This document shows positions 1 to 43,704 of a stretch of 43,704 nucleotides of DNA, one piece after another. The notes under the pieces were generated by a model. The model was not told the origin of the DNA. It worked only from the letters and a program-made list of their open reading frames with translations, and did no database searches. The DNA is from Methanosarcinales archaeon (lineage in GTDB: Archaea > Halobacteriota > Syntropharchaeia > Alkanophagales > Methanospirareceae): the NCBI GenBank assembly GCA_030611585.1, contig JAUWPM010000006.1, positions 1 through 43,704 on the forward strand, written 5' to 3'. Both the position numbers and the translations under genes were made by a program. Every line of letters starts with the position of its first letter. Position 1 is the first letter of the stretch.

Positions 1-596
<596 letters not shown>

Positions 597-693
597 AAAT
601 TTTTAAATCCAATCAGAGCTGAAAGATTGTCAGGTTATAGTTTGAGTTAGTTTTACATGTAAGCATGGTAAATAGATGGCTGGGATACATTCG

Positions 694-765
694 GGGCTCG
701 TAGATCAGTGGAAGATCGTCGCCTTTGCGAGGCGAAGGCCCTGGGTTCAAATCCCAGCGAGTCCA
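694..765 (+). tRNA. tRNA-Ala (TGC) in the 16S-23S spacer
   Basis: GGGCTCG/CGAGTCC acceptor stem, TCGCC-TTTGCGA-GGCGA anticodon arm, GGTTCAAATCC T-loop. Confidence 0.95.
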
Positions 766-870
766 CTTCTGAGAACGGTAGACGATAAGCAGATGCACCT
801 AACAATGGTGTTGATTGTTAGGGAAGTACCGATGGTTTGGAGCCAACGCTCCTGCCAGATGACGTGATCA

Positions 871-902
871 TACGCACTTAACAACTCTGACATCCAATGG
901 GC
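871..902 (+). other. 5' half of 23S processing stem with bulge-helix-bulge (BHB)
   Basis: CGCACTT..ACAACTCTGA-CATC-CAA-TGGGC pairs with 3859-3888 GCCCA-GATG-AAA-TCAGAGTTGT..AAGTGCG: 4-bp helix CATC/GATG with 3-nt bulges CAA and AAA. Confidence 0.9.
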
Positions 903-905
903 TTA

Positions 906-3858
<2,953 letters not shown>

Positions 3859-3888
3859 GCCCAGATGAAATCAGAGTTGTAAAGTGCG
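3859..3888 (+). other. 3' half of 23S processing stem (BHB)
   Basis: Complement of 871-902, see that entry. Confidence 0.9.
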
Positions 3889-4001
3889 CTTTTAGCCAAT
3901 AGCCTAGTAGGGACTAGGGGTTAGGGAATAGGGATTAGATAGCAAGTACGGCACTGGATACCCTATTGGCTATTCCCTACTTCCCTATTGAGACTCTTTG
4001 C

Positions 4002-4073
4002 GCCAAGGTGGCGGAGTGGCTACGCGGTTGACTGCAGATCAGCTATACCCCGGTTCAAATCCGGGCCTTGGCT
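4002..4073 (+). tRNA. tRNA-Cys (GCA)
   Basis: GCCAAGG/CCTTGGC acceptor, anticodon loop CTGCAGA, U73 discriminator, GGTTCAAATCC T-arm. Confidence 0.93.
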
Positions 4074-4276
4074 TCCTTGGCGTTTGGCTCTCTCTATTTA
4101 TGTGTTTCCTCTTTTATGTTTTGTTATATCTAACTACGCGCAATCATCGCTTTGAAACGGAAAATATCGGTTCGGGATACTTGGAATGGGAGACTACGCA
4201 AAGGTTTTATTAGGGGGATTACAATAATAAAGCAGTCTGATATTTATCGTGGTTGGCGACGGCGGAGTGGAAGAAG

Positions 4277-4543
4277 ATGGGAATAAAAGTTTACACAACG
4301 AAAATTTGCCCAAATTGTAAGAAAGTCAAGGAGTTCTTAACAGCGGAAGGCGAAGCGTATGAGGAAGTGGACATAACGACGGCGGAAGCGCTGACGGAGT
4401 TACGAATGCAAGGGGTTTTCACGCTTGTTACCCCGGTTGTTCAGGTGGGTTCGACTTTTCTAACTGATAGCGATCTGTTTAACGGCGATGAGTTGCGGAA
4501 AGATAGGATTAAAGAAGTGATAAGAGAAGAGGTGGAAGCATGA
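4277..4543 (+). CDS. Glutaredoxin/NrdH-like redoxin (start probably at ATG 4277 rather than 4253)
   Basis: MGIKVYTTKICPNCKKVKEFLTAEGEAYEEVDI: CPNC redox motif at end of beta1; overlaps nrdD by ATGA. Confidence 0.85.
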   Translation: MGIKVYTTKICPNCKKVKEFLTAEGEAYEEVDITTAEALTELRMQGVFTLVTPVVQVGSTFLTDSDLFNGDELRKDRIKEVIREEVEA

Positions 4544-6831
4544 AAAAGGGCTTTATTGTGGATAACGGTACGGTGCAGACCTCGCTGGACGGCGTGAAGT
4601 TGCGATACCCAAAGGTGCGAACCAGCGACGGGCACATGCTGGAGTGGGATAAGGAAGCGATAGTAAAGCAGCTTTTGCGTGAAACGAAATTGAGCAAGGA
4701 GTTTTATGGTAGCTCGCCGATAGACGAGGACACGGCGCGGGAGATTGCGAAGGAAGCGGCGAAGCGGATAAGGGTAATGGGGATCTCGCAGCTTTCGGGC
4801 GCGTTAGTGCGGGAGATAGTGAACCAGATTTTGTTGGAGGAATATCACAATCAGGAGTGGCGGAACGTCTGCACGCGGGTGGGCACGCCGGTGTACGATG
4901 CGCATCTGATTGACATTGGCGAGGGGTTCGAGGCGCAGGAGAACGCGAATTTGCAGGATAATGCAGAGACGTCGCACAAGAAGAAGGCGGACAAGATTTG
5001 CAAGGAGCAGTATTTGCTGTTGTTACCGCCGAAGTTAGCGGATGCGCATCTCAGCGGCGATTTGCACATTCACGACCTCGAATATTTCGGTACGCGAGGT
5101 TTTTGCCAGGATTGGGACCTCCGGTACTTCTTCTATTACGGGTTGATGCCGGACGGTTCAGGGACAAAGGCGTCGGTCGCGGGACCGGCGAAGAAAGCAG
5201 AAGTGGCGATTCTGCACGCCGTGAAGATTTTGGGCAGTGCTCAGACCAACTTCGCAGGGGGGCAGGGCTTCTTCAATTTCCTTACGTTCATCGCGCCATA
5301 TTTAGAAGGACACTCGTACGAAGAGATCGAGCAACTGATGCAGATGTTCGTGTACGAGATGACGCAGATGCAGGTTGCTCGCGGCGGTCAGTTGGTATTC
5401 TCGTCAGTGCAGCTCACGCCGGGGATACCGAAGATCTGGAAGGACAAGCCGGCGGTTTACAGAGGCGAGGTGTGGAACGGCGAGAACGTGCCGCTTCGGA
5501 CCTACGGCGAGTTTGAGCGTGAGGTGCGGTTGGCGTTCAAGGCGTTGATGAACGTTATGCTGCAGGGCGATTACTGGGGTAAGCCTTTCAACTTCCCGAA
5601 GCCTGAGATCGCGATCGAGCCTGATTTCCTTAAAGAGGATGTGGCGTTTAATGAGAAGAATCCAGATTTGCCGACTTATGAAGAGCTTTATGATTCGGCG
5701 TTTGAACTGACGGCGAAGTACGGCACGCCGTATTTCGATAATAAGATACCTGAGTACCGGGGTGCGGGCGAAGGCGTTTCGTGCTATCAGTGCTGTGCGT
5801 ACAGTTTCAAGACGTCGCCGGACGATGCGGACTTCAAGGATAAGATGTATTTCAATAACGGCACGCACTTCACGATGGGGGGCTGGCAGGTAATAACGCT
5901 GAACTGCCCACGCGCGGCGTACCGAGCGGACGGCGATGACGACCGGCTGATTGCGGAACTGAAACGGCTGATGGAGAGTGCGGTGGAAGTGTTGAAGGTG
6001 AAGAAGCGGTGGATGAAGCAGATTATTGAAGCTGGGCGAATGCCGTTTGCCACGCAGCAACCGAAGGATCCACACACGGGCGAGAAAGGTTCGATGGCGG
6101 TTCATCTGGATGAGCTGGTGTATATTATCGGCGTGGTGGGTCTAAACGAGATGGTGCAGTACCATTACGGGAAGCAGATGCACGAGGACAAAGGCGCGTT
6201 ACGGCTTGCAGTACGCGCAATGACGGAGATGGAGTTGTACACGAAAGAGCTGTCGGAACGCGAAGGCATGGAGATCAGCTTCTCACGGACGCCTGCGGAG
6301 ACCGTTGCACAGCGATTCGCAGTGGCGGACCTACTGAACAAGGAATTTAGAGATAAGGTGCTGAGCGTAGTGAAAGGCGATGCTGAGCGTGCGCTTGCTC
6401 TTATACACGAGACACGGGACTTGCCGATCTACTATACGAATGGTACGCACGTACCTCCGAATGCGGCGGTCACGCTTGCCGAACGGATAAATATCGAGCA
6501 TATCTTCTTCCCGATCGTTGACGGCGGGGACATCATGCACATATTTTTGGGTGAGGGGTATCCCGATCCGCGCGGTGTAAAGAGTCTTGCACTTAAAATA
6601 GCGGAGAATACGCAAACGGGCTATTACGCATTTACAAAGGATATGACTGTCTGCACGGATTGCGCGCACGTAACGATGGGGTTGAGGGAGGAGTGCGAGA
6701 AGTGCGGGTCTACGAATCTTGATTACATTTCCAGGATAACGGGGTATTTGCAGGCGGTGAGCGGCTGGAACGAGGGTAAGAAGCAGGAGTTAATGGATCG
6801 GATGCGGTACGGTGGGAATGAGGTGAGGTGA
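4540..6831 (+). CDS. nrdD: Anaerobic (class III) ribonucleoside-triphosphate reductase
   Basis: 763 aa; YQCC Cys motif, C-terminal zinc Cys pairs (CTDC, CEKC), glycyl-radical loop RITGYLQ; ATP-cone-like N terminus. Confidence 0.95.
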   Translation: MKKGFIVDNGTVQTSLDGVKLRYPKVRTSDGHMLEWDKEAIVKQLLRETKLSKEFYGSSPIDEDTAREIAKEAAKRIRVMGISQLSGALVREIVNQILLEEYHNQEWRNVCTRVGTPVYDAHLIDIGEGFEAQENANLQDNAETSHKKKADKICKEQYLLLLPPKLADAHLSGDLHIHDLEYFGTRGFCQDWDLRYFFYYGLMPDGSGTKASVAGPAKKAEVAILHAVKILGSAQTNFAGGQGFFNFLTFIAPYLEGHSYEEIEQLMQMFVYEMTQMQVARGGQLVFSSVQLTPGIPKIWKDKPAVYRGEVWNGENVPLRTYGEFEREVRLAFKALMNVMLQGDYWGKPFNFPKPEIAIEPDFLKEDVAFNEKNPDLPTYEELYDSAFELTAKYGTPYFDNKIPEYRGAGEGVSCYQCCAYSFKTSPDDADFKDKMYFNNGTHFTMGGWQVITLNCPRAAYRADGDDDRLIAELKRLMESAVEVLKVKKRWMKQIIEAGRMPFATQQPKDPHTGEKGSMAVHLDELVYIIGVVGLNEMVQYHYGKQMHEDKGALRLAVRAMTEMELYTKELSEREGMEISFSRTPAETVAQRFAVADLLNKEFRDKVLSVVKGDAERALALIHETRDLPIYYTNGTHVPPNAAVTLAERINIEHIFFPIVDGGDIMHIFLGEGYPDPRGVKSLALKIAENTQTGYYAFTKDMTVCTDCAHVTMGLREECEKCGSTNLDYISRITGYLQAVSGWNEGKKQELMDRMRYGGNEVR

Positions 6832-6832
6832 A

Positions 6833-6973
6833 GAAAACCCAAAATCTAAGAATCCGATAGCACAGAAGAATGAATTGCTATGTAAACTCATAGCACACAA
6901 CATCGTGGTGTTGATCCATGAGATGCACGGGTTGGGGATTAACCCTGACTTTTCTACTTGTTCTTGTAATTAG
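6833..6973 (+). pseudogene. 3' remnant of a DDE (IS4/IS5-like) transposase
   Basis: Uncalled frame reads ..NPKSKNPIAQKNELLCKLIAHNIVVLIHEMHGLGINPDFSTCSCN*, resembling the conserved C-terminal tail (NELLCK-hxHNhxVLIxEMxELGI) of IS transposases; no 5' part present. Confidence 0.7.
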
Positions 6974-7020
6974 TTAAATGGCGAAAATAGATGGTTAGGG
7001 CTGCTTACACAGGCGTTGGC

Positions 7021-7701
7021 TCATGGGAGGGATAATTCAACTTCCCTTATCCTTTCGTTCTCCAGAGTCTTCTTTTTAATAATTTCTGACATCCTTTGAG
7101 GTTTGACGATTTTTATTTTTAAATCGTTTTCCAAGGAGTTTTCCAACTCTAAAAAATCTCTATCCATACTAACCAAAAAATTGATTTTGCCCTTGTTCGA
7201 TTTTATAGCCGTTGTTAATAAAATAGAATCGTGTGTTCTTAATCCATATTTTGAAATGAAGTGGGGGTAATATTGGCGATCTAATAAAACATCAACTAAA
7301 TTATCGAGTTTGTCTGACAAAAAATCAATTGCGTTTATAGCATCGTCTTCAAATTCTCTTGATTCGTTTTTATCCAATAAAAAGTCCTTTCTATATTTTG
7401 GCCAATAAATTGTAGCAATTCCGTGGAAGTCCATCTTTTTAGAGATATAGAAATCATTTATGATCGTAACCATTTCTGATAAAACTAAATCTGATATAAA
7501 AAAATTAAACCCCTTTATTCTGTTATTTGTTATACATTCAATAAAATCATATGATTGTTTTAAATTACGATATTTTTCTAATATCACTTTTTTGTGCTTT
7601 TCTTTTTTATATTTTATACGTTGCTTAATTAAGTACCAATGAACCAAAACATTAGAATCTATGAAGACATTTTGAATTTCATTCATTCTAATAAATCCCA
7701 A
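7021..7701 (-). CDS. PIN-like domain protein (putative ribonuclease)
   Basis: FIDSNVLVHWYL N-terminal Asp; SEMV acidic residue; THDSILLTTAI and SMDRDFLEL match PIN motifs. Confidence 0.65.
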   Translation of the reverse strand: MGFIRMNEIQNVFIDSNVLVHWYLIKQRIKYKKEKHKKVILEKYRNLKQSYDFIECITNNRIKGFNFFISDLVLSEMVTIINDFYISKKMDFHGIATIYWPKYRKDFLLDKNESREFEDDAINAIDFLSDKLDNLVDVLLDRQYYPHFISKYGLRTHDSILLTTAIKSNKGKINFLVSMDRDFLELENSLENDLKIKIVKPQRMSEIIKKKTLENERIREVELSLP

Positions 7702-7919
7702 ATTGATTTCTTCTTCTTTTTAGATGTTTTTGGGGGGTGCCAAAGTCCGACTATCTCGTAAGTTCCGTCTGAACGAACTTTCGCCTTATAGTATCTTCTG
7801 GTTATAGGATTGTAAATCCTTTTATATCTTACCATCTTTTCCTTGTCTATATCTTTTACTTCGCCCCCATCCTTAAAACCATTTTCGGTATTTTCCGCTT
7901 CCTCACACATTCTCATCAC
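7683..7919 (-). CDS. Small basic protein overlapping the PIN gene; possible partner/antitoxin
   Basis: 78 aa, co-oriented, overlaps 7021..7701 by 19 nt; start could be ATG at 7916. Confidence 0.45.
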   Translation of the reverse strand: MMRMCEEAENTENGFKDGGEVKDIDKEKMVRYKRIYNPITRRYYKAKVRSDGTYEIVGLWHPPKTSKKKKKSIWDLLE

Positions 7920-8490
7920 CCCAAATCTTTTATTAGTATTTTAGTTAAGATTTGTTATGTAAAAAGCTTGCAATTGTTACCCACACCCAATATTATCCAA
8001 ATCGCTAATATGTGTTAGCTTTAGCGTTTTTGCACTTTTAATCATGTGTCTGCACTTTTAATCGGGTGAAAGCGGTATTAAAAATGCAAAGCCGCCGGAG
8101 GACGTAAAAAGAAATCTTTTCGCAAAGGGTGTAGATAAGGAGTCAGATAAAGCTTCGGTCGAGAGGCATGCGCCCTTGATAATGACCGCTTAATGAGAAT
8201 TTTAAATACCGTCATATGGGAGTATCTCGAACGGCGGTGGCGGCATATACTCCACTTTCTCTGTGTACTCCGGGATGCGCCGATATTCCGTCAAAACCTG
8301 AAGTAACTAAAACTTCGTAGGGAACATATAACCCATAACCGCCCTACAAAGTCGGATCGTGACTTTTAACGGAAGGATAACACCAAAAGGCTTAGCTTCT
8401 GCATAAATTCCGGTAGCGACTTAAACGAATATCCCTCACTTTTCGTAAGATTCTTTATCACACCATCGTCAAAGCGTATTTCTATTCTAT

Positions 8491-9087
8491 TTATAAAAGC
8501 CTTTTCTGGTACAGCCATGCGACGACTCCCAGTGCCGCGGCAACCACTGCTATTGCAAATGCTTGCGTGAAACCCATGGAGATGGGAATGGTAAGTTGCA
8601 TGCCTTCCACTCCTGTACTGAACGAGCTGCTACCAATGAGGTAGGGCAATTGTAACCGGAATGGAAGCCCTACCAGTTCTGGGAGCTGATTCACGAGCAC
8701 AACGAAAATGAGTAACCCCGCAACAAACGCTACGACAAGCCATAACAGCTTCCGTGCACTGAAACGCACAAATAGCTCTGCAATCGCAGCATGACGATTC
8801 GAAACAGACAGCACCGAGCCTGTGAGCAGAAGCACGCCGAGATACACCACGCCGAGCTTAAGACCGAGGACGACCCACCAGAAGAGTGGCGAACTCATCG
8901 TCTCACCAAAAACGCTTACGTATACGCCAAACGGCGAAAACGCCATGACGACCGCTCCCGTGCCGAGCATGAATCCCCACCACGTGCCCAGAAATGGCAA
9001 CGCAATTATGAGCATACCCGCAAAGATGCCGGGCCAGTTCACCCTGCCGTACCACGCGTTCGACTCCGCAACCACTTCAGACATCAA
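8491..9087 (-). CDS. Multi-TM membrane protein
   Basis: Several hydrophobic segments (FAGMLIIALPFLGTWWGFML, LLWLVVAFVAGLLIFVVLV, AFAIAVVAAALGVVAWLY); overlaps upstream ORF by 4 nt. Confidence 0.7.
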   Translation of the reverse strand: MMSEVVAESNAWYGRVNWPGIFAGMLIIALPFLGTWWGFMLGTGAVVMAFSPFGVYVSVFGETMSSPLFWWVVLGLKLGVVYLGVLLLTGSVLSVSNRHAAIAELFVRFSARKLLWLVVAFVAGLLIFVVLVNQLPELVGLPFRLQLPYLIGSSSFSTGVEGMQLTIPISMGFTQAFAIAVVAAALGVVAWLYQKRLL

Positions 9088-9590
9088 CCAGCACCTCCCA
9101 GCCCTGATTCTTCCATCTTCAGCTCTATCCCGCTGATGTCTAACGTCATCTTCATGTTGCGAAATGTCGGTGTTCTCCCTGCTGGCAACATTTGCACCTC
9201 GGGAAGCGCACCTTCCAATGTTAAACTTGCTGAACCCTTCGCCGGGATCTCTACCTCATTCGGCAAGCTTACGGTACAGCTATTATCGCCCATGACGACG
9301 TCTGCCGACAGCTCTTTTACCGTTACTGGCACATTCAATGGCGAATGAAGCACCGCTTCGAGAACAAGCTTGGTACCATCGTCAGAAACACGAGAATTAG
9401 TAACTTCTAATAGGTCTTTCCCCATATCACTCTCACCAGGCACGAGTCTTTCCAGCACTTCTGTGGGGTTATCTCCAATGAGTGTGGCTTGCACGTTCCA
9501 ACCATGCGTCGCAAACGCTGCTACAACGCATACTACGAGTAAAACCGTTGGAATCGCAGAGATAACAGCTCTTAAGGTTTTTTCATTCAT
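9084..9590 (-). CDS. Membrane-anchored extracytoplasmic protein
   Basis: Signal/TM 'VISAIPTVLLVVCVVAAFA' followed by beta-rich domain. Confidence 0.65.
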   Translation of the reverse strand: MNEKTLRAVISAIPTVLLVVCVVAAFATHGWNVQATLIGDNPTEVLERLVPGESDMGKDLLEVTNSRVSDDGTKLVLEAVLHSPLNVPVTVKELSADVVMGDNSCTVSLPNEVEIPAKGSASLTLEGALPEVQMLPAGRTPTFRNMKMTLDISGIELKMEESGLGGAG

Positions 9591-9623
9591 AGTTCAAGTT
9601 TGATTGTGCTATTAATCAAAATA

Positions 9624-10118
9624 TCACATAAAGAAACCCGCTATTTTCAACGCTGCTTTCATCACACCAACCTTTATTTTGTTCCCCAGTCCTACGCCCT
9701 CGTATGTTATTGTCCCGCTGTTTAACGCATCCTGGAATGCCGAAACAGGGTCGCCGGAATTCATTATAGTGCGAACGGTGTTTTCGGTAGTATTTGCCTT
9801 AATCGTTGGGTCTGAGATTTCGCCTTTTTCAAACCCGATAACTTTTGCATCTTTATCAGTCGTAATTCCAATGGTGAGCACGGTCCCATCGTTAAGAGAA
9901 ATTTCAGCGTGTACCCTCTCCTCGCCGATAAGACTCGTTACAAACGGTATATCCTCAACGTTTTGATTGTAAACATCCACCAGTGGTTCTATTTCTTCGA
10001 ATAGATCAGATCCTCCGTTTGTTCCAATCGCAGATGGAACTATCCCTGCAAAGGCCGCAATCACTAAAACAGCAGTAAAGAATATAGATGCGAATTTCAT
10101 TTTTTTCATGGCTTTCAC
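9624..10118 (-). CDS. Secreted protein, unknown function
   Basis: Signal peptide MKAMKKMKFASIFFTAVLVIAAFAGIVPSAIG; TATA-rich upstream region. Confidence 0.65.
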   Translation of the reverse strand: MKAMKKMKFASIFFTAVLVIAAFAGIVPSAIGTNGGSDLFEEIEPLVDVYNQNVEDIPFVTSLIGEERVHAEISLNDGTVLTIGITTDKDAKVIGFEKGEISDPTIKANTTENTVRTIMNSGDPVSAFQDALNSGTITYEGVGLGNKIKVGVMKAALKIAGFFM

Positions 10119-10233
10119 CTCCTCAGTTTACGTTATCTCTTCTTCTTTACCCTATTTAAACCTTTTGTTTCTATGTTCTTTCCTCACGAAAACTTCTTAA
10201 ATATTCGTAATAGAATGGTATAAATGGATAATT

Positions 10234-10989
10234 ATGAAAATCCTAAAAGAAGCCAAATATGAATATTTAAGAGACAGAGCAAGACGTAATAGAAATTATG
10301 CTTTAATATCGTCTTTGCCTATCTTCATCTTCATTCTCTTCATTATGTATGCTCTTTTCTTTAATCAAGATTTTTTCTTTGTATTGGGTTTTTGGTGGCT
10401 TGTAGTTCTGTATATTTTGGTCCCATCTCACTTTCTAAGGAAATATTCGAACTACAAAAAGGGTATACGAGGTGAGAAAGAAGTAACAGAGGCTCTACAA
10501 AAGCTACCTGATTCTTATTATCTACTTGACGATGTCGTATTATATCATAAAGTAGGCAATATAGACCACATCCTCCTCGGACCAAATGGAATCTTTGTCA
10601 TCGAAACGAAGAACTATAAAGGGGAGATAAGTTGCTATGAAGATACATGGCGACGGTATATGTGGCAGTGCAGAGGAAAATGGAATTATGTTAAAGTAAG
10701 TTATCCTATTTCAAGCATCAGCAAACAGGCTAAAAGGAATGCGGTGATAGTGAGGAGATTTTTAGAAGAAAATGATCACAGTGGTCTTTTTAAAAATATA
10801 TGGGTGAATGCTCTTGTGGTATTTGCCAATCCGCACATAGAATTAGCGCTACATAAGTTAACACTACCAGTTTTACGCCTGTTTGAATTGTCGGATTTTA
10901 TTGAAAGGGTAAAAACAGATAAATCGTTGTCCGATAGAGATTTAAAGACGTTGGGGGAGATCATTTTAAAAAACGCTGTGAAAGAATGA
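10234..10989 (+). CDS. NERD (nuclease-related) domain membrane protein
   Basis: Two N-terminal TM segments, then KGIRGEKEVTEALQKLPDSYYLLDDV..NIDHILLGPNGIFVIETKNYKGEI: NERD motif with D..ExK. Confidence 0.85.
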   Translation: MKILKEAKYEYLRDRARRNRNYALISSLPIFIFILFIMYALFFNQDFFFVLGFWWLVVLYILVPSHFLRKYSNYKKGIRGEKEVTEALQKLPDSYYLLDDVVLYHKVGNIDHILLGPNGIFVIETKNYKGEISCYEDTWRRYMWQCRGKWNYVKVSYPISSISKQAKRNAVIVRRFLEENDHSGLFKNIWVNALVVFANPHIELALHKLTLPVLRLFELSDFIERVKTDKSLSDRDLKTLGEIILKNAVKE

Positions 10990-10996
10990 CGTATCT

Positions 10997-12262
10997 TTAC
11001 AGTGCCAACTCCGCCGGATCGGTTATCCGTCCCGTAATTGCCGAAGCCGCAACCACCGCGGGATTCGCCAGGTAAACTTCCGAATCCTTATGCCCCATCC
11101 GCCCGATAAAGTTCCGGTTCGTTGTGCTTACGCATCGTTCGCCCTGTGCAAGAACGCCCATGTGCCCACCCAAACACGCACCGCAAGTGGGACCGCAAAC
11201 AAACGCTCCTGCATTAAGGAACGTTTGGATTAACCCTTCTTCTATCGCCTGTTGGAACACCTTTTCACTTGCCGGCACTACAATCATTCGCACTTCGGGA
11301 TTGACCTTTTTACCCTTCAATAGCTTTGCAGCAACCCGTAAATCCTCTATTCTACCGTTAGTGCACGAGCCGAGATACGCCTGGTCAATATTAACGTCCA
11401 ATTCACTTGCCGGCACGGTATTCGCAGGAGAGAAGGGTTTTGCAACCGTTGGCACGATCTCCGCAGCATCGTATTCAAATACCTCCTCATAATCCTCTTC
11501 ATTACCGTCGGCATACACCGCGTTATAATCGCCTCGTACCCGCCCGCGCAGGAACTCGAAAACCTTCTCGTCCGGCGGGATGATCCCTGCTTTAGCTCCC
11601 GCTTCTATCGCCATGTTCGATATTGTTATTCTATCAGAAAGGCTCAAATTCGCGATTGCCGTGCCGTAAAACTCCTGTGCCTTGTATAGCGAGCCGGAAA
11701 CGCCTATGTCGCCAATGACGTGCAGGATTATGTCCTTTCCCATTACGTATCGCTGTAACGCACCGTTAATCACGAACTTCTGCGTCTCCGGAACCTTGAA
11801 CCACAACCTTCCGGTAGCCATTGCCGCGGCTGCCTCTGTCGAGCCCACACCAGTGGAAAAAGCACCTAATGCGCCGTATGAGCAGGTATGCGAATCCGCA
11901 CCGATGATTAACCTTCCCGGCGCGGCAAATCCGTCCTCGATCATTACCTGATGGCATATTCCGCCCCGACCTATCTCGTAATAATGCTCAATCCCGTATC
12001 GCCGGGCGTATTCCCGCAACGCTTTCGCCTGCTCTGCCGAAGCCACATCCTTGTTCGGAACGTAATGGTCCTGTACCACGACCACCTTCTCCCGTCTTAT
12101 CTCGCCCTCACGTCCAAGCTCCTCGAATACTTCAAAAGCAGGCACACCCGTTATGTCGTTCACCATGATGTAATCCACCTCGCATTCAGCGATTTCACCG
12201 GTATTCGCCGCCTTTCCTTTCCCTGCTTTTTCACCCAGTATCTTTTCCGCTATCGTAGACAT
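10997..12262 (-). CDS. leuC: 3-isopropylmalate dehydratase / homoaconitase large subunit (ORF opens at 12295; likely start ATG at 12262)
   Basis: MSTIAEKILGEKAGKG; GADSHTCSYGALGAFSTGVGSTE; YLGSCTNGRIEDLRVAAKLL; CGPTCGACLGGHMG (Fe-S cysteines). Cannot separate LeuC from HacA by sequence reading alone. Confidence 0.9.
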   Translation of the reverse strand: MSTIAEKILGEKAGKGKAANTGEIAECEVDYIMVNDITGVPAFEVFEELGREGEIRREKVVVVQDHYVPNKDVASAEQAKALREYARRYGIEHYYEIGRGGICHQVMIEDGFAAPGRLIIGADSHTCSYGALGAFSTGVGSTEAAAAMATGRLWFKVPETQKFVINGALQRYVMGKDIILHVIGDIGVSGSLYKAQEFYGTAIANLSLSDRITISNMAIEAGAKAGIIPPDEKVFEFLRGRVRGDYNAVYADGNEEDYEEVFEYDAAEIVPTVAKPFSPANTVPASELDVNIDQAYLGSCTNGRIEDLRVAAKLLKGKKVNPEVRMIVVPASEKVFQQAIEEGLIQTFLNAGAFVCGPTCGACLGGHMGVLAQGERCVSTTNRNFIGRMGHKDSEVYLANPAVVAASAITGRITDPAELAL

Positions 12263-12291
12263 AGCATAGTTCAATAAACCGTTTTTCGGCT

Positions 12292-14094
12292 TCAATCCTT
12301 CATATACACCGACTTCTGCTTCTGCTCTTCGGTTCCGGTGTATTTCAACCGTCCGCCTTTAAATTTGAACTCCTGCGGCTGCCTCTCCTTCTCTATCAGA
12401 TCGCGTGTTCTGCCTGCTATCTGCGCTTCGGGATTCGCCGCCTCCTCTGCTATCGCACTCTTCACGATATGCAAATCGTCTATCCGTAGCATTCCGGCAG
12501 CGGCATTCGCAGCAGAGATAAAAGCCTGTAATTTCACCGCTAACGGGTCTATGATTCCCAATTCCGTCATGTCCTCTTTCACGGTCTTGTCCTTCCCAGA
12601 GATCCCCGCGTTTTTATTGCCCGCGTAATGCTCCGCTCTGAGCGCTGTGAGCGTGTCAATCTGGTCCATCCCGCTGTTCTTCGCTATCGCCCTTGGTATG
12701 CACTCTAAAGCGTCCGCAAACACGTTTACTGCTAATTGCTCCTTGCTCGGTATAGTTCTCGCAAAGTTCCGCAATTCAGTTGCACACTCTATTTCTGCTG
12801 CACCCCCCCCAGGCACTACTCTCGCATCGTCAAATAAAGTGGCAACGGCGTGCATAGCACTCCTTATATCGCCTACCATGCCCTCTAAAATCCTGAGATG
12901 GGCACCTCTTATAAGCATCGTCGAGGATTTCTTATACGGGCAGTCATCGAAGAATACGTACTTTGCACCGCCTACCTCTCGCTGTGCTACCCGTCCTGCA
13001 GAGCCTAATTTGTCTTCACTTAGGTCGCTTACGTCTTGCACTATCTTCCCGGCGGTGGATTTCGCCAACCGCTTCAAATCGGTCATTTTCACTCGCTTTA
13101 TCAGCATTATCCCCGCCCTTCGGAACTTGCCCAGCGCATCGTCATCCACACCCCACCGGCAACAAACCACGTTCGCACCCGAATTTATGACGCCATCAAT
13201 AAGCTCATTGAAAAGCCGCGCTCGGGCATCTCGGAACTCTCTGAAATGAGATGCCTTTGAAAACTTAACGTGAAAATCAAATCCTCCGACCGTTTCACCC
13301 GCTTTGCTCCGTTCTCTCGCTCCGGTTCCGGTCGGTAGTTCCTTCCTGCCTTTTACTTTCGGCTCTTTATGCTCAATGGGGAAATCGAGCAGAGCTATCT
13401 TTGCGTTCTTCACCTCCGTTGGAAGATCGTCCAAAACGCTCCGGTCCACCACCACGCCGTCGAGAAAACGCGTATCGTCCACACTCCCCCCTGCCTTTGC
13501 CTCTATTTCTACTTCATCCACGTCTATCGGCAACTCCCCACTCTCGCTTATCCTTCTTATGCTCCCCACGACTGCGTCTACCAATCTATTTTCATCGCAA
13601 TACTCGCCCTTCTTCAACGCGGTCCTCGCCACTTGCTTCAAATACTCATCGCTTTCTCTTATCTCCACCGGCGACGCAATCTCATTTAAAACCTCTTTCG
13701 CACGCTCCAGCGCCTTTTCATAGCCGTTCACAATCACGTTCTGATGTAGCCCCAGATTCTTCAGTTCAAACCCTCGCCACACCAGCTCGCCGGTCAGAAT
13801 CATAACGGTAGCTACACCGTCCCCAACTCGTTCACCCTGTGCTAAGCCCGCGTTGATCAATATATCCGCGGCGGGATGCGTGTATGCTAATTCCCGTATT
13901 ATGCTGTATGCGTTACTGGTGACGAGGTCGTCAGCTTCTATTTTCGTGGCGCCACTGGTTATCAATTTCTTCGAGCCGAGAGGACCAATGGTGGATTTGA
14001 ATATATCGGAAAAAGTAAGCGATACGAGTGCATTGGTCTCCTGAATCTCTTCAGACGGCACTGCACCCGGCGGTAACTCTTCTTTTATTGTCAT
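12292..14094 (-). CDS. Divergent group II chaperonin (thermosome-like) subunit
   Basis: 600 aa; IGPLGSKKLI, VGDGVATVMILTGEL (altered GDGTT), GANVVCCRWGVDDDALGKFRRAGIMLIKRVKMTDLKRLAKSTAGKI, VVPGGGAAEIECATELRNFA. Confidence 0.88.
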   Translation of the reverse strand: MTIKEELPPGAVPSEEIQETNALVSLTFSDIFKSTIGPLGSKKLITSGATKIEADDLVTSNAYSIIRELAYTHPAADILINAGLAQGERVGDGVATVMILTGELVWRGFELKNLGLHQNVIVNGYEKALERAKEVLNEIASPVEIRESDEYLKQVARTALKKGEYCDENRLVDAVVGSIRRISESGELPIDVDEVEIEAKAGGSVDDTRFLDGVVVDRSVLDDLPTEVKNAKIALLDFPIEHKEPKVKGRKELPTGTGARERSKAGETVGGFDFHVKFSKASHFREFRDARARLFNELIDGVINSGANVVCCRWGVDDDALGKFRRAGIMLIKRVKMTDLKRLAKSTAGKIVQDVSDLSEDKLGSAGRVAQREVGGAKYVFFDDCPYKKSSTMLIRGAHLRILEGMVGDIRSAMHAVATLFDDARVVPGGGAAEIECATELRNFARTIPSKEQLAVNVFADALECIPRAIAKNSGMDQIDTLTALRAEHYAGNKNAGISGKDKTVKEDMTELGIIDPLAVKLQAFISAANAAAGMLRIDDLHIVKSAIAEEAANPEAQIAGRTRDLIEKERQPQEFKFKGGRLKYTGTEEQKQKSVYMKD

Positions 14095-14182
14095 CTTTTT
14101 ATTCTCTTCCTATCTTCGCGCCTTCATCACACTGCAAGTGTAAATAAGGAGATAACCTTCAGCAATAAAAAACCTTAAAACG

Positions 14183-15355
14183 TTATACATTCACTTCCCC
14201 CGCTTTCTTGATAGCATATTGTGTGCCAAGCGGAGAGAATAACTGGAACAAGGCGGTTGTAGTCGCCATCAGCGTGATTATTACGCCTCCCAACTCGTAT
14301 CCGGATAATTCCTGAGCCGCAAGGAACGCGAGACCAACGGCAACACCCGCCTGATTGAGCAATGCAATACCAAGATATTTCGTTATTTTCGGTTCGGATT
14401 TAGACAGGATGCCCCCCATACTGCAGCCCAATATCTTACCAACGCTTCTACCAATACAATAAACGATTACGATCGCCCATATAGACGCAAACTGTGAAAA
14501 GTCTATTTCCATGCCGATTACGGCGAAAAATAGTATGAATACCGGGGTCATAATATTATCTATCAGCTCGTTGGAACGATTGCCAATGTGCACATTGAAG
14601 TTGATCACCGTCGTTCCCAGAACCATGCAAGCGAGAATTGCCGAGACACCGATCATCTCCGCAAGACCCCAACACAGAATCGCAACGGCAGCACAGACAA
14701 CAAAGAGGTGGTCAGAGGATAGAACTCTTTTTTTCGTGACGTATGAAATGGCAAGTCCAAATGCGCCTCCAAGTGCTACTGCACCAAAAATCTCCCATAC
14801 GGGATAAACAATGGAAGATGCGATGCTGACTTCACCACCTAAGAGCATCTTCGTCCATATAACGCCAACCGAATAGATGACAATCGCCGCTGCGTCGTCC
14901 AGCCCCACAACGGCAATGCTCACATCTGTAAGTGTTCCTTTTGACCGGAGGTCTCTTAATACAGCTATTGTTCCCGCAGGAGCGGTTGCCGGAGCCAAAG
15001 AAGCCAGAATTATGGACAGTGGGAGATCTCCCGTCAACAAATATATAACAATCCACACTGCAATAGATGTTACGAGCACCTCCACAATTAGTATTATCAG
15101 TACTTTCTTCCCCATTTTCTTGAGAAAAGAGAAGGAGAAACTCAATCCCACCATGTAAGCAACAAAAGCAAGCGTTACTCCGCTAATAATGGTGTCAAAG
15201 TGTTCGGGGGCGCTGAAATGTAAAATTGGTCCTATGATAATCCCCGCAAAGAGATACGCCAGCACTTCGGTCAAACCTACTTTACGCAGTAGCTGCCCAA
15301 GTACAAATCCAAGGAGAAGCACCAAACCAACGAGAACGTAAATATTAGACGTCAT
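14183..15355 (-). CDS. CPA2-type Na+(K+)/H+ antiporter
   Basis: Multi-TM; LRKVGLTEVLAYLFAGIIIGP; AVVGLDDAAAIVIYSV; typical NapA/KefB-like fold motifs. Confidence 0.85.
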   Translation of the reverse strand: MTSNIYVLVGLVLLLGFVLGQLLRKVGLTEVLAYLFAGIIIGPILHFSAPEHFDTIISGVTLAFVAYMVGLSFSFSFLKKMGKKVLIILIVEVLVTSIAVWIVIYLLTGDLPLSIILASLAPATAPAGTIAVLRDLRSKGTLTDVSIAVVGLDDAAAIVIYSVGVIWTKMLLGGEVSIASSIVYPVWEIFGAVALGGAFGLAISYVTKKRVLSSDHLFVVCAAVAILCWGLAEMIGVSAILACMVLGTTVINFNVHIGNRSNELIDNIMTPVFILFFAVIGMEIDFSQFASIWAIVIVYCIGRSVGKILGCSMGGILSKSEPKITKYLGIALLNQAGVAVGLAFLAAQELSGYELGGVIITLMATTTALFQLFSPLGTQYAIKKAGEVNV

Positions 15356-15813
15356 TCTTGTATCATAAATCGGTATCTGAGATTTTTAATCAGGAGTTGA
15401 AGCGTTATTTCTCCCACGAGCCGTTTGGTTTCATCAGCAACTGGCAGTCTCCTGATATTAAATGTTGTAAGCTTTTTTAGAATGTCCTCCATGCTATCCT
15501 CTGGTGAGCACATTACGGGATTATACGTCATGATGTCCCGGACAGTGCTTTCTACATGTAATATATCCGGTCTGGAAAGTCCAAAGATTCTCTCCTTTTT
15601 CCTCTCCTGCGGTATAATACAACGCAGCATGTCATGTTCCGTTACCACTCCAACCACCTTCATGTTCTTTGTATTGTTCACCACCCATGCGTGTGCGCTA
15701 ACGGAAAGTATGGTGAGAAACTCCTTCCAATCAGCATCTTCTTCTATAAATGGCGTATTCCACCCCGGAGTCATAATATCTTTCGTTTTTATCTCGTAAA
15801 ATTCTTCTAACAT
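15352..15813 (-). CDS. Tandem CBS domain protein, probable antiporter regulator
   Basis: VKDIM-like motifs: TKDIMTPGW..VVGVVTEHDMLR..VRDIMTYNPVMCSPEDSMEDIL..RRLPVADETKRLVGEIT; overlaps antiporter by 4 nt. Confidence 0.85.
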   Translation of the reverse strand: MLEEFYEIKTKDIMTPGWNTPFIEEDADWKEFLTILSVSAHAWVVNNTKNMKVVGVVTEHDMLRCIIPQERKKERIFGLSRPDILHVESTVRDIMTYNPVMCSPEDSMEDILKKLTTFNIRRLPVADETKRLVGEITLQLLIKNLRYRFMIQE

Positions 15814-16049
15814 GAGTTTATAATATCCTGGTGATACTATTTAAACGTATCTCTCAGCCTCGCATGCCTTTCTATAAGAACCGTCATGTAGCACATTATT
15901 TATGGAATATGACCTATGATCTTGCTATGATCAAAGACGCCGTACGCCAACTCAATGAGCCGCTGCATCTCAGAGTCTTTCTTATACGGGACAACGTTAT
16001 AGTTTCATAATTATAAAGCCGTAAGGGGCTAAAGTGAGAGGTAAGTAAG

Positions 16050-16967
16050 ATGGGCAAGAAAATCTTCGCACTCGTATCCATTCTTCTGATCGCTTCGGTC
16101 ACTGCGAACGTATACTTTATTTCTAACCAGTCCCAGTTGAACCTTTCAGAACTTAAAAGCCAGATAAACGGTCTCGAAAAAGCGAATGCCGCGCTGAGTA
16201 ACGAACTTTATCAAACCAACCTCGCGCTACAACAAGCGAGGACACAGCTCGATTTATACAGGGGACAAATAGCAGAGCTAAAAAGTCAAGTAAACCCGAG
16301 CTTCGTTGCCGGTGAGGAAGGCAAAGCCCAACTCGACGCTCCTGCGGTGATGCGGCGAGTGGAATACGGTGATGAATATCCCTTTTACACACGACGGATT
16401 GTGGAAGAGGGAACCATGATGCAGGTCTCTGTTGATATTAGACCTGGTTACGGGCGAGTCCTTGTGGAAACAAAACCGCTGATGGGCGTTGTCTTCCAGG
16501 ATGCCGCGAATACCGCAGTTGTCGCTGCCGAGAATTACACCGGCTGCGATCTCTCCGGAAGCGACGTTATATTCAGTGTTGAAGCATACGCGGAAGTCCC
16601 CGAAGTTGATGGACCCAGCGCTGGTGCCCTGATGACCACGCTTATCATTGCAGCACTGGAAAACGTCACGCTACCCGGTGATATTACCATGACGGGCACG
16701 ATCAGTAAGGAGGGACACGTTGGGGAGATTGGAGGCGTTATAGAGAAGGCAACGGCGGCGAAAGAGAATAATAAGCGTATCTTCATCCTCCCGCATGAGA
16801 ACAGTCGGTTCGTGCGGTACGAAGGAGTGAGAAAGCAGTACGGAATCATAACCGTAACTAAGCAGAACCCGATCGTAGAAGATACAAAAGAATACATCGA
16901 GCGGAATATAGGAATTCAGGTAGAATACGTTGATTCGATAGATGACGTCATGAAGATCATTTGTTAG
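16050..16967 (+). CDS. Membrane-anchored stand-alone Lon-like (S16) protease domain protein
   Basis: N-terminal TM, coiled-coil, then DGPSAGALMTTLIIAAL (catalytic Ser) and GHVGEIGGVIEKATAAKENNKRIFILP (catalytic Lys); no AAA module. Confidence 0.85.
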   Translation: MGKKIFALVSILLIASVTANVYFISNQSQLNLSELKSQINGLEKANAALSNELYQTNLALQQARTQLDLYRGQIAELKSQVNPSFVAGEEGKAQLDAPAVMRRVEYGDEYPFYTRRIVEEGTMMQVSVDIRPGYGRVLVETKPLMGVVFQDAANTAVVAAENYTGCDLSGSDVIFSVEAYAEVPEVDGPSAGALMTTLIIAALENVTLPGDITMTGTISKEGHVGEIGGVIEKATAAKENNKRIFILPHENSRFVRYEGVRKQYGIITVTKQNPIVEDTKEYIERNIGIQVEYVDSIDDVMKIIC

Positions 16968-16998
16968 CCTTTTTATTCCTAACCTCTTCTTTACTTTG

Positions 16999-17700
16999 AT
17001 GCTCAATTACTTTGATCTCAACGTGCACGCATACCCGGAAACCGATGCGCCAGTAGAGGAACTGCACAGAGTTGCGAAAAAATATGGATACGCCGGCATT
17101 GCAGTAACCAACCACAGTGAGGTTGTGCAAGAGCAACCAGAATCAAATGCCGTCTTCTATGGTGTAGAGATAAAAACGAATTCGGTTTCTGACCTGAAAA
17201 GAAAAGTAAAGCTTCACTGGGGCAAAGTGTCCTTATTAGCGGTTCACGGCGGTAATGATAAGATAAATAGAGCTGCGGTAGAGAATCCAAGGGTGGATGT
17301 ATTGGCTCATCCGTGTGGAGAGCGAGGAGAAAGGGGATTGAACCACGTATTGGTGCGATACGCTGCTGAGAATGGCGTTGCAATAGACTTCAATATGAAT
17401 GCAATAATCCACAGCCGAAGAGGTGAGAGAGCGCGAACCCTCGGTAAAATGCGTGAGAATTTGAAGCTCGTACGGAAATATAAGGCTCAGATGATATTAA
17501 CCAGCCATGCTCACTCAATATACGATTTGAGGGCGCCACGGGAGATGATTGCACTTGCAGCTCTCTTCGGGATGACTAAAGAAGAGGCTACGAGTGCGTT
17601 ATGCGATATTCCCGCGGGAATATTGGAGAAGAGATGGAAAAAGGATAGGGATGTGGAGATAATAAAAAATGAAAAAGGCAAAGTGCAAAAGTCAAAATAA
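16999..17700 (+). CDS. rnp3: RNase P protein component 3 (p30-like)
   Basis: DLNVHAYPETDAPVEELHRVAKKYGYAGIAVTNHSE..VDVLAHPCG..NGVAIDFNMNAII..MILTSHAHSIYDLRAPRE. Confidence 0.9.
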   Translation: MLNYFDLNVHAYPETDAPVEELHRVAKKYGYAGIAVTNHSEVVQEQPESNAVFYGVEIKTNSVSDLKRKVKLHWGKVSLLAVHGGNDKINRAAVENPRVDVLAHPCGERGERGLNHVLVRYAAENGVAIDFNMNAIIHSRRGERARTLGKMRENLKLVRKYKAQMILTSHAHSIYDLRAPREMIALAALFGMTKEEATSALCDIPAGILEKRWKKDRDVEIIKNEKGKVQKSK

Positions 17701-17787
17701 ACTGCTCTTTAAGAAAGAACGCCTGACCAGAGGAACTACTATTTTTCCTTTCTGCCTATTTGCTATTTGCAATTTGCAATTTGCATT

Positions 17788-18160
17788 GTTGATTCTGCCG
17801 CCTTCTCTCCGTGAGCGGAGGAGGTATCTGCTCTTCGAGGTGCTGTGCGAGCGAGAGATAGACAAGCGGGAATTGTTGAAAGAGATATGGGACTCACTTT
17901 ATTCATTGTACGGCGACGTGGGCGCGAGTGAAAGTAAGGTATGGCTGATCGAATACCATAACCATAAAAGGGAAGATGCAAACGGCAGCAACAGCAGCGG
18001 CGGTGGCGGCGTGGGCGTCCTGAGATGCGCTCATGATAAAGTCGAGGAAGTACGAGCGTCATTAGCGTGCATTCATTCGATAAATGAAGCACGAATTGGC
18101 ATACGAGTACTCAAAATCTCAGGTACCATAAAAGGGGCAACAGCAACTCGCCTTCGATGA
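17788..18160 (+). CDS. rnp2: RNase P protein component 2 (Pop5-like); start approximate, probably within the 17669 ORF
   Basis: LPPSLRERRRYLLFEVLCEREIDKRELLKEIWDSLYSLYGDVGASESKVWLIEY..GVLRCAHDKVEEVRASLACIHSINEARIGIRVLKISGTIKGA. Confidence 0.87.
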
Positions 18161-18168
18161 CATTGCTT

Positions 18169-19341
18169 TTAACCTCGCCCCTTCAGCATTTCCATAAACA
18201 TCGCTAAATCTCTTCTCGTTATGAGTCCCACGATGCTTCCGGTTATCGTATCTTCCACAGCCAGAACTTTCCTCTTGTTCCTCATCATCCTTTTTAGCGC
18301 TTCTGCCGCCTCCTCTTCTTGTGAGATAACCTCACTCATTCTATCAAAGGAGTTTATCACATCAGAGACCTTTAAACGGTAACGCTGCTCGGCGGACAAC
18401 TTTTTTATCTCATCAAACGTTATAAACCCTTTTAATTCGCCGTTCTCACTAACCACCGCATATTCGGCTGTTTTCTCCTCGAGCATCTTATTCACCAGTT
18501 CCACGATTGGCATATCCTCTGGCACGCTCGTTCTCTCAGTTCTCATTACGTGCTTCACCTTTATCCCCTCTAAGGAAGAGAAAGTGATGGTGGCGTTTTC
18601 TTCTTCGGTCGCTGCGATGTATAAGAAAGTAGCAAGTAAAGGAAACCAGATATTACCGGTTATTATTTCGCCAGTTAGAATAAACGTGAAAGGGTCCACA
18701 ATAAAGCCCCCGACTGCCATCACAACGGCGAATATTTTACCTACCAACACCGCCCGTTTCGTCGCTTTTAGAAATGGCATTCTCTTTGCAAGGAAAGCCC
18801 TAAAAACTCGACCGCCATCCATTGGAAATGCGGGTATCAAGTTAAAAAATGCTAATGCCACGTTAAGAAATCCCAGAGTGAACACTAAAATCTCAACCGG
18901 GCGATAAACGGCTAAATTTAACGTTTTTATACCAAAATAAGCGAGAAGAAATAGACCGCCGAGGGCAATGCTCATCAAAGGACCCGCAATTGCTATCCGC
19001 CACTCCTTATCAGGGTTCTTTGGGATATCCTCCATCATGGCTACGCCACCGAAGAAGAAAAGCGTAATGCCGTGTATTTTCGTCCCAAACTTCATTGCAA
19101 CGTATGAATGGGACAACTCATGGAGTAACAAAGTAAAGAAGAAAAGAACAGCGGCAATCGAGGATAAGAAATAGCGGAAGAAAGTATCCATTTCAATGCC
19201 ACCTAAGCCCATAGGGATACGATATTCGGTGGCAGGAAGAGTTGCGAATCCATATATAATCCCAAAGAGGATGAATAAAAAGGTAAAATGCAATCGTATG
19301 GGTATGCCAATAATTCTGCCGACTTGTATAGATGTTTGCAT
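18169..19341 (-). CDS. Site-2 protease (M50) with CBS domains
   Basis: LLHELSHSYVAMKFG (HExxH-like HELSH), NLIPAFPMDGGRVFRAFLA (NPDG-like), C-terminal CBS pair. Confidence 0.92.
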   Translation of the reverse strand: MQTSIQVGRIIGIPIRLHFTFLFILFGIIYGFATLPATEYRIPMGLGGIEMDTFFRYFLSSIAAVLFFFTLLLHELSHSYVAMKFGTKIHGITLFFFGGVAMMEDIPKNPDKEWRIAIAGPLMSIALGGLFLLAYFGIKTLNLAVYRPVEILVFTLGFLNVALAFFNLIPAFPMDGGRVFRAFLAKRMPFLKATKRAVLVGKIFAVVMAVGGFIVDPFTFILTGEIITGNIWFPLLATFLYIAATEEENATITFSSLEGIKVKHVMRTERTSVPEDMPIVELVNKMLEEKTAEYAVVSENGELKGFITFDEIKKLSAEQRYRLKVSDVINSFDRMSEVISQEEEAAEALKRMMRNKRKVLAVEDTITGSIVGLITRRDLAMFMEMLKGRG

Positions 19342-19401
19342 CGTTTCTTCGTTAGATTGATCCGTTAATTATATATATTTCTCCAATTCATAAATAGCAT
19401 T

Positions 19402-19677
19402 ATGGAAATACAATTGTCTTCTTTGTATGGGCAGGATTTGTACACGGATAGAGGAATCTACGTTGGCAAGATCGAGGACGTGAGTGTTGACGTAAGGGAG
19501 AAGCGAGTATCGGGTCTGGCGGTGAAGAACGTAAATCCAAACGCGTTCAACGCGGGCAGAAGGAAAGGGGTGATCATTCCTTACCGGTGGGTAACCGCAA
19601 TTGGCGATATAGTGCTCATAAAGCACGTGCGGAGAAGAGCGGCGGAGCGAGAGGGAGAGGAAGAAGAGGAAGGATAG
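19402..19677 (+). CDS. PRC-barrel domain protein
   Basis: LSSLYGQDLYTDRGIYVGKIEDVSVDVREKRVSGLAV..IIPYRWVTAIGDIVLI. Confidence 0.85.
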   Translation: MEIQLSSLYGQDLYTDRGIYVGKIEDVSVDVREKRVSGLAVKNVNPNAFNAGRRKGVIIPYRWVTAIGDIVLIKHVRRRAAEREGEEEEEG

Positions 19678-19692
19678 AAGAAGAAGTAGAAA

Positions 19693-20448
19693 GTGTCGGG
19701 GATGACTGATCAGAACCGGGATAGGGAGATATACGCGGATATAAAAGCTATTCCTCCCCTGATCGTGCGTGCTGATGGAAGGAACTTCAGGCGTGTCTTA
19801 AGCGGCGAGTTCGAGAAACCGTATGACGAGCGATTTGCAAAAGGAATGGCTGAAGCGGTGGCAATCTTCTTCGAGACGAGCGGGTTCGACCCAAAGCTTG
19901 CTTACATCTTCTCCGATGAGATAAATCTTTTCTTCCCGCAAGTTGTTCCGTTTAAAGGGCGGATAGAGAAGCTGGATTCTGTAATCGCGGGTTTTTTAGC
20001 AAGCGCGTTGACCATCGTGTTGGACTTTAAAGATGCTGTTGCCTTCGATGCACGGGTAATCCCGGTTTGCAGCAGAGAGGACGTTTGGGCGTATCTTGTG
20101 CAGCGGCAAGCAGAAGCATGGCGAAATCACATTAATGCCTATGGGTATTACGGACTGCAAGAGTCCGGGCTAAGCGAGAAGGAAGCGGAAGAGCGGCTGA
20201 AGGGTATGAAGGCAGCGCAGGTGCACGAGCTGCTTTTTCGTACGGGGATCAACCTGAATGAAACGCCAATGTGGCAGAGACGGGGCATTCTGATTGCTAA
20301 GGAGCGGTACGAAAAAGAGGGATACAACCCAAAAGCGGCGAAGAAGGTTGTGGCTACACGCTATGAGGTAGTTCAGCGCTGGGACTTGCCGCTATTCGAA
20401 TCAGAAGAAGGGCGAAATTTGATAGTGCAACTAATCAACCGAAAATGA
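19693..20448 (+). CDS. Archaeal Thg1-like 3'-5' tRNA polymerase / tRNA(His) guanylyltransferase
   Basis: PPLIVRADGRNFRRVL..AYIFSDEINLFF (metal-binding SDE); FDARVIPVCSREDVWAYLVQRQAEAWRNHINAYGYY. Confidence 0.88.
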   Translation: MSGMTDQNRDREIYADIKAIPPLIVRADGRNFRRVLSGEFEKPYDERFAKGMAEAVAIFFETSGFDPKLAYIFSDEINLFFPQVVPFKGRIEKLDSVIAGFLASALTIVLDFKDAVAFDARVIPVCSREDVWAYLVQRQAEAWRNHINAYGYYGLQESGLSEKEAEERLKGMKAAQVHELLFRTGINLNETPMWQRRGILIAKERYEKEGYNPKAAKKVVATRYEVVQRWDLPLFESEEGRNLIVQLINRK

Positions 20449-21290
20449 GAACCTATCTTGACTGCATTCCCTGTTTCGTTGATCAGGCACTCCGTGCAGG
20501 ACGAATAGCAACGGATGACGAAAAGAAACTGAAAGGGATCTTAGATGAAGTGGGAATGATGCTCCGTGACATTCCGCTTGAGAATACGCCGCCAGAAACC
20601 GGAATGCTCATATACGATAAAGTACGTAAAATCACGGGAGTATTCGACCCTTATAAGAAGCTAAAACGCGAAAGCACGGAAAAAGCTCTCGCATTATATC
20701 CCTCTTTGAAGAGTAAAGTTGAACAGTCGAATGATAAGCTGCTTACGGCAATACGAATTGCGATTGCGGGTAACGTAATAGATTTCGGCCCAAATAAGAG
20801 TTTCGATATCGAAGAAGAGATAGATGACGTGCTCACAAAAGATTTTGCGATATTCGATTACGATGAGTTCAAAGACTATTTTGGCAACACGAATGAGATT
20901 CTGTATCTCGGTGACAACGCCGGGGAAACAGTTTTCGATAGGATTTTAATAGAGGAATTGAAAAAGCCCGTGACCTACGTCGTTCGGGCGGTACCAGTGA
21001 TAAATGACGCAACCTGTGAGGACGCTTTACAGGCAGGCATTAATGAAGTTGCGACGGTAATATCGTCGGGAACGAGTGCGCCCGGAACCATCCTGAAAAC
21101 CTGCAATGCGGAATTTAAGGCGGCGTATAATAAGTCGAATTTTATAATCAGTAAGGGTCAGGGGAACTACGAGGGGCTTTCTAACGAGAACCGTCCCATA
21201 TTCTTTCTGTTGAAAGTAAAGTGTCACGTTATCGCTCAGGACGTTGGAGTTAATGTTGGCGACATCGTATTGAAGGGAATGAACGTTTAG
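20445..21290 (+). CDS. DUF89 family (damage-control phosphatase/ARMT1-like)
   Basis: YLDCIPCFVDQALRAGR (CxxC), EILYLGDNAGETVFDRILIEEL, VINDATCEDALQAGI, SKGQGNYEGL. Confidence 0.9.
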   Translation: MRTYLDCIPCFVDQALRAGRIATDDEKKLKGILDEVGMMLRDIPLENTPPETGMLIYDKVRKITGVFDPYKKLKRESTEKALALYPSLKSKVEQSNDKLLTAIRIAIAGNVIDFGPNKSFDIEEEIDDVLTKDFAIFDYDEFKDYFGNTNEILYLGDNAGETVFDRILIEELKKPVTYVVRAVPVINDATCEDALQAGINEVATVISSGTSAPGTILKTCNAEFKAAYNKSNFIISKGQGNYEGLSNENRPIFFLLKVKCHVIAQDVGVNVGDIVLKGMNV

Positions 21291-21297
21291 TTTAAAT

Positions 21298-21371
21298 GGG
21301 CCCGAAGGGATTTGAACCCTTGACCGCCCGGTTATGAGCCGGGCGCTCTAACCGTACTAAGCTACGGGCCC
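21298..21371 (-). tRNA. tRNA with CAU anticodon (elongator Met or Ile2)
   Basis: Reverse complement GGGCCCGTAGCTTAGTACGGTTAGAGCGCCCGGCTCATAACCGGGCGGTCAAGGGTTCAAATCCCTTCGGGCCC; anticodon loop CTCATAA. Confidence 0.92.
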
Positions 21372-21479
21372 TTACTTTACAAATCGGTATTAGTTCGTAA
21401 GGCAGTTTCAATTTTGTCTCCATTTTGTCTTACCTATCAATCCCTTCTTCTTTTGAATATAAAAACTCTTCTTATTAAA

Positions 21480-21605
21480 CATATTTCTGCTATTCGGAAC
21501 TGCTAATCTTAGCGTGCCACCACAACCCCCACCACCTCCTCCGTCAGCCCGTACAAATCATAAACCAGCCGGTCAATCTGCGCATCAACAATCTTTATCA
21601 TCCCC
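21480..21605 (-). pseudogene. Orphan 3'-end fragment of a type IIG restriction-methylase gene (relic R1)
   Basis: Minus frame: IKIVDAQIDRLVYDLYGLTEEVVGVVVAR*, matches C terminus of 34356..37244 (IKIVDAQIDQMVYDLYGLTEEEVKVVEAAF); shares post-stop flank with R3. Confidence 0.85.
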
Positions 21606-21686
21606 CCTTTGGCAGACCTCGCACATATATATGTGATTAAACAAAATCTTTAATTATTTAAATATGTAATTCTATAAAGATACACT

Positions 21687-22466
21687 ATGAACGTCCTTAC
21701 AATAAAAGTTGATGAGGAGATAGTAAATGCCTTTAAACACTTTGAGGAGTGGATTAGCATATGCCATATAGCCGAGGCACTCAAACTTACTTATCCCACA
21801 GCAGAGAAAATATGCTGGACTTTGACGGGCAAAGGGGTAGTTTTGTGGAAGCCCGGAAGAAGAAGACAGCAACTGTTCACGTATAATCAAGGCTGTTGGA
21901 AGAAGGAAAAAACCGATGTGTTTCATGAATTGGATGGGCTTCTTGGCAGAGATTATTATATTACAGGAGAAACCGCCTTGTTCCTTCACAATCTAACGGA
22001 TCATGCAATGTATCAGAGGATAATAGAGATCGCCCTGCCTAAAAGCAAATATAATGAAATTGCTGAAAAAGTAGTCGATAATTTAAACATGTATGCGACA
22101 ATCATACCGAGTAAAATTCCGAAACGATGCAATAAGGGCAATATAATGGCGGACGCTTTAGGCATAGGAGACGTTATCGTCTTAAGAAGAGCATTACATA
22201 ATCCCAGATGGTTGAAATTTTATGGTGATCTCAATTTACCTAGCGTTGAGATTATTTTAGAAGAAATTGATTTACCAGATAGAATGCTATTTGAATACGC
22301 TCTAAAGGCTATTGATTTAAATCTCACAGACGAGGCGTTTAGCACGCTATGTCGGGAAAAGCCTGTCTTGATTTACTTGAAAAAGTATCTTGAGGGGGAT
22401 AGAGAAATACCAGATACCATTTTGAAGGCATTAAAGGCGGCTGAGAGAAATGTCAGGGGATATTAA
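21687..22466 (+). CDS. AbiEi-like antitoxin (type IV TA), winged-helix N terminus
   Basis: N-terminal wHTH-like, then RDYYITGETALFLHNLTDHAMYQRIIEIALP; overlaps downstream nucleotidyltransferase by 17 nt. Confidence 0.65.
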   Translation: MNVLTIKVDEEIVNAFKHFEEWISICHIAEALKLTYPTAEKICWTLTGKGVVLWKPGRRRQQLFTYNQGCWKKEKTDVFHELDGLLGRDYYITGETALFLHNLTDHAMYQRIIEIALPKSKYNEIAEKVVDNLNMYATIIPSKIPKRCNKGNIMADALGIGDVIVLRRALHNPRWLKFYGDLNLPSVEIILEEIDLPDRMLFEYALKAIDLNLTDEAFSTLCREKPVLIYLKKYLEGDREIPDTILKALKAAERNVRGY

Positions 22467-23406
22467 TTCATTGTTCTGGAGTAAGGAAGTCTTTAATGGC
22501 GCGAAGATACGGGAGTACGCAAAAAAAGAGGGTGTTAATCCCATGGATTTTGAGATACAGATTTGGGTATATGATACCCTAAAGGTGCTCAAAGAGTTCT
22601 CAGATTTGGATTTGTTATTCAAAGGTGGAACCTGCATTCAATCTCTGCTCCCCTTAGACTTCCAGCGATTTTCAATCGATCTCGATTTCAACATTGAAAC
22701 CCGATACAGGACACCAGAGTTTATTCTCACTAAATTCCGTGAATTAAATGATAAATTAGAGAATGAAGATTTGTTAGTCCCCGCATCTGAAACCAGACAT
22801 AAAACCAAGAGTTCAGAGAACCTGGTTTACGGCAAATTTTATCCGAAGGAATATGATCCAATTTCGGGCACTGTGACGCTCTATAGGCTGGTAATGTCAA
22901 AGGTGGTAGGCAGAAATAGGGAATTTGTCTACCGTGATGATCTAATAAAACGGGAGATCGTGAGAGGCATGTTTACTCACACACAGGTTCAGATAAATAT
23001 AAAACATCACCCACCTGCTTTAGATTGGGTCTTAAGGGATATTGAGTTGAAAATCCGTAAATATCCCGATTACAAAAAGGAATTACAATTTAAGTGTTCG
23101 TCACTAGGAGATTTGTTTGCAGACAAATTAATAGCATATAGAAATAGAAGGGAGTTCCGGGATTTGTATGACCTTGGTATGATGGCAAAAATAATAGCCG
23201 GTTCAGACATTGCAATCTGCAAACAAAAAATCAACTACGTTTTGGGGGATAACAAGATAATCCGAGATGTGGCGGAGGCGATAGAACTCTCGCTTAACAG
23301 TAAGGAGTATTCAGGATATATGCATGGTTTGCCCAGAGAAGTTGCACCATTAATCAGAGATAGAATGTTCTACACGGGATTAATCGATGTTATTGAAAGG
23401 ATTTAG
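22450..23406 (+). CDS. AbiEii/AbiGii-family nucleotidyltransferase toxin
   Basis: LLFKGGTCIQSLLPLDFQRFSIDLDFNI (GG..S-DhDh NTase motif), DLFADKLIAYRNRREFRDLYDLGMM. Confidence 0.88.
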   Translation: MSGDINSLFWSKEVFNGAKIREYAKKEGVNPMDFEIQIWVYDTLKVLKEFSDLDLLFKGGTCIQSLLPLDFQRFSIDLDFNIETRYRTPEFILTKFRELNDKLENEDLLVPASETRHKTKSSENLVYGKFYPKEYDPISGTVTLYRLVMSKVVGRNREFVYRDDLIKREIVRGMFTHTQVQINIKHHPPALDWVLRDIELKIRKYPDYKKELQFKCSSLGDLFADKLIAYRNRREFRDLYDLGMMAKIIAGSDIAICKQKINYVLGDNKIIRDVAEAIELSLNSKEYSGYMHGLPREVAPLIRDRMFYTGLIDVIERI

Positions 23407-23420
23407 AATGTTTTGTTTTT

Positions 23421-23545
23421 GTATATAAAGTATTTATAAACTGCCTTCTCTTTAAGACACAGATTTACACTGATTTACACGGATTTATTTAGGGGGAAGA
23501 ACAAAGTTGATTTTCATCATCTGTGTTAATCTGTGTTAACAATTT
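23421..23545 (+). repeat. Hairpin repeat element, copy E1
   Basis: tttaagacacagatttacactgatttacacggattt...catcatctgtgttaatctgtgttaac: internally repeated ACA(C/G)(A/T)GATT units with inverted second arm; preceded by TATATAAAGTAT. Confidence 0.85.
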
Positions 23546-23550
23546 AGGGT

Positions 23551-23735
23551 TTCTCGCCTTTGCATAAACAGATGGTTTTTCCAGCTTGATTTGATTTGAT
23601 ACTCCGACTCCGAACCCCTTCTGCTCTGAGACTCTTTTCATCTCTCTTCAGCGATAAGATAATTTAGTTCCAACGTATTCTGAAAGGCAATTCTTTGGGG
23701 TTCAAGAATTTTTCTGCCGCCGGATACAGTTCTCT
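23551..23735 (-). pseudogene. Gene-relic family copy A
   Basis: Shares 'gataagataatt.a.ttccaacgtattctgaaaggcaattctttggg.ttcaagaa.ttttctgccgccggatacag' with copies B-F. Confidence 0.8.
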
Positions 23736-23783
23736 CCAATATCTATTTATATTCCAATAGCCTTATAATCGTAGGAGTAAAAA

Positions 23784-24011
23784 ATGGAGAACCGGTTTAC
23801 TGCGGTCTTTCAAAAGACGGATAAATGGTGGATAGCCTTTGTTGAGGAGTTGCCAGGTGCAAATACGCAAGGAGAAACAATTGATGAAGCACGCGAAAAT
23901 CTCAAAGAGGCTGTTGAACTGATACTAAAATCAAACCGTGAGCTGAGTGAACGTGAATTACAATCCAGCGAAAGGCAAAACATCCACAGTACCTCGACAC
24001 GTCGAAATTGA
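23784..24011 (+). CDS. HicB-like antitoxin
   Basis: MENRFTAVFQKTDKWWIAFVEELPGANTQGETIDEARENLKEAVELILKSN. Confidence 0.85.
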   Translation: MENRFTAVFQKTDKWWIAFVEELPGANTQGETIDEARENLKEAVELILKSNRELSERELQSSERQNIHSTSTRRN

Positions 24012-24108
24012 CGATGCTCTGGCAAAGAAAATTTGTAAGGATTTGGTATTCCGAAAGTTTGAGTTGAAGGTTCTTTCAAAAACATTTTTAATTGTGTATA
24101 AAGTATAA
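23971..24108 (+). pseudogene. Truncated HicA toxin (C-terminal remnant only)
   Basis: Uncalled frame: KGKTSTVPRHVEIDDALAKKICKDL.., typical HicA C terminus; N-terminal part including catalytic His region deleted and fused into the hicB tail. Confidence 0.75.
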
Positions 24109-24218
24109 CTGCCATAATTCTCTTTAAGACGCAGATTAACACTGATTTACGCGGATTTATTTAGGGTGAAGAACAAAGTTGATTTTCATCATCTGTGTTA
24201 ATCTGTGTCAATGATTTA
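24083..24218 (+). repeat. Hairpin repeat element, copy E2
   Basis: attgtgtataaagtataact..tttaagacgcagattaacactgatttacgcggatttatttagggtgaagaacaaagttgattttcatcatctgtgttaatctgtgtcaa; near-identical core to E1. Confidence 0.85.
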
Positions 24219-24246
24219 TTTTCTACACCTAAATAAACGTTTTTTT

Positions 24247-24425
24247 TGCCTTCGTTTGATTTTAAAACCCAAAACACATCTGCTCTGAGGCTCTTTTCGC
24301 CTCTCTTCAGTGATAAGATAATTCACTTCCAACGTATTCCGAAAGGCAATTCTTTTGCGTCTTCAAGAAATTTTCCACTGCTGGGTACAGGTCTTTTTCG
24401 TGAATTTCATGTTCCTCTTCGGGCA
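24247..24425 (-). pseudogene. Gene-relic family copy B
   Basis: Same relic sequence (ctgctctgaggctcttttcgcctctcttcagtgataagataattcacttccaacgtattccgaaaggcaattctttt...). Confidence 0.8.
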
Positions 24426-24499
24426 CTTAAGACAGAGCCTGATTCGTATAAAGCCTACACCCTTTAATATTTTGAAATATATCTTAAAAGTGAGAGGGA

Positions 24500-24709
24500 A
24501 TGGGAGAAATAGAAGCGATATATGAGGAAGGGGTGTTGAGGATTGTAAAGCCGGCGAAGATAGAGTCTGACGTTGTAACTGTGAGAATATTGAACAGGGA
24601 CGAGACGCTTACGGAAGAGGATATGAAAGACATCTTGAAAGCTATGGATGAAAGAGAGAAAGGGCATTATTACAAGTTGAAAGAAGTGTTTGGAACTGCC
24701 GTAATATAA
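24500..24709 (+). CDS. DUF104/AF2212-like antitoxin, copy 1 (no toxin attached)
   Basis: MGEIEAIYEEGVLRIVKPAKIESDVVTVRIL; near-identical to 27363..27560. Confidence 0.8.
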   Translation: MGEIEAIYEEGVLRIVKPAKIESDVVTVRILNRDETLTEEDMKDILKAMDEREKGHYYKLKEVFGTAVI

Positions 24710-24769
24710 AGCCATTTGCAAATCTTTTTAAAAAGAAAACCCCAAATCTAAATACAAAGGAGGTTTTGT

Positions 24770-25009
24770 ATGTTCGAACGTATCTCGATAGACCCGAAAG
24801 TTTGCCACGGAGAAGCGTGCATCAAAGGGACACGTATTCCTGTCCACCTGATTGTTCGCATGTTAGCTAATGGGGACACAATAGAAGAACTCCTCGAGGA
24901 TTATCCCTCGTTAGAACGTACGGATATTCTCGCTTGCCTGGATTACGCTGCGGCACTTGCCGAGGAGCAAGTTACGCCTATTGAAGTAGTAGCAAGAGAA
25001 AAAAGATGA
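24770..25009 (+). CDS. DUF433 antitoxin
   Basis: RISIDPKVCHGEACIKGTRIPVHLIVRMLANGDTIEELLEDYPSLERTDILACLDYAA. Confidence 0.92.
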   Translation: MFERISIDPKVCHGEACIKGTRIPVHLIVRMLANGDTIEELLEDYPSLERTDILACLDYAAALAEEQVTPIEVVAREKR

Positions 25010-25383
25010 AAATCTTAGTGGACGAGAATATTCCCCTGGCGACAGTGCGAGCGTTGCGTGGGCAGGGTCACGATGTGTTAGACATTCGAGGAACAACAGA
25101 TGAAGGAATACCCGATTATGCTCTCTGGGATATGGCTCAGCGAGAAGAACGGTTGCTAATCACAACGGATAAAGGATTTGTACACAATCGTGAACAGCTA
25201 CATCATGGCATCTTGATTATCCGCCTTCGGCAGCCAAATAGGCGAAAAATTGACGCACGAGTAATGCAAGCTATTGCTCAGTTTAGGACAGCCGAATGGC
25301 TTGGACTGTTGGTCGTGATGCGAGACAGTACTCAAAGCATATGGCGAGTAAGTAAAGGCGAAAACTTCAAAACTTTCCGTTGA
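25006..25383 (+). CDS. DUF5615 PIN-like toxin
   Basis: MKILVDENIPLATVRALRGQGHDVLDIRGTTDEGIPDYALWDMAQREERLLITTDKGF; overlaps DUF433 by 4 nt. Confidence 0.92.
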   Translation: MKILVDENIPLATVRALRGQGHDVLDIRGTTDEGIPDYALWDMAQREERLLITTDKGFVHNREQLHHGILIIRLRQPNRRKIDARVMQAIAQFRTAEWLGLLVVMRDSTQSIWRVSKGENFKTFR

Positions 25384-25384
25384 T

Positions 25385-25630
25385 CCAAAGATATAAACGT
25401 AATCGGCATATTTCAAGAGTTCTACGGCTTCGCCAACGGCTTTGCCGAAACTCCGGCGTTTTAGTTCCTTTTTACCTTTGCATAAATAGATGGTTTTTCC
25501 AGCTTGATTTGATTTGACACTCCAAACACATCTGCTCTCAGGCTGGTTTTTTCTCGCTTTGGGGATAGTTCAGTTCCAACGTATTCCGAAAGGCAATTCT
25601 TTGGGGGGCTTCAAGAAATTTTCACCTATT
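25385..25630 (-). pseudogene. Gene-relic family copy C (long)
   Basis: Minus strand encodes ..TSLRADVFGVSNQI.. and (shifted) ..GKTIYLCKGKKELKRRSFGKAVGEAVELLKYADYVYIFGS. Confidence 0.82.
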
Positions 25631-25736
25631 TTATTGTTCATTTGTAATAATTGCGGTGAGAAGCATCAAAGCATTATTTAGGTCATGCTATGCTGACTCT
25701 ACCGACGAACGTTTGGCGTGGTCTGAGAAGTACTTC

Positions 25737-25979
25737 TCATATAGACGCTACATACGCGGTGATTCGTTTTAATTCCATCTTTCCACGATTGAATTCGTTT
25801 ATAACTCTGTCTATTCTCTGCATTTCGTCATAACTAACTATTTTCTCGCCACATTTCTCGCAAACCTTTGCATGGACGTTTTCAATAACTAATAACTTCT
25901 CACCCAGCCATATATCTTCTTTTACCTCTGTCTCTTCCAATTCTCCCCCGCAAATAGAGCATAATTCTTTTGCTTCCAT
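25737..25979 (-). CDS. YgiT-type zinc-finger antitoxin (orphan, no toxin seen)
   Basis: CSICGGELEETEVKEDIWLGEKLLVIENVHAKVCEKCGEKIVSYDEMQRIDRVINEF. Confidence 0.8.
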   Translation of the reverse strand: MEAKELCSICGGELEETEVKEDIWLGEKLLVIENVHAKVCEKCGEKIVSYDEMQRIDRVINEFNRGKMELKRITAYVASI

Positions 25980-26129
25980 CTCTTAAAGATAATATGCGCT
26001 GATTTATTCTATTCCTTTTTCCAAACTCGCGAATCTTTTTCAAAACTGCCATTTATATACCTCTGTTCAAAGTTTAGACTATATAAAAAGGACGTTTACG
26101 TTTCATCCATAAACGAGCGGTAACTACAT

Positions 26130-26357
26130 CTATACTTCTACTTCTATCTCTTGAACACCCGCGAATCGGGTAACAGGTAGCTTCTTCTCTTCTTCTGCAA
26201 AAGCCTCAAGATGCGCTTCAATTGCCTCCTTCAGATTCGCCATAAGTTCGTCAAGTGTCTTTCTATAGGAATAGCAACCCTTTAGTGAGGGGACGGTGCC
26301 AATAAAAACGCCGTCCTCATCCTTTTCGATTAATACGACGAAGCTTTGTTTTGTCAT
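26130..26357 (-). CDS. HicB-like antitoxin
   Basis: MTKQSFVVLIEKDEDGVFIGTVPSLKGCYSYRKTLDELMANLKEAIEAHLEAF. Confidence 0.9.
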   Translation of the reverse strand: MTKQSFVVLIEKDEDGVFIGTVPSLKGCYSYRKTLDELMANLKEAIEAHLEAFAEEEKKLPVTRFAGVQEIEVEV

Positions 26358-26383
26358 TAGCTTATCTCGAATACAAATGCTGA

Positions 26384-26500
26384 TTAACGAGATTTAAGCC
26401 ATTCCTCTCTTGTAACTCACGCTCGCTTCAGGATTCGAGTGAGAAGGTCAGCACCGATCTCTTTCCGATGCGGATTTGGAGTGGTTAGAACCAGAATTTA
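26384..26500 (-). pseudogene. HicA toxin relic with in-frame stop
   Basis: Minus frame VLTTPNPHRKEIGADLLTRILKRA*VTREEWLKSR* aligns to intact HicA 28882..29109 (VLTIPNPHRGDISIDLLARILKRAGITREDWLKSR). Confidence 0.88.
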
Positions 26501-26539
26501 TCGCTTCTTAAACGCACTTATTTCTTATACTATGTTATT

Positions 26540-26947
26540 ATGTTAAGTGAAACCGAAATAGAAGAGATGTGGCAGGCATACCAAGAGCATCAATCTGCTT
26601 ATTTCGTGGCTGCTACGTGTAAAGTCTCTTCAACAACCGCAAGGAAATATCGTGACTCTGAACATTGGGATGAACGTCTCCGAAAAATCAGAGCTAAAGC
26701 CAGTGCGTTAGCGGATAATAAAGTTGCACGGGAACTTGCAAAAGATATTGAGGTAGCTCATGACATCCAAATGCAAATCGCCGATTCCCTCCAGAAGCAG
26801 CTTGTGGCTGGCAACTATAAAGCAACCGTTAGAGACTATGAACGGCTCGTTAGACTGGAGCATTTCCTCAGAGGCTCGTCAGATAGCAGAACTAAACATC
26901 CCGACATCTCATTTGAATGGCTCGAGGATGACGGTACCATGAAATAG
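26540..26947 (+). CDS. HTH protein resembling phage terminase small-subunit-like proteins
   Basis: N-terminal HTH (IEEMWQAYQEHQSAYFVAATCKVSSTTARKYRDSEHWDERLRKIRAKA), helical remainder; family assignment tentative. Confidence 0.45.
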   Translation: MLSETEIEEMWQAYQEHQSAYFVAATCKVSSTTARKYRDSEHWDERLRKIRAKASALADNKVARELAKDIEVAHDIQMQIADSLQKQLVAGNYKATVRDYERLVRLEHFLRGSSDSRTKHPDISFEWLEDDGTMK

Positions 26948-26999
26948 AGGCTCCAGTTTGTAAGCGGCAATGATGCCAATAACTCTCCTGAAAAATGTA

Positions 27000-27290
27000 G
27001 ACATAATCTGCGTATTTCAAGAGTTCTACGGCTTCGCCAACGACTTTGCCGAAACTCCGGCGTTTCAGTTCCTTTTTCCCCCGCACATAAATAAATGAGC
27101 TTTTCACCTTGATTTGATTTTGGTACTCCGAACCCCTTCTGCTCTGAGGATGGTTTTACCTCTCTTCAGTGATAAGATAATTCACTTCCAACGTATTCCG
27201 AAAGGCAATTCTTTTGCGTCTTCAAGAAATTTTCCACTGCCGGATACAGGTCTTTCTCGTGCGTTTTAAGTTCCTCTTTGGGCACTTAAG
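27000..27290 (-). pseudogene. Gene-relic family copy D (long)
   Basis: Includes ..RGKKELKRRSFGKVVGEAVELLKYADYVY.. and the upstream relic block shared with A-F. Confidence 0.82.
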
Positions 27291-27362
27291 ACAGAGCCTG
27301 ATTTGTATAAAGTCTACATACACCCTTTAATATTTTGAAATATATCTTAAAAGTGAGAGGGA

Positions 27363-27560
27363 ATGGGAGAAATAGAAGCGATATATGAGGAAGGGGTGTT
27401 GAGGATTGTAAAGCCCGCAAAGATAGAGTCTGATGTTGTGACTGTAAGAATATTGAACAGGGACGAGACGCTTACGGAAGAGGATATGAAAGACATCTTG
27501 AAAGCTATGGATGAAAGAGAGAAGGGGAATTATTACAAGTTAGAAGAAGTGTTTGAATGA
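27363..27560 (+). CDS. DUF104/AF2212-like antitoxin, copy 2
   Basis: MGEIEAIYEEGVLRIVKPAKIESDVVTVRIL..; ATGA overlap with relE-like ORF. Confidence 0.82.
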   Translation: MGEIEAIYEEGVLRIVKPAKIESDVVTVRILNRDETLTEEDMKDILKAMDEREKGNYYKLEEVFE

Positions 27561-27825
27561 TTTACGAAGTTATCTTTTCCCAAAAGAGTTATAAGCAAAT
27601 TTATTAGAATCTTTTGACGATAAGTTGAAAGGGAGAATAAAGAAGGCAGCTATTGAAATTGGGAATGATCCTTGGCATAAAGGAACAATAAAGGTGGAGG
27701 GGTATGAAAACGTGAGGATGAAACGAGTGGGAAAATATAGGTTGCTTTATGCTGTTGATAAGCATAGAAAGGAGGTTTTGGTGGTGAAAATAGAGATAAA
27801 AGGTGAGACTACGTATAGGTTGTAG
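27557..27825 (+). pseudogene. RelE-family toxin, frameshifted
   Basis: Frame 2: MIYEVIFSQKSYKQIY*; frame 1: ANLLESFDDKLKGRIKKAAIEIGNDPWHKGTIKVEGYENVRMKRVGKYRLLYAVDKHRKEVLVVKIEIKGETTYRL; shift near 27590-27600. Confidence 0.8.
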
Positions 27826-27827
27826 AA

Positions 27828-27945
27828 GATAATTCACTACCAACGTATTCTGAAGGGCAATTCTTTTGTGTCTTCAAGAATTTTTCTACCAACAGATACA
27901 AGTCCTTTTCGTGCATCTTCTCCAAATATGGCATTTCCTTCTTTT
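27828..27945 (-). pseudogene. Gene-relic family copy E (short)
   Basis: gataattcactaccaacgtattctgaagggcaattcttttgtgtcttcaagaatttttctaccaacagatacaagtccttttcgtgcat. Confidence 0.75.
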
Positions 27946-27976
27946 TGTCTCCCTTTTTTGACTCTTCCACAGAGTC

Positions 27977-28339
27977 TCAAAGTCCCAATGCAATACGCAA
28001 TCGCTGTTCTATTTCGTTCATCAAATCCCTGTCCATTTCCCCTAAAACGCGCAGCACAAGGGACTTATGGAGTAGCGCTAACTTGTGTGTTCTGAATACC
28101 GAGCGATATTTCAAACCCGTTTTCGGAAAGGAAGGGTGGTTTGGTTCGAGGACGAAATCAGTAGTGAGTAATTCCGCGTGCATTGAAGAGGAGATGAAAA
28201 GGCAGAGAAAGTCGTCTAATTTACGCATTAATTGGTCTGGCATAACCACTACCGCTGGACGGACTTTAATGCTGCTCAGGTCAGTAAACGGGTAGCGGAC
28301 AAGAACAATACTACCTCGTCTTACGATTCGCTGGGCCAT
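27977..28339 (-). CDS. MazF/PemK-family toxin
   Basis: RRGSIVLVRYPFTDLSSIKVRPAVVVMP..HPSFPKTGLKYRSVFRTHKLALLHKSL. Confidence 0.85.
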   Translation of the reverse strand: MAQRIVRRGSIVLVRYPFTDLSSIKVRPAVVVMPDQLMRKLDDFLCLFISSSMHAELLTTDFVLEPNHPSFPKTGLKYRSVFRTHKLALLHKSLVLRVLGEMDRDLMNEIEQRLRIALGL

Positions 28340-28578
28340 TTAACTCCATCACCATCTTCAATGGAATAGACATCTTCTTCCTTGCTATCCAGCCAGTCGA
28401 AACTCCCGGATTCCATGACAAGGTGCATGAGTTCTTGAGAGGGGATGTCATCGGTCAGAACGGAGAGATTGCGCAATTTCCGCCGTGTTATCACAAAAGC
28501 TACGAATGTCTCCACTTCTGCACGCTCCTGGGGTGTCATATTTTCAAGTAATTGCGATAGTTTTTTTGAGATAGGCAT
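28321..28578 (-). CDS. Cognate antitoxin-like protein
   Basis: 85 aa, MPISKKLSQLLENMTPQERAEVETFVAFVITRRKLR; overlaps mazF start by 19 nt. Confidence 0.65.
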   Translation of the reverse strand: MPISKKLSQLLENMTPQERAEVETFVAFVITRRKLRNLSVLTDDIPSQELMHLVMESGSFDWLDSKEEDVYSIEDGDGVKWPSES

Positions 28579-28639
28579 GATTTACCTCCGTGATATATAC
28601 CTTCTAAAAATAGTTTATTCTTACACTATATAAAAATTT

Positions 28640-28832
28640 CGTTTATATCCTGTTTATCTATTCGGAATGGCTGTTCTTAACGCCACCCCACCATCCTCTC
28701 TTCCTCTTCCGTCAGCCCATACAAATCATAAACCAGCCGGTCAATCTGCGCATCAACAATTTTTATCTGTCGTTCGTAAAGCTCTTTATCGCGCTCCATC
28801 TTTGCAGCGTGGTGTTTCTCACTTTAAAAGTA
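28640..28832 (-). pseudogene. Orphan 3'-end fragment of type IIG gene (relic R2)
   Basis: Minus frame EKHHAAKMERDKELYERQIKIVDAQIDRLVYDLYGLTEEEERMVGWR*. Confidence 0.85.
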
Positions 28833-28881
28833 TCGGGCTCTTCCCCTTTTGCATTCCATTGTCTGTAAAGCAGATGTACAG

Positions 28882-29109
28882 TTAACGAGATTTAAGCCAA
28901 TCTTCTCTTGTAATTCCAGCCCGTTTCAAGATTCGAGCGAGTAGATCAATGCTGATATCGCCTCGATGCGGATTTGGGATTGTCAGAACCAGATTATCTT
29001 TTATCATGTAGGGGTGCTTCCCACCTTGATAAGGTCTGTCGAAACCCAGTTTGCGAAGTCGCTTCACCAATTCGATCCAGGAAACGGGAGAGAGCTTTGA
29101 TTTAGGCAC
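28882..29109 (-). CDS. hicA: HicA toxin
   Basis: SWIELVKRLRKLGFDRPYQGGKHPYMIKDNLVLTIPNPHRGDISIDLLARILKRAGITREDW. Confidence 0.93.
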   Translation of the reverse strand: MPKSKLSPVSWIELVKRLRKLGFDRPYQGGKHPYMIKDNLVLTIPNPHRGDISIDLLARILKRAGITREDWLKSR

Positions 29110-29356
29110 TGACCTCCATCTTTGTCAATTCCTCTATTTTATACTCGCCTATTGGTGGGAGGGGCAACCCCTTTCTCAGCCTTATTATAATCCATCCATC
29201 AACAACCTCAGCCAGATTCTTACGGCATTCTTCCAGCGTTTTACCAGTCGCCCACACCCCTTCTAACTCTGGCACTTCGCCATAATACGGCTCTTCATCC
29301 TTTATAAGCTCATACTTCGCTTTTGACATCGCCGCTTCGATATATTCTGTAATCAT
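29102..29356 (-). CDS. hicB: HicB antitoxin
   Basis: YELIKDEEPYYGEVPELEGVWATGKTLEECRKNLAEVVDGWIIIRLRKGLPLPPI. Confidence 0.93.
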   Translation of the reverse strand: MITEYIEAAMSKAKYELIKDEEPYYGEVPELEGVWATGKTLEECRKNLAEVVDGWIIIRLRKGLPLPPIGEYKIEELTKMEVSA

Positions 29357-29504
29357 CTTCTATCCTCCATTTACGTTGCGCATTAGTTTACTACATAGGT
29401 ATATCAAGCTTTAAAAATATCGGACTTTTTACCTAACACTTTTTCTTTTTACAAAAAAGAAAACCTGTGCTAAAAGAAAAAATAAGAGAATGTTTTTGGT
29501 TAAG

Positions 29505-29720
29505 GTTTCTGTATTTTAGTTCCTTTTTTCCCCGCACATAAATAAATGAGCTTTTCACCTTGATTTGATTTTAAAACTCCAAACACATCTGCCCTGAGGC
29601 TCTTTTCGCCTCTCTTCAGCGATAAGATAATTCACATCCAACGTATTCTGAAAGACATTTCTTTTGTGTCTTCAAGAAATTTTCCACTGCAGGGGACAGG
29701 TCTTTTTCGTGCATTTTAAT
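29505..29720 (-). pseudogene. Gene-relic family copy F
   Basis: Minus strand begins ATGCACGAAAAAGACCTGT..: MHEKDL..VENFLKTQK..SEYVG; same block as A-E. Confidence 0.82.
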
Positions 29721-29722
29721 TA

Positions 29723-31849
29723 TCACGCCTCCCAATGCATCTGTATATACTCATGCGTTTCTCTGCTATCCAAAAGTCTTGTTGTATTACCTGCTCTGAT
29801 GTAGAATTCTTTTAGTCCATCACTACCTTTGAAAAACACCGGTTGTGGGGCTCTTTCGGTTGTTATTTTGCAGACGCTTTTTCCTTCTTTCTCTTCGAAA
29901 TCAATATGGGCATATTTTGTGAATTCCGGGCCTAAATAACTAGACATTAAAGAAATAACTGCTTGCTGGAAACCATCTATGGTTCCTTTTTTAAGCGTCT
30001 TTAAATCACTTTCTATTCCATAAACCTGTCCATCATCCATTACCCCGATAAGTAATGTCCCACCTTCACTATTCATGAAACCCGCCACCGATTTTACTAT
30101 AACCTTCTCAAGTCCTTTATTGACCTGTTCATTTCGAATATCCCACCGCAATGAAGATTTAAACTCTATCGTTAGCCTTTCGCCTGTATTAATGAAATCA
30201 TCAAGTGTCATAGGGCGGGGTGCTTCGCTTTCCTGCAGCAGTTGATTCCTAAAGTCGTTAATTTTCTCTGCTATCAGCTCTCTCCTTTTCTTTAAAAAAT
30301 CCTCATAGCGGTCAATTTCCCAGAGATTTTCATCCATGGGGATGAGTTGTTTCTCCAGAGCACCTGGAAATCTTTTCTCTATTTCCGGGAAATAGTCTTT
30401 TGGTATTCTGTTTGAAATCTCCTTGACATTCGTATCTGCTGTTAAGAATGCCCTGTTAGCGATTTCATTCATAATTTGTTTATGTATATTGTTTCTAGAG
30501 TCATAGCCACCTTCTTTGCGTAGCCGTGAAGTTGGAAAGATATGATGGCTCTGGATTGAGTATGGTCCGCTCTGTTTTGTATCCAATGGGATACCATTTA
30601 ACCAGTCGGTTGCACCGTTGGATTTTACCAAGATGTAAAGCATTCGGTAAAGTGGGTGCTGAATAATGCGACCCTCGAGGTCACTGGGTTTAACCTCTAT
30701 TCTGCCTCTCTGGTCAATAATAGCGTCGATCAACTCTTTCCAGGGTTCTGAATTTTTATCCACGATGGAAACATCGGAGTCTAATCGTTGATCGGTCTGC
30801 CCTGTATATCGCCCCCATATATGGGCCGCATAGAGCCAGCGGATGGCATTCTTAAGCGATTTCTCATTTGGGAACCTGTCACCATTTCTGGACAAATACA
30901 CAACCAATGGGAAAAGGGTATTTGTTGAATTTAAATCCTCTGTTGAATCAATAAACGCATGCTTTGGTAGGATGGCAATGAGATAACTGAGAATCTTTTC
31001 GAGCTTCGCCCATCCATCTTTTAATTCACTCGCAGGTGTTTTGTGGATGGTCTCGAAGAGCCCTCTACCCTTTACAATTCCTACGAGACATCTTACCAGA
31101 AATCCAAGATCAAAGTAAAAATGCGTTCCTTCGAGTTCTTTTATTTTCGCTTTAATTACCCGCCTTGCATGGGGCCATTTCCCCGTTATATGTGTGAGTG
31201 CGAGTTCGGCATCGGTGAGTTTTGTGCCCAAACTGTTAACGCGATCAAAAACATCTATCGCATCGTCAATAGATGCATCTGGTGGCACGTATTGTACTGG
31301 ATATCCCCTCTCTAATATATTTTTCAGCTTAGTAAGGTTGTCGTTGTATTGCTGGGCAAGTCCGAGAGGATTCCCACCTTCGGGCGATCCTTGCTTTGCA
31401 ATCTCGAAGACATTGATCGGATTATCTGGGTTGAAGCAATTTATAACTTCCACCCATAGAGGGTTATTTGCCATCAAGAGGGGTTGGAAGTACAGAAATT
31501 CACCCGTTTCAAGATTGAAATAGAGGTGCCTTGGATCGTGTTTAATGTCCCTTTCTACATAATACGGTGGGATTTCATTTTGAGTGAAAAGATAGAGGGT
31601 TGTTAGCCTTTGCTGACCGTCAAGAATTACCGCCTTTGACCCTAACTTCTCCCGATCCACCGCGAGATTCTTTATTTCTGGAGGTTTTTCTGTTTTCCAG
31701 AAAAGAAGGCTACCAGTAGGATATTTGCGAACAAGCGAGACCATCAACTGCTTTGACTGTTCAAGCGTCCAGACAAATTCCCTTTGAAACTCTGGAAGAA
31801 CGATGTCCTTCTTTTTTATGTCCGCCATTAATTCACCAATACTATTCAT
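29723..31849 (-). CDS. DUF262 (GmrSD-like) + HNH + AlbA_2/Schlafen-like fusion protein
   Basis: VLPEFQREFVWT; VILDGQQRLTTLYLF (DGQQR); YSIQSHHIFPTSRL (HNH); C-term TIEFKSSLRWD..FMNSEGGTLLIGVMDDGQVYGIE..FYIRAGNTTRLLD (AlbA_2). Confidence 0.88.
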   Translation of the reverse strand: MNSIGELMADIKKKDIVLPEFQREFVWTLEQSKQLMVSLVRKYPTGSLLFWKTEKPPEIKNLAVDREKLGSKAVILDGQQRLTTLYLFTQNEIPPYYVERDIKHDPRHLYFNLETGEFLYFQPLLMANNPLWVEVINCFNPDNPINVFEIAKQGSPEGGNPLGLAQQYNDNLTKLKNILERGYPVQYVPPDASIDDAIDVFDRVNSLGTKLTDAELALTHITGKWPHARRVIKAKIKELEGTHFYFDLGFLVRCLVGIVKGRGLFETIHKTPASELKDGWAKLEKILSYLIAILPKHAFIDSTEDLNSTNTLFPLVVYLSRNGDRFPNEKSLKNAIRWLYAAHIWGRYTGQTDQRLDSDVSIVDKNSEPWKELIDAIIDQRGRIEVKPSDLEGRIIQHPLYRMLYILVKSNGATDWLNGIPLDTKQSGPYSIQSHHIFPTSRLRKEGGYDSRNNIHKQIMNEIANRAFLTADTNVKEISNRIPKDYFPEIEKRFPGALEKQLIPMDENLWEIDRYEDFLKKRRELIAEKINDFRNQLLQESEAPRPMTLDDFINTGERLTIEFKSSLRWDIRNEQVNKGLEKVIVKSVAGFMNSEGGTLLIGVMDDGQVYGIESDLKTLKKGTIDGFQQAVISLMSSYLGPEFTKYAHIDFEEKEGKSVCKITTERAPQPVFFKGSDGLKEFYIRAGNTTRLLDSRETHEYIQMHWEA

Positions 31850-31894
31850 TTTGTTTTTCCTCCTCGCATGAATCCATGTTTGACATTAAGTATA

Positions 31895-32581
31895 TTAAAA
31901 CTTTTCTGACACAGGATTCTCTGGTAGGGCGTCCCGCACTACAAATTTCACTTCGTAGTACTTCAACTGGATATTGTGGTTAACAGAAACCGCATAATCA
32001 AGCCATTCGTCAAACTCGTTCACAATTATAATCCCTCTGACGTTCTCACCGTTCTTTGCTAAATTCCGGTTAATCCAGCCCATGTATCGTTGAATCTGAC
32101 CCACTACTTTATCGCTCTCTTTTCCCTTCTTTGTTTCAATCACGACAAAATCCCGGTTCTTATCAGTGCACAGAAGGTCTATGCGTCCAGCACTCTTTGT
32201 ATCGTATTCCTTTTCCTTCAGTTCAAGACCCTTTTCTATCTGCGATGGATCGCTTGCCAGATAGTTTATCAAATCTTTTTCCAAACTCACCGAATAGGGT
32301 GGAATCTCTATATTCTCATCTTCTTCATCAAACTCCTCTGCTAACCCGTAATAACCTTTTTCAAGTCCTTCTGTGGATAAAACACCTTCTTTTTTGAGTT
32401 TGCTTAGAAGCGAAGTAAGTCCTGGTGGCGTTCTGCGTCCCTTTTTGACATGTTCGGGTTGGCTGCTCCTTACAAATTCGATAATCCCATCTCTGTGGGC
32501 TGTGTGCTCTTTCTTTTCGTTTCTCAGATAGTACACAATCAAATCTCTTACACGCATTTTTTCTAAATCAACCATTTTCAT
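31895..32581 (-). CDS. HTH + NucS/RecB-like nuclease
   Basis: N-terminal wHTH-like region; AGRIDLLCTDKNRDFVVIETKKGKESDKVVGQIQRYMGWI (D..ExK..QxxxY). Confidence 0.85.
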   Translation of the reverse strand: MKMVDLEKMRVRDLIVYYLRNEKKEHTAHRDGIIEFVRSSQPEHVKKGRRTPPGLTSLLSKLKKEGVLSTEGLEKGYYGLAEEFDEEDENIEIPPYSVSLEKDLINYLASDPSQIEKGLELKEKEYDTKSAGRIDLLCTDKNRDFVVIETKKGKESDKVVGQIQRYMGWINRNLAKNGENVRGIIIVNEFDEWLDYAVSVNHNIQLKYYEVKFVVRDALPENPVSEKF

Positions 32582-32631
32582 CTTCTACCTCCTTTTTTCT
32601 CCTTTTCCCCATTGACGCTGTGAAACACACT

Positions 32632-33102
32632 TCAAATCTCATCAACATTTCTTAATACTTCTTCGATTAGTTCATCGTCCAAATAGTAACCAGCCTCTAA
32701 TAGCTCATCTATACATTCCTTAACACTTCTTATGATGCCTTTCTTTTTGGCTTCGACAAACAAACCAATTGTACCTCTGATTTCAAGTCCAAGTTTCCTT
32801 GCAGCATTTCTGCCCCTTTTTTCGTCAATTAATATTCGAGCACTTGAGTGCAGTGCCAGAGCAATTGCCTCCGCCTCTCCTTCATCAACCACGAGCATGA
32901 GTGCCTTCACCAATTCGGTGTTCTTCACTTCAGTAGCATTAATCCAGGGATTATCACTGAATATAATAGTCCCTTCTGGTTTTCTCCGTAACTCTCTCGC
33001 GACAGCTTCCGGAACCAAAACTTCTTCATGCACCTCTTTAAGGATAAAAAGTAACCTCGCTTTAAACAACACCACCAAGGGACCGGTATCAGAAACGATC
33101 AT
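32632..33102 (-). CDS. PIN domain toxin (DUF3368-like, VapC-type)
   Basis: MIVSDTGPLVVLFKARLL..VVDEGEAEAIALALHSSARILIDEKRGRNAARKLGLEIRGTIGLF. Confidence 0.92.
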   Translation of the reverse strand: MIVSDTGPLVVLFKARLLFILKEVHEEVLVPEAVARELRRKPEGTIIFSDNPWINATEVKNTELVKALMLVVDEGEAEAIALALHSSARILIDEKRGRNAARKLGLEIRGTIGLFVEAKKKGIIRSVKECIDELLEAGYYLDDELIEEVLRNVDEI

Positions 33103-33326
33103 ATTTTGTCAAGTTCCTCTCGTAAATCCTCCACGGTGATATTTGTGTAGCTGACCTTCCTTTTTCCTAACTCGTAGAGGAAATCCCAGAGTGTTAACTG
33201 TGCAGTATCCGCAGCTTGTTTCAATGTCAGCTTCCCCTCTCTGTAAAGCTCCGCAGCTAAAGCTATCCTCGCTTCGTCTTCATTAACATCTCCAACCAAT
33301 GGAACTTCCAGTATTTTTACCGCCAT
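33099..33326 (-). CDS. UPF0175-family antitoxin
   Basis: ARIALAAELYREGKLTLKQAADTAQLTLWDFLYELGKRKVSYTN; 4-nt overlap with PIN gene. Confidence 0.9.
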   Translation of the reverse strand: MAVKILEVPLVGDVNEDEARIALAAELYREGKLTLKQAADTAQLTLWDFLYELGKRKVSYTNITVEDLREELDKI

Positions 33327-33359
33327 GTCTATCTATAAATCTATTCTTCCTTTGAATAT

Positions 33360-33612
33360 AAAAACTTTTCTATCCTATTTTTGCTATTCGGCACTACTAA
33401 TCTTAGCGTGCTTCCACCACCTTCACCTCCTCCTCCGTCAGCCCATACAAATCATAAACCAACCTGTCAATCTGCGCATCAACAATCTTTATCTGCCGTT
33501 CGTAAAGCTCTTTATCCCGCTCCATTCTCACCTCGTGGTATTTCTTCTGCAGTTCGAGCATGTTCTCAACCAAAGAAACGAGTTTATCGTGCAGGGCTTT
33601 TGAAATGCCTGT
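33360..33612 (-). pseudogene. Orphan 3'-end fragment of type IIG gene (relic R3, longest)
   Basis: Minus frame ALHDKLVSLVENMLELQKKYHEVRMERDKELYERQIKIVDAQIDRLVYDLYGLTEEEVKVVEAR*. Confidence 0.88.
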
Positions 33613-33628
33613 TGACTATCTTCACTAT

Positions 33629-33757
33629 TTATTCCTTATCCTCTTCTTTCACAGCACTTGCAATCCCAATCGCTATAGTCCCAGCCTCTTTACCACCCGG
33701 TTTGACTTCTAAAGGCTTAACTCGATCTGTATCTTTTTCTTTATCTTCCTCCGACAT
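33629..33757 (-). CDS. Uncalled 42-aa acidic small protein ORF
   Basis: MSEEDKEKDTDRVKPLEVKPGGKEAGTIAIGIASAVKEEDKE*; starts a few nt after the stop of 33762..34262. Confidence 0.45.
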   Translation of the reverse strand: MSEEDKEKDTDRVKPLEVKPGGKEAGTIAIGIASAVKEEDKE

Positions 33758-33761
33758 ATTA

Positions 33762-34262
33762 TCACCCACCTATTATACTTTTAGCAACCAATATTATAAA
33801 TATAATATCTGCGATGATAAAAGAGTAGAGAGCAATAGTAAACCACCGCATCCGATTTTTATATTTATTTAAATTGTATTCATAAGCTTCTTTAAAGTGA
33901 TATAGAAAATCTTCAAAAAGCGTTTGTTCATGCATCCTTAACAATTCATCGAATCTCTCTTGTTTAAATATATCTAAGTCCTTATACTCTGTCGGAATAG
34001 AGAGAGGGATAGTTATAACTAACGAAATGACTGAGAAAAGGAGAAAAAGATATAATAAAATCCAATCTACATTTGAAAACTGTAACCCCACTTGGCGCAA
34101 AAACAATACCAGTGTTAAAATAATTGAAAGAGTAGCTAAAATAACGCCTACAAGTGTCATGTTTCGGGCATTAAGGTTAGAAATGTTGTTCTCCACTCTT
34201 TCAAAAACTTCGGCCCCTCTGTCGATAAGAATGTTGTATCGGTTTCTATCTTCTTCTTCCAT
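33762..34262 (-). CDS. Membrane protein with paired TM hairpins and cytoplasmic helices
   Basis: MTLVGVILATLSIILTLVLFL, WILLYLFLLFSVISLVITIPL, WFTIALYSFIIADIIFIILVA hydrophobic segments; charged helical linkers. Confidence 0.65.
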   Translation of the reverse strand: MEEEDRNRYNILIDRGAEVFERVENNISNLNARNMTLVGVILATLSIILTLVLFLRQVGLQFSNVDWILLYLFLLFSVISLVITIPLSIPTEYKDLDIFKQERFDELLRMHEQTLFEDFLYHFKEAYEYNLNKYKNRMRWFTIALYSFIIADIIFIILVAKSIIGG

Positions 34263-34355
34263 TTTTATCTGTTTAAAATTCTTCAGTTACGCCTCATTAA
34301 GATTTCGTTTAAAAGATATGCTGATTAATTAGAATATATATGATACCTTCCTCAT

Positions 34356-37244
34356 TTAAAAAGCTGCCTCCACCACCTTCACCTCCTCCTCCGTCAGCCC
34401 ATACAAATCATAAACCATCTGGTCAATCTGCGCATCAACAATTTTTATCTGCCGTTCGTAAAGCTCTTTATCCCTGTCCATTCTCGCCTCGTGGTATTTC
34501 TTCTGCAGTTCGAGCATGTTGTCCACCAGAGCTACAAGTTTATCGTGCTGCGCTTTTTCGGTAGGGTTTGAGAAATCAATGGTGCGGATCGGGAGCTTTT
34601 TAAGATTCACTACTTTTACTTCCGCAAAAACGCGACCTTTCTCTGGGATTAGACCCTGATACCACCAAGAAATGAGTTTTGAATTCAGTAAACCCAGAAG
34701 ATAAGGGTACGATAGTCTATTGTCATTTATGCGTAAGTTATGTACATTTTTAAGGGACAAATATTGGTTGGTATCTATATTGGCAATAATCGAATCAGCA
34801 GTCTGTCGGATAACAATTTTGACTGGATCACCAAAAGGTGCTTTGTATCGAGGTTCGGCAAGCCAATCGCCGTAGCTTATCCAACGCTCCTTTTGCAATT
34901 GCCAAGTGTATCGGTGAAAATCACGTCCCATAATGTATTGACGATAAGTTATATCCTTCTTGAGGTCAGCATCAAATACCCGGTTCTTCGCTGTATGTTG
35001 ACTCTGTGGCGGCTTACCCTTACCTCTCCGGTAGGGCGTAAGACCACAAATTATAGTGGATAAATCTCCAAGACGTGGGTGTTCATCAGATATCCTTTTA
35101 AAAAGGGCTTGTGCAGAGCCGTACTTAGATTGGCACAGATTTGATTCCTTCTGAGCGAGTATTTGGTCCTGCGAAAGAATTTCCACACATCCTTCGAATG
35201 AACTGGGTTTGTCGGATACTTCTTTGAATTGCATTTGTGCATTTGTTGATTTTTCATTTACAACTATTTCTATGCAAGTTTCGACGGTAACTTTTTCAAA
35301 AACAGGACTTCGGAATAGCACTATTTGGTCAACGATAATGTCTGAGAGAAGGAATTTTCTCAGATCAACATATGACGGCATATAGAGCCATGTTGAAGGC
35401 AAAATAAAACCTTGCCGGCCACCTATCCGAATGATGTTTAAAGCTTTAATGAGGAAGAGCACAAAGGAATCTGTAATTGGAACAGGCACTCGATATTTAT
35501 GTGAGAGAAAGTGACGAACATCATGAGAAAACTCAGCTCCGTAAGGCGGATTCCCAATCACTACATCAAACCCCCCTCGTTTCATAATCCCCCCAAACCC
35601 CTTCTCCTTGTCCTCCCAATCGAACACATTAACCCGCCTCATCTCCGCCTCGTCAAACAGAGCCACCTGCCCCGTACCGTAATAATCCGACCCAATCAAC
35701 GAGTTCCCGCACTTAATATTATCCCCAAGATTCGGCAGCACGCCCTCCAGCCCCAACTTCATCTGCTGGTCAACGCTCTCCATACTCTCGTGCTCCAGCA
35801 CCTTCAGCAGCAAACTCAATTTCGTTACTTCCACCGCCTGCGGGTCAATATCAACGCCAAACACATTATTCAGCAGGATCCGCTTCTTCTCCCCGGTAGT
35901 CAAATACCATTCGTTCTCGCGAACCTGAAAGACTGCCTCCTTATGTCTCTTCGGCTCGTTACTCACGTACCAATCCAAATGATACCGCAGCAAATACGTG
36001 TACGCGCCAATAAGAAAGCTTCCGGAACCACATGCCGGATCCAGAATTTTAATCTCCTCAATCTCCTCCGGCGTCTTCCCCTTCCCCGCAACTAAAACTA
36101 ATTTACCCACCGTGTTCTTGACGATATAATCCACGATATATTGCGGCGTGTAATACACGCCACCCGCCTTTTTAACTTCCGGCTTTGTCTCCACCTTCGC
36201 CTGATGCCCCGCCGTCAGCCGAATGACCTTACCTAAAAACTGCTCGTACACGTTCCCTAAAATCTCAACGCCAAGAACTGAAAACTCATAAGGCGACTTC
36301 GGGTAATACAAACTCTGGATGATCGTTTTCAAGATTTTGTCATCAATTCTCAACGTTCCCGTTATCTGATCCACACCAAAATCGAATATCCCGCTGTCGT
36401 ATTTCGATTCCGCAAGTTTAAAATGGTTCACCAAATGCGTGTAAACCTCTCCGCCGGATTCTGATTTCGTCTGCAACTGCCCGTACGGTTCGATTCCACG
36501 GTCTTCACAAATCCGCAGGAAAATTATTCTATCAATGATTTTCTGCACTGCATAGTTCAACTCGTAAATACTCACATCAGGATTCCTTAGCGCGATATTC
36601 TTCGCCAGCAGTTCACGCCAGCTCTCTATCTCTTTTAGAAATTCGCTATCCACTTCCGCAGTGCCCTTCTTGCCCTTGGTTGATTCCGCGTACCGATCAA
36701 AGCTGCCTTTGAGCACCGCTTCCTTTGAAAAGACATCGTATATCTCATCAAACTTATCGAGATATTCTTCAAACGTGTAGTACGCAATTCTACCCACACT
36801 GGATTTATCTTTTTGATTGGGCTTGATTCGGCAGTCGAAAACCGAGAACTCCTCGAAATCCGTTACTACGGACAACGGCAGTTTCGCACTCCACGCATAC
36901 CGTCTCAACTGATATGAAGGGCTGACGTCCTCTTTTATGTTCACCGCCGGTTTCTTCGCCTCGACAAAGAACTTACTCTGACCGCCAATTCTGAAACTGT
37001 AATCCGGTGCTGGTGTCGAACGCCCGACTTTTATCGTATCCTCGTGAACGACCTCTTTGTACTGCTCTGCATAGCCCTGTCTATTGCTCACGTCCCAGCC
37101 CAGCGCTTCAAAGAACGGGTTAATGAATTCTTGTCTTGTCTGCGTCTCGTTATACGTTGGCCGTTTGTAAACGTCAATATTGTACCGGAACAGCTCAACG
37201 AGTTTTCTCACCTCTTGTTTTGCCTGTTCTTTTGTGTACGTCAT
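34356..37244 (-). CDS. Type IIG restriction-modification enzyme (nuclease-methylase fusion)
   Basis: N-term PDYSFRIGGQSKFFVEAKKP (PD..ExK); KAGGVYYTPQYIVDYIV; ILDPACGSGSFLIGAY (SAM motif I); VVIGNPPYG (motif IV); C-terminal TRD-like region. Confidence 0.93.
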   Translation of the reverse strand: MTYTKEQAKQEVRKLVELFRYNIDVYKRPTYNETQTRQEFINPFFEALGWDVSNRQGYAEQYKEVVHEDTIKVGRSTPAPDYSFRIGGQSKFFVEAKKPAVNIKEDVSPSYQLRRYAWSAKLPLSVVTDFEEFSVFDCRIKPNQKDKSSVGRIAYYTFEEYLDKFDEIYDVFSKEAVLKGSFDRYAESTKGKKGTAEVDSEFLKEIESWRELLAKNIALRNPDVSIYELNYAVQKIIDRIIFLRICEDRGIEPYGQLQTKSESGGEVYTHLVNHFKLAESKYDSGIFDFGVDQITGTLRIDDKILKTIIQSLYYPKSPYEFSVLGVEILGNVYEQFLGKVIRLTAGHQAKVETKPEVKKAGGVYYTPQYIVDYIVKNTVGKLVLVAGKGKTPEEIEEIKILDPACGSGSFLIGAYTYLLRYHLDWYVSNEPKRHKEAVFQVRENEWYLTTGEKKRILLNNVFGVDIDPQAVEVTKLSLLLKVLEHESMESVDQQMKLGLEGVLPNLGDNIKCGNSLIGSDYYGTGQVALFDEAEMRRVNVFDWEDKEKGFGGIMKRGGFDVVIGNPPYGAEFSHDVRHFLSHKYRVPVPITDSFVLFLIKALNIIRIGGRQGFILPSTWLYMPSYVDLRKFLLSDIIVDQIVLFRSPVFEKVTVETCIEIVVNEKSTNAQMQFKEVSDKPSSFEGCVEILSQDQILAQKESNLCQSKYGSAQALFKRISDEHPRLGDLSTIICGLTPYRRGKGKPPQSQHTAKNRVFDADLKKDITYRQYIMGRDFHRYTWQLQKERWISYGDWLAEPRYKAPFGDPVKIVIRQTADSIIANIDTNQYLSLKNVHNLRINDNRLSYPYLLGLLNSKLISWWYQGLIPEKGRVFAEVKVVNLKKLPIRTIDFSNPTEKAQHDKLVALVDNMLELQKKYHEARMDRDKELYERQIKIVDAQIDQMVYDLYGLTEEEVKVVEAAF

Positions 37245-37302
37245 TTATCCTGTGTTCTTTAGTTTATAGTCATTCAAAAGTATTAACCACCCGATTACAC
37301 AT

Positions 37303-37510
37303 CACGGGCTCCGCCCGTGCCCCCGAAAACCCTGGAAGGGTTTATTCCACGAGAAAATATGAAGATGTAAGATATAAAATGCAAATCTAACCAGTTTCCT
37401 GTGTGTAATATCATCTTCTTGTGTTAATTATGGGGCTCCGCCCCATCACGGGCTCTGCCCGTGCCCCCGCAAGCCCAGGAGGGGCTTACCCGCAAGCCCA
37501 GAAGGGGCTT
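37303..37510. repeat. Cluster of short palindromes
   Basis: cacgggctccgcccgtg (37303), aaaccctggaagggttt (37327), ggggctccgcccc (37432), cacgggctctgcccgtg (37447), aagcccaggaggggctt, aagcccagaaggggctt. Confidence 0.88.
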
Positions 37511-37626
37511 ATGTGGAGTCTCGTGGTTCATTATTTGCAATTTGTTACTGGAATGACTATAATTCCTATAATCATCCGTCAACTTTAAAACTTTCGCTAC
37601 AAATTAACCCGAGTTTATTGCGCCAA

Positions 37627-37694
37627 AAAATCCGCGTAAATCAGTGTAAATCTGTGTCTTAAATAGCAAGTAGTTATACTTTATGTGCAATTGA
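37627..37694 (-). repeat. Half copy of hairpin element, inverted (E3)
   Basis: Reverse complement: caattgcacataaagtataact..tttaagacacagatttacactgatttacgcggattttttgg, matching the left half of E1/E2 including the TATA-like flank. Confidence 0.82.
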
Positions 37695-37719
37695 AAAAGT
37701 AAATTTTTGCATACCGCAA

Positions 37720-39750
37720 ATGACCAAAACAAACGACTCATATTTCCCTTTCGCGGCGATAAGAGGAGGGCAGCGGGAGTTTATGGAAGACGTACAGGAT
37801 TCGGTAGAGTCCGAAAAGATCCTTATTGCTCATGCGCCGACCGGGATAGGGAAAACCGTTGCTGCGCTCGTTCCCGCCCTGCGCTACGCGCTGGAAAATG
37901 AAAAGACGGTCTTCTTCCTCACTTCCAAACGCAGTCAGCACAAAATAGCCATTGACACGCTCAGATTGATAAAGCAGCATGCCAACCTCAATCTCGTCGC
38001 GGTTGACATCACCTCGAAGCAATCCATGTGCCCACGTGCGACCTCTGTCTATCGCGAGTACTATTCGCTATTCAACGAGTTTTGCAAGTCCGAGCAGAAG
38101 AATAAACGATGCCGGTACTTCCTGAAGAACGATGAAGACGCACTGCGGCGGATACGGGATGAGGTACTGCACGTAGAGGAGTTATGCAACTGGTGCACGG
38201 GTAGAGGCGTATGCCCGTATAAAGCGGCATCGGAGGTGGCTGCACGTGCTGACGTGGTCGTGTGCGACTACAATTATCTCTTCTCCCCGGACATCGCAGA
38301 AATGGTATTAGAGAAGATAAAAGCGGGTTTGGACGACCTAATTGTAATCGTTGACGAAGCGCATAACCTGCCGGACCGCATACGGAACAATCTCAGCAAC
38401 ACTTTGCGCATGAGCGCGGTAACCAGTGCGGCGCGGGAGATCCGGTACATTGACCGCGAGATGTACGGCAATCTCATGGAATTGGAGAAGATCTTCACGA
38501 AATTGGTAATGAAGGCGAGTAAAACCAAAGCGATGGAGATACCCGTGGAGCGTAATTTTCTGTTCGAAGAGATGGAGCGGGTATTGAGGCGGAGAATCGA
38601 AGCAATAAGTTACGATGAGTTCGTAGACACGCTTCAACGCATTGCCGAAGATTTCGGGATCGGGACTGGGACTGACGGAGCGGCTACAACCTCCAAAATC
38701 GCAAATGACGTGCTCTCGTCAGAAGAGAAACGACTACTAAAAACGTTGAAAAAGAGCCGCGATAGCTCTACGAGAACTACGAGAAGCCCAAACCCAAGAT
38801 ATAACAAGGAGCGAGAGGCGGCGCAACGGAATATCATAAACGTGGCGGAGTTCTTAGACGGGTGGCGAACACGGGAGAAATGCGTAAGGATATTTTCGCT
38901 TACGCAGCGTGAGAATCCCACGCTTTACTTCAAGCTGCTCGACCCTTCGGTAATAAGCGCGCCGATATTCGCTCAGGTGCATTCGACCATCCTGATGAGC
39001 GGCACGCTATGCCCCACGGAGATGTATGCCGACGTGCTCGGCGCCACTTCTGATCGAATCAAAGGCAAAGAGATACTTATGCGGGAGTACAAGTCGCCGT
39101 TTCCAGCGGAGAACCGGCAGATTGTGGTTACAGAAAAGCTCACAACGAAATATACGGAACGAGGCGAAGAGATGTACCGGAAGGTAGCGGAGAAGATTGG
39201 TGAAGTGGCGAAATACGTAAAAGGCGGCATGGCGGTATTCTTCCCGTCTTACGCGCTTCTAAACGACGTCGCCGCGTATTTGCCCGAAGACGTGAGTAGA
39301 CGGGCGATGGTAGAGCGGCGAGCAATGAATAAAGCAGAGAAGAACGGGCTTTACGAGCTGTTACGGGATACTAATGATGGGATATTGCTTGCCGTGCAGG
39401 GCGGGTCGTTCTCCGAAGGCGTGGATTACGAATCTAACACGCTAAAAGCAATTATCGTCGTTGGAGTGCCGTTGAGCCCGCCAACGCTGGAAGTGAAACT
39501 GATAGAAGGCTATTACACGGGTAAATACGGCGCGGAGAAGGGACGGCTGTATGGTTATCTCTACCCTGCGGTTACAAAGGTGCTGCAAGCGGCGGGTCGC
39601 GGTATAAGGAGCGAGCAAGACCGATGCATCATCGTTCTGATGGATTACCGGTTCGCCCAGTTTCCATATAAAAACTGTCTCCCGTCGGATTACAATCTCA
39701 CTCTTACCGATCGAGCGGAAGTGCTGTGTAGAAAATTCTTTTTGGATTGA
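37720..39750 (+). CDS. xpd: XPD/Rad3-like Fe-S DNA helicase
   Basis: APTGIGKTVAALVPALRYA (Walker A), MCPRA..CKSEQKNKRC..CNWCTGRGVCPYK Fe-S cysteines, VIVDEAHNL (DEAH), VLQAAGRGIRSEQDRCIIVLMDYRF (motif VI). Confidence 0.93.
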   Translation: MTKTNDSYFPFAAIRGGQREFMEDVQDSVESEKILIAHAPTGIGKTVAALVPALRYALENEKTVFFLTSKRSQHKIAIDTLRLIKQHANLNLVAVDITSKQSMCPRATSVYREYYSLFNEFCKSEQKNKRCRYFLKNDEDALRRIRDEVLHVEELCNWCTGRGVCPYKAASEVAARADVVVCDYNYLFSPDIAEMVLEKIKAGLDDLIVIVDEAHNLPDRIRNNLSNTLRMSAVTSAAREIRYIDREMYGNLMELEKIFTKLVMKASKTKAMEIPVERNFLFEEMERVLRRRIEAISYDEFVDTLQRIAEDFGIGTGTDGAATTSKIANDVLSSEEKRLLKTLKKSRDSSTRTTRSPNPRYNKEREAAQRNIINVAEFLDGWRTREKCVRIFSLTQRENPTLYFKLLDPSVISAPIFAQVHSTILMSGTLCPTEMYADVLGATSDRIKGKEILMREYKSPFPAENRQIVVTEKLTTKYTERGEEMYRKVAEKIGEVAKYVKGGMAVFFPSYALLNDVAAYLPEDVSRRAMVERRAMNKAEKNGLYELLRDTNDGILLAVQGGSFSEGVDYESNTLKAIIVVGVPLSPPTLEVKLIEGYYTGKYGAEKGRLYGYLYPAVTKVLQAAGRGIRSEQDRCIIVLMDYRFAQFPYKNCLPSDYNLTLTDRAEVLCRKFFLD

Positions 39751-39752
39751 AA

Positions 39753-40115
39753 CTACAAATCCCCCTCTATTCCTTCGAGTTCCTCACCAAATTCCTCTTC
39801 TACTTCTTTCTCAAGATCCGCGCTCGCACTGGCGCCTAAAGCCTCATTTAACAACTCCACTACGGAATCCCGCATTGCAAACGCCTTTTCTTTATCGTAA
39901 GGGAAATTAAAACGCTTTCGCCCGAAGTTGCTATCCAGTATCTTCTCGCCTTCCATCTTTCGCACCCAGTGCTGCTCGATAGAGATAAACTTGCCATATT
40001 GCCCCTCTTTGACAAAGCCCCTCCATACGAACCTCGGGCTGCCATCATCATTCTTCAAAATCACCCGATACCCAACATCTTTTAACGTCTTTATACTCGG
40101 TCTTATTTCGCTCAT
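39753..40115 (-). CDS. Conserved hypothetical protein
   Basis: 120-aa ORF on own coding strand, plausible start, between xpd and secF. Confidence 0.55.
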   Translation of the reverse strand: MSEIRPSIKTLKDVGYRVILKNDDGSPRFVWRGFVKEGQYGKFISIEQHWVRKMEGEKILDSNFGRKRFNFPYDKEKAFAMRDSVVELLNEALGASASADLEKEVEEEFGEELEGIEGDL

Positions 40116-40173
40116 GATTTTCTTCCACCTACTCCTGTTATTATATTATTTAGATTTTCTGTCGGTATATAAA

Positions 40174-41175
40174 TTATGCGGTGCTGATTTTACTTTTTTT
40201 CTTTGCTTTCTTTTTGTTGCCTCCGCTTTTCACACTGCGTTTCCCGTATTTCTTCTTCTCTTTCTGCTCCACGTACCATTTCAATATTCCCGCATTCAGC
40301 AGCCAGGTGTTCAGCAAATCCATAACGAGACCGAACAAAAGCACAACTGATATATCCCTCAGTATGGGGATGGGCGCGAAATGCGAGGAGAATAAATGGA
40401 TAGAAGAGGAAACGATAAACATTGCGAATATCGCGATGAACGTAGTGAAAGTCATCGTTATACCAGTCTTCATTGCGTTTCTTACCTTCTCGTTTACCTC
40501 GCCCTTTTTATGGAGCAGATTCCTCGTCAATAAAATGTCCGAATCCACGGAGTAACCTATTAGCATAAGCAACGCCGCTACCGTGCCAAGCGATAATTCC
40601 ATCCCTATTATATCCATGCAGGCAACTGCAATTACGATGTCAGAAAAAGCGGATAGGACCACCGCAAAAGAAGGGACAAGAGTTCGGAATACGACGAAAA
40701 CCACTATTGCCATCAGCGTAAAAGCGATTAGCAATGCACGCACTGCCTGCTTTTGCGATTCCATACCATACAATGGACTTATGTCCTTCAGCTCGTACGA
40801 TCCGTATTCCTCTTTTAGCATAGCTATCAATTCATCTTTTTGCGATTCGCTCATTGGTCCGAATTCTATACTCTTCTCCAGCCCTCCACTGGTACCTCCA
40901 TCCCTTATAGCGGCAACGGGATAAGCGGCGAATTTTGCAGTGAGCGCCTCTTTCGGCTCGTCGGTTGTTATCTTTGTCACTGTACCGCCCTTGAAGTCTA
41001 TTCCTAAACGAACCGGTGAGTCTACGGTTACTTGCGTGTACGCGAGTACAGCGAAAGCGATGAGCAGGATGATTAACGGTACCGCAATCAATTTTTTCAC
41101 TGGATATTTCGTGACGTCTATTTTTTCAAATAAGCGGTCTATATCTGTCATGTATGTCCCTTCACCTTTTATCAT
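40174..41175 (-). CDS. secF: Protein-export membrane protein SecF
   Basis: LGIDFKGGTVTKI; MLIGYSVDSDILLTRNLL; VRNAMKTGITMTFTTFIAIFAMFIVS: SecF/RND motifs. Confidence 0.93.
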   Translation of the reverse strand: MIKGEGTYMTDIDRLFEKIDVTKYPVKKLIAVPLIILLIAFAVLAYTQVTVDSPVRLGIDFKGGTVTKITTDEPKEALTAKFAAYPVAAIRDGGTSGGLEKSIEFGPMSESQKDELIAMLKEEYGSYELKDISPLYGMESQKQAVRALLIAFTLMAIVVFVVFRTLVPSFAVVLSAFSDIVIAVACMDIIGMELSLGTVAALLMLIGYSVDSDILLTRNLLHKKGEVNEKVRNAMKTGITMTFTTFIAIFAMFIVSSSIHLFSSHFAPIPILRDISVVLLFGLVMDLLNTWLLNAGILKWYVEQKEKKKYGKRSVKSGGNKKKAKKKSKISTA

Positions 41176-41247
41176 ATCCCGATCTAAGATAAAAGTCTTT
41201 CTTCGGTCGAGCGATATTTTATAAAGAAAAGTTGTAAGAACAGTTTG

Positions 41248-43575
41248 ATGAAGAGGTTTGAAATTGGGATAACGGACGCGAAAGATGAAGAGCTGACTCG
41301 TATAAGTGCAGGTATGGGTCTTTCGCTGAGTTTAGAAGAGATGAGCAGGCTAAAGCGTTATTTCATTGCGAAGAGCCGAGAGCCCACGGACGTCGAACTC
41401 CAGAGTATTGCACAAGCGTGGTCGGAGCACTGCTGTTACAAGAGTTCGAAAACGATACTCCAGAAATTCATTTTTGGGATAGAAGCGCCGCAGAATATGT
41501 TGGTGATAAAAGAAGATGCGGGCGTCCTGGAATTTGATAAGGATCATGCGTACGTTTTCGCTTTCGAGAGCCATAACCATCCTTCAGCAATAGAGCCTTA
41601 CGGGGGTGCCGCAACGGGAATCGGGGGGATCGTGCGGGACGTAGTCTGCATGGGCGCGCAGCCAATTGCGTTGATTGACCCTTTATTCTTCGGTCCGCTG
41701 GATTATGCGTACGACAAACTGCCCGCAGAAGTGAAGCATCCGCGGTTTTTGTTTAATGGCGTTGTTGCGGGGATAAGCGACTACGGGAATCGTATCGGCA
41801 TTCCAACGTGTGCGGGCATGGTCTATTTCGATGAAGGCTATGTGGGCAACTGCGTGGTGAACGTCGGGTGTGTGGGTATAATGAAGAAGGCTGATTTGAG
41901 CAGAAGCATGGCGAAGCAGGGTGAAGTGCTTGTTCTGGTTGGCGGTAAGACCGGGAGAGACGGTATACACGGCGTTACCTTTGCTTCGGTGGAGTTAACC
42001 GGAGAGGAGGAATACAGAAGTGCAGTTCAATTAGGGGATCCGATAACGAAGGAGCCACTCGTGCATGCGATACTCGAGGCGAATGATAAGAGATTGATAA
42101 GCGGGATGAAGGATCTTGGCGGCGGTGGCTTATCCTGTGCGGTGAGCGAGATGTGCCATGCAGGTGGATGCGGTGCCGAAATCCATTTAGAGCGAGTGAA
42201 GTTGAAGGAAGAGGGTCTGAAGGCATGGGAGATCTGGGTTTCGGAATCGCAGGAACGGTTCTTAATCGCGGTGAAACCCGATAACGTAGACGAGTTTCTG
42301 GAACTATTCGATAAATGGGATGTAGACGCCGTGGCTATCGGTCAAACACAAACTTTTAAGAAAAGTTTGATCAAAAACGTTTCGCAGATAACGATTTTTT
42401 ACGATGACGAGAAGATATTTGAGCTGGAGACGGATTTTCTGGTCTCCTGTTCGCTTTATACGCGCCCGATGGAGGTGAAGACGAAGGAGCATGAAGAACA
42501 CGTGGCGATAGAAGAGCCCGCGGACTACACCGAAACATTAAAGCAATTGCTTGCAGCACCGAATATCGCATCCCGGGAATCCGTTATACGGCGGTACGAC
42601 CACGAAGTGCGGGCTTCTACGGTAATAAAGCCGTTGCAAGGGCTAATCGGAAAAGAGACGCACGGCGATGCCGCAGTGATAAAGCCGTTAGAGGACTCTT
42701 ATAAGGGACTTGCGATTACTTCTGACGTGAATCCGGCCTTTTGCAAACTAAACCCGTTTTGGGGCGCGGCAAGTGCAATAGACGAAGTATGCAGGAATTT
42801 GACCGCGGTAGGTGCAGTTCCTCATGCGTTTGCCGACTGCCTGAACTTTGGCAATCCCGAGAAGCCGGACCGGATGGGCGAATTCTACGAATGCTGTCGT
42901 GGTCTCGGCTACGTGGCTTCCTCGCTTGGAGTACCGTTTGTTAGCGGGAACGTGAGTTTTTATAATGAATCCGCAGCACTGAAAGAATCCATTCCGCCTA
43001 CGCCCACCATTCTGGGCATCGGGCTATGCGAAGACGTGCGAGAATGCGTTACGGTGGACGTGAAGGAAGCTGGTAATCCGTTGTATGTGATAGGGGAAAC
43101 GAGAGCGGAGTTAGGTGGAAGCGAATATTACCGGTTACGACACGTAGACGGGGGCATCGTGCCGAGGACTGATCCAGCGGTGCTGAGCAGGAGTATGGGA
43201 TCGTTACGGGAGGCGATGAAGATAGGTTTAATAGCAAGTTGTAATGACGTTTCCGAAGGTGGTCTTGCGGTTGCAATATGTGAGATGCTAATAGGTGGGG
43301 ATATTGGCGCTTCCATTGATGTTGCAAGCGTGAATCCTAAACTGAGAAGCGATTATAAGTTGTTTTCCGAATCTAACACGAGATGGATGGTGGAGGTGTG
43401 TAGAAGCGAAGCAGCAGAAAAGTTTGAGGAGCTGATGAATACGCGCGGGGTTTGTATACGTAACATCGGTGTGACGGTGGAAGAGCAGAGGGTGGGTATA
43501 AGAGATAGTAATAAAGAGTTGGTTGATATTTCGTTGGAAGAAGTGAGAGGGGCGTGGTTAGGAAGGATTGGGTGA
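41248..43575 (+). CDS. purL: Phosphoribosylformylglycinamidine synthase II
   Basis: QAWSEHCCYKSSK, AFESHNHPSAIEPYGGAATGIGGIVRDVVCMGAQPIAL, GGKTGRDGIHGVTFAS, KDLGGGGLSCAVSEM, SCNDVSEGGLAVAICEM. Confidence 0.97.
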   Translation: MKRFEIGITDAKDEELTRISAGMGLSLSLEEMSRLKRYFIAKSREPTDVELQSIAQAWSEHCCYKSSKTILQKFIFGIEAPQNMLVIKEDAGVLEFDKDHAYVFAFESHNHPSAIEPYGGAATGIGGIVRDVVCMGAQPIALIDPLFFGPLDYAYDKLPAEVKHPRFLFNGVVAGISDYGNRIGIPTCAGMVYFDEGYVGNCVVNVGCVGIMKKADLSRSMAKQGEVLVLVGGKTGRDGIHGVTFASVELTGEEEYRSAVQLGDPITKEPLVHAILEANDKRLISGMKDLGGGGLSCAVSEMCHAGGCGAEIHLERVKLKEEGLKAWEIWVSESQERFLIAVKPDNVDEFLELFDKWDVDAVAIGQTQTFKKSLIKNVSQITIFYDDEKIFELETDFLVSCSLYTRPMEVKTKEHEEHVAIEEPADYTETLKQLLAAPNIASRESVIRRYDHEVRASTVIKPLQGLIGKETHGDAAVIKPLEDSYKGLAITSDVNPAFCKLNPFWGAASAIDEVCRNLTAVGAVPHAFADCLNFGNPEKPDRMGEFYECCRGLGYVASSLGVPFVSGNVSFYNESAALKESIPPTPTILGIGLCEDVRECVTVDVKEAGNPLYVIGETRAELGGSEYYRLRHVDGGIVPRTDPAVLSRSMGSLREAMKIGLIASCNDVSEGGLAVAICEMLIGGDIGASIDVASVNPKLRSDYKLFSESNTRWMVEVCRSEAAEKFEELMNTRGVCIRNIGVTVEEQRVGIRDSNKELVDISLEEVRGAWLGRIG

Positions 43576-43611
43576 TTGTTCAAACCTTTTAAAAAGGGGC
43601 AATCCAAAAAT

Positions 43612-43680
43612 CACACCTTTAGAAAAGGTGTGTACCAAAACTCAGGTGCGAGAGTTGGTAAGGAGGGTCTGGCTCCTTAC
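43612..43680. repeat. Two hairpins downstream of purL
   Basis: cacacctttagaaaaggtgtg (43612-43632) and gtaaggagggtctggctccttac (43658-43680). Confidence 0.75.
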
Positions 43681-43704
43681 TGAGTCTGCCCCCTTATATT
43701 GGTT

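Follow-up and report, generated by a model that had tools for sequence, protein, structure and literature searches.

The 708-aa protein encoded on the minus strand at positions 29723–31849 of the window (the whole 43,704-nucleotide stretch of archaeal DNA that was analysed) is best read as a stand-alone member of the GmrSD/BrxU family, in which a modification-dependent type IV restriction enzyme and, as second effector, a C-terminal Schlafen domain share one polypeptide, with the nuclease gene beside it being a separate, mobile accessory cassette; we give this reading a probability of roughly 55%. A preliminary description had proposed that the two genes form a two-gene defence operon. Their adjacency, their domains and their setting within a defence island hold up, but obligate pairing does not, as the partner of the nuclease varies and the fusion is found alone. 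By its 16S/23S rRNA the window is archaeal. Both minus-strand reading frames and their spacing were confirmed: the nuclease gene (228 aa; open reading frame, Pfam and structural model) occupies 31895–32581, and a 45-bp gap (31850–31894) containing a GAGGAGG ribosome-binding site precedes the ATG of the fusion.

A GmrSD enzyme joined to a Schlafen-type domain

The domain composition of the fusion, described earlier as a DUF262 domain with a DGQQR motif, an HNH-like segment and a C-terminal AlbA_2/Schlafen-like domain, is borne out by Pfam, PADLOC, profile comparisons and predicted fold, the HNH segment less firmly than the other two domains. Specifically, Pfam places GmrSD_N (DUF262, a ParB/Srx-like NTPase; PF03235, 1.9e-27) at residues 4–220 (31190–31840) and SLFN_AlbA_2 (PF04326, 6.6e-17) at residues 557–693 (29771–30181), and both domains are kept in all 33 aligned relatives, which are 26–87% identical. 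The match to the DUF1524-type GmrSD_C/HNH region at residues 427–527 (30269–30571) is weak and below the cut-off (PF07510, 0.029; 13 of the 33 relatives match at E≤0.01), and its motif is HHIFP (residues 435–439) instead of the usual DHIYP, with N465 and N474 further along. This region is supported as a probable HNH by three matches that span it: PADLOC HEC-05, the best PADLOC match (5.8e-51, residues 3–534, profile positions 27–593 of 600); a comparison of the fusion-family profile with BrxU (7p9k; 2e-39, positions 3–532); and a Foldseek search with the AlphaFold2 model (mean pLDDT 88.9), in which BrxU was the first match (1.1e-13), albeit with a low whole-chain TM-score of 0.34–0.42. Pfam found no AAA_5/McrBC domain, and hence no McrB GTPase or McrC, in the fusion or the nuclease, and an NCBIfam search of the fusion returned no family.

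The candidate active-site residues are strongly conserved. The DGQQR motif (residues 77–81; 31607–31621), whose nucleotide-binding role is known from earlier work (PMC10952713), is invariant in all 33 relatives, as are N465, E557, E562 and K564, while H435, H436 and D605 are each kept in 32. The C-terminal domain matches the profiles of SLFN14, SLFN12, SLFN11 and SLFN13 and, by Foldseek, the folds of DIP2311, SLFN5, SLFN13 and the tRNase domain of SAMD9. Within it, E562 is the aligned counterpart of SLFN14 E211, which carries a mutation in the solved structures of that protein. The acidic/lysine site E557-x4-E562-x-K564 (30158–30181), together with D605 as its third acid (30035–30037), corresponds to the nuclease site of SLFN11, SLFN13 and SLFN14. 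Furthermore, the dN/dS of the fusion against its 87% identical relative is 0.12 (0.14 in the GmrSD part and 0.09 in the AlbA_2 part) and that of the window nuclease against three relatives is 0.11–0.16; values of this size point to purifying selection, so both reading frames are more than chance occurrences.

Conservation of this kind is no proof of catalysis, because AlbA_2 domains in general seem to share the E..EFK signature, and some of them are treated as DNA-binding and not as nuclease domains (PMC6299218). The domain might be a DNA- or RNA-binding specificity module that brings the GmrSD enzyme to its target, a part that EVE or DUF4357 may play in other GmrSD fusions. Such a role would be in keeping with the description of AlbA_2 as DNA-binding in pAgo proteins (PMC6299218), with the description of the SLFN5 structure as DNA/RNA-binding, and with the gain by GmrSD of other C-terminal domains (PMC4619093), rarely EVE (PMC7641849). 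However, the complete invariance of E557, E562 and K564, the near-invariance of D605 and the fold match to the SAMD9 tRNase domain speak against it, and we regard a pure binding role as possible but rather unlikely.

It is informative to compare the fusion with the systems that it most resembles. Relative to BrxU and the GmrSD type IV enzymes (DUF262 plus DUF1524), it aligns over nearly the full length of BrxU and has the DGQQR and a probable HNH region, but it adds the Schlafen AlbA_2 domain, departs in the HNH motif and has no adjoining BREX locus. The PADLOC HEC-05 models, which are 566–621 positions long, cover the GmrSD portion, but their matches stop short of AlbA_2; experimental tests of several HECs are reported (PMC12988326), and the fusion architecture was not identified among those tested. 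The Schlafen/AlbA_2 RNases (SLFN11, SLFN13 and SLFN14, the SAMD9 tRNase domain and prokaryotic Schlafens) share the fold and the E-x4-E-x-K...D site, but there the domain is attached to a helicase, a STAND ATPase or an HTH and not to a GmrSD enzyme. Likewise, the ParB(DUF262)-HNH-HEPN fusions (VNG7073; PMC3710099) combine a GmrSD-type enzyme with an RNase effector, but have HEPN where the window fusion has Schlafen. The earlier statement that the architecture matches no nameable system thus stands in part: no named match was found, but the GmrSD half is already catalogued as HEC-05, whereas its joint with AlbA_2 is not. A 2015 survey of GmrSD proteins listed DUF4268, DUF4357 and DNA_binding_1 as extra domains, AlbA_2 not being among them (PMC4619093), and no description of a GmrSD/DUF262-Schlafen fusion was found in the literature searched, which comprised open-access published papers. 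GmrSD enzymes, the HEC-05 subgroup, Schlafen effectors and GmrSD-HEPN fusions are already known; what appears to be new is the GmrSD-AlbA_2 joint, which is broad and testable and has a less fixed partner than first thought.

Distribution and probable repeated origin of the fusion

The fusion is not peculiar to the window locus. Among the matches listed in a scan of genome contigs there are at least 26 full-length relatives of about 700 aa, 31–65% identical to it, in hosts that include Chloroflexota, Planctomycetota, Pseudomonadota, Bacteroidota, Myxococcota, Elusimicrobiota, Aenigmatarchaeota, Woesearchaeota and others, and matches covering 99% of the fusion length lie on plasmids of Haloquadratum walsbyi (PL100), the halophilic archaeon DL31 and Sinorhizobium meliloti (pSymA), where they are annotated only as DUF262 or DUF2081 proteins. 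Outside the Methanophagales, a search with the nuclease HMM found no nuclease beside the fusion at any of the 26 listed loci, and none adjoins it on the three plasmids. Nor does another partner take its place: in PADLOC and Pfam tallies of 59 flanking proteins each neighbour family occurs at most four times, the recurring neighbours being restriction-modification (RM) subunits and helicases. At one locus (L096) the fusion is followed after 16 bp by a 1028-aa protein (2737–5820) whose own AlbA_2, at the N-terminus, is a close relative of the fusion's. The viral contigs searched with the fusion and with the nuclease yielded no relatives of either, and the phage records searched contained plain GmrSD pieces alone.

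The phylogeny of the GmrSD part suggests that the joint was made repeatedly. On a tree of 100 rows, 37 of them fused (a quick tree with long branches), the fused state needs six changes, all of them forced by well-supported branches; a single origin of the fusion was set aside on these grounds. The changes would correspond to about five gains, in which AlbA_2 joined some five separate GmrSD lineages, and one loss, in two haloarchaeal proteins without AlbA_2. One group comprises more distant fusions (in G111, G121 and G301) that lie between hsdS-like and AlbA_2/hsdR-like genes, a context that reads, from gene order, as a type I RM operon; for this group the AlbA_2 tree agrees with the GmrSD tree, placing its AlbA_2 nearest to stand-alone haloarchaeal AlbA_2 (98/87). 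Two further fusions (G323 and G066) lie beside what reads, from gene order and one helicase match, as a DISARM-like helicase pair. At two other loci (L115 and L117) the AlbA_2 domain groups with AlbA_2 of the main-clade fusions, so that existing fusions may have exchanged domains there.

The window's own genome encodes, on contig C81 (13355–15586; L057), a 743-aa STAND-like ATPase whose C-terminal AlbA_2 is similar to that of the fusion. AlbA_2, recurring at the C-terminus of several GmrSD lineages and of this protein, thus has the behaviour of an exchangeable module, and this speaks for an effector role.

The NucS-like nuclease and its changing neighbours

The 228-aa protein has a NucS_C PD-(D/E)XK domain (PF01939, 3.2e-13) at residues 101–189 (32015–32281), where the model pLDDT is mostly 75–95, and matches the solved NucS structures 2vld and 5gke in fold. 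The D..ExK..QxxxY signature noted earlier was matched, with D135, E149, K151, Q162 and Y166 invariant in 13 of 13 aligned sequences; the N-terminal winged helix-turn-helix suggested alongside it found no Pfam match, and the model pLDDT there is about 30–45. Although it shares the PD-(D/E)XK core and D135, E149, K151 and Q162 with NucS/EndoMS and PADLOC PDC-S02, its N-terminal module differs and it scores only 61.7 bits against the NCBI NucS equivalog, far below the cut-off of 216; it is therefore classed, on sequence grounds, as NucS-like and not as NucS. The N-terminal module (residues 1–92, 32306–32581; the suspected winged helix) resembles that of another protein: over residues 1–81 it shares 70% identity with the start of an EVE-domain protein encoded beside McrB and McrC in G171 (contig WSZT01000080.1 of isolate GLR107, a Methanophagales (ANME-1) archaeon of the same family as the window genome). 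That locus (L058; contig C187, 4236–8594), in which an EVE domain replaces the nuclease behind the shared N-terminal module and which adjoins genes for a McrB-like AAA_5 protein, McrC and a HEPN_Swt1 protein, is by its gene content a type IV locus of the McrBC kind in which one module has been exchanged.

Close copies of the nuclease (81–90% identical) occur in eight genomes of the window's archaeal family and in none of the other genomes of the class that were searched. The gene 3′ of the nuclease is co-directional in all eight and, where its start is clear, lies 6–63 bp away, but its identity changes: it is the fusion in the window genome (G000), G171 and G220, a plain GmrSD in G215 and G269, a DUF4268 protein (PDC-S11) in G264, a 560-aa protein in G250 and a NarE-like protein in G225. 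The 560-aa protein (L074, 6106–7788) belongs to no known family and has, as read by eye, an RNAISHG (RX4H) HEPN-like motif; DUF4268 is a known add-on domain of GmrSD (PMC4619093) and is found here as a gene of its own that can take the second position behind the nuclease. Blastn comparisons show that DNA homology to five other contexts begins 16–27 nt before the ATG (32597–32608, giving an upstream edge at 32582–32608) and reaches to the stop codon or its vicinity, extending in G250 to the start of the next gene. The nuclease gene is thus, to judge from these borders, a sharply bounded mobile cassette and an optional neighbour of the fusion.

The notion of a dedicated nuclease does not survive these comparisons, since it precedes the fusion in three of the eight family genomes and other genes in five, and the conserved order across genomes reduces to three genomes of one family, where nuclease and fusion lie in one homologous block (88–96% DNA identity, in pieces in G220) and hence share one transfer history. 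An obligate two-gene system, in which the nuclease would be an effector or regulator needed by the fusion, could draw on the 45-bp gap and common strand, on the adjacency kept in G171 and G220, and on the nuclease standing ahead of a co-directional gene in every close copy, mostly at 6–63 bp. Against it are the 26 listed full-length fusions and three plasmid copies that have no adjoining nuclease, the other genes paired with the nuclease, the halting of DNA homology at the nuclease gene's own borders in most other contexts, and the G171 copy, where much of the N-terminal part of the nuclease is missing and an in-frame stop interrupts it, the adjoining fusion being open for 645 codons (a draft assembly error is possible). 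The stand-alone occurrence of the fusion disfavours such a system, and we consider it improbable. A different possibility is a modular defence cassette in which the nuclease gene always comes first and the second gene is exchangeable; the nuclease would act as a shared degrader of DNA or, by way of its N-terminus, would regulate a toxic partner. The eight genomes, in which five or more kinds of second gene lie downstream of the nuclease and all point the same way as it, are consistent with this, as are its position as the first gene after a divergent gene in G264 and G250 and the sharing of its N-terminal module with the EVE protein next to McrBC. Yet all examples come from one archaeal family, several nuclease copies are broken, and neighbours get shuffled in this graveyard of genes, so that adjacency to defence genes is to be expected; this arrangement is conceivable without being the likelier outcome. 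The same surroundings, full of gene fragments, and the broken copies of the locus in G220 and G171 might even suggest a decaying remnant without present function, but both window genes are intact with all active-site residues and their dN/dS values are 0.09–0.16, making decay very improbable.

The island setting proposed for the locus was borne out: within the 25–37 kb stretch Pfam and PADLOC identify toxin-antitoxin-type neighbours (PemK/MazF, HicB-like, MqsA-like, DUF5615 and DUF3368/PDC-S70) and a type IIG RM enzyme. The DUF3368 PIN-like gene (32632–33102) lies on the same strand, 50 bp upstream of the nuclease, and matches PDC-S70 (1.8e-42), a candidate described as archaeal in origin (PMC12988326). 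Repeated pieces of 129–193 nt, 65–92% alike, at 21471–21599, 28683–28875, 33409–33601 and 34365–34557 correspond to the 3′-terminal part of the type IIG RM gene (34356–37244), are present again in related genomes, and are apparent remnants of RM genes strewn across the island. A second repeat has six copies (23591–23701, 24250–24459, 25564–25625, 27109–27318, 27826–27919 and 29559–29768), one of them directly downstream of the fusion; it matches the 5′ part of a gene (MHEKDLYPAVEKFLK...) of which relatives have a longer version (L075 and L076), and its copies are possible recombination seams for cassette exchange. Scans for sigma-70 promoters and terminators gave results at or near chance level and carry no meaning for archaea.

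A possible mechanism and its implications

A working model can be drawn from characterized relatives of each part. In it, the DUF262 domain would bind NTP at DGQQR and, together with the helical middle region, detect modified invading DNA, which the HNH domain would nick or cut; these steps are modelled on BrxU/GmrSD biochemistry (PMC10952713). The DNA-detecting or DNA-cutting state might then release or activate the Schlafen E/E/K/D site, which would cleave RNA (probably tRNA) and stop growth if restriction fails. This back-up step follows the Schlafen RNases, which have been named back-up effectors in BREX (PMC12839542), and the precedent of a GmrSD-type protein fused to an active HEPN RNase (PMC3710099). 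The NucS-like nuclease, which could be co-transcribed with various defence genes (here the fusion), would probably degrade DNA that has already been cut. In this model the defence function of the fusion, the type of DNA modification, RNA as the Schlafen target, the coupling of the two effectors, and the co-transcription and cooperation of nuclease and fusion are inferences. Against it, some GmrSD relatives (SspE) belong to phosphorothioation systems and do not act on modified phage DNA.

More tentatively, and with somewhat less than even confidence, we propose that the fusions make up a widespread type of single-protein immunity not described before, whose one chain couples a restriction enzyme for modified DNA to a Schlafen tRNA/RNA nuclease, the DNA being cut first and translation shut-down serving as a fail-safe; the joint would have formed about five times on different GmrSD lineages and would be served in Methanophagales by a swappable NucS-like cassette. 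Should the Schlafen domain prove to be an active RNase, restriction of modified phage DNA and an abortive-infection back-up would be united in one polypeptide, and type IV restriction would be linked to the Schlafen antiviral RNases that animals use too. The family is accessible through named, sequenced carriers such as Sinorhizobium meliloti pSymA and Haloquadratum walsbyi PL100, and the nuclease loci, with a first gene that stays constant and a second that changes, amount to a natural experiment through which the modular defence operons of ANME archaea can be studied.
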